Below, one piece after another: positions 1 to 64,000 of a stretch of 64,000 nucleotides of DNA. The translations under genes were made by a program, and so were the position numbers. The notes below the pieces were generated by a model. That model saw only the letters and a program-made list of their open reading frames with translations. It had not been told where the DNA came from and searched no databases. Numbering within the stretch: the stretch's first letter is position 1; each line of letters begins with the position of its first letter. This stretch comes from Vulcanimicrobiota bacterium (GTDB taxonomy: Bacteria > Vulcanimicrobiota > Xenobia > Xenobiales > JADMJV01): contig JAHBVR010000003.1 of NCBI GenBank assembly GCA_019637395.1, positions 62,001-126,000 of the forward strand, read 5' to 3'.

Positions 1-1107
1 CTACAACGATTTGAAATGGCAACCAACGCCTCTATCCATCCGGAATACGTCCGAGGGAAGCCGGGCTATATCACCAGAGCCATTCTGGAGACCGCCACCG
101 TGGCTTCCGTGGTGGGAATGCTGGTCTACTTCCATCATCGGGATGGAAACCTGGGCAATGGATTGCCGCTCATGTCCGCCTACGTCATTGCTGGAATCCG
201 CTTGATTCCCGCTCTACAACAGGCTCTCTCCCACTGGGTCCAGATCCGCTACCTGATGCCCACCCTTTGGATCATTAAAGAGTTTCTGGATCGCGACCAG
301 AATGCGAGCCTGCGTTACCTGGACCAGCCTGTCCCCTTTCAACAAACTTTGGAAATGGACAAAGTCAGCTACTCTTATGCTCTGGCCCGGGAGCGCCCGG
401 TGCTGAACGAAGTCAGTCTGACCATCGAGCGCCACACCCGAGTAGCTTTTGTAGGTTCGACCGGCGCGGGTAAAACCACCGCAACAGATATCCTTCTTGG
501 ACTGAGAGAGCCGACCAGTGGTCGACTGGTAGTGGACGGCCAACCCATCACAGCGGCTCTGAGTCGCTCGTGGAGAAAGAACATAGGATATGTTCCACAA
601 GATATCTATCTCCTGGATTCAACCGTGGTGGCCAATGTGGCCTTCGGAATTCCCGAAGTGGAAATCGACCGGCAGATGGTGGAACAGGCTTGCAAAGTTG
701 CCTGTATCCATGACTTCATTGTCAATGAACTGCCCGACGGCTATCAAAGCAGCATTGGAGAAAGAGGAACACGGCTCAGTGGAGGGCAGTGCCAGCGTCT
801 GGGAATCGCTCGAGCTCTTTACCACAATCCCGACATCATCATTTTTGACGAAGCCACTTCGTCTTTGGACAACGTTACCGAGAACAGCATCCTGCAAGCC
901 CTGGACGCCCTTAAAGGAGTCAAGACCCTGATCGTGGTGGCGCACAGACTCCACACCGTTTGGAGTTTCGATAAGCTGTTCGTACTGGAACGAGGGCACC
1001 TGGTGGGGGCGGGCCGAGCCGAAGACTTGTTGGAATCCTGCCAGGCGTTTCGAGAACTCGCCACGGTCCACCCTGACCCCACGCCTCCTGTAACGCTGGT
1101 CACGTAA
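1..1107 (+). CDS. ABC exporter, membrane domain end plus ATPase domain (5' partial)
   Basis: The gene enters from the left edge; the frame is open from base 1, so the true start is outside the window. About 368 residues remain. The first ~80 hold the last transmembrane helices of an ABC exporter membrane domain, and the rest is a complete nucleotide-binding domain: Walker A GSTGAGKTT, Q-loop GYVPQD, signature LSGGQ, Walker B IIIFDEATSSLD and H-loop VVAHR. All ATPase residues are intact. The fused layout (membrane domain then ATPase) and the neighbouring polysaccharide genes suggest a PglK/MsbA-type flippase for a lipid-linked glycan or lipid, but the substrate is inference. It ends 12 bp before the convergent acyltransferase gene. 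Confidence 0.9.
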   Translation, partial: LQRFEMATNASIHPEYVRGKPGYITRAILETATVASVVGMLVYFHHRDGNLGNGLPLMSAYVIAGIRLIPALQQALSHWVQIRYLMPTLWIIKEFLDRDQNASLRYLDQPVPFQQTLEMDKVSYSYALARERPVLNEVSLTIERHTRVAFVGSTGAGKTTATDILLGLREPTSGRLVVDGQPITAALSRSWRKNIGYVPQDIYLLDSTVVANVAFGIPEVEIDRQMVEQACKVACIHDFIVNELPDGYQSSIGERGTRLSGGQCQRLGIARALYHNPDIIIFDEATSSLDNVTENSILQALDALKGVKTLIVVAHRLHTVWSFDKLFVLERGHLVGAGRAEDLLESCQAFRELATVHPDPTPPVTLVT

Positions 1108-1119
1108 TTGGAACCAAAT

Positions 1120-3024
1120 TCACGGAGAGAAAATCGCTCCTTCCAGCAACTGAGCGAGATAGTGACTTCCTGACGCTGACAGGTGGGCGGCATCTCGATA
1201 CAGGACGTGGCCGTCCAATGCGATTCGGCATACGGCTTGCTTACCTGGATAAAAAAAGTCTATTGGATCAATCAAATGAACCAGGCCTTCTACGCCCGCA
1301 AACGTTTTACGGCTCCGCGAAGAATAGACGAGGCAATCGTCTCGCGAACGCGTGAAAGGAGTTATATCCAGGTTCTGCAGCTTAGCCATGACGAATGCGT
1401 GCGCAACATCCAAATTATGGACAGGTACTTCCTGCATCACCCAGACCCGCTTACCGTCACGCACCAATGCCCGTATGGTAGATAAGACCTGATTGCTGAA
1501 CTCGTCCCGACCGAAATAGTCTTCCCAAGCCGCCACCAACAGAACATCCTTCGCCCGAGAGTTCAGTATGTGACGATAGACTGCGTTATTGTATGCCATG
1601 GTTACACCCGCTAGCTGACTAAAGCGAGGCTCCAGCGAGGCCCCCAGAATCGGTGGCGAGGAGTTGTGAACGGCCGCCTCTCCGCGAAGACCCCGCCTTC
1701 GAAACACCCCATCCAGCCCGGGCAAAACCGACATGGCATGGCTATCGCCCCAAACGATGAGGCGAGCCGGCTCAGGTGTCTCGACACCAAAGGTCACAAG
1801 CTTGCCTGATTCCACCTCTCGCAGACTCAAGTCTCTCTGAAACGGATCGTGACCGGCAAATCCAGCCGCCTCTAAAATCTCGCCGTTGAAACGCTCTGGA
1901 AAACCCTTGCTTACCCGGGAAATAGCAAAGAGACACGCAGCTGTCAACAGAGAGAGAAAACTCACAGCAAAGGCATAGCTGTAAAGCCAGGTTGACCGCC
2001 TAAGCGGCAGCTCCACAAATTGGTAGGCCAGCCACGCAAAAATCAGGCAGACCAGCATCGCAAGACAGCGAATTCCCGGCTCAATCGGCCCCACCCGCAC
2101 ATAGTTCAAGAAGCAAATCACCGGCCAGTGCCAGAGGTAGAGGCTATAAGACAATAGGCCCAGCTTTAAGAATGGTTGCCGGCTCAGGAGCCGGCCGGTC
2201 CAAGTCAACGTTGACGAATTAGCCCAAATGAATAAGCAAGCACCCAGACAGGGAGCTACCGCGGCCGGACCAGGAAAGGCCGTTCTTTGATGGTAGAAGC
2301 AGGCTGGCAGGAGCATCATCGCCAACCCGAGAGCAGAAAAGCTCTCTCGGTGCCAGGGCGATGCTTCGTCAATCTTGACTCCCCAAAGAGCCACAACTGA
2401 ACCACATAAGAACTCCCAAGCCCTGGTCGGCAATAAGTAAAAGCAAGCAGACGGCATCCGCTTATAGGTATAGGCTGACAGCATGAATGACCCGGCAAGC
2501 ACCACTAAGAGAACCCATCTTAGCTGTCGCGGCCTACGTGAGAGGACGGCTATAAGAGCCGGCAAGAACAAATAGAACTGCTCCTCGACTGACAGTGACC
2601 AGGTATGCAGAAAAGGTTTCTGCTCAGCGGCGCCGGCAAAATAACCTGTCTTTCGCCAAAAGAACACGTTTGCCGCGAGACCTGTCTGCCAAAGGAAGGA
2701 TTGAGACATTTCTTGGAAATCCGATGGCATCAAGATTACCAGACTCACCAGCCAGATGACCAACGATACCAGCAACAACGCCGGTAGAAGTCTACGGATC
2801 CTACGTCTCCAAAATCTTACCAGATCGACTGAGCCGGTCGATCTCGCTTCTCCTGCCAAAATTTTGGTAATAAGAAAGCCCGAAATGACAAAGAAGATGT
2901 CGACTCCGACATAACCACCCTTGCAACCCAATCCGAAGTGATAGAGGACCACCACGGATACGGCAATCGCACGTAATCCATCGATTTCAGGCCTGTAGTC
3001 GTGCTGGCGCTGCTCATCACTCAT
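1120..3024 (-). CDS. Acyltransferase 3 (OafA-like) with C-terminal SGNH domain
   Basis: 634 residues. Residues 1-370 form a multi-helix acyltransferase-3 membrane domain, opening with the family motif YRPEIDGLRAIAV and a conserved His in VVVLYHF. After the last helix comes a periplasmic SGNH hydrolase-like domain with block I IVWGDSHAMS and a C-terminal DAAHLSASG that supplies the Asp/His pair. Such proteins move acetyl or other acyl groups across the inner membrane onto O-antigen or exopolysaccharide sugars. It overlaps the upstream acyltransferase gene by 8 bp, so the two are probably translationally coupled. The acyl donor and target sugar cannot be read from sequence. Confidence 0.93.
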   Translation of the reverse strand: MSDEQRQHDYRPEIDGLRAIAVSVVVLYHFGLGCKGGYVGVDIFFVISGFLITKILAGEARSTGSVDLVRFWRRRIRRLLPALLLVSLVIWLVSLVILMPSDFQEMSQSFLWQTGLAANVFFWRKTGYFAGAAEQKPFLHTWSLSVEEQFYLFLPALIAVLSRRPRQLRWVLLVVLAGSFMLSAYTYKRMPSACFYLLPTRAWEFLCGSVVALWGVKIDEASPWHRESFSALGLAMMLLPACFYHQRTAFPGPAAVAPCLGACLFIWANSSTLTWTGRLLSRQPFLKLGLLSYSLYLWHWPVICFLNYVRVGPIEPGIRCLAMLVCLIFAWLAYQFVELPLRRSTWLYSYAFAVSFLSLLTAACLFAISRVSKGFPERFNGEILEAAGFAGHDPFQRDLSLREVESGKLVTFGVETPEPARLIVWGDSHAMSVLPGLDGVFRRRGLRGEAAVHNSSPPILGASLEPRFSQLAGVTMAYNNAVYRHILNSRAKDVLLVAAWEDYFGRDEFSNQVLSTIRALVRDGKRVWVMQEVPVHNLDVAHAFVMAKLQNLDITPFTRSRDDCLVYSSRSRKTFAGVEGLVHLIDPIDFFYPGKQAVCRIALDGHVLYRDAAHLSASGSHYLAQLLEGAIFSP

Positions 3025-4135
3025 CAGCGTCGCTTTTCTTATCCGTGCTCTGCACCCGGGCCAGTTTTTTCTTCATCTCCAGTAGCGGCGATTCCATAAA
3101 TCGATACGAGATGAGCGCCACCGCCAGAGTCAGAAAATAAACCGCTAGAATGACCACTAGCAAACGCCCCCGTTCGGGGCAAAACGAGAGAGTCGAAGGG
3201 CTGAGCTTAGCCGCCAAGACGCAAATCACCAGCATGTGGTAGACATAAAGACCGTAAGAGACTCTCCCAACAAAGTTAAAGACAGAGTTCTCCAGGCTTA
3301 TGATGGTGCGGGGATTGGTGCTGACATTGGCGATAATGCCTGCATAGATGAGAGCGTGGAGTTCAGAATCATAGAGGCTGGTGAATTGCAAGGGCTTATA
3401 AAACACGCAAATAAGAAAGAAAAGCCAGCAGAAAATCTGAATCGCGCGAGAATAAAGATATCGCAGGAAAGGGTGGCGGTGATGGACCAGCCAGGCCAGC
3501 ATACCTCCGACAGCCATGCTGTCAATTGAGGTGAGACGAGCCAACCGCAGTAAGGGTCCGTTCTCCCAGATCCGCAGACTGGTCTTGATGACCACAACCA
3601 GCATTGCAATTCCAAAAAGCGTGGCCAGCAAATTCTTGGAGGCCCTGACGACCCAGGGCCAGAGCAAATAGAATTGCTCTTCGACTCCAACGGACCAAAG
3701 TGGTTGGATGCTCCGGACACTGACGCCAAAGGCATAGGCAGCGTTCGGTAGAAACGTCCCATAGAGAGTCAGTGGCGTCACCCAAGAAACAGTCTGCGGC
3801 CACTGGTCGGTAGGCAGCCCACCCACCCACAAGAAGGCCGCCGCCACCGCTACATAGTAGACCGGCCAGATACGCAGGATACGTCGACCGTAGAATCGAG
3901 GAACGTCGACCGTCCCAAATCGTGCCTTTTCCTGAAGAAGCAAAAGAGTGATGAGAAATCCACTCAAGACGAAGAAAAAGGTTACGGCGCTTCCACCCAT
4001 TCCCGTTTTTCCGTAACCGTAAGGAGAAAGCCCAAATAAGGAAGCATACTCGTCTGTGTGCCACAGAAGCACAATGGACGCGGCAATGGCCCTGACCCCA
4101 TTGAGTCCGGGAAGATAGGTCGCCTTCTCGCTCAC
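3017..4135 (-). CDS. Acyltransferase 3 family membrane protein without SGNH domain
   Basis: 372 residues, essentially only the integral-membrane acyltransferase-3 domain. It begins with TYLPGLNGVRAIAASIVLLW and has the family pattern FFVLSGFLITLLL; the conserved His is in LLWHTDEYA. About ten hydrophobic helices run to near residue 350, followed by a basic tail. It probably O-acylates a sugar of the local surface polysaccharide. It is the third gene of a leftward operon that also holds two SGNH-tailed relatives and a nucleotidyltransferase. Its length fits the plain OafA/WecH class. Confidence 0.9.
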   Translation of the reverse strand: MSEKATYLPGLNGVRAIAASIVLLWHTDEYASLFGLSPYGYGKTGMGGSAVTFFFVLSGFLITLLLLQEKARFGTVDVPRFYGRRILRIWPVYYVAVAAAFLWVGGLPTDQWPQTVSWVTPLTLYGTFLPNAAYAFGVSVRSIQPLWSVGVEEQFYLLWPWVVRASKNLLATLFGIAMLVVVIKTSLRIWENGPLLRLARLTSIDSMAVGGMLAWLVHHRHPFLRYLYSRAIQIFCWLFFLICVFYKPLQFTSLYDSELHALIYAGIIANVSTNPRTIISLENSVFNFVGRVSYGLYVYHMLVICVLAAKLSPSTLSFCPERGRLLVVILAVYFLTLAVALISYRFMESPLLEMKKKLARVQSTDKKSDADE

Positions 4136-4197
4136 AAAGCTGGCTCCAAGATGGGCAACAGATTGCCAGATGCTTTTTGAATCTCCTGCAACTTCAC

Positions 4198-5214
4198 TCA
4201 GCCGATAAGAGCCAGAGTTTCAAGAAAGCGCTGACCCAGTCGCTTCAAGCGTTGACAAAGGGAACTATCCTCAGGAAAAAGGGCGCGCCCGAGGTACCTC
4301 ACCCGCCCGATGGGGCTTGGGATAGCCCAAACCGGCGTAAGCATCCCTAAGAAATCGGGAGCTCTGCGTGCCAGCACCAACCTGGCGAACCAGTGAGTGA
4401 AAACATCGAGTGCTCCAGGAGGCCGGGAGGCTGCTTCCAAAGCGGGAGGCAGAGCGGCCCCGTACCATTCACTCAGGCACCGAGAAGCCAACCACAGATG
4501 ACGGCCGGCGTGGTAAGCGGTCACGGACTGAGCCAAAACCTCAGAATCGCCTCTCCAAGCCAACACCAGAACGTCCACAACCCAATTCGCCCGGGAAAAG
4601 GCATGCTTGGAGCCGTGGAGCAAGGCTAACAAAAACTCATGCTCGTTCTTCAAACGAAGCACCGGACCCAGCTCGGGATCGAGGGGGACCGCCTCGCTCC
4701 ACCAGTCTCGATGAGAGCTTGCCAGAATACTCAATTGATGCAGGGGATGATCATGCAGGTCAAGGCTAAGCGCGCCGCGCGACATCGTTGCGCCGCTGGC
4801 CGCGCGGAAACCAATCTCTTCCAGCAACTCCTGAACGCGCCTACGAAACCTCGGAGGGACCGCAATATCGATGTCACCAAAGACTCGTTGACCTCTGACT
4901 CGATAGGTACCAAAGGCCAGGGCGCAGCCTTTAAATGTCATCAATGGGATGGAATGGCGGCCCACTATCTCGGAAATCTCTCGCAAGGTTTCCTGACAAT
5001 GAAGCTCCCAAGAGATGGCCGTGATCAGATCCCGCTTCCAGTCTTCCGGGAGTGTGTCCCCCGCTTCGAGGTGACGCTGCAAGGCGGGAACCCACAGACC
5101 TTCCCTTTGCAACTGGCTCTTGTGCACGGCCAAATCTTCCAGTCCGGCCAAATCGGTGGAGACGCCGGCCAGACTCCTGGCGACATCTCCCCCAGGCAAT
5201 CTCCACACAGTCAT
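4198..5214 (-). CDS. Nucleotidyltransferase family protein (NTP_transf_5 type)
   Basis: 338 residues, cytoplasmic. The diagnostic segment is LMTFKGCALAFGTY followed by VFGDIDIAVP, which gives the Asp-x-Asp metal-binding pair of the nucleotidyltransferase fold as used in the Pfam NTP_transf_5 family. Proteins of this family occur in polysaccharide and peptide-modification loci, often with PqqD-like and HprK-like proteins; both of those lie about 13 kb away here. The substrate is unknown. The start overlaps the stop of the preceding acyltransferase gene by 4 bp (ATGA), which indicates coupling within the 7022-1120 operon. Confidence 0.8.
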   Translation of the reverse strand: MTVWRLPGGDVARSLAGVSTDLAGLEDLAVHKSQLQREGLWVPALQRHLEAGDTLPEDWKRDLITAISWELHCQETLREISEIVGRHSIPLMTFKGCALAFGTYRVRGQRVFGDIDIAVPPRFRRRVQELLEEIGFRAASGATMSRGALSLDLHDHPLHQLSILASSHRDWWSEAVPLDPELGPVLRLKNEHEFLLALLHGSKHAFSRANWVVDVLVLAWRGDSEVLAQSVTAYHAGRHLWLASRCLSEWYGAALPPALEAASRPPGALDVFTHWFARLVLARRAPDFLGMLTPVWAIPSPIGRVRYLGRALFPEDSSLCQRLKRLGQRFLETLALIG

Positions 5215-7022
5215 TTGTTCGACTCGAAAAAATCTAAAAACATCGGGGTGACGTAGTTCCCGCCAAACGGGCTTAAGTGATGGCTATCCCGATAAAGCGA
5301 GCTATCGCCAATCTTCAACCGGCACACCCCGTCGGGCCCGGCCAGGTAGCTGGCCGGTTCCATGACCAGGCATCCCTTGGCCAACTCGACCAACCACCTT
5401 TGAAAGCCACGATTTTCCTGTAAAGAGACTCCTTTCGAGTCTGGACGACTGTAAAGCGAGTCGGTTGACAACCGGCGGGGGACGTCGAAGCTATAGTTGG
5501 GGATATCCAGCACCAGGACGGGTGTTACTCCCTTTGCTCTAAGGAACGCGATCGTTTTCACGAGCCGGTCTTTCTCGTCTTGCTTGGTATAGGTCTCCCA
5601 GTAGCCCGCCATGAACACATAGTCGATCTTCTGTTCCTTAAGGATGGTCTCCAAGACTTTTTGACGACTGGGTAGCAGCGGGGGCGTTCCGGATAAGGTT
5701 GCCTGGTAGCCGGAAAGGTGAAGCCGCCGACCGGCGGCATCGAGAGCGGGGGCAATGGACATGGCGTGACTGTCACCCCAAAGAACGAAGCTCGGCGGCG
5801 TTCTGACGTCCCCGATCAGTGGTGGGACTTTGTCGGCCTTAATCTCTAGTGCCAAGGTGGCGTTCTTCTTAGGGCAGCGCAGATGTAAGCTCTCCACTGT
5901 CCAGCGGTCCAGCGAATACCGATAAGTGGCCAGACCCAGGGCCATCAGGAATAGATTGGCGGCGAAGAACGCCTGGAAAAGGGACGACCGGGATGCCAGC
6001 AACTTTCGCGTGCGAAAGGGCGTTTCCACAAGGCGCAAACTCAGGTAAGACAGCAAAAAGGTCAGCGCGACAATCAATGCCTGAGCGCCGGATGGCAGCT
6101 CGAATTGAGTGTACTGGGCGAAAGCGATCAGAGGCCAGTGCCAAAGATAAAGCGAGTAGGACATCAGGCCGACAAAAATAACCGGCCTGGTGGAAAAAAA
6201 CCGGCCCACCAGACTTCCCTCGGTCATACCCCAGAGCAACGTAGCCGTGCCCACGCAAGGGAGCAGGGCGCGATAACCCGGCCAGGGATCATACTGGTTG
6301 GCCGTGAGCATGAAATAGAGAATCATACCCAACCCCAGCAGGTCGGTGAACTGAGACGATTTCGGGCGACCTAGTGCCGCCGTCATAGAGCCCAGTAAGA
6401 GTTCCCAAGCGCGGCAGGGCAACATGAAGAAGGCGAAGACGGGACTTTTGGTGGACAGCATCAGGCTGGCTGCGAAAGAAAAACCGGCCACGAGCGCCAC
6501 CCCTTTGCGCCGACCCATGGCCAACAACATAGGGAAAAACAGATAGAACTGCTCCTCGACGCTGAGCGACCAGGTGTGCAGCAACGGCCGGATCTCTGGA
6601 GGATCTCCAAAGTAGCCCGCGCTCACCGTTCGCCAAAAAAGCACATTCGTGGACAAGAAGGCCTGAATGACTACCGCCAAGCCGGTTTCCCCAAGGTCGT
6701 CGGGCAACAACAAAAATGGACCCGCCACCAAACAAAAGACATAGACTACAAAAAGCGCCGGGAAGAGGCGGCGAACTCGTCGCTCCCAGAAGGCCTGATA
6801 GGAGAAAGTCCCGGCAGCCACGTTATCCCAAATCACCTTGGTAATCAGATAGCCAGAAATGACGAAAAACACGTCAACGCCCGCAAATCCGCCAGGTAAA
6901 CCCTTATACCCGAGGTGAAAAATCAGCACGGACAAGATCGCGAGCGCCCTGAGGCCGTCGACTTCCGGACGATATTTCATAGGCGGCAGGTTATCCTTCC
7001 CTTGCCTATTCCCTCCCTTCAT
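5211..7022 (-). CDS. Acyltransferase 3 (OafA-like) with C-terminal SGNH domain
   Basis: 603 residues, first gene of a four-gene leftward operon. The acyltransferase-3 membrane domain starts with YRPEVDGLRALAI and carries FFVISGYLIT; the C-terminal periplasmic part has SGNH block I VLWGDSHAMS and a closing DSHHLSPFGG. It likely modifies a surface polysaccharide, like its relative at 1120-3024, which it resembles in architecture and motifs. The start is uncertain: ATG at 7022 gives 14 extra residues with a weak ribosome site, while ATG at 6980 begins directly at the conserved MKYRPEVDGLRA and has AAGGA upstream. The divergent fucosyltransferase starts 38 bp away. Confidence 0.92.
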   Translation of the reverse strand: MKGGNRQGKDNLPPMKYRPEVDGLRALAILSVLIFHLGYKGLPGGFAGVDVFFVISGYLITKVIWDNVAAGTFSYQAFWERRVRRLFPALFVVYVFCLVAGPFLLLPDDLGETGLAVVIQAFLSTNVLFWRTVSAGYFGDPPEIRPLLHTWSLSVEEQFYLFFPMLLAMGRRKGVALVAGFSFAASLMLSTKSPVFAFFMLPCRAWELLLGSMTAALGRPKSSQFTDLLGLGMILYFMLTANQYDPWPGYRALLPCVGTATLLWGMTEGSLVGRFFSTRPVIFVGLMSYSLYLWHWPLIAFAQYTQFELPSGAQALIVALTFLLSYLSLRLVETPFRTRKLLASRSSLFQAFFAANLFLMALGLATYRYSLDRWTVESLHLRCPKKNATLALEIKADKVPPLIGDVRTPPSFVLWGDSHAMSIAPALDAAGRRLHLSGYQATLSGTPPLLPSRQKVLETILKEQKIDYVFMAGYWETYTKQDEKDRLVKTIAFLRAKGVTPVLVLDIPNYSFDVPRRLSTDSLYSRPDSKGVSLQENRGFQRWLVELAKGCLVMEPASYLAGPDGVCRLKIGDSSLYRDSHHLSPFGGNYVTPMFLDFFESNK

Positions 7023-7060
7023 CCTGAGCTACGGGGAGGAGGGGTTATTCGCAGGAGTGA

Positions 7061-7993
7061 ATGCCGGGGCATGAGACAAGTCTTGCGAAACCAAATCAAA
7101 CCTTGATTGTGGTGAACTTGAAAGGCGGCATGGGGAACCAGATGTTCCAGTGGGCCGCCGGGCGCTACCTGTCCACGAAACTAAGGGTCGCCTTGAAGCT
7201 CGACTTAGAATTTCTGCTGGATAGAACCCCCAGGGCTAATTTTACTTTTCGCGATTACGACCTGGACGTGTTCCAGATCGAACCCGAGTTTGCCGATCCC
7301 GAAGATCGGGAGTGGTTCCGCAGCAAGCATGATCTGGCTTCCAGATTCCGCAGCAAGTTGAAGCGCAGCCTGTCCGGCTCCCGATTGGTCAAAGAACGAT
7401 TTTTCCATTTCGATCCGGACGTGCTTCAGGCGCGGGATTTCAGCTACCTGGACGGTTATTGGCAGAGCGAAAAGTATTTCCAGACCATCGAAAAAGAAAT
7501 CAGGCAGGATTTCCAATTCCGCGAAGGCCTCAGTCAGGCGGGCGCCTCCCTCGCTCGTGAAATTCGGGCGTCCAACTCAATCTGCCTCAACGTGCGCCGC
7601 GGCGACTTTGTGGCCAATCCCGAAGCGGCGGAGTTTCACGGCGTGATGGGCCTCGATTACTTTACCAGCGCCGTTCTGAAACTCCAAGAGTTGGTCCCTT
7701 CCGGCCTGGAAGCCTTCGTTTTTTCGGACGATATTGAATGGTGTGAAGAACATCTGAAGCTTCCCATTCCGATGCGGGTAGTCTCCCACGCCTTCAAGGG
7801 CTACAAGTTTGGTCAATATCTGCAGCTGATGTCCCTGTGCAAACATTTCATCATCCCCAACAGTAGTTTTGCCTGGTGGGCGGCCTGGTTAAGCGAGTCT
7901 CCAGACAAAAGAGTTTTCGCGCCCAAAGTCTGGTTTGCAGGCTCGCAAGAAGACACCCGTGATTTGATTCCGGCCAATTGGATTCGGATTTGA
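7061..7993 (+). CDS. Alpha-1,2-fucosyltransferase, family GT11
   Basis: 310 residues. The N-terminal NLKGGMGNQMFQWAAGRYL is the GT11 signature region; ICLNVRRGDFV is the family HxRRGD-type motif used in GDP-fucose binding (Asn replaces the usual His), and NSSFAWWAAWL near the end is also typical. It would transfer L-fucose from GDP-fucose in alpha-1,2 linkage to a glycan on the cytoplasmic face. GDP-fucose synthase (25618-26595) and a GDP-mannose dehydratase-like gene (36825-37859) in this window could supply the donor. AGGAG lies 3 bp before the ATG, an unusually short spacing. First gene of a rightward operon to 10645. Confidence 0.92.
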   Translation: MPGHETSLAKPNQTLIVVNLKGGMGNQMFQWAAGRYLSTKLRVALKLDLEFLLDRTPRANFTFRDYDLDVFQIEPEFADPEDREWFRSKHDLASRFRSKLKRSLSGSRLVKERFFHFDPDVLQARDFSYLDGYWQSEKYFQTIEKEIRQDFQFREGLSQAGASLAREIRASNSICLNVRRGDFVANPEAAEFHGVMGLDYFTSAVLKLQELVPSGLEAFVFSDDIEWCEEHLKLPIPMRVVSHAFKGYKFGQYLQLMSLCKHFIIPNSSFAWWAAWLSESPDKRVFAPKVWFAGSQEDTRDLIPANWIRI

Positions 7994-7996
7994 GCC

Positions 7997-8665
7997 ATGC
8001 ACGGTCCGAAGTTGCTGGTTTTCGATGTTTGCGGTACGCTCTTCAGCGAGGATACGACCATAGGGCTTCTCGAGCGCTGCCTGGCTCTCCATGCCCCCCG
8101 CCGGCACCTCCTGTTCAGGCTGCTTTCCAATCGTTACAGCCCCTTCAACCTTTTGTTGAGAGTCCTGGAAAAAGCCAGCTCGCATCACATTTACAAACAT
8201 CTGGCGATTCGCCTCCTGGCTGGTATTTCGGAGGAGCAAATGGCCGGGGCCGCTCAGAGCTACCTCGAATACCTGCTGGAGCATCGGGTCCACCAACCTG
8301 TTTTTGATGAGTTTTTGGAAGCCAGGCAGTCCGGCCGGACCATCCTGGTCTCCGCCAGCTTGGACCCCATCATTCGGGCCCTGGCGGACTTTTACAAGAT
8401 TGAATATCTGGCCAGTCAGCTTGAATCGCACGCAGGCAGATTCACCGGGCGCCTCCTGCTTGATTTGACCGGGCGGAAACTTGAGGCGCTCACGGATTAC
8501 CTGGGCAGCCCCACCGCTCTGGCCGAATCGCACTGTTACACGGACAATTTTTCGGATCTTGAGTTCGCCCGTCAGTTCAAGCACCGTACCATCATTCTTC
8601 TGAGCCCTCGCCATCGCAATCGCTGGGGAAGCCTGAAAGCTCGTTACCTGGGAGAACGACCGTGA
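7997..8665 (+). CDS. HAD-superfamily (subclass IB) phosphatase-like protein
   Basis: 222 residues. HAD motif I is LLVFDVCGTL, motif II is ILVSAS, and motif IV is YTDNFSDLEFA; the order and spacing match the phosphoserine-phosphatase-like subclass. The second Asp of the usual DxDGT motif is Cys here (DVCGT), so acid/base chemistry may differ, although DVC variants occur in HAD proteins of capsule loci as far as I recall. It begins 3 bp after the fucosyltransferase and overlaps the UbiA-like gene by 4 bp. HAD and UbiA-type domains are sometimes fused in one protein; here they are separate adjacent genes and may act in sequence on a prenyl-phosphate sugar. Confidence 0.8.
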   Translation: MHGPKLLVFDVCGTLFSEDTTIGLLERCLALHAPRRHLLFRLLSNRYSPFNLLLRVLEKASSHHIYKHLAIRLLAGISEEQMAGAAQSYLEYLLEHRVHQPVFDEFLEARQSGRTILVSASLDPIIRALADFYKIEYLASQLESHAGRFTGRLLLDLTGRKLEALTDYLGSPTALAESHCYTDNFSDLEFARQFKHRTIILLSPRHRNRWGSLKARYLGERP

Positions 8666-9426
8666 CCGGGTGGCTTGATTTTCTACCGTTCTCCTATTTT
8701 TGGAACTCGCGACTCAAGTCGGGATCAATCTTGTTTCATTTGACTTTCGAATGGCTGAGCGCCACGATCCTGGCGTTCTTTTACGGCCGCTTTGGAGCGT
8801 CCGGCAACCTGCTGCTGGCGCTCCTTTGCTACCTGGCCTTCATTTCAATCTATGAAATAGGCTATCTTTGCAACGACTGTTTTGCCTCGCGCTTCGAAAG
8901 CAATCCGCGCCGGCGCGGTTCAGAGCGCCTCTCCGATCTAAAAGTCTGGGGCATGTTGAGCACCAGGTTGCTCTTTTTTTTGTTGGTGAGCTATGCCTTC
9001 GGCGCATCTCTTTCGCGCCAGTGGTTCCCATTTTATCTGGCTTTGACACTGACTTTCGCCCTCCACAATCTGCCCCTGGCTGTTCATTACAAGTTGATTA
9101 CCTTCACCTGGCTATCCGTTTTTCGTTTTACCGCACCGACCATCTTTCTGCTACAACCTGTTTACCTCGCGCCACTTTTCCAGGCAACTCTGCTCTTCTA
9201 CACGGGATATCGACTTTTGCCCTATATGGATAGCAAGGGTCTCCTGCATTTTCCCGGCCGCCGCCAACCCGCTTTCCGGCTCGCATACTACTGGAGTATC
9301 CTTCCCCTGGCCTATTTTCTTCGGAGTTCCCCAGGAGGCCACTTAGTGCTTCTTTTAGCGCAGTATTTCGCCATGCTGGCTTTGCTGGGATTTCTTACCG
9401 GTCAGGGCAAACAAAAACATGCGTAG
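8662..9426 (+). CDS. UbiA-like polytopic membrane protein, divergent
   Basis: 254 residues with about seven hydrophobic helices. The only polar signature is YEIGYLCNDCFASRFESNP (near residue 65), which sits where UbiA prenyltransferases have NDxxDxxxD but keeps only the Asn-Asp start. UbiA-type enzymes move aromatic or sugar-phosphate groups to or from polyprenyl phosphate in the membrane. The assignment rests on this weak motif, the helix count and the coupled HAD gene upstream (4-bp overlap), so it is tentative. The downstream glycosyltransferase overlaps it by 8 bp. Confidence 0.5.
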   Translation: MTGWLDFLPFSYFWNSRLKSGSILFHLTFEWLSATILAFFYGRFGASGNLLLALLCYLAFISIYEIGYLCNDCFASRFESNPRRRGSERLSDLKVWGMLSTRLLFFLLVSYAFGASLSRQWFPFYLALTLTFALHNLPLAVHYKLITFTWLSVFRFTAPTIFLLQPVYLAPLFQATLLFYTGYRLLPYMDSKGLLHFPGRRQPAFRLAYYWSILPLAYFLRSSPGGHLVLLLAQYFAMLALLGFLTGQGKQKHA

Positions 9427-10645
9427 AATCCTCATCTTCGCCTATTACAGCTATCGAGATCCGGTGTTTCAAAGCGCAGTGCTGCCCTACTTTCTAAACT
9501 TCCCGGAGCGTGAGAACTATCAGTTCGTCTTGCTGACCTTCGAGCAGGCCCGCTTCAAAATGCCGTCTCAGGAGCGCAGAGAGGTCGCTCAACACCTTCT
9601 CTCCCATCGGATTCACTGGTATCAAACCACCTGGCACTCGGGCCGTTTCAAGTTGCTCAAGAAAGCTTTTGACTTTATCTGGGGAATTCTACTGGCCACC
9701 TTCTTGATTTTACGGTTCCGCTGCCGTTTGATTTACTCTGAAGCCTTTCCTGGCGCAGTCCTGGGTCACTACCTGAGCCGTCTGACCGGATGCCGCCACG
9801 TGGTGCATAGCTTCGAACCCCATACCGACTACATGGTGGAAAGCGGGGTCTGGCGCGTCCATTCTTGGGAAGCACGCCTGCTGCGCGGCCATGAACGCAT
9901 CCTGGGAATGCATGCTGACGCGCTCCTGACCGCGACCTACAAAAACATCGAGAACTGGCGCAAGCAGGGCTCGTCAGCCCGCTTCGTGCGCGTTCCTTCC
10001 TGCGTAGATCTGGAGCATTTTTCCCACTCCCCGGAGCAAAGAATGAAAATGCGGGCGCAACTGGGCATCAAAGAGGATGAGATCGCGCTGATCTATCTGG
10101 GAAAATTCGGCGGTATGTACTGGGATGAGGAACTCTTTACTCTCTTCCGGGCCTGCTATCGCCGCGCTCCCGAGCTTTACCACTTTATCATTCTAAGCCA
10201 GGATGATTTGCTAAAGCTCCGCGAAAAATTGAGAGCGGCTGGAATTCCGGACGAAAGAGCCCATCTGGCCTTCGTGCCGCTCAACCAGGTGCCGGCCTAC
10301 CTGGCCGCCAGTGACATGGGCATCTGCGCCGTGCGCCAGTTTCCCTCCAAGCGCTACTGTTCGCCCATCAAAGACGGTGAGTACTGGGCAAATGGACTCC
10401 CGGTGGCGATTCCAACAGGCGTCTCGGACGACTACGAGTTGACCCGTGAAAATGGTCTGGGGGTGGTCATCGAGGAAACCTCGACCTTGGGATTGGAGCT
10501 GGCAGCGGAGGACATTCACAAATGGTTCCAGCAACACCAAGCCAGCGAGGTGAGGGCCAGGACGAGAGACTTTGCCGCGCGCGACCGGGACGTAAAGGTT
10601 TTTCGTGGCGTGCTTAACGAGCTATTTGTGGAACTGATTTCTTAA
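9419..10645 (+). CDS. Glycosyltransferase, GT4-like (GT-B fold)
   Basis: 408 residues. The C-terminal half has the GT-B pattern ALIYLGKFGG and later AYLAASDMGICAVRQF, SPIKDGEYWANGLPVAIP, the donor-binding region with the Glu typical of GT4 enzymes. The N-terminal half has a hydrophobic stretch (IWGILLATFLILRFRC) like the membrane-associated patch of lipid-linked oligosaccharide glycosyltransferases. It probably adds a sugar to a lipid-linked repeat unit in the cytoplasm. It starts within the end of the UbiA-like gene and its tail overlaps the convergent glycosyltransferase gene by 32 bp. Confidence 0.85.
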   Translation: MRRILIFAYYSYRDPVFQSAVLPYFLNFPERENYQFVLLTFEQARFKMPSQERREVAQHLLSHRIHWYQTTWHSGRFKLLKKAFDFIWGILLATFLILRFRCRLIYSEAFPGAVLGHYLSRLTGCRHVVHSFEPHTDYMVESGVWRVHSWEARLLRGHERILGMHADALLTATYKNIENWRKQGSSARFVRVPSCVDLEHFSHSPEQRMKMRAQLGIKEDEIALIYLGKFGGMYWDEELFTLFRACYRRAPELYHFIILSQDDLLKLREKLRAAGIPDERAHLAFVPLNQVPAYLAASDMGICAVRQFPSKRYCSPIKDGEYWANGLPVAIPTGVSDDYELTRENGLGVVIEETSTLGLELAAEDIHKWFQQHQASEVRARTRDFAARDRDVKVFRGVLNELFVELIS

Positions 10646-11762
10646 GCGTAGCCAGGATTGCGTCGATTCTTTCTATCTGGCGTTGATAGGTGTTGTCGAG
10701 AGCGAATTCACGCCTGGCTCGAGACCATTCTTCCGAGTTGTAATGGTCCAAGTTCAAAATAACCTCTTTAAAGAGGGCGGGCAAATCCTCCTGGCGTTCC
10801 ACCATACGGATAAAATGCTGATGCTGCTTGTACTGATCAACATAATTGGATACGATAACTTTCCCGGTGGATAAATACTCCAGAACCTTGTGGGGATTCG
10901 CCATCTCAGCCGGCATCATCTCCCCACGGTAACACATTAAAAAAAGATCGAAGTCCTGAATCGTCCTACCCACCGCCTCAGGGGACAACTGACCGTGGAA
11001 AATCGTATTGGGTAGTTCTTGCAGTTGGCGGAGCCCTTCTTGCCGGGTCGCCTCCAGAGTCAAGTTGCTTATCCCGGCCGGGCCAATAAAGTGGAAGTCT
11101 ATCTTGGGATTTGCGCTCACGATCTGGAGCAAGGTTGCATAGTCCAGGTGCTGACTGTGCAGATTGCCCACATAGCCCACTCGAATTCGGGCCGAGACCG
11201 GAGGGGGAGTTGAAGCCTCCGAGGCGGCAGCCAGAAAGCTTTTACTGAGGCCATGGTTGATCTGGTATTGCGGAGTCCTCTCCTTCGGAAGTCGAGCCAA
11301 AATCATGTCCGATGTCGCAAAAACGACGTCGGACTTACGCACACACTCTACTTCCAACAGAGTTCTATGAACGTCCACGGGATGATAGATATGCAGGCTT
11401 TCTCTTCCAAAAACACTAAGATCTTGAAACGCATACGGGTCAAAATTCCAGATGATATCAAAACTCCGGCCCGCGGCCAGCGTCACCGCCACCGCCAGGA
11501 GTCGGTGAACCCAATACCGCAACAGCCGCGGCAAGCGATTGACTCCTGGAAGCCAGGGCCGATTCAGAAGGAAAAGACCCGGCTGGATGGCCTGTAAGCG
11601 GGGGAGCCACTGACCACGGCGGGGCGGTCCCATAAAATAAACCTGATTCCCTCGGCTCAACTCGACTGCGTAGTGATGCTTCGAAACGAAACTCACTCCC
11701 CATGGTTCGGGAGAAAGGAGTAAGATACGTTTATCCTTCAAAATCCTGAGGTCAGCCGGCAT
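10614..11762 (-). CDS. Glycosyltransferase, GT-B fold (GT4-like)
   Basis: 382 residues. Opens with KRILLLSPEPWGVSFVSKHH, a GT-B N-terminal strand and helix. The C-terminal domain has IRVGYVGNLHSQHLDYATL, DFHFIGPAG and FDLFLMCYRGEM, then ANPHKVLEYLSTGKVIVSN with the Glu used for nucleotide-sugar binding. It most likely transfers a hexose to the local polysaccharide. It is the last gene of the leftward operon 17384-10614; its ATG overlaps the end of the upstream Wzz-like gene by 11 bp, with AAGAAG just before it. Confidence 0.88.
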   Translation of the reverse strand: MPADLRILKDKRILLLSPEPWGVSFVSKHHYAVELSRGNQVYFMGPPRRGQWLPRLQAIQPGLFLLNRPWLPGVNRLPRLLRYWVHRLLAVAVTLAAGRSFDIIWNFDPYAFQDLSVFGRESLHIYHPVDVHRTLLEVECVRKSDVVFATSDMILARLPKERTPQYQINHGLSKSFLAAASEASTPPPVSARIRVGYVGNLHSQHLDYATLLQIVSANPKIDFHFIGPAGISNLTLEATRQEGLRQLQELPNTIFHGQLSPEAVGRTIQDFDLFLMCYRGEMMPAEMANPHKVLEYLSTGKVIVSNYVDQYKQHQHFIRMVERQEDLPALFKEVILNLDHYNSEEWSRARREFALDNTYQRQIERIDAILATLKKSVPQIAR

Positions 11763-12543
11763 ATCTTCTTAATCTTCTCCTCAGGATAGGTATGCTTCCC
11801 AGGGCAACCGCCCAGAAAGCCGCCTGGTGCCAGGGGAAACGCTGCAAACCGAGCACTTCAGGTTTTTCCACGACCTCGAAATCCGGGCTCTGTAATCGTC
11901 CCCGATTCAGCATCCGACGGTGTTCAAATTGCTGGCGCCGGCTATTTTCGACCAACCTCTGATAGAGACGGGCGGCATCTCGAACTTCGACCTCCAGCTC
12001 CTTGCCGTGAACCCGTTCCCCCTCGAGCAAAAGCCGGTAGAGGTCCCCCTCCTGTTTGCGCACCTGTTCCCCAAGCCGCTCTTCCGCCTCTTCATACTGC
12101 GGGCCGAGAGTCTTCACGACGCCCAGGTTCTGCTCCGTCAGAGCAGACCTGAGAAAAGCAAGATATTCCAAGCAAGCGTTCTTGGCCAACGTACGCTCCG
12201 CGCACACGCTAAGGCAGAGAAGATTCGGCTCTTTTCGGACCAGTCGCAGAGACCGCAGCGCATCTTTGCGCACTCGAACGGAAAAGCGGTCGCGCCGCAA
12301 TTTTTGAAAGACAAAATCCTGCGCCGTGACGCTTTGCAACAGCGTTTCCAACTGAAGGTAGGCGGCTTCCAGCGCCTGGGGCCGCGACCACTCCTCGCCC
12401 GCCGCTCCCAGACCGGGCTGAACCGAGATGCAACCACCGGCTTCAAAGCGAGGATTGTTCCAGCGCCAATTCCAAGTCACGAGCAGCAGGCCGAGCACAG
12501 CCAGTTTCCAAGAGAACCGGGTGAAGCCGCGGGCGCGCCTCAT
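11752..12543 (-). CDS. Wzz-like chain-length/coiled-coil inner-membrane protein (short)
   Basis: 263 residues with one N-terminal helix (WKLAVLGLLLVTWNW), a long charged periplasmic region rich in Glu/Arg that should form coiled coil, and a C-terminal helix near FWAVALGSIPILRRRL ending in a basic cytoplasmic tail. Just before the second helix is SPDFEVVEKPEVLGLQRFPW, which resembles the Pro-rich segment of polysaccharide co-polymerases (Wzz/PCP). It would control polymer length together with the ligase/polymerase genes. The same SPDFEVV string occurs in the second Wzz-like protein (15040-16092). It overlaps the O-antigen ligase gene by 4 bp. No kinase domain is present. Confidence 0.65.
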   Translation of the reverse strand: MRRARGFTRFSWKLAVLGLLLVTWNWRWNNPRFEAGGCISVQPGLGAAGEEWSRPQALEAAYLQLETLLQSVTAQDFVFQKLRRDRFSVRVRKDALRSLRLVRKEPNLLCLSVCAERTLAKNACLEYLAFLRSALTEQNLGVVKTLGPQYEEAEERLGEQVRKQEGDLYRLLLEGERVHGKELEVEVRDAARLYQRLVENSRRQQFEHRRMLNRGRLQSPDFEVVEKPEVLGLQRFPWHQAAFWAVALGSIPILRRRLRRYAG

Positions 12544-14966
12544 AGTTCCGACTCTGGATCAATCTTCTCTATCGCCTGCTCCGTCCCCTTAGCCTTATCA
12601 TTGGCAACCTTCAAACGTCCTTCTACCGCGCCCCCTTCACCGATCGGCAGTCTTAGCAGCTCTTCATAGTAGCCTTTGGCAATCTCCGGATGACCGTGCC
12701 GCATATAAAGATCAGCCAACATCAACCGCAAATTACCGTCTAAATCGTAATTCAGACCTTCGCGAAGAACCGCTCTGGCCTCTGACTTCAAGCCCTTCCT
12801 TTCGTAGATCTGAGAAAGGATGGGGCGAGCCCAGACCTCCTGGGGTTCTCTGGCCAACAGGCCCTGCAGTTCCCAAGCGACGTCATTACTTTGCTTTTGG
12901 GCCATTTTGGCGTTGGCCCAGATTTTCCAGATATTGCGGGAAAGACCAGGCTCAAGATCATGGAAAGCCCGCGAACGCAGTTGATTCAAAATGCGCAGCT
13001 GATTCGCATAGTTTTTTTTGGCCCCCTCCAAGTTCGCGGATTGAAGCAGATAGCCCGGATTGTCAGGGTATTTGCTCCGCAAGCTACCCAGGACGGAGCT
13101 GGCCACCATGTAATTTTTACGACGAATCGCCAGTTCAACCACCAGTTCCGCCGCCTTCGCATCCCGACCGGCGATGTCCCAACTGCTGATAAGCTTCAGT
13201 CCGGCTTCCGGATCTTTTCTGGCCAGAGCATAGGCAATCTGTGCCTGAGCGAGATTGTCAGCGCTCGATCTGCCCACCTGGATATTTTCCAACAATTCGA
13301 CAGATTCCGTGCTATGGCCGAGCAAGATGGCATTTCGAGCTCTTGCCCTCTGCAAAGAAGGGGAATAATGCGCGATTTTTTCGCCTTGTGCGAGTAAATC
13401 TCTGGCCCGCTCAGGTTTGCCCCTATATTCCAGAAAACGAGCATACTCGATCAGCACAATCAGGTCGCGCGGACTTGCAGCATAAGCTTTCTCCAGACAC
13501 TTGTCACGCCTCGTCAACCAGACTTCGCGTCCCGAGAACGCGTAAGCGCGACTACACACCTTCGAGGCATCCACCAACAATCTGGCATTTCCAGGCGCGG
13601 CCCGGTCGGCTAATAAAAAAGCATCGTAAGCCCTGTCCCAATCCATGGTAAGTAGCGCATTACGTGCCTGCTCGGTGAAACGTCTCTGCTGGAGAAATCC
13701 CCAACCTTGATAGCCATCCCAGATGGCCAGTGCCAGCAGCAACAGGGCCGGCGGCAGCACCGCCCAGCGTGAAGCCCGCAGTTGGGACGTCTGCACTGAG
13801 GTGGGACAGCCAATCGCCAGCGCCAGCAAAGCCGCAAGCCAGACCAGTGAGGCCGGAATAGGCACCAGGAAGTTGAACGAAGAATATACCGCGATAGCAA
13901 GCACAGCAGCCAGACTGCCGGAGCACCAGCCCGGCGGATAGTCATCACAACGCCAACTGCTCCAGATGGCCATCACCCACAGTCCCACCCAGAGCGCGAA
14001 GCCCGGCAGACCCAGTTCGACGAGAATCTGGACCCAATCGTCGTGGGCCACATTCATATAGGCCTCATCGTACTCCATCGGGGGGCGATAAGCCTGATAA
14101 GCGAGGTGAAAGGCGCCCGGTCCGAAACCCAGCACAGGCTTCTCCGGTACCGCCCGCAGGCCATGCACCAAGACATCGACGCGGCTTTGAACAGCCACAC
14201 GGTCTTTCCCCTGAAGAAAACGCTCGACCCGGGCCAGACGGCCCCCGGCTCCCGAAAAAAGCGCCATGCTGGCCAGAATTCCTAAAAACAATGGCGAGAG
14301 GACCAACAGGACGGCCGGGAGACTGCGGGACAAGCGATTATACAGCAGCAAACACATGCCCAGATAGCCCATGCCAATCCCGGCCAGCGCGGCTCGCGAC
14401 CCGGTCAGGACAACGCACAGAAAGAGAAAAGTGGCCAGGGCTAAAAACCCTAGCCGGCTAGACTTCTGAGCTTCGGCCGCCTGGCCGAGGGCCAAAAAGG
14501 CCGCACCCAAAGGTAGAATGGAAAAACAGTCGGGATTGGTGAAGGTCGCCTGGAGATGTCCGCTGGCGCTGAAGATCCCCCAAACACAAAGAGCAGTGGC
14601 GATAAAGATCATCCAGCGGACCATAGCGCGCCAACTGGCCACTCCGTCCAGGCCAATGCAGAAAAGGCTCAGAGCGGCGCTAAAGCCGATCCAACCACTC
14701 AGGCTGATCCGGCTCAAAAAGGCGTCCAGACTACCGTGAGTGGAGATGGCCGCCCACCCGGTCAGACCCAGGGCGAACCAAAGCGGCAGCTCTCGGCCGC
14801 GCGGGCAACGGCCCCCAACGAGCGCCAGACCAGCCAGAAAGGCCAACAGTGAGCCTGACAAAAGAGTCCATGCCGGAATCGGCGCCGATACCCCTGGATT
14901 CTCCAGCAGGCTCGCGCCGAGATAGGCCGCTCCCGCCCCTAAACAGACCCTGTTCACAATTGTCAT
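12540..14966 (-). CDS. O-antigen ligase/polymerase family protein with TPR tail
   Basis: 808 residues. The first ~430 form about 12 membrane helices with the Wzy_C/WaaL hallmark loop: PVLGFGPGAFHLAYQAY, then YMNVAHDDWVQILVELGLPG, where His-Asp replaces the common His-Asn. The remaining ~370 residues are cytoplasmic or periplasmic TPR-like helix pairs (for example ARFLEYRGKPERARDLLAQG). Such proteins polymerise O-antigen units or ligate them to lipid A-core or other acceptors at the periplasmic face. The TPR tail is long but is seen in environmental homologues. It is flanked by two Wzz-like genes, as expected for a polymerase/ligase module. Confidence 0.88.
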   Translation of the reverse strand: MTIVNRVCLGAGAAYLGASLLENPGVSAPIPAWTLLSGSLLAFLAGLALVGGRCPRGRELPLWFALGLTGWAAISTHGSLDAFLSRISLSGWIGFSAALSLFCIGLDGVASWRAMVRWMIFIATALCVWGIFSASGHLQATFTNPDCFSILPLGAAFLALGQAAEAQKSSRLGFLALATFLFLCVVLTGSRAALAGIGMGYLGMCLLLYNRLSRSLPAVLLVLSPLFLGILASMALFSGAGGRLARVERFLQGKDRVAVQSRVDVLVHGLRAVPEKPVLGFGPGAFHLAYQAYRPPMEYDEAYMNVAHDDWVQILVELGLPGFALWVGLWVMAIWSSWRCDDYPPGWCSGSLAAVLAIAVYSSFNFLVPIPASLVWLAALLALAIGCPTSVQTSQLRASRWAVLPPALLLLALAIWDGYQGWGFLQQRRFTEQARNALLTMDWDRAYDAFLLADRAAPGNARLLVDASKVCSRAYAFSGREVWLTRRDKCLEKAYAASPRDLIVLIEYARFLEYRGKPERARDLLAQGEKIAHYSPSLQRARARNAILLGHSTESVELLENIQVGRSSADNLAQAQIAYALARKDPEAGLKLISSWDIAGRDAKAAELVVELAIRRKNYMVASSVLGSLRSKYPDNPGYLLQSANLEGAKKNYANQLRILNQLRSRAFHDLEPGLSRNIWKIWANAKMAQKQSNDVAWELQGLLAREPQEVWARPILSQIYERKGLKSEARAVLREGLNYDLDGNLRLMLADLYMRHGHPEIAKGYYEELLRLPIGEGGAVEGRLKVANDKAKGTEQAIEKIDPESEL

Positions 14967-15039
14967 ATAAAAATTTCAGAACGCTCCTGCATTCGTGACC
15001 CGCCCGCCCCTTTTGGACAGGGCAGACAAAGCCCTTCCT

Positions 15040-16092
15040 TTAATCCTTCACCAGAGCACTCAAAACACGGCGCCAGTACAGCAATCGGACCAGCCAGAAA
15101 AGCAGGCCCGCGCCCAAGGCACCCGCCAGACCGAACCATAACAGGCGTAATTTAGAAGCCGGCACCAATTGCGGCGCATCGACCACCTCGAAGTCCGGCG
15201 AATCCAGAGTTTCCAACAGCATCAACTCGGCGTATTCGGCCAAGAGCCCCCTCCGAAGTTCAACGCAATCCAGATAGACTCGCTGCAGCCGGACTCTGTC
15301 CAGGGTGCGCCTCGTCCGCGGGGGACCACTGCCCGGCGTGGTCCCCGGCGCCGATTCCATGAGCAATAGCTCCTCGAAAAAGTCGGCGGTTGCCTGAGAA
15401 GTTACCGAATCCTGAATGCGCTTTGACCACACCTCTTTGAGGACTTCACCGGAAACCCCCAGCACAGAGTCCCCGGTGGGATTGGCGAAATCCCGAAAGC
15501 TCTTGAGCTTCTGCTCCAGAAAACGAGTCTGTTCATCCAGTCTGGCCAACTCACGCTCAACCTGGAGCCGGGCGCGCTTCGAATTAGTCAACGCGGAATG
15601 CTGCAAAAACTCACGGTAGTAGAGAAGATACGCCTCCAAAACAGCTACTGGCTGTGCAGCCGAGACGCGCAGCCGCAGGGCCGCCCGACCGTCCGGCCTG
15701 ACCCTTAGCCCACCATGGTGGAGGGCCCAGGCCAGTTCGCGCAACCGAGCCGGAGCAGCATCAGGATAGACTTTGGCGGCAACCTGCTGAGCGGCCGTCC
15801 GACTCCTGAAGACCTGGGCGCTTAACTCCAGCACATTCAGCTCGCTGGCAGGCGGCAAAGCCAGGCTTTCCAGAGCGGGAGTGGCGCTCGCCACGGGATT
15901 CTGCAAGCGCCGAAAGATGGGCGTGTTGATGCTGGGAAACAAAAGCATGGTCTCGGCCTGAGGGTCGGGAGGAACCCAGCGGCTCACCGCCACGCCGGCC
16001 AGAAACCCACAAAGCACCAGGCTCAGGCCACCCGAACGAAACAGGTCTTGAGCGGCGCGGCGGGAACCACGCGATAAGAAATAGACGAACAT
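15040..16092 (-). CDS. Wzz-like polysaccharide co-polymerase
   Basis: 350 residues. N-terminal helix (GLSLVLCGFLAGVAVSRW), large periplasmic domain with a central coiled coil (around residues 190-250), then SPDFEVVDAPQLVPAS before a C-terminal helix (GLAGALGAGLLFWLVRLLYW). This two-helix frame with a Pro-containing segment before the second helix is the PCP/Wzz architecture; no C-terminal tyrosine kinase is fused. It likely sets chain length of the O-antigen-like polymer. AGGAG is placed 9 bp before the ATG. The gene sits between the polymerase-like membrane protein and the ligase. Confidence 0.78.
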   Translation of the reverse strand: MFVYFLSRGSRRAAQDLFRSGGLSLVLCGFLAGVAVSRWVPPDPQAETMLLFPSINTPIFRRLQNPVASATPALESLALPPASELNVLELSAQVFRSRTAAQQVAAKVYPDAAPARLRELAWALHHGGLRVRPDGRAALRLRVSAAQPVAVLEAYLLYYREFLQHSALTNSKRARLQVERELARLDEQTRFLEQKLKSFRDFANPTGDSVLGVSGEVLKEVWSKRIQDSVTSQATADFFEELLLMESAPGTTPGSGPPRTRRTLDRVRLQRVYLDCVELRRGLLAEYAELMLLETLDSPDFEVVDAPQLVPASKLRLLWFGLAGALGAGLLFWLVRLLYWRRVLSALVKD

Positions 16093-16124
16093 GTCCGGCT
16101 ACTCCTACCCGCTCAGCAAACAAC

Positions 16125-17384
16125 TCAACCAAAGGCGGTCTGAGCCTGACGGCGCTTGCGCCGGCGCAACAAACTTCGCTTTAGCGGATCGATCTCGAAA
16201 CTCAACAGCGGCCCTCCGCCGACCAGCAACAGGCCGCCATAGGCCATGGAATGATGGCGAATGGCCGTGCCCCAGTTAGTGGTGCCGGTGGCCCAGAGAA
16301 ACTCCAAGAGCAGAGAAACGCCCAACACGAAAACCAGTCGCCCCCGCAAAACCGGCGAGGCCTCTTTGATGTTGACCCAGGCTCCCCAACAAAGGCCCAG
16401 GCGCAGGGCCGCCTCGGCGAACGCGTAGATATCCAGGAAGCCCCGAATTTGCCAGGGTAGCGGCGCGAACATATACATGAACAGGATGGCCGGCAGAGTG
16501 GTGACCAGACCGGACAGGGATCCCGCGTTCAATTCAATGCCGTAGCTGGAACGCGCATTCTCCACCCCGGTGCGATATTTTTCGGCGTAAGCAACCACGT
16601 TGCCCGACAAGACCTGGCGCATGACTACCGACTTCTCGGACAATCGGCTGGCCAGCTTAGGGGCCAGCAGGGGGCCCGCCACCAGGCAGGCCAGGAGGAT
16701 CAAAACCCCGTTCTCTTTTGCTTTGGCGCTCGTCCAAGCGATGGAAAGTATTCCAAAAAGCACCGCATACAGGGCCAGACCATTGTGCAAGAGCGACATT
16801 CCCAGCAGCGACAGTCCTATTAAGGGAATTGCCACCGCCAACTTTTTCTCTCCCAGGAGCAACGCACCGGTGAGACCGGCCATGAAGGTTAAACACTGGG
16901 AGGCTTCACGCAGGGTCAGCGAGGTGTGAATCACCAGCGAGGGAAGTAACGCGTAGAGAGCCACCAAACCGAAGAAATGACGTTCCTGCCGCAGCCATCG
17001 GATGAGCTCGATAAAGAAGAAAATCGCGGCCAAAAAAGTCACGACAGAGAGGGTTTCACCCAGTAACTTGGATACGCCGAAGGCTTCGTAGACCAACCTT
17101 AGCAATTGCGTGTAGGGAAGCTTGGCCGTCAGGGTTGGGTCGGCGGCCTCCAGATGGATTCCATCGGCATCTTCGATACTCGCCACCATGCGAAACAGAA
17201 AGGCTTCGCAAAAGCAAATGGCATAGCGAACCAAGAGACTGGCACAGACCAGCCAGAGCACCGGCGGACGCGCGCGCAGCGGAGCATAGTTCCAGCAGGC
17301 CAACAAAGACAAAAACATCAAGAAAATTGCGACCAGATCGCCCATTTGGGGCGTTGTTCCCAATAAACCGTAACGACCCTTCAT
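16125..17384 (-). CDS. Polytopic membrane protein, putative polysaccharide polymerase
   Basis: 419 residues with ten or more hydrophobic helices and a short basic tail (RRRKRRQAQ). The loop HTSLTLREASQCLTFMAGL contains an Arg-Glu pair like the catalytic-loop region of EpsG/Wzy repeat-unit polymerases, but sequence signals for this class are weak. Position as first gene of an operon followed by Wzz-like, ligase, Wzz-like and glycosyltransferase genes supports a role in polymerising or flipping the glycan. It could instead be a GT39-like membrane glycosyltransferase or a flippase. The start ATG at 17384 faces the divergent PqqD gene 116 bp away. Confidence 0.55.
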   Translation of the reverse strand: MKGRYGLLGTTPQMGDLVAIFLMFLSLLACWNYAPLRARPPVLWLVCASLLVRYAICFCEAFLFRMVASIEDADGIHLEAADPTLTAKLPYTQLLRLVYEAFGVSKLLGETLSVVTFLAAIFFFIELIRWLRQERHFFGLVALYALLPSLVIHTSLTLREASQCLTFMAGLTGALLLGEKKLAVAIPLIGLSLLGMSLLHNGLALYAVLFGILSIAWTSAKAKENGVLILLACLVAGPLLAPKLASRLSEKSVVMRQVLSGNVVAYAEKYRTGVENARSSYGIELNAGSLSGLVTTLPAILFMYMFAPLPWQIRGFLDIYAFAEAALRLGLCWGAWVNIKEASPVLRGRLVFVLGVSLLLEFLWATGTTNWGTAIRHHSMAYGGLLLVGGGPLLSFEIDPLKRSLLRRRKRRQAQTAFG

Positions 17385-17500
17385 TCACGCTTTTCTTGTT
17401 GAAAAGGAATACGTAGGAGAACCCAGAAGGGCTGTCGTCAACATGGGCTCTGTCCCTCAACCAATAGCACACAGCTGCCAAAATTAAGAGGTGAAAGATA

Positions 17501-18301
17501 ATGAAGTCACTGCCAAGACTGAACAAAGCACTGGTCGCAGAGAGAGTCGGGGAAGAGATGGTCATCCTTTGCACTGGCGTGGGCGAGGCATACTGCCTGA
17601 ACCCCGTCGCAAAGCTGGTCTATCAGTCTTGCGAAGCCAGAGAATCGCTCGAACAATGCGAGCGCCTGGTGGCGAGTTCCTTCGCCATGGACGCACAGGA
17701 GGCCACCACAGTGGTGGAGGCCGCACTGTTCGAAATGCGCGCGCATCATCTGTTCGAAGCTGACGAGAGCGCTTCCAGTGGCGAAAAAACCCGCCGCGAA
17801 GTGCTGGTCGCCAGCCTCAAAATCGCTCCCCTGCTTCCTTTTGTATCTTCGGCTCTGCTACCCAGTCCGGCCATGGCCATTTCCTGCCGGAAGCTCGGCC
17901 AGACGACCACCCAGGCCTCCGATTGCTGCGGCTCCTTTGTGGGCAGCCAGGTATTTGGCACCACCGGCGGCGTTTGTTGCAAAAATTCCCCCCCTACCTA
18001 TAGTGGGGGAATCTATCCTAACACGGTCAATACTGATGCCGATTGCCGCACCGCCGTCAGCGGAACCGGCTGCTGTCAGGGCGCCGGCGTCATCATCTGC
18101 TGCCCAACCGGGACTGCCTACGCGGGCGATTGCCGGAAGCAAAACGGGCAGGCGCTTTCACCGTTCCGGGCTGGCACCGAAGGACCTGCGCCAATCAACA
18201 CGATCCGTTCCGGAACTGCGGGCTCTACGGAATGCTGCTCAGACCGAATCCAACAAATGGGACCCGCCGACCCCGGCAGCAACTGGGTTTGCATCGCCTA
18301 A
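17501..18301 (+). CDS. PqqD-like domain fused to internal Tat-like signal and Cys-rich tail
   Basis: 266 residues in three parts. Residues 1-88 look like a PqqD peptide-chaperone domain (MVILCTGVGEAYCLNP then a helical half ending MRAHHLFEA). Residues 96-126 resemble a Tat signal placed inside the protein: KTRREVLVAS, a hydrophobic run, and AMA as cleavage site. Residues 127-266 carry 14 cysteines, including five adjacent CC pairs, as expected for a disulfide-rich exported domain. PqqD domains normally bind leader peptides in the cytoplasm, so an export signal behind one is odd: the tail may be a modified, exported product with its own chaperone as leader. AGAGGTGA precedes the ATG by 7 bp. 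An HprK-like kinase follows in the same frame. Confidence 0.72.
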   Translation: MKSLPRLNKALVAERVGEEMVILCTGVGEAYCLNPVAKLVYQSCEARESLEQCERLVASSFAMDAQEATTVVEAALFEMRAHHLFEADESASSGEKTRREVLVASLKIAPLLPFVSSALLPSPAMAISCRKLGQTTTQASDCCGSFVGSQVFGTTGGVCCKNSPPTYSGGIYPNTVNTDADCRTAVSGTGCCQGAGVIICCPTGTAYAGDCRKQNGQALSPFRAGTEGPAPINTIRSGTAGSTECCSDRIQQMGPADPGSNWVCIA

Positions 18302-18322
18302 CCCTAAGCTCGTAAATTTCGA

Positions 18323-19111
18323 TTGGTCAACCAGGCTTTCCAGCCTCAACGGTTTACAACCGAAGGATTCGGGATTCATCTGACTCTGGAACTCGATAGC
18401 CAGTTGGACATCTCGGGTCTCAACCAGGCCTGCCCCCCCGGGCAGGCCTGGTTGCCTTGTTCTGAAACGAAAGCGGATTTCTGGATTCGGCCCGGCCGGG
18501 GCCACTGGCTATTAGGCCATCGGAACAAGGTGCTTTACCAGGCCAGCCAGCATGAACTTCCCGACGTTCTGCGCCGGGAAGTTCATGCTTATATAGCCAC
18601 CCATTCCCCCAGCCACCTTTTCATCCATGCCGCCGCCGTGCAACTGCCCCACTGCCTGCTGGTTCTTCCCGCTCGAACCTACAGTGGCAAATCCACGCTA
18701 ACCAAAGCCTTTCTGGACCTCGGCTACCCGGTCCTCAGCGACGAATTCTGCGTGATCCAGGAGAGCCGAGTCTATCCATTTCCCCGGGAGCTTTTACTGC
18801 GCGACCCGGATCAGGCCATCAAGCTGCCGCCCCCCCCTCCCTACTGCGATTTACCCCCTGCCATTTTTTCTCTCAAGTATCAAAAGGACGAGCCCGGCCT
18901 GGCGGTACAACCCATAAGCGCCGGTCAGGCCGTCATGGCACTGATCGACAACTGCGTCTCGGCTCGGCACCTAACGTCCGAGCGCCTCGGCTGGCTGGCG
19001 CACTTCTGCCAAAAGGGCGTGGCCTTTTCTGGGACGAGAGGGGATGCGGCTCTGACCACGCAACTTATCATCGACAAAACCAAGAGTGAGGAAAAATGGA
19101 AGACACACTGA
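18323..19111 (+). CDS. HprK-related kinase-like P-loop protein
   Basis: 262 residues. The core LFIHAAAVQLPHCLLVLPAR leads into a P-loop ARTYSGKST (residues 117-125), followed by LGYPVLSDEFCVI with the Asp/Glu found in HPr kinase/phosphorylase C-terminal domains. The first P-loop residue is Ala instead of Gly. Related small kinases occur beside PqqD-like proteins (the HPr-rel systems named in TIGRFAMs, from memory) with unknown targets. No ATG or GTG fits: the first start after the upstream stop is TTG at 18323, without a visible ribosome site, and the junction reads TAA CCC TAA in the same frame as the PqqD gene. Two perfect inverted repeats lie in its 5' half. It overlaps the next gene by 16 bp. 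Confidence 0.75.
   Translation: MVNQAFQPQRFTTEGFGIHLTLELDSQLDISGLNQACPPGQAWLPCSETKADFWIRPGRGHWLLGHRNKVLYQASQHELPDVLRREVHAYIATHSPSHLFIHAAAVQLPHCLLVLPARTYSGKSTLTKAFLDLGYPVLSDEFCVIQESRVYPFPRELLLRDPDQAIKLPPPPPYCDLPPAIFSLKYQKDEPGLAVQPISAGQAVMALIDNCVSARHLTSERLGWLAHFCQKGVAFSGTRGDAALTTQLIIDKTKSEEKWKTH
18421..18454. repeat. Perfect inverted repeat inside HprK-like gene
   Basis: CAACCAGGCCTGCCC (18421-18435) pairs perfectly with GGGCAGGCCTGGTTG (18440-18454) around a CCCC loop: 15-bp arms within coding sequence near the 5' end of the HprK-like gene. No T-run follows. Confidence 0.9.
18549..18589. repeat. Second perfect inverted repeat inside HprK-like gene
   Basis: Arms 18549-18563 (AGCATGAACTTCCCG) and 18575-18589 are exact reverse complements, 15 bp each with an 11-nt loop. 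It lies about 95 bp after the first inverted repeat, in the same coding sequence, with an unrelated sequence. Confidence 0.9.
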
Positions 19112-19887
19112 CTCTCCTGCCCCGCAATAAATTCCGAACCAGTTGCGCCGTCAAACACGACAAGCTCCCCTGGACCGTGGGCTGCTCGTTCCTCTGGTAT
19201 GGCACCAGCGCGGGATTTCGCACCAACAATGAGGACGTCCTCAAAGAGGTCATGGGCAAGCTCGGGCCGGATGCCCAACCCATCCAGGAGCAGGATGTGG
19301 ACCTGCTTTTCTCCATCCTGGTCGGCAAGACGCCCACTCGACGAGGGGTTCAAAACTACCACATCTATTACCAGGATTGGGTTAAAAGGCTGCGCTCCCT
19401 CGACCTGCCCCAAGTGGTTCGCGATGGCCAGGCCTTGATGATGGAAGACCTGCAAATGCTGACCAAATCCCGGTCCACCTTCCGGGGTCACCTGCTGGCC
19501 TTCGAGAGTGACCACTTCTGGCTCCCGGACACCGAAACAGAGGATCTGGAAAAAATTCTGGCGGAACTGCCAGGCAGCCGCCTGATCAAGCATGGCACCC
19601 CACCACTGGTTTGGATGACGGACGAGGCCACTATGGGGACCTGGTCCCATCCGAAGGAAATCGTGCCGAACATCCGAGCCGCTATCCTTTGCAACCCGGA
19701 GGACGCTAAAGAACCCGCCGAAGTGTCCCCCGGCAAAGCCTGTCTGAGATTGGTGCAGTCGGCGACCGCCTCTCGCTATTGGCCGGAAACGATCTTGCCT
19801 CGGCTGGGCGCCTGGGCGCGCAGCCACCCCACCTTCGAGGCAGGCTCAAGCCACATGGCCGCGGCCGTTCGTAAGGCCATCGAATAA
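19096..19887 (+). CDS. Uncharacterised protein of the PqqD/HprK-like cassette
   Basis: 263 residues, soluble, no signal peptide or membrane segment. I do not recognise the family. Features visible are an N-terminal WTVGCSFLWYGTSAGFRTNN, faintly like the N-terminal half of some HprK-related proteins, a central DWVKRLRSLDLPQVVRDG, and DHFWLPDTETEDLEKILAEL. Codon use looks like that of its neighbours. The ATG has GAGGAAAA just upstream and lies inside the end of the kinase gene, so the two are probably translated together and act in one process. It ends 1 bp before the convergent PP2C phosphatase gene. Confidence 0.75.
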   Translation: MEDTLTLLPRNKFRTSCAVKHDKLPWTVGCSFLWYGTSAGFRTNNEDVLKEVMGKLGPDAQPIQEQDVDLLFSILVGKTPTRRGVQNYHIYYQDWVKRLRSLDLPQVVRDGQALMMEDLQMLTKSRSTFRGHLLAFESDHFWLPDTETEDLEKILAELPGSRLIKHGTPPLVWMTDEATMGTWSHPKEIVPNIRAAILCNPEDAKEPAEVSPGKACLRLVQSATASRYWPETILPRLGAWARSHPTFEAGSSHMAAAVRKAIE

Positions 19888-19888
19888 G

Positions 19889-20632
19889 TCAGTCCGACTC
19901 CAGGGGGCCCACCAGGATTGCCGCGATATTGTCCTGTCCTCCTGGTTGTCCCTCTACCCCACTCAATGCAAGTTCCGTCAAGGCCAGCAACCTGGCTCCC
20001 CCGTCGCTTTTTTGAAAAACCTCCAACAAATGTCTGGCCTGGATGGAGCGATGAGGGTCTCGGTAACAGCACTCATTGACACCGTCCGTGTACAGCAAAA
20101 GAGACTCGTCCCTGGCCAGCACGAACCGAAACACCTCCGCCTGCTCGATGCGGAGGGGAACCCCCTGCGCCAGAAACTGGTCATTCACTCGATTTCGCAA
20201 AACGACGGCATCCCGAGACACGGTCAGCAGGCTCGAATCACCGTAGGAAAGCCCGAAGACCTCTCCAGAAGCCCGGTTCAGCACCGCCACTAAAAGCGTG
20301 GTTCCGCCGCCCGATGGCTCGATGGGCCATTCAAAAGTAGACAGCATCAAACTGAGTTGCCCGAGGTGAGACGGAACGCACGACCAGCGGAGCGACATCT
20401 CCGTCAGCAGTTGGTGTCCGGCGTACTGGCCCAAATGACTATCGGCGACGGCCAACAGCCAGCAGTCACCTTCTCGAAGCACCAACAGACCATCTTCGTT
20501 AGGACTGTTCTTGTCCGCTTTGAACCGAAACGATGGCGAATTGGCATCGGATCCCGCCGACAAACAACAACTCACGCAGGACAACTGACGCTGCTGAATC
20601 ATTCCTAGCTCCGGACAATCCTGCCCAAGCAT
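19889..20632 (-). CDS. PP2C-type serine/threonine protein phosphatase
   Basis: About 247 residues. PP2C motifs are in order: DKNSPNEDG, LLAVADSHLGQYAGHQ (the DGHG motif reads DSHLG), SGGGTTLLVAVL, GLSYGDSSLL, LLYTDGVNE and the closing GQDNIAAILV. The metal-binding Asp residues are present, so it should dephosphorylate Ser/Thr-phosphate. It lies tail-to-tail with the HprK-like cassette and could reverse a phosphorylation made there, which is inference. Start: ATG at 20632 has GGAG 9 bp upstream; TTG at 20647 would add five residues with AGGTGG close by. The rplM promoter lies behind it. Confidence 0.87.
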   Translation of the reverse strand: MLGQDCPELGMIQQRQLSCVSCCLSAGSDANSPSFRFKADKNSPNEDGLLVLREGDCWLLAVADSHLGQYAGHQLLTEMSLRWSCVPSHLGQLSLMLSTFEWPIEPSGGGTTLLVAVLNRASGEVFGLSYGDSSLLTVSRDAVVLRNRVNDQFLAQGVPLRIEQAEVFRFVLARDESLLLYTDGVNECCYRDPHRSIQARHLLEVFQKSDGGARLLALTELALSGVEGQPGGQDNIAAILVGPLESD

Positions 20633-20737
20633 CAAAATCTGCTCCAAAATTCCACCTCATCTCAAGAATCAGAGGCCGCTTATCGATCCAAGCTCAAGCA
20701 CCCTGCTGCCGCTTTGCGACTTTGTCGCGGGCAACCG

Positions 20738-20766
20738 TTGACATCTAAAGAAGGTGCGATTATACT
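20738..20766 (+). promoter_or_regulatory. Sigma70-type promoter of rplM-rpsI
   Basis: A perfect -35 box TTGACA (20738-20743), a 17-bp spacer and a -10 box TATACT (20761-20766) lie 65 bp before the rplM ATG. The order, spacing and position make this a convincing housekeeping promoter. Transcription should begin near 20773. Confidence 0.85.
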
Positions 20767-20830
20767 TGCGCCTCTGTAAAAGGAATGGATTCCGGTCGCA
20801 AGTTCGCCCGGCAAGTTGGAGGAATCTAAG

Positions 20831-21268
20831 ATGAAAACTCTGGCCTTGAGACCAGAAGATATGGACAAGGACCGTCAGTGGTTCCAGGTGGACGCCGAGG
20901 GCAAGACGGTTGGGCGGCTCGCCAGTGAGATCGCTAAAGTTTTGATCGGCAAGCATAAGCCGACCTATTCTCATAACCAGGACGCCGGCGACTTTGTGAT
21001 CGTGACCAATGCGGGCAAAGTTCACTTCACCGGCAACAAGCTCACCGATAAAATTTACTATCGCCATTCGTATTACCCGGGCGGCCTCAAGCAGACCCAG
21101 GCGAAAGACGTGCTGGCCAGGCACCCCGAGCGAGTCTTGGAACTGGCCGTTCGCGGCATGCTCCCTAAAAACCGGTTGCGCGATATCCGCATGACCCGCT
21201 TCAAGGTATACAGCCTGCCGAATCATCCGCACGCGGCTCAGCAACCCAAGCCGCTGCCCATCAAGTAA
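20831..21268 (+). CDS. rplM: 50S ribosomal protein L13
   Basis: 145 residues, the usual length for L13. Clear family signatures include WFQVDAEGKTVGRLASEIAK, GKHKPTYSHNQDAGDFVIV, HTG-like KVHFTGNKLTDKIYYRHS, and VRGMLPKNRLRDIRM. It binds 23S rRNA early in large-subunit assembly. The chosen ATG at 20831 has GGAGG 8 bp upstream (20818-20822); an in-frame TTG at 20816 overlaps that ribosome site and is not the start. It forms the standard operon with rpsI, driven by the promoter at 20738. Confidence 0.98.
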   Translation: MKTLALRPEDMDKDRQWFQVDAEGKTVGRLASEIAKVLIGKHKPTYSHNQDAGDFVIVTNAGKVHFTGNKLTDKIYYRHSYYPGGLKQTQAKDVLARHPERVLELAVRGMLPKNRLRDIRMTRFKVYSLPNHPHAAQQPKPLPIK

Positions 21269-21281
21269 GAGGTAACCAATC

Positions 21282-21695
21282 GTGGCAAAGCAACAAATCA
21301 ATCTCGGTGCTATCACCTTCTCGGCCACCGGTCGTCGTAAGCGCGCCGTGGCTCGCGTCCGGCTTGTTCCTGGTGACGGTAAAGTCGTAGTCAACGCACG
21401 TCCCTATGACGAGTATTTTCACCGCGATACTCAGCTCCTGATCGTGCGCCAACCTTTGGACAGTACCAATACGCTTGGCAAATTCAATGTTTTCGCTCGC
21501 ATCCACGGTGGTGGCGTCTCGGGCCAGGCCGGCGCTCTCCGTCATGGTATCGCTCGCGCGCTCGTCCGTTTTGACGAAAATCTCCGCTCCTCACTGCGCA
21601 AAGGGGGCTTCCTTACACGCGACCCCCGCGAGAAAGAGAGCAAAAAGTACGGCCGCAAGAGGGCTCGACGCGGCTTCCAATGGACCAAGCGCTAA
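21282..21695 (+). CDS. rpsI: 30S ribosomal protein S9
   Basis: 137 residues. Family marks are FSATGRRKRAVARVRLVPG, IHGGGVSGQAGALRHGIARA and the C-terminal KYGRKRARRGFQWTKR, whose last Arg reaches the ribosomal P site in known structures. The start is GTG at 21282, 13 bp after the rplM stop, with AGAGGT about 9 bp upstream. The gene is followed directly by a strong intrinsic terminator. Confidence 0.98.
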   Translation: MAKQQINLGAITFSATGRRKRAVARVRLVPGDGKVVVNARPYDEYFHRDTQLLIVRQPLDSTNTLGKFNVFARIHGGGVSGQAGALRHGIARALVRFDENLRSSLRKGGFLTRDPREKESKKYGRKRARRGFQWTKR

Positions 21696-21707
21696 GCTTC
21701 CCTTCAG

Positions 21708-21746
21708 AAAAAAAGGCCCGGGCAATATAACCCGGGCCTTTTTTTA
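21708..21746. terminator. Bidirectional rho-independent terminator after rpsI
   Basis: A perfect 12-bp stem (21711-21722 with 21731-21742, core GGCCCGGG) with an 8-nt loop is flanked by A-run on the left and T-run on the right, so it can stop transcription of rpsI on the plus strand and of the convergent epimerase gene (ending at 21763) on the minus strand. Confidence 0.93.
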
Positions 21747-21762
21747 TTCTCCAGGCCCGCTT

Positions 21763-22815
21763 CTAGCTGGCGCGAACTTTCCAGGACGCCACGATCTCCT
21801 CGATTGTGCTAACCAAACCCTTGGAGATATCCCAACCGGGATAGTGAGCCTTCATCTTGGTGAGGTCGCTATAGTAGCAAATGTGGTCTCCCTGCCGGGC
21901 GATCTCGCTATATTCCCAGTTCATCTTTTTGCCGCTGATGCTCTCGACCATCTCGAAAGCCTCCAAAATTGAACAAGAATTCGCCTTTCCTCCGCCCAGA
22001 TTATAGACTTCTCCCGAACGCGGGGCCTCGATGAACCGCTCCACAAAACGAGCCACATCTAGCGAGTGAATGTTGTCTCGAACCTGCTTTCCTTTGTAGC
22101 CGAAAACCGTGTACTGACCCCCGAGTAGATTGGTCTTGACCAGATAGCTCAGGAAGCCATGAAGTTGAACGCCGGAATGGCCCGGCCCGGTCAAACACCC
22201 GCCACGAAGACAGCAAGTGGACATGCCGAAATAACGCCCATACTCTTGAACGACAACATCGGCCCCTACCTTGGAAGCACCAAATAGCGAGTGCTTGGAC
22301 TGGTCAATGGTAAACGACTCCGGAATTCCATTGAGGTAATTCTCGTCAGCGTAGTCCCAGCGAAGCTCAAGCTCTTTCATGGAGATCAGATTGGGTGCAT
22401 CCCCATAAACTTTATTCGTCGAAAAGTGCACAAAAGGTGCCTCTGGAGCATGCTGTCTCACCGCTTCGACAAGATTGAGAGTTCCGACCGCGTTGACGTC
22501 AAAATCGTCGAACGGACGTTGAGCGGCCAGATCGTGACTGGGTTGAGCCGCAGTATGCACCACCGCGTCCGGCTTCAAGCTCTCCACCAGAGCCGCCACG
22601 CCGGTCCTGTCGCGGATATCCAACTCTCGGTGAGTAAAGTGTTTGCAGTTCGAGAGCAGATCAGCCTGATTCCAGCGAGTATCACCCTGCGGGCCAAAAA
22701 AGTCGGCCCGCATGTTATTATCAAGTCCGTGAACATTCCAGCCCAATCGGTCAAAATATCGGGCAATCTCAGAGCCAATCAATCCATTCGATCCAGTTAC
22801 GAGTAGCGTTTTCAT
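21763..22815 (-). CDS. NAD-dependent sugar epimerase, CDP-tyvelose/paratose 2-epimerase-like
   Basis: 350 residues. N-terminal Rossmann motif [16 protein letters not shown]; other marks are [51 protein letters not shown] and [15 protein letters not shown], characteristic of extended SDRs annotated as CDP-paratose/tyvelose 2-epimerases. The YxxxK position reads FGASK, so the usual Tyr is Phe, as I recall for many members of this subgroup. It probably makes a nucleotide sugar for surface glycan, though no CDP-sugar partner is visible. ATG at 22815 has a GGGGGG run upstream and begins at the conserved MKTLLVTG; longer versions only add non-conserved residues. Confidence 0.85.
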
Positions 22816-22875
22816 GCAGCCCCCCTTCTGGACATCAACCTTGCGACCTCTTGCCGATGGCTTGAGTAGGCACGA

Positions 22876-22904
22876 TTGACAGGCGCCGCATGATTGGATA
22901 CAAA
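22876..22904 (+). promoter_or_regulatory. Probable sigma70 promoter of rpoZ
   Basis: TTGACA at 22876-22881, a 17-bp spacer and TACAAA at 22899-22904, 55 bp before the rpoZ ATG. The -35 box is perfect; the -10 box matches TATAAT at only four positions, so confidence is moderate. Confidence 0.6.
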
Positions 22905-22958
22905 TAGGTGTTCTTTTTGTCAACGAAAAGTCCGACACCACCGGAGGTCCGAAAAACA

Positions 22959-23216
22959 ATGCTGGTTGAACCCAATCTAGACGTTATGCTGCACGACAAG
23001 CGTGTGGGGAACAAATTTGCCCTGGTGACGCTGGCTCTCAAGCGGGCCCGGCAAATCAACGACGGCAGCCCGGCCTTGGTGCCGTTGGCCGGTTTGAAGA
23101 AACCCGTAAGCCAGGCCCTGGAGGAAATCATGGGCAACCAGGTCAAGGCCATTCCGGCTCCGCCTGACGAGGGTCCGCGTTTCAGCGTGGAATCCGCCGA
23201 GCCAGCCGGCAACTAA
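22959..23216 (+). CDS. rpoZ: RNA polymerase omega subunit
   Basis: 85 residues, the normal size. The conserved helix [19 protein letters not shown] is the omega signature that wraps the beta-prime C-terminus and helps assemble RNA polymerase. The C-terminal half is less conserved, as usual. ATG at 22959 has GGAGGT 10 bp upstream; an earlier in-frame ATG at 22908 would lie only a few bases past the promoter and is not needed. A degenerate PilT-like gene follows 1 bp after the stop. Confidence 0.92.
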
Positions 23217-23217
23217 C

Positions 23218-24444
23218 TTGTCCGGGGAAATGGTCGAAGGTCCGGGGGCTCAAGAGCTTCTATTTCGGCTTGTGGCCTCGCTGGAGCAGCAACTCGGCTA
23301 TCCGGCGACGAATCAGTTAGCTTACAACGTGAGCCAATTGCTTGGGGTGGCTGTCAAAAACCGGGGAAACCTGCTGCATCTGAACGCGGGCAGCCCTCCC
23401 ATGGTTAGAATTCAGGACGAACTGGTCAATATCGGAAGCGGCGCGCTTACCCGCGAGCAGTGTTCGCACCTGGTTCTTTCCTTGCTCAATCCGCAGCAAA
23501 GAAGTCGGCTATTTCAGGGCTTTGAAGTTAACTTTACTCATCAGGACCCATCACTGGGTGGGTTCCGTGTCCACGCCTACCTGGACAGAGGCTCCCCGGC
23601 GGCCTCCCTGCAGCAAGTTCTAACCGAGATTCCCAAACTGGTCGAGCTTGGTCTCTCAGGAAGCGCGGTCGAACGTTTCTTAAGCGAGCCTTCCGGGCTC
23701 ATGCTCCTGACCGGCAAACCTCGGTGTGGCAAAATCAATACTTTCGCCGCACTCTTGTCCTACATTAATCAGAACCGAAAAGTACGTATCATCTCCATCG
23801 AGCCCCAAATTCACATTTACCATCCGCTGGGCCTGGGCACCCTGATTCAAAGAGAGGTTGGAGTTGATACGCAGAGCTTTGCTCATGCGATTCGCCAGGC
23901 TCGCAACCAGGACCCCGACATCCTGGCCGTCGGCGGAATTCCGGATCGCGAAACGGCAGAGGCACTTATCCAGGAGGCGGCCAGTGGCCGACTCGTCATC
24001 GCCCTGATGGACGGAGCCAACTGCGCCAATGCGGTCGAGCAGTTCACCCGGGCCATTTACACAGAAGACGGCAGGAGCCTGGCTCGCCTGGCCCACGTGG
24101 TCAAACTGGTGGTATGCCAGTTTCTGGTAAACCGGGCCGACCACCGGGGCAAAGCCCCGGCCTTCGAGATTTTGGAAAGCACCCCCGACGTGCAACGTGC
24201 TATCGCGACTGCGGATACAAGCGCGCTTTACCACATTATGCGGGAAGAAGGCATGCAGACGCTGGCTCGCCATCTCACACGCCTGTTAGACGTGGGCTGG
24301 ATTACCCAAGAAGAGGCGCTGCAGCACGTCGATCCTTCGGAACTGGAAGTACCGGTCGCGGTCGAGTATTCATCCGCTGACTACGAGGAGCCCCAGACTT
24401 CGCCAACACTGGATGAAACCGCTCCCCTGATGAATTGGCTTTAG
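23218..24444 (+). CDS. PilT-like protein with degenerate ATPase motifs
   Basis: 408 residues, aligned by eye along the whole PilT/PilB secretion-ATPase fold: an N-terminal PAS-like part (LLHLNAGSPPMVRIQDELV) and a C-terminal RecA-like part. Each catalytic box is altered: Walker A reads GKPRCGKIN instead of GPTGSGKST, the Walker B region DPDILAVGGIPD lacks the Glu of VGEMRD, and the His box reads ALMDGAN instead of TLHTN. It is therefore probably unable to hydrolyse ATP and may act as a structural or regulatory partner of a true pilus ATPase, or a sensor. No other pilus gene is in the window. The start is TTG 23218 or ATG 23230; both have weak ribosome sites. Confidence 0.85.
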   Translation: MSGEMVEGPGAQELLFRLVASLEQQLGYPATNQLAYNVSQLLGVAVKNRGNLLHLNAGSPPMVRIQDELVNIGSGALTREQCSHLVLSLLNPQQRSRLFQGFEVNFTHQDPSLGGFRVHAYLDRGSPAASLQQVLTEIPKLVELGLSGSAVERFLSEPSGLMLLTGKPRCGKINTFAALLSYINQNRKVRIISIEPQIHIYHPLGLGTLIQREVGVDTQSFAHAIRQARNQDPDILAVGGIPDRETAEALIQEAASGRLVIALMDGANCANAVEQFTRAIYTEDGRSLARLAHVVKLVVCQFLVNRADHRGKAPAFEILESTPDVQRAIATADTSALYHIMREEGMQTLARHLTRLLDVGWITQEEALQHVDPSELEVPVAVEYSSADYEEPQTSPTLDETAPLMNWL

Positions 24445-24447
24445 CTT

Positions 24448-25605
24448 TTAGCCACGTAAATTCGGCAAATTGTAGTAATGCCGGCTCTGGTCGAGCACCA
24501 GAGTGGTGGGCGGAGGGGGCGGCGCCGGAGGGTCTTCTGGCTTGGCGGCCTGGTTCTGCATCCAAAAGAGCGTGTCCAGCTCCTTGGGACCGCTGATGCT
24601 GCAGGCCTTGCCACGGTCGGAAAACCAGCTGATCTTACCCACAACCGGCACTCCGATGCTACGCATCTGCGTTTCTTGCACTTCCAGAGGCTCGTTTTTC
24701 AAGACTTTGTCCAGGGCCTGAACTGTGTTGAGCGGCTTGCCTTTGCGAGCGGTGCGCATGCCTTCGACGGCTCCGTAAATTCCGAAAGCCAGAGCTCCCA
24801 CTCCCAGGGTCATCAAGCCGTTTTTCAATGATTGCGTCAGGATGCCGATCGGCAGTCCCACCATCGATCCGGCGGCCACTCCCATAGCGGCGCCGCGGAT
24901 GGCGTTGCGATACATTTGCGTGGCGATGCGGCCGGCCGCATTGGTGTCTTCTTTCTGGTAAAAGCGCCAACCATAGTCGCCGGCCTGCTGGTTGAAGTAA
25001 GAAAGCTGGTGGGCGGCCTGGCCGATGGTGTCTTTGGAAACCTTCTTCTCCTCGAGGTTGTACATCTGGTAGAGAAGCTTGAGTTCGGACAAATTGCGGA
25101 CCAGCACGGGCTCGCCGTGGCGCAGCTCGACGCCCTGGCTGCCGGGAGTCACGCGGGTGTTCTTGGTGAGCGTGGCCAGCCGGGTCATAGATGTCATATC
25201 CTGTCCGGTGCTGGCTGTGCCGGCGGCGGCGATGGCGCCCAGGCTATCGGAGGAAAGGTCGAGTTGCAGGTTGCGCATGGGCTGGAAGAGGACCGGCTCC
25301 CCTTTTTGCAAACGGCGTAGCGCTTCAAGATCGGATAAGGTTTTGGTACCCGTCAGCTTGCCCTGAAGGCCTTCTTTACTGGAGACCTGCAGCTTCCAGG
25401 GAAAACCCTGGTTTTGCATGGCCTGAGTAAAGTAGCCCAGCATCTTAGCCGCGTCACGCTCCTGGATGTTCTTGTATTCATTGCTGTCGAGCAGCACGTC
25501 GATTTTGGAGGTCTGGTTGCCCAGACCGATCAAATCCACCGCCGAGGCGGGCGGCTTATGCTCGGGCCGCTTGGGAAACGGCTGTCTGAAGTTACTGATC
25601 TGCAT
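24448..25605 (-). CDS. Uncharacterised protein with Gly-rich membrane hairpin and internal repeats
   Basis: 385 residues; family not recognised. There is a Pro/Lys-rich N-terminus without signal peptide, a repeated module of about 60 residues, a Gly/Ala-rich hydrophobic pair around residues 228-275 (GAAMGVAAGSMVGLPIGIL and LMTLGVGALAFGIYGAVEG) that may insert in a membrane, and a Pro-rich tail (APPPPPTT). The repeats pair AAKMLGYFTQAMQNQGFPWK with AAHQLSYFNQQAGDYGWRFY, and RLQKGEPVLFQPMRNL with LRHGEPVLVRNLSELK. It follows GDP-fucose synthase by 12 bp in the same direction, so it is likely cotranscribed, but no role is suggested by that. Confidence 0.75.
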   Translation of the reverse strand: MQISNFRQPFPKRPEHKPPASAVDLIGLGNQTSKIDVLLDSNEYKNIQERDAAKMLGYFTQAMQNQGFPWKLQVSSKEGLQGKLTGTKTLSDLEALRRLQKGEPVLFQPMRNLQLDLSSDSLGAIAAAGTASTGQDMTSMTRLATLTKNTRVTPGSQGVELRHGEPVLVRNLSELKLLYQMYNLEEKKVSKDTIGQAAHQLSYFNQQAGDYGWRFYQKEDTNAAGRIATQMYRNAIRGAAMGVAAGSMVGLPIGILTQSLKNGLMTLGVGALAFGIYGAVEGMRTARKGKPLNTVQALDKVLKNEPLEVQETQMRSIGVPVVGKISWFSDRGKACSISGPKELDTLFWMQNQAAKPEDPPAPPPPPTTLVLDQSRHYYNLPNLRG

Positions 25606-25617
25606 GACCGGCTCAGT

Positions 25618-26595
25618 TTAAATTTCGGCTCTGAAATTGTCCTGAACAAGCCCGCGCAGAGCGCGCTGGGCCAGCGCCGTTAGATACCAATCGTAAGTAT
25701 GCCGCAACCCTTCCCTCAGCTCCACCTGAGGCTTCCAGCCCAACTCGAAGAGCCTGGTGCTGTCTGTCTGCTTGCGGGGAGAGCCGTCGGGCCGATGCTT
25801 GTCATACCAAACGTCTCCTTGGTAGCCCACGGTTTCCGCAACCAGAGACACCAATTCCCGGATCTCCAAATCCTGCCCGGTGCCGACGTTGATGATTTGC
25901 TCGTCGTCGTACACCTGAAAGAGCAGCAGCAATGCCGCCGCCAGGTCATCCACATAGAGGAACTCCCGGCGAGGACTGCCTGTGCCCCAGATCTCGACCT
26001 TAGGCACTGCCTGCTCTTTGGCTGCGTGAAACCGATGGAGCAAGGCGGGGAGCACATGGGAATACTCGGGCTGAAAATTGTCGTTGGGCCCATACAGGTT
26101 GGTCGGCATAGCGGCGATGACCGAAATGCCGTGCTGGCGGCGCAGGGCCTGACCCAGTTTGATTCCAGCGATCTTGGCGATAGCATACCATTGATTGGTG
26201 GGCTCCAGAGGCCCGGAGAGCAGCGACTCCTCCTGAATCGGCTGAGGGGCCAGTCGTGGATAGATGCAGGTAGAGCCCAGCATCAAGACCTTTTTGGCGC
26301 CGTTCTGACGCACCGCCTCCAGGACATTGCTGGCCATCACAATGTTGTCGTAAGCAAAATTCCAAGGAAAGGCGGAATTGGCGTGGATTCCCCCCACCTT
26401 TCCGGCCGCCATCAAAACATAGTCGGGCTTAACCTGACGGAAATAGTCTAAAACGGCGCGGGCGTCGGTAATATCGAGTTCCCGGCGACCGCAGGCAACC
26501 ACGTTGGTGAAGTTCTCCTGCAGCAACAACCGGTGAAAGGCTGAGCCTACCAATCCCCGAGCGCCTAAAATCAGGACGCGGTCGCTTCGTTCCAT
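25618..26595 (-). CDS. fcl: GDP-L-fucose synthase
   Basis: 325 residues. Rossmann motif ILGARGLVGSAFHRLL; family marks VGGIHANSAFPWNFAYDN, MLGSTCIYPRLAPQPIQEE, the catalytic NQWYAIAKIAGIK (Tyr-x3-Lys), AMPTNLYGPNDNF and GSPRREFLYVDDLAAALL. It converts GDP-4-keto-6-deoxymannose to GDP-L-fucose by epimerisation and NADPH reduction, feeding the GT11 fucosyltransferase at 7061. The chosen ATG at 26595 begins just before the nucleotide-binding strand; the open frame continues 129 codons upstream but overlaps the divergent NnrD gene and has no homologous content. The product ends with a normal C-terminus. Confidence 0.95.
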   Translation of the reverse strand: MERSDRVLILGARGLVGSAFHRLLLQENFTNVVACGRRELDITDARAVLDYFRQVKPDYVLMAAGKVGGIHANSAFPWNFAYDNIVMASNVLEAVRQNGAKKVLMLGSTCIYPRLAPQPIQEESLLSGPLEPTNQWYAIAKIAGIKLGQALRRQHGISVIAAMPTNLYGPNDNFQPEYSHVLPALLHRFHAAKEQAVPKVEIWGTGSPRREFLYVDDLAAALLLLFQVYDDEQIINVGTGQDLEIRELVSLVAETVGYQGDVWYDKHRPDGSPRKQTDSTRLFELGWKPQVELREGLRHTYDWYLTALAQRALRGLVQDNFRAEI

Positions 26596-26655
26596 GAGTT
26601 GCCAACTTTGGTGCTGGAAAGAACTTTCTCCTGCGCGACAAAGGAGACCCCCGAC

Positions 26656-28170
26656 ATGAGAATTGTCAACGCGCAGCAAATGCAAGAAATCGATCGACGT
26701 ACCAGCCAGGACTATAGCCTGGACGCACAGGTGCTCATGGAACTGGCTGGTCGTTGCGTCAGCAACTGGTTGCTGACACACTGCCCCGAGGGCCGTGTGG
26801 CCTTCCTTTGTGGTCCGGGAAATAATGGTGGAGACGGCCTGGTGGCCGCTCGCGCCTGGGTCGATCAGGGAGGACGAACGGTCGTTTTTCTGATGACCGA
26901 AGACCTGAAGGCGGACGCTCTGCGCAATCTTCAGCGAGCCCGCGCTTGGGGTCTGGACATTCGATCCCTGGATGAATTCCAACCGGAAGGCTTTGACTGG
27001 TATGTGGACTCCTTATTCGGCACCGGTCTGAGCCGCCCACTGCATCTGGCGCCGGTGGCTCTGCTTCCCGCCGGACGAACGGTGGCGGTGGATATTCCTT
27101 CCGGCGTTCACGCGGATACCGGCCAAATTCTCGGTCAAGCGGTGCGCGCCCACACCACCATCACTTTCGGTCCGCCCAAGTTAGGGCAACTGTTGGCCGC
27201 CGAACACTGCGGCCAACTGGTGGTAGAGTCGATTGGTTTCCCACGCCGTCAACTGGAAAGCGACGAGTGGCCTGGCCAATGGTTGACACCCCGGTTGGCT
27301 CGGCAATGGCTGCCGGTGCGCGGGACGACCTCGCACAAGCGCAACACCGGCAAGGTGCTGGTGGTAGCCGGGTCGGCTCGCTATCCGGGCGCGGGTTCTC
27401 TAGCCGCACTGGGCGCTTTGCGCTCCGGCGCAGGATTGGTTTTTAGCTATGGACCTCCTTGCATGCGATTGCCGTTGGAAGCGATTCCTCTCCCCGCGAA
27501 AGAAAATTTCCTGGTCAAAGCCGATCTGCCGGCATTATTGGAACACCTGCAGGAGGTGGATGCACTTTGTTTGGGGCCGGGCCTCGGGGACCAGTCAGAA
27601 ACACGGTTAGTGGTGCGCGAACTGCTGGAAAAGAATACCCTGCCCGCGATAGTAGATGCCGACGCTTTGCGTGGACTGCCGGAAGCTCTGAGCCCACGCG
27701 TGCTGCTGACGCCTCACGCCGGCGAACTGGGCCGGCTACTGCGAGTGAAAGTGACGGAACTGGAAAAAGACCGCTTACGCTACGCGGTGCAGGCCGCTCG
27801 GAACTTCAACTGCACGGTCCTTTTCAAAGGCGCCGCCACCCTGGTGGCCACGGCAGGCGGCCGCTATGCCGTGGCCACCGAGGGTACCCCTTTACTTGCT
27901 CAAGGAGGTTCGGGGGATCTTCTGAGCGGCATTTGCGCGGCTTTGCTAAGTCAAGGACTTGGCGCCATGGAGGCCGGAGCGCTTGGTGCTTATCTTCAAG
28001 GCACGGCCGGACGTCTGAGCGGAGTGGTGGCAGGGTTGGGAGCGGAAGCCCTGGCCAGTTGGTTGCCTGCCGCCGTGACCGGCCTGTACCAGAGCGAGCT
28101 ACCGCCCGTTCCGAAAGTTTACCAATCGAATAAGTTCGGCAAAAGTTTAGGTGACCCCGGCCGGCCATGA
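26656..28170 (+). CDS. nnrD: Bifunctional NAD(P)HX epimerase/dehydratase
   Basis: 504 residues, two fused repair enzymes. Residues 1-215 are the YjeF_N epimerase (CGPGNNGGDGLVAARAW; VDIPSGVHADTG). The C-terminal part is the ADP-dependent dehydratase: HKRNTGKVLVVAGSARYPGA, CLGPGLGD, LLTPHAGELGRLL and the catalytic LLAQGGSGDLLSGICAALL. Together they restore hydrated NADH and NADPH. ATG at 26656 has AAAGGAG about 10 bp upstream. The start lies 60 bp from the divergent fcl gene; the stop overlaps an ATG of the following coiled-coil gene (ATGA). Confidence 0.96.
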   Translation: MRIVNAQQMQEIDRRTSQDYSLDAQVLMELAGRCVSNWLLTHCPEGRVAFLCGPGNNGGDGLVAARAWVDQGGRTVVFLMTEDLKADALRNLQRARAWGLDIRSLDEFQPEGFDWYVDSLFGTGLSRPLHLAPVALLPAGRTVAVDIPSGVHADTGQILGQAVRAHTTITFGPPKLGQLLAAEHCGQLVVESIGFPRRQLESDEWPGQWLTPRLARQWLPVRGTTSHKRNTGKVLVVAGSARYPGAGSLAALGALRSGAGLVFSYGPPCMRLPLEAIPLPAKENFLVKADLPALLEHLQEVDALCLGPGLGDQSETRLVVRELLEKNTLPAIVDADALRGLPEALSPRVLLTPHAGELGRLLRVKVTELEKDRLRYAVQAARNFNCTVLFKGAATLVATAGGRYAVATEGTPLLAQGGSGDLLSGICAALLSQGLGAMEAGALGAYLQGTAGRLSGVVAGLGAEALASWLPAAVTGLYQSELPPVPKVYQSNKFGKSLGDPGRP

Positions 28171-28211
28171 GCCTGGTATACTTGGTGAAATTGCCGGAAG
28201 GACCAACTCCA

Positions 28212-28592
28212 ATGCCAGATCCAGACAAAGCGCTACAGCCACTCTTGGCGGAGATACAAAAACTTCATCAAGGCTTCATTGAAGTCAACAAACGCTTCGA
28301 CGAGATGGACAAGCGCTTCGATGGCGTGGACAAGCGCTTTGAGGGCGTGGACAAGCGCCTGGACCGCTTAGATGAACGCTTCGATGCGGTGGACAATGAA
28401 ATCCTCAATCTCAAATATGGAGTCCAGACTTTAGGCCTCGATTTCGAAAGGTTTAGATCCGAACAACTCGTTCAAAAGGAGGTTTTATTGGAACTCCGCG
28501 GCGAGAATCTGCGTGAACGAGTCGAGGCCGTGGAAGACGAGCAGGAGCGGCACGATATCCGTCTCACCGCACTGGAGCGTCGGCGATTTTAG
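28212..28592 (+). CDS. Small coiled-coil protein with heptad repeats
   Basis: 126 residues, charged, no signal peptide. The N-terminal half has five near-identical 7-residue units of the form DKRFDGV, giving an uninterrupted amphipathic helix likely to form a parallel coiled coil; the rest (ENLRERVEAVEDEQERHD) continues helical. Similar repeat proteins are common and their function is generally unknown. GGAAGGA lies 9 bp before ATG 28212, which I prefer; the alternative ATG at 28167 overlaps the nnrD stop by 4 bp and would add 15 residues. Confidence 0.75.
   Translation: MPDPDKALQPLLAEIQKLHQGFIEVNKRFDEMDKRFDGVDKRFEGVDKRLDRLDERFDAVDNEILNLKYGVQTLGLDFERFRSEQLVQKEVLLELRGENLRERVEAVEDEQERHDIRLTALERRRF
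28287..28391 (+). repeat. Five tandem 21-bp repeats encoding heptads
   Basis: Five imperfect 21-bp units (starting at 28287, 28308, 28329, 28350 and 28371) share the pattern GACAAGCGCTTCGAT. They lie in frame in the coiled-coil gene and encode units such as DKRFDGV. Units two and three differ at only a few bases, suggesting recent duplication. Confidence 0.9.
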
Positions 28593-28666
28593 AAAACTTT
28601 CCGGGCGGACTTTTAAACTGGTTGTGATATATATAGAGGCCGAGCGACCCACCCCCGGAGGAACGC

Positions 28667-31600
28667 ATGATCGACAAGTTAAAATCCGCCAGCCCTTTGA
28701 TGGCTTCTCGGCCTCCCCAGGCTCCTAAAGGCGCGGAAACGGCTTCCACTCAGCCCAACGACGGCATGCAGTGGTCGACGCCCGATTTTAAATTGGCCGG
28801 CCCTCCTAAGTTCGACAATCTGCAAGAAGCGGACAAACCTCAGGTCAAAGCCAGCGGGCTGGCCGAGTGGGGCAAGAAGCTCGGCCTCGGAGCCGCGCTG
28901 ACGATCACCGGAGTGGTCGGCCTGGCCGGCGCCGCCAACGCTCAGACCGCCCAGGTCCAGGTGCAAAGCAACGCGACCGCCGGCCAGACCATGACCCTGG
29001 CCCAGGCTGTGCGCGCCGCCTCCAACCGCGACCAGACCCCGGTGCACACCAACAGCGTTCAAGAAGTGGTCAATCGTTTCGACGCCAGCCAGCAAATTTA
29101 TGTGGTCGGCGCTCCCCAGTACCAGGGCCAGCCGCTCAGTGCCAACGATTACGCCCAACTGCAGTCCATCATGAAGGAACACCCTAACGCTTACGTAGTG
29201 CTCATCGCCAACAGCAGCAACATCAAGGATGACGACTGGGTCCTCTCGCGCGGCATCGGCGAAAATCCCGGCTTTACCGCCAACGTCGATCCGCGCACCG
29301 GCGACCGCAACGGCGAAGTCTTCATGATTTACTTCAAGACTACCGATCAGAGTTTTATCAACCGCACCGGCAAGGACCGGGCCATGTTCATGCGTTCCGA
29401 GCAACTGCTGGATGACGCCGGCGTGGGCGAGAACGACTTCGTCGATCGCGAGACGTTGCAGAATAAAGAACTTTTCAACCTCTATATCCAGGGCATCCAG
29501 TCCGGCAAAAGCGTGCCCATGGCCCTCAACGGCGTGCTCGAGCGCATCGACGCCGGCGTTGACAGCTACATAACCAACACCGTGCAAGGCGCTCAGAGCG
29601 CCGTGACGGCAGGTCAATCCGCGCTTTCCAACGTCGAGCCTAAGATTCGGGATTTCCAGCGCCTCCACGGCAGCAACGGCCAGCTCGGTTCGCCCGACGT
29701 CAACGGCTGGAAAGCCAAACTAGACCAGGCCCAGCAACTGGTCAACCAGCGCAACTACCGCGGCGCCCTCGATCTTGTCAAGCAAGTGCAGTCCTCTATC
29801 TCCCAATGGGAAACGGCCGCCACCAACTTCAGCAACGCTCCCGGCGTGGCCCAACAGGCTCAAGCGCTCATCGATCAGGCCGAAGCCCAGTTGCCTTCGC
29901 TGGAGAATAATGGTCCGGCCCAGGCCGCCCGGCGCAATATTGCCGAAGCCAAAGACGAGCTCAAAGCCTACCAGGCCAGCTATGCGGCCAACAACCCCGA
30001 TTATCAGCAACACCTGAACCGGGCCAGCGAACTCTCCCAGAGCGCCATCGATAAGGTCGCCGCCTCGCGCAGCCAGACCGAGACGATCAAGAACGTCAAA
30101 CTCTATGGCGGCGGCGCCCTGGCGGCGGTGCTGTTGCTCACCGGCGGTTTGTTGAATCATCGGGCTCGCAAGAAAAAGGACGAAGCCGAAGGCGTGGTCG
30201 ACGAAGAGCTGGCCAAGCTGGGCGAAAAGTCCAAAGAACTCATTCGTATCATGAATTCTGAATCTTATGATGACGTCTCGCAATATACCGGCAAGACCCA
30301 GAAAATGGCCAATGAGCTGATCGCCAGCACGGCCGACTCGCTGGCGCTGATGGGCGGCGGTGAAAAATTTATCGCCGAAGCCAAGAGCATGATCGCCGGC
30401 AAGACCATCGGCCAGCGTCTCAAGAATATGTTCGCCACCGGTAACTTCAGCAAAGCCGTCGAGTTGCTCACGGGTGGAGAAAAGCTGCCTTTCGATCTGA
30501 GTGATTCCCAGCGCGCTGAGTTGGAAAAAGGTTCGCACGCCGAAGCCTGGCGTGACACCATCCTGGCCCAGGTGCCGGCCAAACCTTTCGAGGATACGCT
30601 CAGCGGTATCCTCGAACAGATGGGCGCCCATGCCGGCACCAACGATAAACTGGTCACCACTATTCAGACCAAAGCCCGTGAAGTAGGCAACTATCTGAAC
30701 GCGGTACAGGCCGAGTCGCAGGCTCTGGTCGAGAAATCCAGCAAGCTGCAGGAAGCCGGCAAGGACGACGGCCTCTTCATCTCTCCCTCTGTCACCAAAC
30801 GCCTGATGCCCTTCGTGCTGGGCAGCGAAGGCCAGCCCGGCTTGCTCGATAAAGGCAACCAGGTCAAGAAACAAGACCCGGTGCGCGCCTGGGAAGAGTT
30901 CGCCGATGTGGGCAAGCGCATGGCCACCGAAGGCAACCAGATCGTGGACGTCGGGCAAGGCGCCCGCGACAACCTGCTGCCGGCCCTGAAGACGGCCGAC
31001 GAAGCGCTGCATCCCCATCAGGTGCAGACCGCCTGGGCCCACTCGCGCAAAGATGAGCTATCCATCGCCTTGGATCGGACCGGGGAAAAAGCCGTTTCCG
31101 GTGCGGTGGCCGCCGAGGTCAACGGCTTGAAGAATGACATTGCCGCCCTCCAGTCGCGGGTGGAAACGGTGGTCGAGCAGGACACGGAGCGCCGCGAGGT
31201 GTCCCCCGGTCTGATCACCGACGCCGAAGCCGACGTCAACACCGCCCGCGAGGGCCTGGCCAAAGCCTTGAAAGCCGCCGGCGTTTTCGCCGGCGGCAGC
31301 GCCGACCAGGTGCTGCGCGAGCCCGACCGCGACCCCACCACTCAGACCGAGAAGTCACACCAGGATTGGAGCCAGATCAAGGGCCATCTGGACCTGGGCA
31401 AGATCGAAGAAGCCGGCGCCTTGCTGCAGAACATTCGCACGCAGACGGCCACGGCTCACGATCTGGTCAAGCAGTCGCGGGACGCCTTCAACAGCTACAC
31501 GGCCACCTCGCAGGAGCGCATCTCGCGCCGCGACAATATCGGTAAGTCGATCAAGGAAACCTACGCCGATTCGCTCAAGCGCACTCAGGCCGGTTACAAC

Positions 31601-32575
31601 GCGGCCGCCCAGAAGGCGGCTGCGGCTGAAGTGCACAACGGCAACAATGACAAGGTCGGCACAGTGGCCGACTACCTGACCAATGCCCAAAATCAACTGG
31701 AAACCTCCGGCTCTTTAAACAGTCAGGCCCAGGCCAACTACGAGCGCGCTTACCTGTTGACTTCGCGCGACCAACTGACCGACAGCGACAAGCAGCTCAA
31801 AGTGGCCAAGGCCAACCTGGAGGCTATTACCGCCGCCGAGAAAACCTTGAACAACCATCAGGCTGAAGCCGAGCGCGAGCTGACGGCCCTGACCGGCCGG
31901 GTGCAGAACACCTCGGGCAAAACCGGCGCCGAGTATGTGCGCGGCAAGGCCAAGAACCTGGTCTCGCAAACCCAGAACGCCCTCAATCAGGCCAGGTCGG
32001 CGGTGGGCGCCAGGCCCGCCGATCCTTACGCGGCCAAAGCCGCGCTGGCGTCCGTAGAAAATCTGCGCACGCAGGCGGAAAGCACCATCGATTACGACCA
32101 TCGCTGCTTTGATTCGGCGCGCTCGGCCATCAGCTCGGCCGAATCGGAAATTCGCAGCGCCGAGTCGACCATCAGTCACGTCAACAACATGAGCTGGAGT
32201 ACTTACGTTTCCGATTTCGGCAGCGTCAGTCACTCCGTCTCCTCGAGCGATCTGTCGGGCGCCCGTTCCTACGTGAACAGCGCCCGCAGCGAACTTTCCA
32301 GCGCGCGCTCCAAGATGAGTTCACAGGACTACGAGGGAGCCAAGAGTTCCGCCGACTCGGCCAACAGCAGCGCCAACCGCGCCGAGAGCGAAGCCAACAG
32401 CGTCGCTTCCCGCGAGCGCAGCCAGTATAATTCGATGGTGGCGGCCGCCGAAGCGGAAGCCCGGCGCCGCCGCAAGGAACGCGAGGAAGCGGCCTCTCAC
32501 CATCACTCAGGAGGTGGCGGTGGTGGCGGCGGCGGCCACCATGGCGGTTCCGGCTCCACCGGCGGTGGCTGGTAG
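28667..32575 (+). CDS. 1302-residue Ala/Ser-rich membrane protein with TPM-like region and coiled coils
   Basis: Parts in order: a Pro-rich cytoplasmic-type leader (1-64); a hydrophobic segment near 70-95 with LAGAANAQT like a signal or anchor; residues ~120-245, which resemble a TPM domain (QQIYVVGAPQ, then RGIGENPG and GEVFMIYFK); coiled-coil helices; a clear transmembrane helix near 482-497 (GGGALAAVLLLTGG) followed by basic RARKKK; long Ala/Gln/Lys coiled-coil regions; a Ser-rich repeat zone (SAESEIRSAESTISH); and a His/Gly tail HHHSGGGGGGGGG ending GGGW, similar to the Gly-rich ends of TPM proteins. Function unknown; perhaps an envelope or cytoskeleton-like protein. GGAGG is placed 5 bp before the ATG. 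Homologue search would show how much is lineage-specific. Confidence 0.8.
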   Translation: MIDKLKSASPLMASRPPQAPKGAETASTQPNDGMQWSTPDFKLAGPPKFDNLQEADKPQVKASGLAEWGKKLGLGAALTITGVVGLAGAANAQTAQVQVQSNATAGQTMTLAQAVRAASNRDQTPVHTNSVQEVVNRFDASQQIYVVGAPQYQGQPLSANDYAQLQSIMKEHPNAYVVLIANSSNIKDDDWVLSRGIGENPGFTANVDPRTGDRNGEVFMIYFKTTDQSFINRTGKDRAMFMRSEQLLDDAGVGENDFVDRETLQNKELFNLYIQGIQSGKSVPMALNGVLERIDAGVDSYITNTVQGAQSAVTAGQSALSNVEPKIRDFQRLHGSNGQLGSPDVNGWKAKLDQAQQLVNQRNYRGALDLVKQVQSSISQWETAATNFSNAPGVAQQAQALIDQAEAQLPSLENNGPAQAARRNIAEAKDELKAYQASYAANNPDYQQHLNRASELSQSAIDKVAASRSQTETIKNVKLYGGGALAAVLLLTGGLLNHRARKKKDEAEGVVDEELAKLGEKSKELIRIMNSESYDDVSQYTGKTQKMANELIASTADSLALMGGGEKFIAEAKSMIAGKTIGQRLKNMFATGNFSKAVELLTGGEKLPFDLSDSQRAELEKGSHAEAWRDTILAQVPAKPFEDTLSGILEQMGAHAGTNDKLVTTIQTKAREVGNYLNAVQAESQALVEKSSKLQEAGKDDGLFISPSVTKRLMPFVLGSEGQPGLLDKGNQVKKQDPVRAWEEFADVGKRMATEGNQIVDVGQGARDNLLPALKTADEALHPHQVQTAWAHSRKDELSIALDRTGEKAVSGAVAAEVNGLKNDIAALQSRVETVVEQDTERREVSPGLITDAEADVNTAREGLAKALKAAGVFAGGSADQVLREPDRDPTTQTEKSHQDWSQIKGHLDLGKIEEAGALLQNIRTQTATAHDLVKQSRDAFNSYTATSQERISRRDNIGKSIKETYADSLKRTQAGYNAAAQKAAAAEVHNGNNDKVGTVADYLTNAQNQLETSGSLNSQAQANYERAYLLTSRDQLTDSDKQLKVAKANLEAITAAEKTLNNHQAEAERELTALTGRVQNTSGKTGAEYVRGKAKNLVSQTQNALNQARSAVGARPADPYAAKAALASVENLRTQAESTIDYDHRCFDSARSAISSAESEIRSAESTISHVNNMSWSTYVSDFGSVSHSVSSSDLSGARSYVNSARSELSSARSKMSSQDYEGAKSSADSANSSANRAESEANSVASRERSQYNSMVAAAEAEARRRRKEREEAASHHHSGGGGGGGGGHHGGSGSTGGGW

Positions 32576-32691
32576 GTTCCTTTTTTAGTTAACTTCAGAA
32601 GTCGAAAACGCAGGTTTCATGAGGCGACTCGTTCGGACGACCGTCCTGGCGGAGCAATGGGAAATCCGCCAACCAAAGCGAACCCACTCCG

Positions 32692-34857
32692 GTGGCGCGT
32701 CTTCCCTCTGGTTACCTGCTGGCTACAGCCCTGTTGGGCGGCATGGAGCTTCTTTTCGCGCCGCCGCCGTGGCCGGGCGACTGGAATGTAGCCATCTGGC
32801 TGCTGGGCGTGCTGATTTTGCAAGGCGCAGCCCGGCCCACTCCCTACTTTGGCTCTTTCCAGTTGCAAATAGCCTGGGGGCTGGTGTGTTGGGGCGGGAA
32901 CCTGTTAGGTCCGGTCCTGCTGGCTCTGGGGCTGACCGGGCTGTGGCGGCGCCCGCACCCTTGGGAACTAACCGCCGACGCGCTGGCCGTGTGCTTCGTG
33001 ATGCCCCTGTGGGAGCTGGGTCCCGTGGTCAGCGGCGCGGTAGTGCTGGCCATTCAGACCAAGCTACTCCACTGGCTGGCTCGCGAGGCCTGCGGACAGC
33101 GTTACTCCAGCTGGCTGCGCCTGGAATTCAACCTGGCCCCGCTGCGCTGGGCCGCCTGGTGGATTGGGTGCGGCGCGCTCTGGTTGCAAGGCCCGGATTC
33201 CTTGAAACTGATCTGGCTGCCCGGACTGCTGGGCCTGTGCTGGGGAGCGCACAATGCCGTGTTGCGGACCCAGGCTGAAGGAGCCTGGCGAACGCTGGAA
33301 TGGCATACTCGCACGCAGGACGAGCTGCGGCGCGCCCTTTGGGAGCGAAATCTCAACCAGCACGTCTCGGCTCAAGAGGGCGGGCAATTGCAACTGCTGC
33401 AAGAACGGCTTTCCTACCTTCAGGACTTGCGGCAACTCGGGCCGTTGCTGGGGGAATGGCTGGTCCCCTGGCTGCAACTGCGCAGCGGGGCGCTCTACAC
33501 TGAGACCCTGGAATGCTTGTGGGTTTCTTCCCCCGAATGCTCCCGACTCGAAACCGTGTCCTTGCGGCTGGACGCCAGGCCGCTGGATTCTCTGCCGCAG
33601 GTGCTCAGTCCGCCCTGGCTGGAATCCGAAAAACTGGCGCTGCTTCTGCCCTTGGAAGGTTGCTGGCTCTATCTGGGCCGCGCCCAGGCGGACTGGAAAG
33701 CGGAGGACTTTGCGCGCCTGAGCCGGGTTCTGGAGGCGGTGCGTCCCTGGCTGCGCGGCTTGCTTTCAGCCTGTGCTCAAAAACAGCAGGCTCCGGATTC
33801 TCTCTCCTATTTGCTGCATTGCGCCCAGCGCTTATTGCAGCCCTTGGAATTACCGCCGCTTTGGGAAGAACTGCTGAGTTGCCTGGGGCTTTGCTTCCAA
33901 CTACAAGCCGCCGGCTGGCTGGAGGAAGGACAAATGCTGATCAGTTGGGGTCAGCAGCCGCCCGCAATGGTGTTAGCCTGGGCGCAGAGCCTGTCGGGCG
34001 CCGGCTACCTGGCCTGGCCTGACCGAGCCCGCTGGCCGGTGCCCTGGAGCGAGGCGGACAATGTGATGGCCCTGCCGATTCGGCCGCGCCAGGTGCTGTT
34101 GCTGGCTTTCAGCGGTCAGGAATTGGTCACTGCGCAACAACTACAGGTTGTGCACGGTCTGGGCCAGCTCTTTCTCAGTTCCCTGAGCCGTGCCCGTCTG
34201 TTCGCTCAGCTCGAGCAATCGCGCCGCTTATGGCTGCAAGCGCAAAGGATGCTGGCGGTGGCGCAAATATCGGCTGGCGTGGCCCACGAACTCAACGGCC
34301 CCCTGGCGGCCGCTCGCCTGGCTCTGGAATCAGCCGTGCGCGCGGGGGCCGGGAGTAAAATCAACGCCGCCTTGCACGCCTGCCAGCGAGCCCAGGACAC
34401 GATTGACAAGCTGCGCCAACTGTCGATCCAGGAATCCCACCTGGAAATGAGCCTGGATCTGGTGCAACTGTTGCGCGAGCTGCTGGCCCAGCTTCCCGAA
34501 TTGAGCGGGGTGCGCACCAGCGGACCGCCCAGCCTGGTGCTCAAAGCCTCGCGCGCCGAGCTGGAACGCGCGGTTTTGCCGCTCCTGGTCAATGCGCTGG
34601 AAACCAACACCCAAACAACTCTAAGCTGGGGAGCGGAGGGAGGGTCGGTCTGGGTGTGTGTTCGGGACTGCGGTCCCGGCGTGCCCGCCGAAGTGCGCTC
34701 CCGGCTGGGCGAGACCTTGGGCTTGGGATTGGGATTTGGATTGGCCACGGTGGATCAGGCCTGCCGGCGCCTGGGCGGACACTGGGATCTGGCTACTCGG
34801 CCGCAAGTGGAAGGAACGCGGGTGACTCTATGGATACCTCTCTCGAAGAACAATTGA
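32692..34857 (+). CDS. Membrane sensor histidine kinase
   Basis: 721 residues. The N-terminal ~190 residues hold about six hydrophobic helices; a coiled linker and GAF-like regions (residues ~225-510) follow. The phosphoacceptor box is QISAGVAHELNGPLAAARLA, the N-box LLVNALETNT, G1 DCGPGVP and G2 GLGLGFGLAT, so kinase motifs are complete. No receiver domain is fused and no response regulator lies beside it, so its partner is elsewhere. The only starts in frame are GTG 32692 (used here) and ATG 32743; neither has a good ribosome site. It overlaps the next gene by 28 bp. Confidence 0.87.
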   Translation: MARLPSGYLLATALLGGMELLFAPPPWPGDWNVAIWLLGVLILQGAARPTPYFGSFQLQIAWGLVCWGGNLLGPVLLALGLTGLWRRPHPWELTADALAVCFVMPLWELGPVVSGAVVLAIQTKLLHWLAREACGQRYSSWLRLEFNLAPLRWAAWWIGCGALWLQGPDSLKLIWLPGLLGLCWGAHNAVLRTQAEGAWRTLEWHTRTQDELRRALWERNLNQHVSAQEGGQLQLLQERLSYLQDLRQLGPLLGEWLVPWLQLRSGALYTETLECLWVSSPECSRLETVSLRLDARPLDSLPQVLSPPWLESEKLALLLPLEGCWLYLGRAQADWKAEDFARLSRVLEAVRPWLRGLLSACAQKQQAPDSLSYLLHCAQRLLQPLELPPLWEELLSCLGLCFQLQAAGWLEEGQMLISWGQQPPAMVLAWAQSLSGAGYLAWPDRARWPVPWSEADNVMALPIRPRQVLLLAFSGQELVTAQQLQVVHGLGQLFLSSLSRARLFAQLEQSRRLWLQAQRMLAVAQISAGVAHELNGPLAAARLALESAVRAGAGSKINAALHACQRAQDTIDKLRQLSIQESHLEMSLDLVQLLRELLAQLPELSGVRTSGPPSLVLKASRAELERAVLPLLVNALETNTQTTLSWGAEGGSVWVCVRDCGPGVPAEVRSRLGETLGLGLGFGLATVDQACRRLGGHWDLATRPQVEGTRVTLWIPLSKNN

Positions 34858-35789
34858 TCGAGCTCTACCAGGCATTGGAAACCCCGCCTGGAGAGAACCG
34901 CTGTGGCTCCTGCCGCACCTGTTGCACGGCCGCCGGCCTTTCGAGGCAGAACGTGACCGATTTGGAACTGGCCGTGCTGGGAGAAGCCGGGCCTGATTTC
35001 GCCCGCTATGCGGCCCGCGAGCGCCGGGCGGACGGCAGCTTCGTCCACCCGGAATGCCCCAATTTGGGACCGCAAGGCTGTCGAGTCTACGCTATCCGCC
35101 CCTTCTCATGCCGTGTTTTTGGCCACTATCGTGCCAGTGGCACTACTCTGCCCGTTGAATGCGTCTACCTGGGTAAGGATCATGAATTTCCAGCCCCTGA
35201 CTATTATCGGGCGGTGCCTGGAGCTCTGCGGCTACGCGAACTGAGCCGTGACTTTCAACTGCGGCGCGTGCCGGGCGGGCAGACGAGCGGCTCACCATCA
35301 GGCGGCCTCGGTTTGAATCTGGACGATCCGTGGGATCGCGCCTTGGAGCTGGTGGGCCGGGGACATCTACCAGAACTGCCGGACGAGAACGAAGGTGAAT
35401 CGTTATTTGCCGCTTATGTGCGGGCGCTGGTAGCCGGCGAGCGGGGAGAGCACGGAGAGGCTCTGCGTCACTACCAGCGGGTGCTGAGCGAATGCCCGGA
35501 ACGCCACGACCTCATGACCTTCGCGGGCTTTCACGCCTTTCAATTGGGACGAATGGACCAGGCCGAAGCTTTCTGGCTACAGTCCCTACGGCTCTTTGCC
35601 GGCAACCCGTTGACGTTTTCTTTCCTGGGCTACCTCTACAGTCACCGCCAACTCTGGCAAATGGCGGCCGACTTCTTCGGGGCCGCTTTCGAACTCGAGC
35701 CGGGCCAACCACTTTACAATCAGCGCCAAGCCGAGGCTCTGGCTCGAATTCGTCTCTGCTCGAAACAGGAAGAGCCCGAATCTAGCTGA
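34830..35789 (+). CDS. YkgJ-type cysteine-cluster protein with TPR tail
   Basis: 319 residues. The N-terminal part has the CxxCxxCC pattern RCGSCRTCC and later [20 protein letters not shown], the YkgJ/CxxCxxCC family layout thought to bind Zn or an Fe-S cluster. The C-terminal ~120 residues are TPR-like helix pairs ([40 protein letters not shown]). No enzyme activity is established for the family. ATG 34830 lies inside the end of the histidine kinase gene; a longer open frame to 34656 is just kinase sequence in another frame. Confidence 0.85.
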
Positions 35790-35799
35790 AACGGCAGGT

Positions 35800-36828
35800 G
35801 TGACTGCATGGCTTGAAAATTCTACGATCCAGGAAATACGTTCACACCCTCGTCAATGGCTGGTGACCGGCGCCGCCGGCTTCATCGGAAGTAATCTGGT
35901 GGAGTGTCTGCTCAAATTAGATCAGCGGGTCTGTGGTCTGGACAATCTGGCTAGTGGCCACCAGCATAATCTGCAGATTGTGCGCACAGGCGTCAGTAGC
36001 AAGCAATGGCAGAATTTTCGTTGGATGGAGGGAGATATCCGCGATTTGCCAAGCTGCCGGCAGGCCTGTCAGGGCGTTCAGCACGTCCTCCACCAGGCGG
36101 CCCTCGGCTCGGTTCCGCGTTCGCTGGAAAATCCCATCGCGACACACGAGGCCAATGTCTCGGGCTTTCTCAACATGCTGGTAGCTGCGCGCGATGCCAG
36201 CGTGGAAAGCTTTATCTATGCAGCCTCAAGTTCCACCTACGGAGACCATCCTGACCTCCCCAAGCAAGAAGATCGCATAGGACGTCCTCTCTCTCCCTAT
36301 GCTGTGACCAAGTTGGTCAACGAACTTTATGCCGAAGTTTTTGCTCGGAACTATGGCTTTAGCAGCATCGGCTTACGCTACTTTAACGTTTTTGGTCCTC
36401 GTCAGGACCCGGAGGGAGCCTATTCGGCCGTTATTCCGAAATGGTTCGCCGCGCTTCTTCGCGGCCAACCGGTCTACATCAACGGGGATGGCGAAACCAG
36501 CCGTGATTTTTGCTTCGTGGAGAATGTAGTCCAGGCGAACCTGCTGGCAGCGCTGAACAAGGACCCCGGCGCCCGAAATCAGGTCTACAACATTGCTTTT
36601 GGCCAAAGTACGACCCTGAACCAACTCTTCGCGCTGATCGTGGAAAACTTACGCGAGCTAGCCCAGCAACTAAAAGAGCCCACTCCCGTGTACCGCGATT
36701 TCCGGGCTGGTGACGTGCGACATTCTCTAGCCGACATCTCAAAGGCCAAAACATTACTCGGCTATCTCCCCGAATACTCGGTGCGTGACGGGCTTCGTAA
36801 GGCCGCGCGCTGGTATGCCGGCATTTAA
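35800..36828 (+). CDS. wbpP: UDP-N-acetylglucosamine 4-epimerase, WbpP type
   Basis: 342 residues with near-continuous similarity to WbpP/TviC from memory: [56 protein letters not shown], catalytic SPYAVTK (Tyr-x3-Lys), [38 protein letters not shown] and [16 protein letters not shown]. It interconverts UDP-GlcNAc and UDP-GalNAc, or their uronic acids, for surface glycan. The start is GTG at 35800 with no strong ribosome site; it falls 10 bp after the cysteine-cluster gene. Tail-to-tail 4-bp overlap with the GDP-mannose dehydratase-like gene. Confidence 0.94.
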
Positions 36829-37859
36829 TAGTCACCGCTCAACATCCAACGAATGAGATCCGGCACTTGCTTCTTCACATTCCACCCCAACAGGCGTCGC
36901 GCTTTCTCAGCGTTCCCCAATCTCAGAGGAGGCTCTGCCGGGCGCTTAAGATCCTGGGAAACCTGGATGATGATCCGGTTACTCTTGCGGTCGCGGCCGA
37001 CTTCCCCACGTTCGCTGTTTTCCCAAATCAATTCAAAACCGATTTCAGACGCGCAAATTTCTGCAAAAGAACGCACTGTAGTGGCCTGACCGCTGGCAAG
37101 CACAAAGTCCTCAGGCCGCTCGTGCTGCAACACGCTCCACATTCCCTGAACATACTCGTCGGCACAGCCCCAATCTCTCTTTGCGTCTAAATTACCTAGA
37201 GTGAGCACCGCGTCGGGCTTATCACGCAGGGCAAGCAACCCTTTGACGATCTTCTGGGTCACAAATCTCTCGTCTCGAAGCGGCGATTCATGATTATAAA
37301 GAATCACCGAGCAAGCAAATAGTCCCAGGCTTTGACGATAAAGCTGAGTCATGTTCTGGCCGAACATTTTACAGCAGCCATAAGCAGTCGAAGGCCTCTG
37401 CGCAGTCAATTCATCCTGCGGAGCCGTTTCCGCCTGGCCAAAGATCTCGGCCGAAGAAGCGAACAAGAATCTGGTTTGCGGACAATGCTTACGCAAGCAA
37501 TCCAAAATTCTGACTGTGTTGAGCGAGTCTTCTTGCACGATCTCCAGCAACTCCCCATTCTGTATGTCTATGGTGGAGCGGGTTCCCAAATGGTAGAATT
37601 CATCCACTACAGGAATACGCTGTAGTTCTCTGGAAATGGATTCCTTGTCCGTAAGAGCAACCGGCATCAGTTCGACCCGCTGCGCCACGCCCAGGCAGCG
37701 TAGTCTCCAGACATCCACTGCCCTGCCAGGCCGATGCCAGCCGAGGACACGATAATTCTGCCGCAAAAGCCACTCCGCCAGGTAAGCGCCGTCCTGCCCC
37801 AAAATTCCGGTGATGACAGCAGTTTTACGCGGCTGGGGATCAGCGCTGGTTCTTTCCAT
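36825..37859 (-). CDS. gmd: GDP-mannose 4,6-dehydratase-like SDR
   Basis: 344 residues. Opens with [19 protein letters not shown], the GMD form of the Rossmann motif, and keeps FASSAEIFG (Ser, Glu), STAYGCCK (Tyr-x3-Lys), [19 protein letters not shown] and [17 protein letters not shown]. The reaction would be GDP-D-mannose to GDP-4-keto-6-deoxymannose, the step before GDP-fucose synthase. The middle region is more divergent than usual for GMD and slightly shorter, so a related GDP-sugar dehydratase is possible. It is the last gene of the leftward operon 42094-36825 and its start overlaps the oxidoreductase gene by 20 bp. Confidence 0.85.
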
Positions 37860-38868
37860 AGAGAGCCGCAGCTTCGACGTGAGGATTGGGAAACCTTGGC
37901 CTGGCCGTCGCCTGCAGGCTCCGCTGAGCGCGGTCGAGTACTTCCAACACTCTTAGTCCTTCTTCGCCATCCGTGTTGGGAGACTGCCTACTCTCAATGC
38001 AGTCCAAGAAATGCTTACACTGAAGGGCCAACGGCTCGGCCGGATTGAGTCGAGGGTATTGGACGGTACTTTTTAGAGGCACGGGGATGCCATCTTCCCA
38101 GGTAACCAGGTGGGGATAGAGAGCCAGCTTCTGGCCCCAGGGCAACGAATCTTCGAATACCGCCATCTGCCTATCCCCAATGACGACTAACTTATGTTCT
38201 TTGAAGGGATGTAGCCACGAAACCAGGATGTGGCCACACAATCCATCCGCAAAACGCAAAAAAGTGTTGGTCACGTCAGCGACCGACTCCTGCAACACAT
38301 TAGACCCAAAAGAATCGACTTCCATCGGCAGTTGTTGCGTCAGGGCAAGAATCATGGAAATATCATGGGGAGCGAAACTCCACAGGGCATTTTCTTCTCG
38401 GCGAATTTTCCCCAAACTCAGCCGATTAGAATAGAGATACTGCAGTTTCCCCAGTTCGCCAGTCGTCACCAAGTTTTTCAAGTATAGGAAGGCCGGATGA
38501 TATTGGAGTAGATGCCCCACCATCAAAATTCGTTTTTGCTTCCGAGCCAATTCCACCAGAGCTCTAGCGTGGTCAATTTCGAGAGCCAACGGTTTCTCTA
38601 CATACACGTCTTTGCCGGCTTCCAGAGCTTGCTGGGCAAAATGGAAGTGACTGGCGGCCGGCGTCGCGACAATGATTCCTTGAGTCTCGGGATCGCTTAA
38701 TAGATCCGTGTAATGCCTGGTGACCCTGACTTCGGGGTAGGCGTATTCTACAGACTCCAGAGCGCTGGGATTGAGGTCGCAAACTTGCTTCAAAGCCCCC
38801 AACGAATGGTAGTTGCGGACCAGGTTCTGACCCCAATAGCCAGTTCCGACCACAGAAACTCTGATCAT
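37840..38868 (-). CDS. Gfo/Idh/MocA-family NAD(P)-dependent sugar oxidoreductase
   Basis: 342 residues. N-terminal VSVVGTGYWGQNLVRNYHSL is the Rossmann motif of the WbpB/WlbA-like branch; GKDVYVEKPLAL carries the catalytic Lys of EKP; VGHLLQYHPAFLYLK is also conserved. Enzymes of this branch oxidise the 3-hydroxyl of UDP-GlcNAcA or act on similar nucleotide sugars. Its position between gmd-like and patatin genes, with WbpP nearby, supports nucleotide-sugar synthesis, but the substrate is not determined. Its start overlaps the patatin stop by 4 bp. Confidence 0.88.
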   Translation of the reverse strand: MIRVSVVGTGYWGQNLVRNYHSLGALKQVCDLNPSALESVEYAYPEVRVTRHYTDLLSDPETQGIIVATPAASHFHFAQQALEAGKDVYVEKPLALEIDHARALVELARKQKRILMVGHLLQYHPAFLYLKNLVTTGELGKLQYLYSNRLSLGKIRREENALWSFAPHDISMILALTQQLPMEVDSFGSNVLQESVADVTNTFLRFADGLCGHILVSWLHPFKEHKLVVIGDRQMAVFEDSLPWGQKLALYPHLVTWEDGIPVPLKSTVQYPRLNPAEPLALQCKHFLDCIESRQSPNTDGEEGLRVLEVLDRAQRSLQATARPRFPNPHVEAAALYGKNQR

Positions 38869-39899
38869 GGGAAATTAGCCAACTCTTGTAAAAAGTGATC
38901 CGGCCGGCACGCCTCGGCCAGATCCTGGCCGCGTCGAGCGGCTTCGGTCCAGAGCCGGCGTCTCTCGCGCTGCCCAAGGTGGGCTGCGTCAGTGCGCTCC
39001 GGGATCCTGCCGCCGGGAAGCTTTTGCAGCCAGTTTTGCGAAGGTGACAACAGCACCACCCGATCCAGGACCGCCCGGGGAATGCGCCGGCGAGGCCCGT
39101 AGCGCTCCAGCCAGCCGGGTTGCAGGCTGTCGGCAAAGTGGGGATACAAGATCAGCCCATCCCCGTGCAGATGAAACTGATCGAAGTGGTAGTCGACCAG
39201 ACCCCCGTCGCGCAGCAATCCTGGCGGGGCTCCCGGCAGATCCCGCTCGCCGGGAATCAAAACCGGAATGGCGCCGGAGGCCAGGATGGCTTCGAAATGG
39301 TTGGATTCGTTCAAGTCGGCCTGCAGGGTAGGCAGGTCCTGCATGAGGGCGGGCAGGGGATTGCGCGGGTCGGAGAAGAGCAGGCGCTTCATAATGAGCT
39401 GCAGTCGCTGGCGGCTGAAAGCGTTCAGCACCACACCGAAAAGCAAAGCCAATATCTGCGCCCATTTCTGGTCGCGAGCCAACCAGCCGTGACACAACGA
39501 AGTGACGATATGCAGTCGATAGCAGGGATGGTCCAGGGGACGCCGGTTCAAAAAACTGCGCACAATGCCGGCCGCGGTTTCGCGAATCATGTTCTGGGGG
39601 CGGGCTGGTGACCAATCCGCCTCGATGTAAGACTGCTCCAGGTTATGCAAAGCCCGCACGGGGTCGTCCTGGACGTAGGCCGAAAAGCGATAAGCTCCAC
39701 TGGAGGAGCCCAGCAGATGCAAAGGCGTTTGGCGCTGCTGCAGGAGTGGAGCCAGCACGCGATCGAGCGCGCTGAGCACCAGCCAGCGCGGCCCGGCCGA
39801 AGCGCCTATGACTACCTCGAAGTCTTGCCAGTCCCAACCGTGTTGTCGCAAATGAGCATAGGCGGTCGGTCCGGCCTGGACTTTCCAGATCATTTCCAT
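38865..39899 (-). CDS. Patatin-like phospholipase
   Basis: 344 residues. The oxyanion/nucleophile region reads VVIGASAGPRWLVLSA then LLGSSSGAYRFSAY with GxSxG (GSSSG), and the dyad Asp is in LLRDGGLVDYHF. These are patatin features for Ser-Asp lipid hydrolysis. No signal peptide is seen, so it is probably cytoplasmic. Two ATGs (39899 and 39893) are possible. It overlaps the GH13 stop by 10 bp and the oxidoreductase start by 4 bp, making a tight operon with genes of unrelated chemistry. Confidence 0.82.
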   Translation of the reverse strand: MEMIWKVQAGPTAYAHLRQHGWDWQDFEVVIGASAGPRWLVLSALDRVLAPLLQQRQTPLHLLGSSSGAYRFSAYVQDDPVRALHNLEQSYIEADWSPARPQNMIRETAAGIVRSFLNRRPLDHPCYRLHIVTSLCHGWLARDQKWAQILALLFGVVLNAFSRQRLQLIMKRLLFSDPRNPLPALMQDLPTLQADLNESNHFEAILASGAIPVLIPGERDLPGAPPGLLRDGGLVDYHFDQFHLHGDGLILYPHFADSLQPGWLERYGPRRRIPRAVLDRVVLLSPSQNWLQKLPGGRIPERTDAAHLGQRERRRLWTEAARRGQDLAEACRPDHFLQELANFP

Positions 39900-42094
39900 T
39901 GCAAGTAGCGGTAACCCTTAGGTGGAACCGTCACAGTGAGGGCACGGTCCTGAACCTGGACGGCTTCGTCCCCGAACATGTCCTTTAACAAAGCGGATTC
40001 GGGAATCGGACTCTCTTTATGCAATGGTAAAGTCAAGGTCTGAGGCTCATCCCCTTTATTAAAAACACAGATTACTTCTTCCTCGGGGCGGATGCGCGCA
40101 AAGGCATAGGTATCTTTGGCGCAATGGATTTCTTGCTGCGAACCGATCTGGAGGGCTTCGGAACCTTTACGGGCCTGGCTGAAGCGGCGAAACTTTTCAG
40201 TCAGCTCGGGGTTTTTGCCCCACTCCATATCGTTGCGATTGGCCGGTCCGATGCCCTCCATGGCGACTTCGGTGCCGTAATAGAGGTGAGGAGTGCCGCG
40301 CACGCCGTACAAGAAAGCCAGGGCCTGTTCCTGGCGGCGAATATCGCCGGCCGTGTCGGACATGAAGCGAACCATATCGTGGTTATCGATAAAGGTGCCC
40401 AGCTTGAGCGGGTTGTCGTAGAGCTTATCGTTGCTCAAAGCCTCGGACAACAGCGACATATCCTGGCTTTTGTGGCTGTCGAGCAGCACGCGCCAGGCCT
40501 CATGCTGACTGGCGTGGGGCTTCACTTCCTTCCAGTACTCGATGCGGTCGTGTAAGTCGCGCGAGGGATCTCCGGCAAAGGTGCGGCGGATGGCGTAAGC
40601 CAGCGGAAAGTCGAACATGGAGTCGCTGGTGCGATTCTGATAGCCGGCCACGAAGTTGGACTTCAACCAGAAAGCTTCCCCGACTCCATAGAAATCCGGT
40701 CGTTCCTTCTTCATCTCCTGGTTGAAGGTGCGCAGAAAATCCTCGGGCAGGTGGCGCATGGCGTCAACCCGGAAGGCGTCGGCGTCCTTGAGCCAATCCT
40801 TGTGAACTTCGACCAGATACTTGGTCACCTCGGGATTCTGTTGGCACAAATCGGGCAGTCCGCACAGCGAGCCGTTTTCCATTTCCCATTGGCCCAGGCC
40901 GCTGATGTTGCCGTTGGCGTTGAACCAGGCTTTCTTTGCCGGGTCGGTGGTAAAGGGATGGCCGTAGCCGGTATGGTTGAGAACCACGTCCAGCATGACT
41001 TTCATGCCTTTGGCGTGAGCTTTCTCGGTCAATTCGTGAAGCTTCTCGCGAGTGCCGAAACCCGGTTCGGCCTTTGTGAAATCTTGCGGCCAGTAGCCGT
41101 GAAAACCATCCATTCCCAAAAAATCCCGCTGGGCTTCGTAAGGGCAGGAGAGCCAGATGCAGTCAACGTTGAGTTCCTTAAGATAATCCAGCTTATCGAT
41201 AACGCCCTGCCAGTCACCGCCATGAAACTTCTGCGGATTACCGGGGTCGGTGCCCTGATCGTTGCTTCTATCACCGTTGTGGAAGCGGTCGGTGACGGCG
41301 TAGTAGACGGTTTTACCTTCCCAGCGAAAAATATTTCCCGGCGTTTGCGGGTTATCGGTGCGCCCCTCGATCTGACTCAGAGGAATCTTCTCATCGGTGG
41401 TCACCGCCTGGATGGCGATGGCCTGGCCGTCACGCCAACCGGCCCGGCGCAGCTCGTCCTTGTCGATGCGCTTCTGGATGCGGTTAAAAGTGGTGGAATG
41501 ACGCGTGCTCTGGTCGTCTTTCTCCAGGTTTAATCTGTACGGATGAGCCTGCCCCCAATTTAACTCCAGCTGCGTGTCTAAATGGCCCAGTTCGGCGGCC
41601 GGGCGCAGGTGGGCCACTTCCACCTCGATGGCATAAGCTTGCTCGGGCCGGCCTTCGCGGGCGTAAAGCGCGGCGATATCGCGGGAACTGTCGTAGCCGT
41701 CGTAGTGGCGCTGGCTTTGTCCTACCGCGCGCTGGGCCAGCAGATGCTCGGCTTTGAGCGGCTCAAAGGAAGGAACCTCTTTCTTGCTGTGCTGGGTGGT
41801 GCGATTGCTGATTTCGCGGGCTTTGGATTGGCCGGAATAAAGCAGGGTGCTGTAATTGGCGCCTAAGAACGCACCCACGCCGGCGGCCGCCAGGCCGGTC
41901 CAGAGATTGCCCTGAGCCAGGGCGTTGAGTCCCACGGCCGCGCCGGCGCCCACCACCGCGCCCAGCGGATGGCGCACCCGGAATTTATGAGCCGGCAGAT
42001 GATTGTAGACCACCTTGTCCTGAGCTTCTTCAGGCTTGGGAGCGGGCAGATGAGGAGTTGGCGGCGGCGAGGACGGCAAGCGTTGGATTTTCAT
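39890..42094 (-). CDS. GH13 alpha-amylase family enzyme with N-terminal membrane-like module
   Basis: 734 residues. The catalytic (beta/alpha)8 domain starts near residue 260 (YYAVTDRFHNGDRSND) and contains MLDVVLNHTGYGHPF, nucleophile FRVDAMRHL, acid FYGVGEAFW and FIDNHDMVRF, so all three GH13 carboxylates are present; a C-terminal beta domain ends LRYLQWK-like. It should cleave or transfer alpha-glucans. The first 95 residues are unusual: a Pro-rich start and two Gly/Ala-rich hydrophobic stretches (AVVGAGAAVGLNALA, TGLAAAGVGAFLGA) instead of a signal peptide. First gene of the leftward operon to 36825. Confidence 0.93.
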   Translation of the reverse strand: MKIQRLPSSPPPTPHLPAPKPEEAQDKVVYNHLPAHKFRVRHPLGAVVGAGAAVGLNALAQGNLWTGLAAAGVGAFLGANYSTLLYSGQSKAREISNRTTQHSKKEVPSFEPLKAEHLLAQRAVGQSQRHYDGYDSSRDIAALYAREGRPEQAYAIEVEVAHLRPAAELGHLDTQLELNWGQAHPYRLNLEKDDQSTRHSTTFNRIQKRIDKDELRRAGWRDGQAIAIQAVTTDEKIPLSQIEGRTDNPQTPGNIFRWEGKTVYYAVTDRFHNGDRSNDQGTDPGNPQKFHGGDWQGVIDKLDYLKELNVDCIWLSCPYEAQRDFLGMDGFHGYWPQDFTKAEPGFGTREKLHELTEKAHAKGMKVMLDVVLNHTGYGHPFTTDPAKKAWFNANGNISGLGQWEMENGSLCGLPDLCQQNPEVTKYLVEVHKDWLKDADAFRVDAMRHLPEDFLRTFNQEMKKERPDFYGVGEAFWLKSNFVAGYQNRTSDSMFDFPLAYAIRRTFAGDPSRDLHDRIEYWKEVKPHASQHEAWRVLLDSHKSQDMSLLSEALSNDKLYDNPLKLGTFIDNHDMVRFMSDTAGDIRRQEQALAFLYGVRGTPHLYYGTEVAMEGIGPANRNDMEWGKNPELTEKFRRFSQARKGSEALQIGSQQEIHCAKDTYAFARIRPEEEVICVFNKGDEPQTLTLPLHKESPIPESALLKDMFGDEAVQVQDRALTVTVPPKGYRYLQWK

Positions 42095-42496
42095 AGCAGT
42101 TGGTGTAAGCCCAACGCTATGTCATGTCTCTGAAAATTATCTGAATCCCGGCGATCGAAACGGATTCCGTGTGCACATGAACTGCGGTGTTGTAAGACTG
42201 CGAGCGCTCCGTTCGCAGGGTGGCGGCAACTCGCATGGGGTCAAGATCGGCGCGAGGATGCCTATGACCGACCGCAACTTTCTTGGTGAAAGCGGGTCTG
42301 CGCACACACGCAAAGCGTCCTATCCACTCAGTTTTGCAAGAATACTTCAACGCCGTCAAGAAGCTGAAAATTCCACCTGAAATTGCGCAAGCTTCTTTGG
42401 TGATCCGCTCGGCCACCAACTCTCGCTGCAAGGTTCTCTATCGTGAAGACCTCCAAACAGACCGGCAATTCGGCAACTTGAAGATCGTCAATCCGT
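42095..42496. other. Intergenic stretch with no convincing gene
   Basis: About 400 bp between the amylase start and the GH3 stop. Short open frames exist on both strands (the largest about 70-105 codons) but start with TTG or lack ribosome sites, and none resembles a known family. The region must contain the amylase promoter on the minus strand and may hold a decayed gene. I see no clear hairpin or tandem repeat. Confidence 0.6.
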
Positions 42497-44620
42497 TTAT
42501 CTGATAAAGAAGCTGGTGGCCTTGGGCGCTTCGCTGGAGTTGCCGACGTAGACTTCGAATTCACCAGGCTCGACCACCCAGCGCATGGCCCGGTCGTAGA
42601 AACCCAGCTCGCGGTCGCCCAACGGAAACTTGACCGTCTGGGAGGCGCCGGGTTTGAGGGTGACGCGCTGGAAGCCGCGCAGTTCGCGCACCGGGCGGGT
42701 CACGCTGGAGACTTTGTCGCGGATGTAGAGCTGCACGACTTCGTCGCCTTCCCGGGAGCCGGTGTTGGTGACGGTGGCGCTGACAGTGTGGTCGGGGGCG
42801 ACCGTCACGCCGTCGATCTTGAAAGTGGTGTAACTGAGGCCGTAGCCGAACGAATACTGGGGCGAATTGGGCACGTCCTGATAAGTGGAAACGTAGCTGT
42901 CGCGCAGCTCGGCCGGCCGGCCGGTATTCTTGTGGTTATAGTAAATGGGGCACTGGCCCACGTTGCGCGGAAAGCTGACCGGCAATTTGGCGCCCGGATT
43001 GACGTCGCCGCTGAGCACGTCGGCCACGGCGTTGCCGCCTTCGCTACCGGGGAACCAGCACTCCAGAAGGGTCGGACAATTCTCAGCCACCCAGCCCAGC
43101 GCCAGCGGGCGCCCGTTGAAGAGCGTCACCACATAAGGCTTGCCGCTATTGTGGACCTGCTTGACCAGAGCTTCCTGTTCGCCCGGCAGCCCGATCATGG
43201 AACGGGACTTGGCTTCACCCGACATGGTCTCGGCTTCGCCCACGGCCACGATCACTACCTCGGCGGCGGCCAGGTTCAGCGTCTCCACCGGGCCTTTGAA
43301 GTCACAGCCCTTTTGGTAGATAACGGTGGCGCCGGGATACTTATTTTTCAAACCCTGGAGCAGCGTAACCACTTCTTCTTTGCGGCCGTCACCGTGCCAG
43401 GGACCGAGCAGATCCTCGCCGTTGTCGCCGAGCGGGCCTACCACCAGGATGTTCTTGGGACTCTGCAGCGGCAGCACGTTCTTCTCATTTTTCAGCAACA
43501 CCAGCGAGCGGGCCGCGCTGCTGCGGGCCAGGGCGCGGTGGGCCGGATCTTTGAGCACGCTCTGCTCCGAAGTCTCGTCGGTGTAGGGGTCCTCCCACAA
43601 GCCCAGTTGCTTTTTGACGCGCAGGATGCGCCGCACGGCCTCATCCACGGTGGCAATTTTCAACTTGCCGGACTTGACCAGGGCCGGTCCGTTCTGGGAG
43701 ATGTGCTGGCTGACCATCTCCATGTCCAGGCCGGCGTTGATCGAGTCCAGACCGGCCTCGGCGCCATCGGCGGCCAGACCGTGGTGCTTGAGTTCGTCCA
43801 CGGCTTCATAGTCGCTCACCACAAAACCACGGAAGCCCCATTCTTTGCGCAATACATCGGTCAGGATGAAACGATTGGCCGTCGAGGGAAGGCCGGCTGT
43901 CTCGTTAAAACTGGTCATGAAGGTCATCACGCCGGCGTCGACGGTGGCTTTGAAAGGCGGGAAGTAGACTTCGCGCAAAGTGCGCTCGGAAACGTCGACG
44001 GTGTTGTAGTCACGGCCGGCTTCGGCGGCACCGTAGGCCACCCAGTGCTTGGCGCAGGCCGCGTACTTGCCGCCGCGCTGAAAGCCCTGCACGCGGGAGG
44101 TGGCCAACCTGGAACCCAAATAGGTATCCTCGCCGGCACCCTCCACGATGCGCCCCCAGCGAGCATCACGGGCGATATCGACCATGGGCGCGAAAGTCCA
44201 GCGCACGCCCTGGGCGCGGCTTTCTTTGGCGGCCACCGCAGCCGTTTCCTCACAGCCCTGGGGGTCAAAGGAAGCGGCCTCGCCCAGCGGCGTGGGAAAA
44301 GTGGTGCGGTGTCCGTGAATGACGTCAAATCCGAAGAGAATCGGAATTTTCAGGCGGGACTTTTCCACCGCCTCGCGCTGCAGTTCATTGGTCCATTTGG
44401 CCCCCACGCAGTTGAGGATGGAGCCCACTCCGCCTTTACGGATGCGTTCTTTCTGCTTTTCGTTGTCGGCGGCGGCGCTGGGCCCGGTGGAGAACCCGAA
44501 GTCAGAAAACTGCTGGATCTGTCCGAGTTTCTCTTCCAGAGTCATCTGTTTGATCAGGCCCTCAATGTCCTGGGCGAAAGCGGGAGCAGTGAGCAGTAAG
44601 GCGAGCAGCGTCTTTTTCAT
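42497..44620 (-). CDS. bglX: GH3 beta-glucosidase, secreted
   Basis: 707 residues. N-terminal signal peptide MKKTLLALLLTAPAFAQ with cleavage at AFA-Q; then the BglX-type GH3 domain (MTLEEKLGQIQQFSDF, LFGFDVIHGHRTTFPTPLG, CAKHWVAYGAAEAGRDYNTV) with nucleophile Asp in GFVVSDYEAVDEL. The second alpha/beta domain and a C-terminal fibronectin-III-like domain (TVTNTGSREGDEVVQLYI) follow. It should hydrolyse beta-linked glucosides or oligosaccharides in the periplasm or outside. The start overlaps the methyltransferase stop by 4 bp. Confidence 0.95.
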   Translation of the reverse strand: MKKTLLALLLTAPAFAQDIEGLIKQMTLEEKLGQIQQFSDFGFSTGPSAAADNEKQKERIRKGGVGSILNCVGAKWTNELQREAVEKSRLKIPILFGFDVIHGHRTTFPTPLGEAASFDPQGCEETAAVAAKESRAQGVRWTFAPMVDIARDARWGRIVEGAGEDTYLGSRLATSRVQGFQRGGKYAACAKHWVAYGAAEAGRDYNTVDVSERTLREVYFPPFKATVDAGVMTFMTSFNETAGLPSTANRFILTDVLRKEWGFRGFVVSDYEAVDELKHHGLAADGAEAGLDSINAGLDMEMVSQHISQNGPALVKSGKLKIATVDEAVRRILRVKKQLGLWEDPYTDETSEQSVLKDPAHRALARSSAARSLVLLKNEKNVLPLQSPKNILVVGPLGDNGEDLLGPWHGDGRKEEVVTLLQGLKNKYPGATVIYQKGCDFKGPVETLNLAAAEVVIVAVGEAETMSGEAKSRSMIGLPGEQEALVKQVHNSGKPYVVTLFNGRPLALGWVAENCPTLLECWFPGSEGGNAVADVLSGDVNPGAKLPVSFPRNVGQCPIYYNHKNTGRPAELRDSYVSTYQDVPNSPQYSFGYGLSYTTFKIDGVTVAPDHTVSATVTNTGSREGDEVVQLYIRDKVSSVTRPVRELRGFQRVTLKPGASQTVKFPLGDRELGFYDRAMRWVVEPGEFEVYVGNSSEAPKATSFFIR

Positions 44621-45264
44621 GGGGCGCCGTTCGCTTCGGGGTCAGGGGTTTTCCTCTGGTAGCAAAATTGGGCGGTGCCCCAACTGACGGGTAGCTTCTG
44701 CATGCGCTCGTGTTCCCAGGGTGGTCCCAAAATCCAGTCCTGGGCCACCACCATGCGGGCCTGCTCATCCAGTTTGAGCTTGAGCTGGGCGCGCGTTTCT
44801 TCGGGAAAGGCGGTGGCGGAAACGAGGTAGGCGTCGGCTGCGGGTAAGGGCTGATTCAAAAAGTTGCCCGCGATGAAAGCGGCGTCCACCCCCATGCTCT
44901 CGGCAATGCGCTGGGCACGCTCGGTGTAAACGGCAAAATACTCGAGCCCTATCGCCCGGTAGCCCTGAGCCGCGGCCACCAGGCAGGGCAGGCCGCGACC
45001 CGCCCCCAGATCACAAATCGTGGACCCTTTAGGCAAATCCAGGGTCTGGAGAATCTTGAGCACGCTGAGCACGGGTGTTTCCCCGAAGGCCAGCGAGCCG
45101 ACATGATAGGGCCCGCGCATGTTGTAGACCATTTTGTTGGGGTCGAGATCGCGGAATTCCCGTTTCAGCCCCCGTTTCAACTGGCGCCACCACTCTTGTT
45201 TGCGCAGTTGAAAATACTCGCTGAGATACAAGCTGAGATTCCAGGTCAGCGCTCCGATGGCCAT
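44617..45264 (-). CDS. Class I SAM-dependent methyltransferase
   Basis: 215 residues. Motif I is TICDLGAGRGLPCLVAAAQG with the Gly-rich SAM loop, followed by acidic GLEYFAVYTERAQRIAES. The N-terminal ~70 residues (LSLYLSEYFQLRKQEWW) are amphipathic and basic. The fold resembles DOT1-like or generic Methyltransf domains; the substrate is unknown. Coupled to the GH3 gene by a 4-bp overlap. The divergent GH5 gene begins 40 bp away. Confidence 0.82.
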   Translation of the reverse strand: MAIGALTWNLSLYLSEYFQLRKQEWWRQLKRGLKREFRDLDPNKMVYNMRGPYHVGSLAFGETPVLSVLKILQTLDLPKGSTICDLGAGRGLPCLVAAAQGYRAIGLEYFAVYTERAQRIAESMGVDAAFIAGNFLNQPLPAADAYLVSATAFPEETRAQLKLKLDEQARMVVAQDWILGPPWEHERMQKLPVSWGTAQFCYQRKTPDPEANGAP

Positions 45265-45304
45265 GTGGTATGCGAACTACCCACACGGGGTAACTACTCC
45301 TGCC

Positions 45305-46453
45305 ATGAAAGCTTTACTCTTGTTTCTCCTGTTTCTCTCCCCCGGTTGGGTGGAGCGGCGCGGCACCGAGTTGGTCTGCGAAGAAAAACCCGTCCGCCTG
45401 CGCGGGATGTGTCTGGGCAATTGGTGGGTGCCGGAGGGCTATATGTTCGGCTTCACCAGGGCCACCTCGCCCACCCAAATCGAGCGAGGCGTGCTGGAAC
45501 TGCTGGGTCCTGAGGAGAGCCGGGCTTTTTGGCAAGAATACCGGTCGGTTTATGTGCGCCGTGAGGATCTGGAGCTGCTGGCTCGGTCCGGCTTCAATAG
45601 CGTGCGCGTGCCGCTGCACTGGAAATTTCTGCGCGATCCGGTCGAGCTGAAACGCCTGGATTGGCTGGTGCAGGAGTGCAAACGCCTCAATCTCTGGGTC
45701 CTGCCCGACCTGCACGCCGCTCCGGGCGGGCAAACCGGCGACAACATTGATGATGGTGCTTCTTATCCGTGGCTCTTTGAATCTCCTGAGTCACGCCGGC
45801 TGGCCGCTCAGCTCTGGCGCGAAGTGGCCGAGCGCTATCGAGAGGAACCCACCGTGCTGGGTTACGAGCTGCTCAACGAGCCGATTCCCAACTGGACCGG
45901 CTATACCGAGCTGCACCCCAGGCTGGATGAAGTCTACCGAGAAATGGGAAGGGCTATTCGCGAGGTCGATCAGCGCCACCTGATTTTCCTGGACGGAGCT
46001 GAGTGGGCCACCCATTTCGAGCACGTCTCCAGCGATTGGGACGAGCGGCTGGTGCTGGCTTTCCACCGCTACTGGGCCGACCCCCAGGCCATCGGGCCCT
46101 ACCTGGAGCTGCGCCAAACCCGGGGTGTGCCCCTCTTGATGAGCGAATCCGGCGAGAACGATCAGAAGTGGCTGCGCGAATTCCGCACCCGCCTGGAGGC
46201 GGACGGCGTGGGCTGGTATTTCTGGCCCTATAAAAAAATGCAGACGGACAGTTGCGTGGCCCTGGTCAAGACCCCGCCCCACTGGGACAAGATGGTGGCC
46301 TGGATCGACGGCCTCGGCCTGGAAGGGGAAGAACGGCGCAAGCTGCGGCCTACCCGCGCCGAAGCCCGGGCGGCGTTCGCGGAACTCTTGCGCAACATCC
46401 GTGTGGAAAACTGCACGGTGCAAAACGGCTTTGTGGACGCGCTACTGAAATAG
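45305..46453 (+). CDS. GH5 glycoside hydrolase, secreted endoglucanase-like
   Basis: 382 residues. The N-terminus MKALLLFLLFLSPGWVE is a probable signal peptide. GH5 marks: RLRGMCLGNWWVPEG, SGFNSVRVPLHWKFL, acid/base Glu in YELLNEPIPN, and nucleophile Glu in LLMSESGEND; the catalytic pair is therefore complete. It would cut beta-glucans or mannans, matching the neighbouring GH3. The frame is open 16 codons upstream but ATG 45305 begins the signal peptide; the ribosome site is weak. The tail overlaps the LhgO stop by 12 bp. Confidence 0.93.
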   Translation: MKALLLFLLFLSPGWVERRGTELVCEEKPVRLRGMCLGNWWVPEGYMFGFTRATSPTQIERGVLELLGPEESRAFWQEYRSVYVRREDLELLARSGFNSVRVPLHWKFLRDPVELKRLDWLVQECKRLNLWVLPDLHAAPGGQTGDNIDDGASYPWLFESPESRRLAAQLWREVAERYREEPTVLGYELLNEPIPNWTGYTELHPRLDEVYREMGRAIREVDQRHLIFLDGAEWATHFEHVSSDWDERLVLAFHRYWADPQAIGPYLELRQTRGVPLLMSESGENDQKWLREFRTRLEADGVGWYFWPYKKMQTDSCVALVKTPPHWDKMVAWIDGLGLEGEERRKLRPTRAEARAAFAELLRNIRVENCTVQNGFVDALLK

Positions 46454-47545
46454 CACGTCGGCGATTTCTTCGGCGATGGCCAGACTGGCGGTGGCCGCCG
46501 GGCTGGGCGCGTTGAGGACGTGCACCGCCCGGCCCTGGCGGTAGATCAGAAAATCGTCCAGCAGCCTCCCATCCGGGCGCACGCACTGGGCGCGAATTCC
46601 GGCCTTGGATTTCTCCAGGTGATGGCTGCGCAGCTCCGGAGTCAGCTTTTGCAGTTCTTTGAGAAAGAGCCATTTGGACAGGGAGCGCAGCTGCTCCCAT
46701 AAACCCATCCGCCAGTATTTCAGGGCCAATCGCTGAAAGCCGGGATAGGTCAGCGTTTCCAGCGCTTCGCCCACATGCAAGGACCAGCCATCGTAGTTTT
46801 CCCGGCCCAGGGCCAGCACCGCGTTGGGACCGGCCCCCACCGTGTCGTCGACGTGCCGGGTCAGATGCACTCCCAGGAATGGGAAGCGCGGGTCGGGCAC
46901 CGGGTAAATCAGGGTTTTGCACAGCTCTCTGGCTGCGGACTTCAAAGCATAGTACTCGCCTCGAAAGGGGACGATCTTGATCTCAGAATCGGCCAGCTTG
47001 TCGCAGTAGAGACCGGCGCAGTTGATCCAGGCATCGAATTCGCCGGTATCCACCCAGGGCGTCTTGAGGCGCACCTCCAGGGTCTCGGCCAGTTTCTCCA
47101 CTACCCGGACATAGTCGACCACGCCCGTCTCCGGCACGAAGATCGCCTCCAGTCCGGCGCAGGCCGGCTCGATTTGACGCAGGCCAGGCTGGTCCAGCCA
47201 GCGGACCTGAAGGCCGTGCTCTTCTCCGCGCCGTCCCAGGTCCCGCAATTTCTCGACTTGAGACGGCTGCGTGGCCACAATCACTTTACCGCAACGCTTC
47301 CAGGCGATGGCGTGGCGATCGCAGAAGGCCTCCAGCAAGGCCCGCCCGCGCAGGCAGGTGCGCGCTTTCAACGAGCCCGGCGGGTAGTAAATGCCGGAAT
47401 GGATGACTCCGCTGTTGCGCCCGGTCTGGTGGGCCGCCAGCCGATCTTCCTTCTCGAAGACGGTCACCTGCAGTCCCCTCTGCTGCAGTGTGTGGGCGGT
47501 GGCCACCCCCACGATGCCCCCACCCACCACGGCCACGCGTTTCAT
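46442..47545 (-). CDS. lhgO: L-2-hydroxyglutarate oxidase-like FAD enzyme
   Basis: 367 residues. Dinucleotide-binding VAVVGGGIVGVATAHTL, then AAHQTGRNSGVIHSGIYYPP, the LhgO/YgaF-type signature, and GVVDYVRVVEKLAETL, plus GVHLTRHVDDTVGAGPNAVL near the C-terminus. These are DAO-family features for oxidising L-2-hydroxyglutarate to 2-oxoglutarate, with electrons going to quinone. ATG 47545 has AAGG about 7 bp upstream; the frame extends to 47629 but without conservation. Divergent from the kinase gene starting at 47603. Confidence 0.93.
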   Translation of the reverse strand: MKRVAVVGGGIVGVATAHTLQQRGLQVTVFEKEDRLAAHQTGRNSGVIHSGIYYPPGSLKARTCLRGRALLEAFCDRHAIAWKRCGKVIVATQPSQVEKLRDLGRRGEEHGLQVRWLDQPGLRQIEPACAGLEAIFVPETGVVDYVRVVEKLAETLEVRLKTPWVDTGEFDAWINCAGLYCDKLADSEIKIVPFRGEYYALKSAARELCKTLIYPVPDPRFPFLGVHLTRHVDDTVGAGPNAVLALGRENYDGWSLHVGEALETLTYPGFQRLALKYWRMGLWEQLRSLSKWLFLKELQKLTPELRSHHLEKSKAGIRAQCVRPDGRLLDDFLIYRQGRAVHVLNAPSPAATASLAIAEEIADVLFQ

Positions 47546-47602
47546 CTGCGCGCCTTCTGGTTTGGCGAAGGCGCTCCTGTGCGGCGTTGCGAAAGGGGAG
47601 AG

Positions 47603-49108
47603 GTGGAAGATTATCACGTCGATCTCCAACTGGACCCGCAGACCGAGCCGGAAGTGCTCGATGACCTGCTCACCCAGTTAGTGGAAGCGGCCGGCGGTCA
47701 GGCCGGCGTCATGACGACCCGGTTGTCCACCGGCCCGGTCACTTCGCTCTATGGCATGGACCGGGAAGACTCGCAACCGCTGGTGCTGATGATGGAATCG
47801 CTGGTCGAGCAAGACGGGATCCCGCCCGAGCAACTGGCCGAACTGGAACAAGAAGCACGCCGGCGCGGGCGCGGCCGCCCGCTGGCCATCCCCATCCGCA
47901 GCGGCGGCAAGCCGGTGGGAATTTTCTGCCTGTGGCACCGGAGCGAAGCGCCTCCTTTGCTACAGGACAGCCCGGGATTGGTGCACCTGAACGTGGACCA
48001 ATTCGAGTCCAGCCTGCAAGGGGCCCGTCTGCTGGAGCGCCTGCTGCACGAGCGCAAATGGCTGGAAGCGGTGGTGCAACACAGCACCGACGGCGTGGTT
48101 ATCCACGATCCGCAGGGGCGGGTGATGGGCTATAACTTGACCATGGCCAAGCTCTCCGGCTGGAAAATCGGCGAAGCTGTCGGCCAGCTCGGCAACGAAG
48201 CCTTTCCGCTGGTGCTGGTGGAGAGCCACGTCTTTGATACGGCGGTAGCCGTATCCGGCAGCGTTCCCTGGCTTTCGGCCACCGATCCGGTCGAGGCCCG
48301 CCTGCTGGCCCGCGACGGCCAGAGCGTCGAGGTGGAGGTGATCGGCGCACCCCTCTTCGATCGCCAGGGACAGCCGCTGGGCTGGGTCATGACGGTGCGC
48401 GACATTTCCAAGCGCAAGGAGATGGAACGCCTGCACAAGCTCTTTCTCTCGGCCGTTTCCCATGAGCTGCAGACCCCCATCGCCATTATCCGCGGCTATG
48501 CCGGCTTGATGGCCGATCCGGAGGTGGAACTCAACAACGTCCGGGAACAGGCCGCCGTCATCGAGGAAGAAGCCCAGCGCCTGGAGCGCATGGTGCAGCA
48601 AATGCTTTACGCCACCCGCATTCAAGCCGGGGGACTCAAATTGCAGCGCCATCTCGTCGAGGTCGGGCCCTGGTTAAAGAAGCTCTGCGACAAATTGCGG
48701 CCCGTCTATAAGCTCAAGGGCGTGAAACTCAGCCTGCACGAAGAAGACAAGGGGCTGTTCGCGGCCGTGGATGAAGAGAAATTGCAGCAAGTGGTCACCA
48801 ATTTTGTGGAAAACGCCGTTAAATATGCCGGCGCCAAACCGGTCAAGGTCAATCTACGCAGCGACGGCGCCCGGCGCCTGCGGCTGGAAGTGCAGGATTC
48901 CGGGCCCGGCATTCCCAGCGATGATCGCGAGCGCATCTTCACCGCCTTCGAACGGGGGGGTGACCCTTTGAAGCAACGGGTGCGCGGGGCAGGGTTGGGT
49001 CTGTATATTTGCAAAGCCATCGTGGAAGCCCATGGGGGAAAAGTCGGGGTGGACCCAAGCAAAGAAGGCGGCGCGTTATTTTACTTCACGTTGCCGAGAG
49101 AGAAGTAG
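47603..49108 (+). CDS. PAS-domain sensor histidine kinase
   Basis: 501 residues, no membrane helices. An N-terminal GAF-like region (LAIPIRSGGKPVGIFCLW), a PAS domain (AVVQHSTDGVVIHDPQGRVM), HisKA phosphoacceptor FLSAVSHELQTPIAIIRGY, N-box VVTNFVENAVKYA, G1 DSGPGIP and G2 GAGLGLYICKAIVEAHGG. It probably senses an intracellular signal and phosphorylates the regulator 5 bp downstream. The start is GTG 47603 with AAAGG upstream; the open frame to 46775 is only the antisense of lhgO. All kinase motifs are intact. Confidence 0.93.
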   Translation: MEDYHVDLQLDPQTEPEVLDDLLTQLVEAAGGQAGVMTTRLSTGPVTSLYGMDREDSQPLVLMMESLVEQDGIPPEQLAELEQEARRRGRGRPLAIPIRSGGKPVGIFCLWHRSEAPPLLQDSPGLVHLNVDQFESSLQGARLLERLLHERKWLEAVVQHSTDGVVIHDPQGRVMGYNLTMAKLSGWKIGEAVGQLGNEAFPLVLVESHVFDTAVAVSGSVPWLSATDPVEARLLARDGQSVEVEVIGAPLFDRQGQPLGWVMTVRDISKRKEMERLHKLFLSAVSHELQTPIAIIRGYAGLMADPEVELNNVREQAAVIEEEAQRLERMVQQMLYATRIQAGGLKLQRHLVEVGPWLKKLCDKLRPVYKLKGVKLSLHEEDKGLFAAVDEEKLQQVVTNFVENAVKYAGAKPVKVNLRSDGARRLRLEVQDSGPGIPSDDRERIFTAFERGGDPLKQRVRGAGLGLYICKAIVEAHGGKVGVDPSKEGGALFYFTLPREK

Positions 49109-49113
49109 GTTCT

Positions 49114-49833
49114 ATGTCACAGTCCGGTCAGTTTCGCAACCGACTTATCCTGGTCATCGAAGACGAGCCGCGCATGCTCGATCTGGTGCGCATTACCCTG
49201 GAAGGCGCGGGCTTTGTGGTGTCGGGAGCGATGTCCGGCCAGGAAGGTCTGGCCAAATTACGCGACGAGATTCCTGACCTGGTGGTGCTCGATCTTAATC
49301 TGCCCGACATTTCTGGTTTTGAGGTGTTGCGCGAAATCCGTAATACGGTGCAGGTTCCCGTGATCATGCTGACCGTCCAGGCCAGCGATGATGACCGCAT
49401 TTTCGGCCTGGAACTGGGAGCGGATGACTATCTGGGCAAACCTTTCAACCATCGCGAACTGGTCAGCCGCATCAAAGCCGTGCTGCGCCGCGCCGAGATG
49501 CCCGCCCCGGTGACGCGCGGTGCGGTGCGCGTCGACGACAACTTGAGCGTCGACCTGGACAAGCGCGAAGCCATCGTGGCCGGCACGGCCGTCCATCTGC
49601 GCCCCACCGAATTCAAGCTGCTCTACCAGTTCCTCAACAACCCCGGGCGTATTCTCACCCACGAGCAACTGCTGAGCCGGGTCTGGGGCGCGGAGTATCG
49701 TGACGACACGCAGATTTTGCGCCTTTATATCAACTATTTACGCAAAAAGCTCGAGCCCGATCCCGAGGGCCCCAAGTACATCACCAACGAACGCGGCCTG
49801 GGTTACCGCTTCATCGACTTTAAAACAGCCTAA
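49114..49833 (+). CDS. OmpR/PhoB-family response regulator
   Basis: 239 residues. Receiver domain with acidic pair LVIEDEPRMLDLV, phosphoacceptor Asp in VVLDLNLPDISGFEV, Thr in MLTVQASDDD and Lys in YLGKPFNHRELV; then a winged-helix Trans_reg_C domain (LRPTEFKLLYQFLNNPGRI, HEQLLSRVWG, LYINYLRKKLEPDPEGPKYI). It likely activates or represses promoters on signal from the upstream kinase. The tail overlaps the threonine synthase stop by 4 bp. Confidence 0.95.
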   Translation: MSQSGQFRNRLILVIEDEPRMLDLVRITLEGAGFVVSGAMSGQEGLAKLRDEIPDLVVLDLNLPDISGFEVLREIRNTVQVPVIMLTVQASDDDRIFGLELGADDYLGKPFNHRELVSRIKAVLRRAEMPAPVTRGAVRVDDNLSVDLDKREAIVAGTAVHLRPTEFKLLYQFLNNPGRILTHEQLLSRVWGAEYRDDTQILRLYINYLRKKLEPDPEGPKYITNERGLGYRFIDFKTA

Positions 49834-51077
49834 ACGATGCCGGCCAGGCGCAACTGGTCGGCCAGTTGCGACGGCTGGCGGCTGATTTGCACCGCATGGG
49901 AGCGCACCGCGGAAATGGCGCCGCGAATGTCTTTGAGGCCGTGGCCGGTGACCACCGCGATGATCTTTTCGTCGGGGTTTATCCAACCGGCTTCCAGCGC
50001 CTTGCTCAAGCCGGCCACCGAAGTGGCTCCGGCCGGCTCGGCGAAGATGCCCGTGAGCCGGGCCAGTTGCAGTTGGGCGGAGCGAATCTCGTCGTCACTG
50101 ACGGTCAGATACTTACCCCCGCTTTCTTTGACCACATGCAGAGCCTGGTGGGCCACCCTCGGTTCCCCCACGCAAATGCTGTCGGCATAGGTGCAGGCGC
50201 CGGGCTCGGCTTCCAGGAAACCGCGCAGGTGGGCTTTGCTCAGGACACTGGAGCCGTGCGCTTGAACACCGTAGAGGCGGGGCAACCTGGGAAGCAGTCC
50301 GGCCCGATACAGATCCAGAAACCCTTTGCCGATACCGCCGATGATACAGCCGTCCCCAACGGAAACAAAAACCGCGTCCACTTCTGGCAACTGCTCGAAA
50401 ATCTCCAGGGAAACCGTCTTCTTACCTTCCAGGGTGAAAGGGTTGTAACCGGTGTTGCGGTTGAACCAGCCGAACTGGCGAGTGGCCTCGAGGCTGAGTT
50501 CGAAGGCATCGTCGTAGGTTCCATTGACCAGCAAGACTTCGGCTCCATAAACCAGCAGTTGGACCACTTTGGCCTCCGGAGCGTTGACCGGTACGAAGAT
50601 CACCGTGCGCAGGCCCACCGAGGCACTTAGCCCCGCCAGCGAAGAAGCGGCGTTGCCGGTGCTGGCGGTGGTAATCAGCCCGATGGAACGGTCGCGCGCG
50701 GCTGCGATGACGGCGGCGCTGGCCCGATCTTTGAAAGAACCGGTGGGATTGCGCTGATCCTCCTTGATCCACAAGCGCGGCAGACCGAGAGCCTGACCCA
50801 GGCGGGGCACCCTGGTGAGGGGAGTGTCGCCGATCAGCAGCGGAGGCAGGGAGTCGGCGCTCTGGATCGGAAGCCAGCTGGCGTAACGGCCCAATCCGCG
50901 CTCCCCACCGGCCTGCACTCGCAACCACGACTCGGCCAACCCATCGTAGTCATAGAGCACCTCCAGTGTCCCGATCGGTCCACACTGGGGGCAGGTGTAA
51001 AGAAAATCTCCGGCAGCGGGAATCTGACCGCAACAGGCGGCGCAACGCATGGACTGGACCAGAGGATTTCTATTCAT
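49830..51077 (-). CDS. thrC: Threonine synthase
   Basis: 415 residues. An N-terminal zinc-ribbon-like CAACCGQIP with CPQCGPIG, then the PLP-enzyme core: IGDTPLTRVPRLGQAL, RNPTGSFKDRASAAVI with the Schiff-base Lys, TASTGNAASSLAG, SVGDGCIIGGIGKGF and FAEPAGATSVAGLSKAL. It converts O-phosphohomoserine to threonine. The gene shares direction with the receiver gene 7 bp upstream, an unusual pairing. The stop overlaps the OmpR regulator tail. Confidence 0.93.
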   Translation of the reverse strand: MNRNPLVQSMRCAACCGQIPAAGDFLYTCPQCGPIGTLEVLYDYDGLAESWLRVQAGGERGLGRYASWLPIQSADSLPPLLIGDTPLTRVPRLGQALGLPRLWIKEDQRNPTGSFKDRASAAVIAAARDRSIGLITTASTGNAASSLAGLSASVGLRTVIFVPVNAPEAKVVQLLVYGAEVLLVNGTYDDAFELSLEATRQFGWFNRNTGYNPFTLEGKKTVSLEIFEQLPEVDAVFVSVGDGCIIGGIGKGFLDLYRAGLLPRLPRLYGVQAHGSSVLSKAHLRGFLEAEPGACTYADSICVGEPRVAHQALHVVKESGGKYLTVSDDEIRSAQLQLARLTGIFAEPAGATSVAGLSKALEAGWINPDEKIIAVVTGHGLKDIRGAISAVRSHAVQISRQPSQLADQLRLAGIV

Positions 51078-51084
51078 GCCTGCT

Positions 51085-51450
51085 CTAGGTGGGGGGAGCC
51101 AGATGCAGAGCGGCCACCTTTTCGACCAGTTGCTGGGGAGTAAAGGGTTTGGAGAGGAACGACACTTCTTCGGGCACCTGACCTTCCGGATTGTAACCCG
51201 ACATCATGAGCACCGGTAACTCCGGTCTGGCGCCCAAGACCCTCTTGACCAACTCATTTCCCGTCATCTTCGGCATTTGCACATCGGTTACGAGCAGGTC
51301 GAACTCTTCTCCCTGCAGTGTCTGCCAGGCCTGCTCGCCATTTTCCGCGCAGGTCACCCGATAACCGTGCTTAGACAAGACCTTAAGGGCGAGTTGCCGC
51401 AACGAAACTTCATCTTCCACCAGCAGCACCCGCAAATTCTGTCCCGGCAT
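51085..51450 (-). CDS. CheY-like receiver-domain protein
   Basis: 121 residues, a single receiver domain. LRVLLVEDEVSLRQLALKVL, phosphoacceptor Asp in LLVTDVQMPKMTGNEL, MMSGYNPEG and switch Lys in VSFLSKPFTPQQL are all in place. It has no output domain, so it may act by protein contact or in a phosphorelay. The chosen ATG 51450 begins just before the domain, with GGAAAG about 9 bp upstream; upstream ATGs add only a low-complexity stretch. It precedes thrC by 7 bp. Confidence 0.85.
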   Translation of the reverse strand: MPGQNLRVLLVEDEVSLRQLALKVLSKHGYRVTCAENGEQAWQTLQGEEFDLLVTDVQMPKMTGNELVKRVLGARPELPVLMMSGYNPEGQVPEEVSFLSKPFTPQQLVEKVAALHLAPPT

Positions 51451-51618
51451 TCCTGGTTCTTTCCAGCGCACGGACTGCGACGGGGAGCTTTCCGAAGACC
51501 ATGGGCTGCGCTCGCTATCCCCAGCCAAACCCTGGTCCCCTGTCGCGTGCATACACGGAGGATAGTCTATGCAAAAATCAGCGCATCTGACAAGAGACAG
51601 GTAGATGGGTTTTCGCAA

Positions 51619-51658
51619 CAACAAGCCTCCCGGAGCCGATCGGCTCCGGGAGTTGTTG
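51619..51658. terminator. Large palindromic hairpin, likely terminator
   Basis: A perfect 26-bp palindrome (51627-51652, centre GAGCCGATCGGCTC) is extended by CAACAA (51619-51624) pairing with TTGTTG across a 2-nt bulge. It lies between the stop of the leftward unknown gene (51707) and the leftward receiver gene. No T-run follows, so termination is plausible but unproven; a mobile-element end or protein site is an alternative. Confidence 0.6.
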
Positions 51659-51706
51659 CCCCGCCCTGAATGAACCCCCGTCTCCGCCTGGCCTGGTGGG
51701 CGACGG

Positions 51707-52243
51707 CTAGAAGTCGCCGGCCGCCAGCAGAGAAACGCGCGTGTGATCCCCCCCGGCCAGGGGATCGAGATCCCAGGCCGAACCTAAACCATAGTCCACG
51801 GCCAGCAAGTCGATGGTCGTGCGAGTGCTCCACTCGTAAAGACGCTCCCAATCGCTCTGCGACTGGAGATAGACGTCACTGCCCGCTTCCTCCGCCTGCG
51901 CTGGCGTGAAGGCGCGCAAGCAATAATTGACCGGACGCTTGGCAGCCAGGCGCCGAGCGGGAATGAGATCTCTATAGATGGGACCCGGCATGCGAACGTC
52001 AAAACTGGCCGCCCAGTCCGGTTTGCCTTTGCACAGCCAGCCGGCCACGTCCAGCGGCCCCACCAGATAGAGACCTTCCGGAATCGGATAGCCGGCCACC
52101 CAATCGGCCGGCTTCGTCAGCACCTGCTTGAGCGGGTTGCCGCTGGTAACCTTCAGCCCTCCCCAGGTTTTATAACTCGGCAGAGTGATGCGGAAACTCT
52201 GCTGGCCCCCTACCTCACCCTCTCTGCGCATCAGCATCATCAT
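51707..52243 (-). CDS. Uncharacterised small protein
   Basis: 178 residues, soluble, no signal peptide. I do not recognise the family. Visible pieces are KTWGGLKVTSGNPLKQVLT, WVAGYPIPEGLYLVGPLD, and a central IPARRLAAKRPVNYCLRAF. The start overlaps the methyltransferase stop by 4 bp, so it is translated with it and may help modify the same target. Codon use is ordinary for the region. Confidence 0.7.
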   Translation of the reverse strand: MMMLMRREGEVGGQQSFRITLPSYKTWGGLKVTSGNPLKQVLTKPADWVAGYPIPEGLYLVGPLDVAGWLCKGKPDWAASFDVRMPGPIYRDLIPARRLAAKRPVNYCLRAFTPAQAEEAGSDVYLQSQSDWERLYEWSTRTTIDLLAVDYGLGSAWDLDPLAGGDHTRVSLLAAGDF

Positions 52244-52989
52244 GACAAACCCCTTCCGAACCGGCTCTCCGGCTTACGAGCGCTGACCAACCAACCCTGG
52301 CCTGCATAGGTCGAGCGAACTTCGACCTTTTCGAAACCAGTTTCTTGAAAAAGTTGCCGCAGTTGCTCAGCGCCGGGAAAGAAGAAGCGGTCGGCCTGCT
52401 GGCGGCGCAGCAAGATCAGGTTAAAGGCCGTAAGCAGCAGCAGCCCGGGTACTTGAGCCAAAAATTGCAAGCGACCCGACCATTTCTGATCTTGCCAGTG
52501 TCTTTCCAAGACTTTACGCATACTGAATTGACGGCCGGGGTTGCTGATTATGAGACATCCGCCCGGCTTCAGAATCCGGTGAAAGTCAACCAGGGTCTTG
52601 CGCGGGTTGGGCAGGCTGTAGAGCACGTTGGAGCAGGTGATGCCCGCATAGGTGCCCTGGGCGCACGGGAGGGATTGGTCCAGGTTTTGGGTCTGAGGAT
52701 CGGCCTCAGGACATTTCGCGGCAGCTCGTTGCAACATGCCCGGGGACGAATCTACAGCATGGACTCGATAGCCTCGATTGAGCAGTCGTCTCGTCAGGTT
52801 ACCCGACCCGCATCCCGCGTCCAGGACCAGTTCAGCACGTTCCAGCCCGAGGCCATCCACAATCTCGTCCAGCATGGCGGTATACGGACGCAGCCTCAGC
52901 AAGACGTCATAAATGAGGGCGTAGTGAGTCCAAAACCAGACCCCCAGTGGCGGAAGCTTGATTTTTTCTAACAAGGTCGATCTCCCCAA
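52240..52989 (-). CDS. Class I SAM-dependent methyltransferase
   Basis: 249 residues. Motif I LVLDAGCGSGNLTRRLLN, motif II VHAVDSSPGMLQRAAAK, and CSNVLYSLPNPRKTLVDFHR with LKPGGCLIISNPGR form a UbiE/Methyltransf_11 core. A hydrophobic segment near residue 185 (LLLLTAFNLILLRR) hints at membrane contact and a lipid or quinone-like substrate. Divergent from the acyltransferase/isopropylmalate gene by 191 bp, a stretch that holds repeated operator-like sites, so the two may be co-controlled. Confidence 0.87.
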   Translation of the reverse strand: MGRSTLLEKIKLPPLGVWFWTHYALIYDVLLRLRPYTAMLDEIVDGLGLERAELVLDAGCGSGNLTRRLLNRGYRVHAVDSSPGMLQRAAAKCPEADPQTQNLDQSLPCAQGTYAGITCSNVLYSLPNPRKTLVDFHRILKPGGCLIISNPGRQFSMRKVLERHWQDQKWSGRLQFLAQVPGLLLLTAFNLILLRRQQADRFFFPGAEQLRQLFQETGFEKVEVRSTYAGQGWLVSARKPESRFGRGLS

Positions 52990-53037
52990 TCTGTCCTGGC
53001 GGCTTAATTGACGCCACTCGCGCCAGAGTAGCAGATC

Positions 53038-53114
53038 GATATCAACGGATTATCAACGCCATTATCAACGCCTCATCAATGCCTGCTGAGCCCCGCTGTG
53101 GACAATCCGTTGAT
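53038..53114. promoter_or_regulatory. Tandem 12-bp ATTATCAACGCC sites with inverted copy
   Basis: Four tandem copies with about 12-bp period: GATATCAACGG (53038-53048), ATTATCAACGCC (53049-53060), the identical ATTATCAACGCC (53061-53072) and TCATCAATGCC (53073-53083). In addition ATCAACGGATT (53041-53051) recurs inverted as AATCCGTTGAT (53104-53114). This lies in the divergent gap between the methyltransferase and the acyltransferase gene, so it looks like a multi-site regulator-binding region. The binder is unknown. Confidence 0.65.
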
Positions 53115-53180
53115 GGGGCGCTGGTAGCCTGACTCTCCCACAACCCAAACCCCAAACGACCAAGACGGAGGACTACAGCC

Positions 53181-54932
53181 ATGCTCAGTGTTGAATCCAA
53201 ACCGGATTTGGCGGTGCAGCTACTGCATTTTCGGGAACTGGAGGAAGACGGCGAACTCCTCGATTATTTTCGGCTAAGGCACCTGGTCTATTGTAAGGAA
53301 GGCTACTTGGAGCCCCGGACCCTGGCCGTAGACCTGGACGCCTTCGACTGCCGCAGTCGCTTTGTGGGAGCCTTCGTTTCAGGCAGGCTGGTAGCCGGGG
53401 GTCGAATGATTCTTCCTGGCGAGGGACCCCACCGGGCCGTCCTTGAGCGACTCGCCGCCCAGGGGCACCTCCCTCAAATTGAGACCAGCTCGAGGACCTA
53501 CCATTCCCAGGAAATCTTTGACCTGAAGTCGGTCTTCAACTACTGCCGGGATGGCTCCAAGGTTCTGGTCGAATTTGGACGCTCCGTGGTCGCTCCTGAG
53601 CTGCGCAGCACCGGGTTGGGCCTGAAGCTGATCCATGCCTTGTATGGCCTGGCTCTGCACCGAGGCGTCGAGCTGGGCTTCGCGGCTGTGCCGCCCAAAC
53701 TCCGGGGCTTCTATCAAAAGTCGGGCTGCCGCATTCTCGATAACAAAGGGGTGGGGAGCTACGATGGGATCACGACTGATCTGATTCCGCTGGTGATCGA
53801 CCTCAACCGGTTAGGCGGGGTTTTCCGGGTGGCTTACCGCGCGCGCCGCCACATAGCCCGCTACGGCTCCTGGCAGGTGTGTTCCGCGCCGCATTGTCTG
53901 GAGGAGCACCGCCATCGGCCCGAGGCCGCACCCTCCGGACAATCTTTGGCCGAGCGCTTGCCCGCCGTCGAAGTCCACGGTTGGGAACCCGCCCTAGAGC
54001 GTTTGCCCATGCTGCGCGAAGGCTTGCACCTGCACGACGAAACTCTGCGCGACGGTTTGCAGTCACCCTCGGTGAGCGATCCGTCCCTTGAGGCCAAAGG
54101 CCGCTTTTTGGACTGGCTGCTGGAGTTGGGCATTCACACGGCCAATCTGGGTCTGCCCGGGGCCGGAGGGCGAGTCTATCAACATGCCGAGGAACTCGTC
54201 TGCCAGGTGGCCCGGCGGGGGCTTCCCTTGAAGGTCACCTGCGCCGGCCGCACCCACCAGGAGGATGTGCTGGCCATTGCGCGCATCGCGCACAAGGCCG
54301 GCATCGAGGTGGAAGCGGGCCTGTTCCTGGGTTGCAGCCCCCTCCGCCAGTTGTGCGAGCAATGGGACCTGCAGCGACTTTTGGAGCTGGCCGACCAGGC
54401 GATCCGTCTGGCCGTGTCCGAGGGGCTGCCGGTCATGTTCGTGACCGAAGATACCAGCCGCACCCCTCCTCGTATCCTGGAGTCGTTGTATCACGCCGCC
54501 GTGCAGGCGGGGGCCTCCGCCATCTGTATCACCGACACGGCGGGACATGCTACTCCTCACGGCGCCTTCCAACTGGTCCGGTTCGTGCGCGACTTCGTTC
54601 ACAAACACAACTATCGGGTCCGATTGGATTGGCACGGTCATAACGACCGGGGCCTGGCGGTGGCCAATTGCCTGGCCGCCATCGAGGCCGGGGCCGACCG
54701 GGTGCACGCCACCGCCCTGGGGGTGGGCGAGCGGGTGGGCAGCGCTTCCATGGAAAGGCTCTTGCTCCAATTGCACCGGCTCTCCGGCCGGCCGCTGAAA
54801 CTGCCCGCTTTGCGCGGCTATTTAGGTTGGGCCGCGCGCCACCTCGAGCAAGCCATTCCGACCGACCTGGTGGGCTTGCTAAACGAACAGAATGATTTGG
54901 AGGGAATCAGCCATGACTCTGCAGTGGCATAA
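53181..54932 (+). CDS. Autoinducer-synthase-like acyltransferase fused to HMGL/isopropylmalate-synthase barrel
   Basis: 583 residues, two domains. Residues 20-210 look like a FeeM/LuxI-type N-acyl transferase (YFRLRHLVYCKEGYLEP, DLDAFDCRSRFVGAF, VAGGRMILPG, ELRSTGLGLKLIHALYGL). Residues ~280-545 are an HMGL barrel with metal and catalytic residues: LHLHDETLRDGLQ (Arg290-Asp291), VTEDTSRTPP, WHGHNDRGLAVAN (His485, His487, Asp489), and GVGERVGSASMERL. The usual isopropylmalate C-terminal lid is absent here but present in the next gene. Such a barrel condenses acyl-CoA with a 2-keto acid, and the first domain could attach an acyl chain. GGAGGA lies 8 bp before the ATG. Overlaps the next gene by 20 bp. 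The product is unknown. Confidence 0.85.
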   Translation: MLSVESKPDLAVQLLHFRELEEDGELLDYFRLRHLVYCKEGYLEPRTLAVDLDAFDCRSRFVGAFVSGRLVAGGRMILPGEGPHRAVLERLAAQGHLPQIETSSRTYHSQEIFDLKSVFNYCRDGSKVLVEFGRSVVAPELRSTGLGLKLIHALYGLALHRGVELGFAAVPPKLRGFYQKSGCRILDNKGVGSYDGITTDLIPLVIDLNRLGGVFRVAYRARRHIARYGSWQVCSAPHCLEEHRHRPEAAPSGQSLAERLPAVEVHGWEPALERLPMLREGLHLHDETLRDGLQSPSVSDPSLEAKGRFLDWLLELGIHTANLGLPGAGGRVYQHAEELVCQVARRGLPLKVTCAGRTHQEDVLAIARIAHKAGIEVEAGLFLGCSPLRQLCEQWDLQRLLELADQAIRLAVSEGLPVMFVTEDTSRTPPRILESLYHAAVQAGASAICITDTAGHATPHGAFQLVRFVRDFVHKHNYRVRLDWHGHNDRGLAVANCLAAIEAGADRVHATALGVGERVGSASMERLLLQLHRLSGRPLKLPALRGYLGWAARHLEQAIPTDLVGLLNEQNDLEGISHDSAVA

Positions 54933-56067
54933 CTGGAATGCTCAGGAACTACCCCCGCGTCCGCAACTGCTGGACGCGACTTTAAGCGAACTTGCGGCCG
55001 ACCCGCATATGCCCAGTCCGACCTGGGAGCAGGCCCTGGCCTGGATCAAACTCGGGCGCGAAATCGGGATTCACCACTTTGAACTGATGACATTGAATAG
55101 CCTGACGGAGGTGGAAAGCTGTTGCCGATGGCTGGATGCCATCGCCGCTCAGGCACCGGCCGAGGGGTGGGTTTTGAGCCTGCGGGAACGCTGTCCCTGG
55201 CCGGAACGCTTGATGCACCGCGTCCAGCGCCTGGGGCAGCCGCTGGAGGTGCGTTGGATTCCGGATTCGCCCGACCCCGATCTGACCAGCTGCCGGCGGC
55301 TCGCCGATCTGGGTGTGGCGGTTTCGCTGGTCATCCCCGACGCGCACCAGTTGGACCCGATCCGTCTTAATCGGTGGGTGATGCGCGCTCGCCACGCCGG
55401 CGTGGCCATCGTGGAAATCACCGGGCGCGGCGGAGCACCCTGGCGCTCGGGGATTCAAGCCTTGCTGCAATTCGTAAAGGGCATTGTGGTTCATGAACGT
55501 TTACGGCTGACCTGGTCGTCCGACCACGGTTTCGGCCTCGCCCTCAGCCAGGCGTTGGAGGCCTGGCATAGCGGAGCGGACCGCCTGCGCTGCAGCCTGT
55601 TCGGTTGCGGAGTTCAGGGAAATGCTCCGCTGGAATTGCTGCTGGTCAACCTCGATCTCGAATTCCCCGAGCCGGATAAGGACCTGACCTGCCTGGCCGA
55701 GCTGTGTCGCTTCGGCGAAGAAGAGTTTGACCTGGAAGCGGGCAATGAATATCCGGTCTTCGGTCGCGACGCCTTTCGCACGGCCACCGGCGTCCATGCC
55801 GCCGCCATTGTAAAGGCCCTGGCCGCAGGCCAGCGAGAGCTCGCCGATCTGGTATACTCTTCGGTCCGCGCCTCGCGCCTGGGACTGGCCCAGCGGATCG
55901 AGGTCGGCCCGATGTCGGGAAAGGCCAACCTCAAGTTCTGGCTGGATGGCCAGGGCCTACCTCACGATGCGAAGCTGATGGAATCGATGCTCTTGGAAGT
56001 GAAGCAGAGAGCCCACGTGCTGACCGATCTGGAGTTGATCGATCTCTATCATAGCCTGGCGGCCTAA
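54913..56067 (+). CDS. Isopropylmalate-synthase-like protein with dead barrel and intact C-terminal region
   Basis: 384 residues. The N-terminal barrel aligns with 2-isopropylmalate synthase but has lost the chemistry: LLDATLSELAA replaces the LRDGxQ strand, and TWSSDHGFGLALS (residues 200-212) replaces the HxHND metal site. The C-terminal part (275-345) is well kept: YPVFGRDAFRTATGVHAAAI, ADLVYSSVRASRLGLAQ and IEVGPMSGKANLKFWL. The preceding protein has the reverse situation (working barrel, no C-terminal region), so they may combine as a heteromeric enzyme. ATG 54913 with GGAGGG 9 bp before it lies inside the end of the upstream gene. Ends 4 bp inside the convergent regulator. Confidence 0.82.
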   Translation: MTLQWHNWNAQELPPRPQLLDATLSELAADPHMPSPTWEQALAWIKLGREIGIHHFELMTLNSLTEVESCCRWLDAIAAQAPAEGWVLSLRERCPWPERLMHRVQRLGQPLEVRWIPDSPDPDLTSCRRLADLGVAVSLVIPDAHQLDPIRLNRWVMRARHAGVAIVEITGRGGAPWRSGIQALLQFVKGIVVHERLRLTWSSDHGFGLALSQALEAWHSGADRLRCSLFGCGVQGNAPLELLLVNLDLEFPEPDKDLTCLAELCRFGEEEFDLEAGNEYPVFGRDAFRTATGVHAAAIVKALAAGQRELADLVYSSVRASRLGLAQRIEVGPMSGKANLKFWLDGQGLPHDAKLMESMLLEVKQRAHVLTDLELIDLYHSLAA

Positions 56068-59000
56068 AGGCCTCCCGGCGGCAGAAAGAGAGTCTCGACC
56101 AGGGCACGGGTGGAAGGTTGGGGCTCAACCCCGAACGAGTCTTTGAGACGAGTGCGAAAGGCTTCGTACTCGCGATGGGCGCCCATTCGATCGCCGAGCT
56201 TTTCGTAACAGCGAAAGACCTTCTGAAAGACCCGCTCTTGCGGCTCTTCGGAGTCCAGGAGCTTGCGGTAGCGCTGCAAGGCGTCGTCCACCAAGCCCTG
56301 GGAGAGGAAAAAATCGGCCGCCGCCTCCAGCGACTCTTGGAAGAGCTCGCGGATTTCGCGCCGACGCCAATCCAGCCAATCTTCGTAGAGGTCGTCTTGC
56401 AGAAGGTCCCCTTGATAGAGTTGTTCGGCCCGCGCCAGCAAATTGAGCGCTTCGCGCGTATCGCCCGCTCGCAACAACTCCTGTCCCTGCCGGCTGCAGC
56501 GCTCGAATTCGAGCACATCCACTTCGACCTCCCCGGGATTGCAAAAGCGGTAGCCGTCGACCAGGCGCGGAAACAGAATCTGGGTTCCCAGATACCGGCG
56601 CAAGGCCGACACGTGGGTGGCCAGATTGTGGCGCCCTTTCTCCGGGTCCGCGCCGGGCCAGAAGATGTCGATCACTTTGTCGCTGGCCACCACCCGGTCG
56701 GCGTGGGCCAGGAAGTACTTCAAGAGCTTCAAGGCCAGCGGTCGAATCGCTCGGACGTAGTCGAGGTTGTCGCCTTCCATGGAGATGCGCAGCGGCCCCA
56801 GGCACGAGATCTGCAGGCGGCTTCCCGTCTCCGCGATCTTCAACGACTTCTTGGCCGCTTCGCGCACCTCTTCGTCGCTGTCGCTGCGGTAGAGATCGCG
56901 CAGCAGTCCGCGCAGGTGTTCCTTGGTGGTGCCCCCCAGATACTGGATGGCCACTTTGCGGATGGCCGGATCGCCGTGTTGCAACAATTCCTCCATACTT
57001 TCGGCCCAGCGGCCGCTGAGCCGGGCCAGCAGCTTCTCGGCGGCTTCCACCTCCACCCGGTAGGCCAGCGCCGCCACCAACAGGGGCACCGAGATGTTCC
57101 AGGAGTCGGTGACCCAGTAGGCGGCATAATCGTTGGCCAAGGTCATGCTCAGGGCGGCCCTCAGAGAGGTGCGTATCTTGACCGGCGATTTGCGCAAGAA
57201 ATGCACCCAGGCCATCACCTGATGGGATTTCATGGTCCAGAATTTCGCCTGAGCTTCTTCACAGAGCCGCAAATTGAGGGAAAGCCGGTGTTCGGCCTCG
57301 GCCAGGTCGCCCATTTGAGCCAGGGCGAAGGCCAGACTGACAAAACACTCCGGAGCGTACATGCCAGAACCGTTCAAGAGCAGGGCGCGGTCCATTTCCT
57401 CGGCGTCGACCCGGGCCTGCCCGTAGTTTTGCTCGAAACTGTTCAAGAGCATGCGGTGGCGGAAGAAATACGGCTTGAACTGGGCGGGGATCTCTCCTTG
57501 CGACATTTTGTCCAGCACCAGGCGGCATTCGCCTCGGGCTCCGCTCTCCAGATAACCATGTCCGCGCAGACACTCCAGGCCTTTTTCCACGTAGCTGTGA
57601 CCGGCCCGCCGCGCCTGGATCAAGGTTTCATCGATCAGGGCCATGGCACGCTCAGGGTCGCCCAGCACAATCAGCACCAGCGCCTTATTCATGGCCAGTT
57701 GATAGAGAACCATGGGCCAACCCAGCCGGGTGAAGAAGTCGATGCCCTCGTTCAGGATACGCAAGGCCTGATCGAAATTCCCCTGGGGAAAGTGATAGAC
57801 GAATCCGTAGGTAAGGCAGGCCCAACTGATGGCCCGAGGGTCCTTGGATTCATAGGCGAGCGCGTGGCTGGAGCGCAGGAGCTGATAACCACGCTCCCAA
57901 TCCTGTCCCGAGTTGATCAAAGTGGCACCCAGCCAGGATTGCAACATGGAGCGCATGGCGATGTTGTCTTCGGGACACAGCCGGAGCCCCTCTTCACAAG
58001 TCTGCAACAGCTGCTTGCTCTCACCGTATTTGATGTAGCAAAGGCTCAGTTTCTCCAGGACGGCAGCCAGTTGAGCGCTTTGACCGTTGACTCGATAGAG
58101 TTCCAAAGCCGTTCGGTAGCCCTCCACGGCCCTGGGCCACTCTCCTTCCAGGTCGAACAACTCGGAGTGCAGCACGATCAGACCGGGACGCCCATGGCGC
58201 AGGGCCGCGGGGAGCGTCTCCAACCAGCGCGAGATACTGCTGCGCAGTCCTTTGTGCAGCAGTTCACTGCCCACTCTCTCCAGCATCTGGGCGGCCAGCT
58301 CCATATCGCCGCAGGCCAGGTAGTGAGGAATGGACGAGACCACCTCGCCGTGCTCGAAGAGCCATTCGGCCACGCGCAGGTGGAGGGATTCCATCAAGCC
58401 GCGCCCATGATCCATTCTCAATTTGCTGCGCAAGAAGTCGCGGAAGAGGTGATGGTAGCGAAACCAGTTGCCCTCGCGGTCAAGGTCGACCAGAAAGAGC
58501 CGAGAGGTCTTGAGATAGGCCACCATCTCCACCGAGTCGATGGAGGGGAGCATTTCCTGGGCCAGGGCGGCGTTGAAACATTCCGGCAGAGCGGTAAACT
58601 TGAGAAACTCCTGGACTTTGGCGGGCTGGGCGTCGAAGACCTCGGTGGCCAGGTAATCGTAGATGCTGGAGTCGGCTCCTTGCAGGTCGGTGATATAGCG
58701 GCGCACTTCGCGCGGGGCGCGGTGGCGGATGGCCTGAGCCACCAGTTGCAGGCCGGTCGCCCAGCCTTCCGTCTTTTCCACCACCGCCGAGACCAGATCG
58801 TCGTCGAGCGGCTGATTCCAAATGTCGCGAAACAGCTCTGCGGTCTCTTGCGGCGTGAAGCGCAAATTCTCTTGGTGCACTTCGGTAAGCAGGCGCTTGG
58901 ATCGCAGCCAGGCCAGGGGAAGGTCGGGCTGGTCGCGACTGGTCATCAGCAGGGTCAAATTGTTGGGTCCCCGTCGCAGCACCGTTTTGAAGAACCCATT

Positions 59001-59435
59001 GATGACCGGCTGCGGATCGACCAGGTGATAGTCGTCGAGCACGATCGCTACCGGTTTGCCATATTCGACGATTTCGTTGATGAAAAAGGCCGACAGGCTG
59101 GCCAGGTCGCCCATTTCGCCAGCCGCACCGTACCGATTGCGTGTCTTCTCCGCGGAGCCGGGAAATGTGAGACAGAGAGCCTCGAGAAAGTAATTGAGGA
59201 ATACCTGGGGGTCCTGATCTTCCTCGCCCAGGCCCAGCCAGGCCGCCTTATGCGGACGCTGGGAGAGAAAGTCGGCCATCAAGGTGCTTTTTCCCGAACC
59301 GGCCGGGCCGGTGACCATCACCAGGCGGGCCCGCTGGTCTCGGTTGAGTTCGCGCAACAGACGAGTTCGGTTTAAGCAACGCAGCGCGACCTGGCTGGGA
59401 TGGAGTTTGGTCTGCAAGAACACGGGGGAATCCAA
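56064..59435 (-). CDS. Large STAND ATPase/BTAD transcriptional regulator (MalT/AfsR-like)
   Basis: 1123 residues. N-terminal ATPase: P-loop VTGPAGSGKSTLMADF, Walker B AIVLDDYHLVDP, and MTSRDQPDLPLAWLRSKRL, typical of MalT-type STAND proteins. A long TPR-rich middle follows (residues ~350-820, for example AHALAYESKDPRAISWACLT). The C-terminal ~270 residues form a winged-helix DNA-binding part (LQISCLGPLRI, LKLLKYFLAHADRVVASDKV, HNLATHVSALRRYLG) and a BTAD domain ending VEPQPSTRALVETLFL. It should bind DNA when an inducer switches its ATPase. It faces the acyltransferase unit tail-to-tail, and a small ligand made there is an attractive but untested input. Confidence 0.93.
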   Translation of the reverse strand: MDSPVFLQTKLHPSQVALRCLNRTRLLRELNRDQRARLVMVTGPAGSGKSTLMADFLSQRPHKAAWLGLGEEDQDPQVFLNYFLEALCLTFPGSAEKTRNRYGAAGEMGDLASLSAFFINEIVEYGKPVAIVLDDYHLVDPQPVINGFFKTVLRRGPNNLTLLMTSRDQPDLPLAWLRSKRLLTEVHQENLRFTPQETAELFRDIWNQPLDDDLVSAVVEKTEGWATGLQLVAQAIRHRAPREVRRYITDLQGADSSIYDYLATEVFDAQPAKVQEFLKFTALPECFNAALAQEMLPSIDSVEMVAYLKTSRLFLVDLDREGNWFRYHHLFRDFLRSKLRMDHGRGLMESLHLRVAEWLFEHGEVVSSIPHYLACGDMELAAQMLERVGSELLHKGLRSSISRWLETLPAALRHGRPGLIVLHSELFDLEGEWPRAVEGYRTALELYRVNGQSAQLAAVLEKLSLCYIKYGESKQLLQTCEEGLRLCPEDNIAMRSMLQSWLGATLINSGQDWERGYQLLRSSHALAYESKDPRAISWACLTYGFVYHFPQGNFDQALRILNEGIDFFTRLGWPMVLYQLAMNKALVLIVLGDPERAMALIDETLIQARRAGHSYVEKGLECLRGHGYLESGARGECRLVLDKMSQGEIPAQFKPYFFRHRMLLNSFEQNYGQARVDAEEMDRALLLNGSGMYAPECFVSLAFALAQMGDLAEAEHRLSLNLRLCEEAQAKFWTMKSHQVMAWVHFLRKSPVKIRTSLRAALSMTLANDYAAYWVTDSWNISVPLLVAALAYRVEVEAAEKLLARLSGRWAESMEELLQHGDPAIRKVAIQYLGGTTKEHLRGLLRDLYRSDSDEEVREAAKKSLKIAETGSRLQISCLGPLRISMEGDNLDYVRAIRPLALKLLKYFLAHADRVVASDKVIDIFWPGADPEKGRHNLATHVSALRRYLGTQILFPRLVDGYRFCNPGEVEVDVLEFERCSRQGQELLRAGDTREALNLLARAEQLYQGDLLQDDLYEDWLDWRRREIRELFQESLEAAADFFLSQGLVDDALQRYRKLLDSEEPQERVFQKVFRCYEKLGDRMGAHREYEAFRTRLKDSFGVEPQPSTRALVETLFLPPGGL

Positions 59436-59495
59436 TGAAATAGGCCTCTCACGCTTAAGAATTCATAGCAGTATAGCACGGCCCCCAAAATAAAA

Positions 59496-59511
59496 TGTAC
59501 CGATCGGTGCA
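59496..59511. promoter_or_regulatory. TGTACCGATCGGTGCA palindrome, candidate operator
   Basis: ACCGATCGGT (59499-59508) is a perfect 10-bp palindrome and the matching flanks TG/CA extend it to a nearly perfect 16-bp site. It lies in the 127-bp divergent gap between the STAND regulator and the nitroreductase, next to TAAAAT (59491-59496), a possible -10 box. Its form resembles TetR-type operators. No TetR gene is in the window. Confidence 0.5.
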
Positions 59512-59562
59512 GAAAGCGGCGTCCGCGAGGATTGTAGGGATTTGCAGAAGAAAGGCGTGGCC

Positions 59563-60204
59563 ATGGATATACACAGCATTGATCACCTTCTCACCACCAC
59601 CCGCAGCGTACGCAAGCGCCTGGACTTCGACCGGCCCGTCGAGCGCGAAGTCGTGGAAAAATGCCTGGAGCTGGCTCTGCAGGCGCCCACCGGCAGCAAT
59701 TTGCAAGGTTGGCGCTTCCTCATCGTCAGCGACGCCGACAAACGCAAAAAAATTGCCGACCTCTACCGCAAAGCTTTCAAAGTCTACGCCAATACGCCCA
59801 ACCCGCATCAACCCACCGACCAGTCCGACCCGCGCGTCCAGCAGCGCGACAAAGTGGTCACTTCGGCCGTCTACCTGGCCGAGAATATGTGGCGTGCTCC
59901 GCTGCTGGTGATTCCTTGCTATGAAGGCCGGGTGGAGGACCAGGGCGTGCTGGCCCAGGCCAGCTTTTACGGCTCCATTCTGCCGGCCGCCTGGTCGTTT
60001 ATGCTGGCCCTGCGCTCGCGCGGGCTGGGCACGGCCTGGACCACGCTGCATCTGATGCACGAAAAAGAAGCGGCTTCCCTTCTCGGCATTCCCGACAACG
60101 TGACCCAGACTTGCCTGCTCCCGGTAGCCTATTTTCAGGGTGAGGACTTCAAGCCGGCCAAACGCCTGCCGGTGCAGGACGTCATTGCCTACGACGGCTG
60201 GTGA
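59563..60204 (+). CDS. Nitroreductase-family flavoprotein
   Basis: 213 residues. TTTRSVRKRLDFDRPVEREV is the N-terminal FMN-binding strand; ALQAPTGSNLQGWRFLIVSD and ALRSRGLGTAWTTLHLMHE, GIPDNVTQTCLLPVAYFQGE are nitroreductase motifs. It should reduce nitroaromatics, quinones or another small acceptor with NAD(P)H and FMN. ATG 59563 has AAAGG about 8 bp upstream; TTG 59542 would overlap that site. Its tail overlaps a small leftward gene by 16 bp. Confidence 0.92.
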   Translation: MDIHSIDHLLTTTRSVRKRLDFDRPVEREVVEKCLELALQAPTGSNLQGWRFLIVSDADKRKKIADLYRKAFKVYANTPNPHQPTDQSDPRVQQRDKVVTSAVYLAENMWRAPLLVIPCYEGRVEDQGVLAQASFYGSILPAAWSFMLALRSRGLGTAWTTLHLMHEKEAASLLGIPDNVTQTCLLPVAYFQGEDFKPAKRLPVQDVIAYDGW

Positions 60205-60464
60205 AGAAGCTGCTGGTAGTCGGAACGTAGCTGGGTGAGGATGGCGCGGGCCTGGGCGGCCAGGTCGCGCCAGGCCTGGGGGTCATTGGCGGGGAGGGCT
60301 TGTTGCAGGCGAATGAGGCGGAGCCGGTCGGGATGGTTCAGGCCTTCGGGGGTGAGGAAATGGAGCATGGCCAGGGTGCCCCCGAAGATCATCTCGCATT
60401 CCACGATTTCCTGGTCGGGGTGGGTGAGCAGGCTGTCAATGCGGCGGGCTTGCGTGTAATTCAT
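60189..60464 (-). CDS. Small uncharacterised helical protein
   Basis: 91 residues, soluble. Family not recognised. Sequence features: ARRIDSLLTHPDQEIVECEM at the start, an Arg/Leu-rich middle (PDRLRLIRLQQALP) and AILTQLRSDYQQLLHQ at the end, all likely helical. ATG 60464 overlaps the stop of the preceding FliF-like gene (ATGA), strong support that it is real and coupled. The C-terminus overlaps the convergent nitroreductase by 16 bp. Confidence 0.7.
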   Translation of the reverse strand: MNYTQARRIDSLLTHPDQEIVECEMIFGGTLAMLHFLTPEGLNHPDRLRLIRLQQALPANDPQAWRDLAAQARAILTQLRSDYQQLLHQPS

Positions 60465-60922
60465 TGCTGGGTACGCACCACCTGGATTTGATCGCCGTTT
60501 TTGCGCTGCAATCCGAGCCCGGCTGCGAGCAGCGACACGATCTCCGGGCCGGGATCGCGATCGACCACTACGGCCACGTCGGTGCTCTCCAGCCACTCTT
60601 CCTGATGGGTTATCACCAGCTTGTGCGGCAACTCCAGTTTCTCGACGCGGGCTTCATTGGTGTACTTGCCCTGGTAGCCTTCATGCCTTTCCTGGGACTG
60701 GACGACAAAACCCTTGTCTCCTAATTGCTGGTCGCGCACGGTGCGCTGGCCTCGCCCGGAGTGGCGGGTGATCCATACGCGGGCATGGCCGCGCCCATAA
60801 TAACTATCGAGCAGACCCTGGGCTTTGCGTTGCAGCTCGGCTTCAGGATGGGCAGCGGGCTTTTGGAAATAGATCAGCGCGCAACTGAGCAGAACCAGAC
60901 AAAAGTGGAGCCAAATACGCAT
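60461..60922 (-). CDS. Small exported protein resembling a FliF/SctJ ring-building domain
   Basis: 153 residues. N-terminal signal or anchor MRIWLHFCLVLLSCALIYF. The rest resembles the C-terminal ring-building region of FliF by eye: HARVWITRHSGRGQRTVRDQ, YTNEARVEKLELPHKLV and TDVAVVVDRDPGPEIVSLLA, then GDQIQVV. FliF builds the MS ring of the flagellum, but no other flagellar or type III gene is in the window, so this may be a lone ring-forming envelope protein. The call is tentative. Coupled to the 91-residue gene by a 4-bp overlap. Confidence 0.5.
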   Translation of the reverse strand: MRIWLHFCLVLLSCALIYFQKPAAHPEAELQRKAQGLLDSYYGRGHARVWITRHSGRGQRTVRDQQLGDKGFVVQSQERHEGYQGKYTNEARVEKLELPHKLVITHQEEWLESTDVAVVVDRDPGPEIVSLLAAGLGLQRKNGDQIQVVRTQQ

Positions 60923-60980
60923 GGGGAGAGGTCTCCTAAGCGATGATTTACTCCCTCAGGCTAAGCAACGGCGTGGACCA

Positions 60981-61016
60981 AGTTGTTAAGAAAAATGCGC
61001 AATTTCTTGAACAACT
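60981..61016. terminator. AT-rich hairpin overlapping a stop codon
   Basis: AGTTGTTAAGAAA (60981-60993) pairs with TTTCTTGAACAACT (61003-61016), 13 bp with one bulged G and a 9-nt loop. It includes part of the stop of the HD-domain gene ending at 61015. The stem is AT-rich and has only three G-C pairs, so it may be a weak terminator or a protein site. Confidence 0.4.
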
Positions 61017-61437
61017 ACGACTGCAGCAAGTGCCAGGCTTCCCGGTATCGCTCCAGGCGTTCGTGATCTTTCGCAGCTAAAGGCACGGTCAGGCGGCGCA
61101 GATCGAGGTTGTCTTCCAGGTCGGCCAGCTTGACCAGGCGGGCCAACGGATGCTCGCGGGCCCGCAGGACAAAGTCCCGGTAACTCTCCTGTTCGCGCCG
61201 GGTAACGCCGAGCAGACCGTCCACAACTTCCTGAGAAAATCCCTCGGCCAGCAGCATTTCCGGGGTGACCGGGGTATCTTCCAGCAAGTCATGCATAACG
61301 GCCACCATCTGGGCCGGCGCTCCCTGACAGCGGGCCATCACCCGCAGCGGATGTAAAATGTAGGGCTGCCCCATCTTGTCCAGTTGGCCTTTGTGGTATT
61401 GCACAGCCAGTTCGATGGCCCGTTCCAAAGTCGCCAT
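61015..61437 (-). CDS. HD-domain hydrolase, small (p)ppGpp-hydrolase-like
   Basis: 140 residues. The metal-binding HD pattern is present: YHKGQLDKMGQPYILHPLRV, AVMHDLLEDT (His-Asp) and VKLADLEDNLDLRR. This matches the hydrolase half of RelA/SpoT and single-domain MESH1-type enzymes, which remove 3'-diphosphate from alarmones. No synthetase domain is attached. The gene starts 3 bp after the hybrid kinase stop in the same direction, so the two are likely cotranscribed. Confidence 0.85.
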   Translation of the reverse strand: MATLERAIELAVQYHKGQLDKMGQPYILHPLRVMARCQGAPAQMVAVMHDLLEDTPVTPEMLLAEGFSQEVVDGLLGVTRREQESYRDFVLRAREHPLARLVKLADLEDNLDLRRLTVPLAAKDHERLERYREAWHLLQS

Positions 61438-61440
61438 AGC

Positions 61441-63309
61441 TCAGTTCCTCGTTCGGGCGCGCTGGATAGCCTGCTCGAGTTCCTCGCGGCGCACCGGCTT
61501 GCTCAGATAATCGTTCATTCCCGCCTGCAGGCAGCGCTCCCGATCTTCGGTGAAAGCATTGGCGGTGAGGGCCACGATCCAGGGACCTTCGCCCAGCTGG
61601 CGGCGAATCAATTGAGTCGCCTCCAGCCCATCCATTTCCGGCATCTGCAAGTCCATGAGCACCAGCGGGTAACTTTGCTGGTGCAGAGCTTCCAAAGCCG
61701 CCTTGCCGGAACCGACCAGATGCACTTCATGGCCCAACTTGGAGAGCGTCTCGCGAATCACCATTTGATTCACCTTGTTGTCCTCGGCCACCAGAATCTT
61801 GAGCGGGCTCTTGTCGATCGGGGCCTGGGGAGTGCTGGGCGGAGCGGCCACCGGCTCCAACTTGCCGGCTTTGAGCGGCAGGCGCACCCAGAACTGGCTG
61901 CCCGAAACACCTTGTGGAGCCTTCCAACCCTCCGGCACCTCCCCGGCCGTCTGGCCTCCCGAAGAAAGCCACATCGAGCCGCCCAGCAGGTGGCTCAGTT
62001 CGCTGGAAATCACCAGGCCCAGGCCAGTGCCGCCGTGCACGCGGGTGGCCCGGGTATCGCCTTGGGAAAACGGTTGGAAGAGCCGATTGAAGGCATCCGG
62101 CCCGATACCGATGCCCTGATCCCAGACGCTCAGCTCCATCTTGCCGCCGGCCGTGCGTTCGCACTTGATGGCCACGGTGCCGGATTTGCTGAATTTGATG
62201 GCGTTGCCCAAAAGGTTGAGCAAGATCTGGCGCAGCCGCAAGCGGTCGGAGCGAATAACCTGGGGAATGTTCTCGTCGATTTCCACTTCCAGCTTGAGGC
62301 CTTTGACCTGGGCCACGGGCCCCATCAAGCGGCGCAATTCCTCGATCAACTCATCGAAATCAAAATCGGAAATGTCGGCTTTCATCTGGCGCGCTTCGAT
62401 TTTCGACAGATCCAGGATGTCGCTGATCAACACCAACAGGGACTCGGAAGAATCGCGCAGGGCGCACAACCAGGTGTTTTGTTGCTCGGTGGTTTCGGTA
62501 TCCAGCAGCAGGTTGGTCAGCCCCACGATGGCGTTCATGGGCGTGCGGATTTCGTGGCTCATGGTAGCCAGAAAAATACTCTTGGCTTGATTGGCCTGCT
62601 CGGCGGCCCGGCGCGCCTGAGTGAGGGCCGAGTTTTGCTCGGCCAGCAAGGCACCCTGGTGCTTTTCCTGGGCCAGGCGGTCTTCTTGCTGGGTCCGGGA
62701 CTGGCTCAGTTCCTGGAGAGCAGTCTGTAGTTTGCGGTAGCGCACGTGATGGCGCAAGCCGGTGATGGCCATGAACACACCGAAGAGGGCCACCATGAGG
62801 CCGGCTACCCGCTCGGGACTGCCTCCTTGCAAGGCCATGGCCAGGGCGGAGGGCAAAATCATGATGGCCAGGTAGGTGAGCATCAAGGGCAGGTGGGGAG
62901 TGAGCGTGGACATGGCGCCGGCCACGATGCCCACCGTGCTGGAAATAGCCAGCAGCCCACTCCAACTGCGCCCGTAAAGGGCCACGCTCCAGCACGAAAA
63001 GGCCGACCAGCTGCAGGCCAGCAGCAGCACCGTAACCATGTAAGCCACCTTGACCTGCGGCAACTCATAGAGGTGGCAGCTTTGCAGGCGGCGGGCCAAG
63101 AAGAGGCGCACCAGCCCGATCAGAGAGGTAGCCCCGATCACCCATCCGACGGTTTGCGGATGCTGGGGACCTACATCCGTGGCCAGTCCGGCGCAGGCAG
63201 CCAGCAAAGGATAGATAAGCAGCGTCGGTACTCCACCGCCCTCCCCCAATTCTCGATCCGGATGTTTCTCGACCACCCCCAGCCATTCGTCCCTCAAGGG
63301 ACACTTCAC
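61441..63309 (-). CDS. Membrane hybrid histidine kinase with receiver domain
   Basis: 622 residues. Six or seven helices in residues 28-185 form a sensor of unknown type; a coiled linker leads to HisKA with [20 protein letters not shown]-box [14 protein letters not shown]1 DQGIGIGP and G2 [15 protein letters not shown]-terminal receiver ([42 protein letters not shown]) follows. Kinase and receiver residues are intact; output is likely through a phosphorelay. The start is GTG 63309 by default; no clear ribosome site, and later starts within the first 25 residues are possible. The STAND gene diverges 46 bp away. Confidence 0.9.
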
Positions 63310-63355
63310 TTCTTAGACCAGGATCCGGCCCCAGTTGCCGAAAAGGTCCGGGCCC

Positions 63356-64000
63356 ATGAAATTTGCTGTCCTCCCCTCGCGGGTTCAGGTGCCCACCCCC
63401 GACCCCAGCGCTTTGCCGCGCCGCCACCTGCTCGCGCAACTGCTGACCGCTAACACGCGTCTGGCCCGGGTGACGGCCGGGCCCGGCTTCGGGAAAACTC
63501 AGTGGGTGGCTCAGTGGGCTCAGCACCTGGCGCCGGCGCCCGCCTGGCTGACGCTCGGCCACCGCGAAGACGATCCTCATTCCCTGTTGGTCTATCTGCG
63601 CGCGGCCTGGTTACGCTGTTTCCCCGAGGTAGACACGGAGATGCTCGATTCCTTGCTGCGCCAGGGTTTTGCCCCCGAACGCTGGCGGCCGGTAGCCGAC
63701 GCGCTGGGCTGTCTGCTGGAGGCGGGCAGCACCTGCCTGATCGTCGACGATGTCCATCACTTGCAAGGCGAAGCTCTGCGCCTGCTCGAGTATCTGATGC
63801 AGTTCTCGCCGGCCAGCTTGGGCTGGGTGCTGATCGGCCGGGAGTTGCCCGACTTCGATTTCCTGTCCAGTTGGCAAGCGCGCGGCTGGGTGCTCGAGGT
63901 TGGCGTGGAAACCTTGCGCTTTCTGCCTGAAGAATTGGAAGAACTGGGCCTGCCCGATGACTCCGGTGGCTGGCCCATGGCGGTGGATGCCTGGCGCCGC
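63356..64000 (+). CDS. STAND/MalT-like regulator, N-terminal part (3' partial)
   Basis: 215 codons run to the right edge of the window without a stop, so the gene continues. MKFAVLPSRVQVPTPDPSAL leads into an ATPase: P-loop TAGPGFGKTQWVAQW, Walker B CLIVDDVHHLQ, and WVLIGRELPDFDFLSSW, the same order as the MalT-like protein at 56064-59435. It is probably a second large ATP-dependent regulator, but only the ATPase is visible and its output domain lies outside. Confidence 0.8.
   Translation, partial: MKFAVLPSRVQVPTPDPSALPRRHLLAQLLTANTRLARVTAGPGFGKTQWVAQWAQHLAPAPAWLTLGHREDDPHSLLVYLRAAWLRCFPEVDTEMLDSLLRQGFAPERWRPVADALGCLLEAGSTCLIVDDVHHLQGEALRLLEYLMQFSPASLGWVLIGRELPDFDFLSSWQARGWVLEVGVETLRFLPEELEELGLPDDSGGWPMAVDAWRR

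Follow-up and report, generated by a model that had tools for sequence, protein, structure and literature searches.

The locus studied here raises the question of what kind of product is made by a gene, here named A, whose protein joins in one chain a PqqD-type domain, a twin-arginine (RR) segment and a tail with 14 cysteines, and which is followed by a gene for an HprK-like kinase (B) and by a third gene (C) for which neither Pfam nor NCBIfam gives a credible match. RRE domains, to which the PqqD type belongs, are known either as free-standing proteins or fused to enzymes, and serve to fetch a precursor; if the precursor itself contained the RRE, along with a Tat signal, modified peptides would be made and exported by a different route. 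An initial annotation had taken the RR segment of A as Tat-like, had suggested a layout in which the chaperone of the product is also its leader, and had seen in the cassette, together with a nucleotidyltransferase gene, a likeness to the HPr-rel systems. We have analyzed the three genes within a window of 64,000 nucleotides (the whole stretch of DNA under study, contig JAHBVR010000003.1 of a Vulcanimicrobiota bacterium), in which the following features are found.

17501..18301, + strand: gene A, 266 aa, RRE/PqqD domain, internal Tat-type signal and Cys-rich tail, candidate precursor
17501..17752, + strand: RRE (PqqD-like) domain of A, residues 1-84 (PF05402, AlphaFold2, Foldseek)
17792..17806, + strand: twin-arginine motif of A, R98-R-E-V-L102 (RR kept in homologues)
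17870..17878, + strand: AMA of A, residues 124-126, predicted signal-peptidase site (A.A conserved across the fusion family)
17879..18298, + strand: tail of A, 140 residues, 14 Cys
17882..17884, + strand: Ser128 of A, mature position +2, predicted phospho-acceptor (S/T bias in homologues)
18323..19111, + strand: gene B, 262 aa, HprK-like kinase with intact P-loop and SDE motif, TTG start uncertain (TIGR04352, alignments, tree)
18671..18694, + strand: P-loop of B, ARTYSGKS (alignments)
19096..19887, + strand: gene C, 263 aa, HprK/PEPCK-fold pseudokinase, P-loop lost (hhalign, AlphaFold2, Foldseek, tree)
4198..5214, - strand: NTP_transf_5 nucleotidyltransferase, possible but distant partner (PF14907, E 1.5e-26)

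The spacing of 21 bp between A and B and the overlap of 16 bp between B and C suggest that the three genes form one transcript. The cassette is the end of a polysaccharide locus which starts around 42 kb before the window start and comprises glycosyltransferases, Wzc- and Wza-like proteins, acyltransferases and polymerase-like membrane proteins (named by eye except where Pfam is cited). Also part of this locus are one more fusion, a kinase and a gene for asparagine synthase, which adjoins a paralogue of A on the same contig. An ABC transporter is encoded 16 kb away in the window.

The N-terminal part of A is matched by the PqqD model PF05402 over residues 19-84 with an E-value of 4e-4 and 21.0 bits, slightly below the cut-off of 23.4, when the window frame is searched, and with 24.1 bits when the whole genome is scanned. 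The AlphaFold2 model of this region has a pLDDT of ~95, and its best Foldseek match is the RRE of the lasso peptide protein TbiB1 (5v1u/5v1v), with a TM score of 0.84-0.88 by target length, so that the domain is predicted to adopt the winged-helix fold of RRE domains. The RRE-binding motif YxxP is present in the linker of 1 of 83 fusions. Following the domain, A has the R98-R99 pair, a hydrophobic stretch and AMA at 124-126, an arrangement which, judged by its S/T-R-R-x-h-h motif, hydrophobic stretch and A-x-A, makes A a putative Tat substrate; the source genome has two TatC genes. An RR followed by a hydrophobic segment occurs in 83/86 full-length fusions, the logo of the region in these 86 proteins being S-R-R-[EQRDK]-[VFLAM]-[LIVM]-[RK], and the RR pair is among the few invariant positions of two alignments, which comprise 16 and 46 sequences from many phyla, while stand-alone PqqD proteins are devoid of the pair. 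The NCBIfam TAT signal model matches 2 of 46 fusions and the Pfam TAT model 1 of 46; A of the window matches neither, and its motif TRREVLVAS lacks the Lys which is present in the paralogues. As far as can be judged from sequence conservation, the proteins of many phyla share this RR segment as an internal signal of the Tat type, in line with the Tat-like reading of the initial annotation.

The combination of domain, RR segment and Cys-rich tail in one protein, also proposed there, is not due to chance. A PqqD search followed by a search with a profile of the PqqD-RR module retrieved six such fusions in the source genome (7.66 Mb), A and five paralogues, the latter all composed of PqqD, RRx[FIV]L, a hydrophobic stretch and AxA, and further fusions were obtained from seven other genomes of the same phylum. 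The search for such fusions and their neighbours, which had been put forward as a check, was extended by scanning the genomes of 84,980 species with a kinase profile, which yielded 277 relatives; in most of the best 80 of these 277 loci a PqqD-RR fusion adjoins the kinase. The loci are from Acidobacteriota, Gemmatimonadota, Chloroflexota, Cyanobacteriota, Alpha- and Gammaproteobacteria, Myxococcota, Planctomycetota, Calditrichota, Actinomycetota and Rhodothermota, and overall around 85 fusions from at least 10 bacterial phyla were seen, with up to 15 in a single Rhodothermota genome, partly arranged as arrays. In the cultured Gemmatirosa kalamazoonensis the kinase, the fusion, a MauE-thioredoxin gene and the nucleotidyltransferase are all found together, with kinase and fusion at around 1039958-1041360 of NZ_CP007129.1; Richelia and Thermohalobaculum are other carriers in culture. 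Literature searches on PqqD with twin-arginine, on HprK-related kinases and on cystine knots with twin-arginine returned no relevant paper, and the fusion with its dedicated kinase is apparently a system without earlier description in the literature searched.

Gene B matches the TIGR04352 model (HprK_rel_A) over its P-loop region with 48.2 bits and an E-value of 8e-13, the curated cut-off being 200 bits, and the P-loop, HAG and SDE motifs are strongly conserved in the kinases of other phyla; the kinase profile has no match among the sequences of solved structures. A kinase-family gene lies within 3 kb in 69 of 80 fusions. In the best 80 loci of the scan the proximity of the kinase is biased by the use of a kinase query to pick them, and for this reason the coupling is drawn from genomes in which fusion and kinase were each searched independently. 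Among 58 genomes of the phylum of the window, the kinase family is present in 8/8 genomes with a fusion versus 2/50 of the others (Fisher 2e-8), and among 99 genomes drawn evenly from a second phylum it is present in 5/6 versus 1/93 (Fisher 5e-7), the sixth fusion, from the genome devoid of a kinase, being at a contig end. Kinase and fusion are coupled at the level of the genome. The proposed link between the two genes thus stands at this level but not for each copy, as 9 of 22 fusion copies in the phylum of the window have no kinase-family gene within 3 kb; since the extra fusions of a genome are often alone, the kinase probably serves several substrates in trans.

A distinct scenario resulted for gene C, which had been regarded as an unknown gene and is instead a pseudokinase of the same family as B. 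Proteins of the C type align to the kinase profile with an hhalign E-value of 2.2e-11 over 222 columns, and this full-length homology goes along with a fold of the HprK/PEPCK superfamily: searching the PDB by Foldseek with the AlphaFold2 model of C (pLDDT 87) returned PEP carboxykinases first and then HprK/P, with E-values around 1e-3, probabilities up to 1.0 and TM scores up to 0.46. The P-loop GxxxxGK[ST] is absent from C and from its clade, in which the eight C-type proteins lacking it group together (99/99), separate from the P-loop kinases; two more P-loop losses are seen elsewhere in the tree, which has several long branches. The N-terminal signature DxLxW..G is shared by C and kinases of other phyla and is missing from B of the window. 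Homology to the kinase, the HprK/PEPCK fold and the lost P-loop together identify C as a pseudokinase of the family of B; there may be a division of labour between the two proteins.

The tails of the fusions have a median length of 53 residues and a median of 6 cysteines, the number of which is even in 59 of the 67 tails having at least three. A strict cystine-knot spacing (C..C..CC..C..C) is observed in 17 tails, versus 1.7 expected and a maximum of 8 in 1000 shuffles, and single tails weakly match the conotoxin and omega-toxin Pfam models. The larger tail of the window, with its 14 Cys, does not have the simple spacing C-x-C-x-CC-x-C-x-C, and given that AlphaFold2 models it with a pLDDT near 40, no fold is claimed for it. 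Other tails are rich in Gly or in Ser/Thr, and one in the source genome is a von Willebrand/YfbK protein. In tandem fusions of Okeania the modules are 98% identical and the tails ~22%, and in 58 of the 59 pairs whose modules are at least 70% identical the module is more conserved than the tail. The tails are interchangeable and act like cores behind a fixed leader module, a behaviour which bears out the suggestion of a chaperone that is also a leader.

We have further analyzed the residues following the predicted cleavage site. At mature position +2, 70% of 81 homologues have Ser or Thr, versus 21% of 78 controls, these being other signal-peptide-like proteins cleaved in silico by nearly the same rule, and 74/81 homologues versus 38% of the controls have one anywhere in +1 to +3. 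In the LPP system the core begins with AQSNWK directly behind a signal-peptidase-type cut and is phosphorylated at S3 by the kinase LppK (PMC13381572), and by analogy with this residue Ser128 of A is the predicted acceptor. In 44 of 80 fusions there is, within 3 kb, a nucleotidyltransferase gene of the type whose product in the pseudomycoidin pathway adds a hexose to the phosphate (PMC8498205). The nucleotidyltransferase gene named at the outset is real (PF14907) and adjacent to the fusion in many homologous loci, but in the window it is 12 kb from the cassette and on the opposite strand. A MauE(-thioredoxin) gene is within 5 kb of 15/80 fusions, its tie to Cys-rich tails not being significant (14/67 versus 1/13, P 0.44).

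Domain order, RR conservation, kinase coupling, the pseudokinase identity of C and the leader/core behaviour of the tails are the computed observations on which we build a model for the three genes, to which we give somewhat better than even chances. According to it, A would be a one-chain precursor: the N-terminal RRE would act both as leader and as platform for the modification, a Tat signal would follow inside the chain, and the C-terminal tail would be the core. The RRE would recruit or position kinase B, which would phosphorylate a Ser/Thr of the tail, most likely at +2 after the cleavage site (Ser128 in A), while C, a duplicated copy without P-loop, may assist B through docking or through an allosteric effect. 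The NTP_transf_5 enzyme would, in relatives and perhaps also in the window if acting in trans, attach a further group to this phosphate. Next, the chain would be exported by Tat and cut at A-x-A, and its cysteines would form disulfides, aided in some species by the product of the MauE-thioredoxin gene, leaving at the cell envelope a stable protein of small size, frequently in a context of polysaccharide synthesis.

The evidence on kinase and tails also bears on a different possibility, that of a gatekeeper of Tat export acting in cis and involving no covalent modification: the RRE would bind the signal or the tail and delay export until folding or partner binding, with the HprK-like proteins acting as ATP-driven or passive chaperones. 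The highly variable lengths and sequences of the tails, including Gly-rich and von Willebrand passengers, would fit such a role, as would the fact that P-loop-less pseudokinases are common in the phylum of the window, so that catalysis beside the fusion is not always needed. Yet the strong retention of the P-loop, HAG and SDE motifs in the kinases of other phyla, the conserved S/T at +2 and the recurrence nearby of a nucleotidyltransferase of the type acting on phosphorylated lasso peptides (PMC8498205) speak against it, and we regard this explanation as unlikely. To an equally low degree we would credit the proposal that kinase and nucleotidyltransferase modify the RRE, the linker or a polysaccharide precursor, A serving the synthesis of envelope polysaccharide as an adaptor or sensor anchored in the membrane. 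Its appeal lies in the window cassette closing a polysaccharide locus, in the recurrence of polysaccharide genes near the fusion family and in the anchor that an RRE with an uncleaved signal could provide; but the hypervariable, swappable tails after A-x-A resemble released cores, many loci have no polysaccharide genes, and up to 15 fusions per genome fit products better than sensors.

That the cassette is a true member of the lasso or LPP pathways, with a precursor or a cyclase that was missed, seems to us very improbable. The set of enzymes and its setting are the same, namely an RRE, an HprK-like kinase and an NTP transferase in a capsule locus (PMC13381572), and an asparagine-synthase gene is located next to one paralogue of A; nevertheless, the LPP leader motif YxxPxVLxHQ is present in no ORF of the loci, neither the macrolactam cyclase nor the B2 protease is among the neighbours recurring in at least four loci, the RRE is joined to its own tail and is not a discrete protein, and LPP are reported as restricted to Bacillota. 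A fortuitous fusion, in which an RRE remnant precedes an ordinary Tat-exported Cys-rich protein and the kinase is a chance neighbour, would agree with the weak PqqD score of A but is contradicted by the same layout in at least 10 phyla, the near-invariant RR and the genome-level kinase coupling, and can hardly be entertained.

Returning to the modified and exported one-chain precursor, the fusions may amount to a widespread and so far undescribed RiPP-like class, with RRE, Tat signal and core in one polypeptide, giving phosphorylated (perhaps phospho-glycosylated) disulfide-rich mini-proteins outside Bacillota and, in the source lineage, a kinase/pseudokinase pair; on this broader proposal we are evenly balanced. 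The fusion family gives bacteria apparent knottins of their own, gene C is explained as a pseudokinase, and A becomes a concrete candidate substrate for HprK-related kinases beyond the lasso and LPP systems. The model predicts one modified residue, which is open to mass spectrometry in cultured strains. The interpretation of the initial annotation as a whole is partly supported.

In respect to known systems, the closest comparison is with LPP (PMC13381572, Nat Commun 2026), which share with the fusions the RRE, the HprK-like kinase, an uncharacterised NTP transferase and signal-peptidase-type processing, predicted in the case of the fusions, as well as the capsule-locus setting, reported also for paeninodin clusters (PMC13381572), and a conserved N-terminal part with variable C-termini. 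The pair of HprK-like kinase and NTP transferase is found here too, with the latter 12 kb away in the window. LPP differ in that the precursor, with its YxxP leader, and the RRE (LppB) are separate proteins, accompanied by a dedicated SipW-like peptidase and an MsbA-like exporter, and LPP are reported only from Bacillota (PMC13381572), whereas in the fusion system a single chain unites RRE, Tat signal and core, most tails are rich in Cys and a pseudokinase may be present; LPP-type precursor ORFs are absent near the cassettes, and neither a SipW-like peptidase nor an MsbA-like exporter was seen among the gene clusters recurring in at least four loci. Lasso peptides of the paeninodin/pseudomycoidin type (PMC8498205) have in common with the fusions a lasso-like RRE fold, TbiB1 being the nearest, the HprK-like kinase and the nucleotidyltransferase, and differ in their cyclase and B2 protease, which do not recur here, and in their discrete RRE, in place of which the fusions have Cys-rich tails with a Tat signal.

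The likeness to HPr-rel systems holds in so far as HPr-rel-A (TIGR04352 kinase, TIGR04353 PqqD) has homologous kinase and PqqD domains, with 40 of 42 kinase-family members matching at E ≤0.01 and TIGR04353 being matched by 21/46 fusions at the same threshold (best E 3e-7). It does not extend to membership: TIGR04353 does not match A at E 0.01, and the individually scored kinases, B with 48.2 bits and that of one homologous locus with 43.4 bits, are far under the TIGR04352 cut-off of 200 bits. With A and B below the curated thresholds, the system is a relative of HPr-rel-A and not a member, its PqqD protein having in addition a Tat signal and a tail. The SynChlorMet cassette (TIGR04248 ScmD, TIGR04249 ScmC) is weakly matched by the PqqD domain and by the kinase family, and differs in its radical SAM gene, of a kind not seen among the clusters recurring in at least four loci. 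With knottins and inhibitor cystine knots 17 tails share the pattern C..C..CC..C..C, the fusions differing in being bacterial, with short tails behind an RRE-Tat module, and in the 14-Cys tail of the window being off-pattern. The cross-phylum cassette is made of known RiPP parts, an RRE, an HprK-type kinase and a nucleotidyltransferase, in a new order.

The RRE (PqqD-like) domain and internal RR Tat-type signal of the fusions precede passengers of very different size and composition. In the genome to which the window belongs, a whole von Willebrand/YfbK protein is the passenger behind this same module (locus L046, contig C11, 4883-6847), and a nucleotidyltransferase gene comes after it. Gly-rich passengers follow the module in more than one phylum (L062, L064, L056:8125-9078, L144 and L217), and are opened by a similar stretch of the type F..AG....VP.GV.SV.

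Other tails are repetitive or of Ser/Thr type. At loci L218-L221 (genome G069, Rhodothermia) and L138 a single genome carries up to 15 fusions, some in arrays, with repetitive, Asp/Ser/Cys-rich tails frequently ending C-terminally in FCASA. The fusion tail at L114:3376-4128, located at a contig end, closes with a long Ser run, a possible target of polyphosphorylation. The one at L123:8965-9648 is formed by TPTNTPTDT-type repeats and has no Cys.

Left of the window, the same polysaccharide locus contains a second fusion with a kinase and an asparagine-synthase gene (L044, G000:C23:35850-39360). Within the window, further genes are:

19889-20647, minus strand, PP2C/SpoIIE-type phosphatase, convergent with the pseudokinase gene C
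28667-32575, plus strand, protein of 1302 aa whose long repeats are Ser/Ala-rich and whose end is rich in Gly and His
11752-16092, minus strand, two small proteins flanking an O-antigen ligase with TPR repeats

The phosphatase gene adjoins apparent ribosomal protein genes L13 and S9, and does not recur as a neighbour of the cassette. The Ser/Ala-rich repeats are probably helical. The two small proteins have no match in Pfam; judged by eye, they look like chain-length (Wzz-like) proteins.
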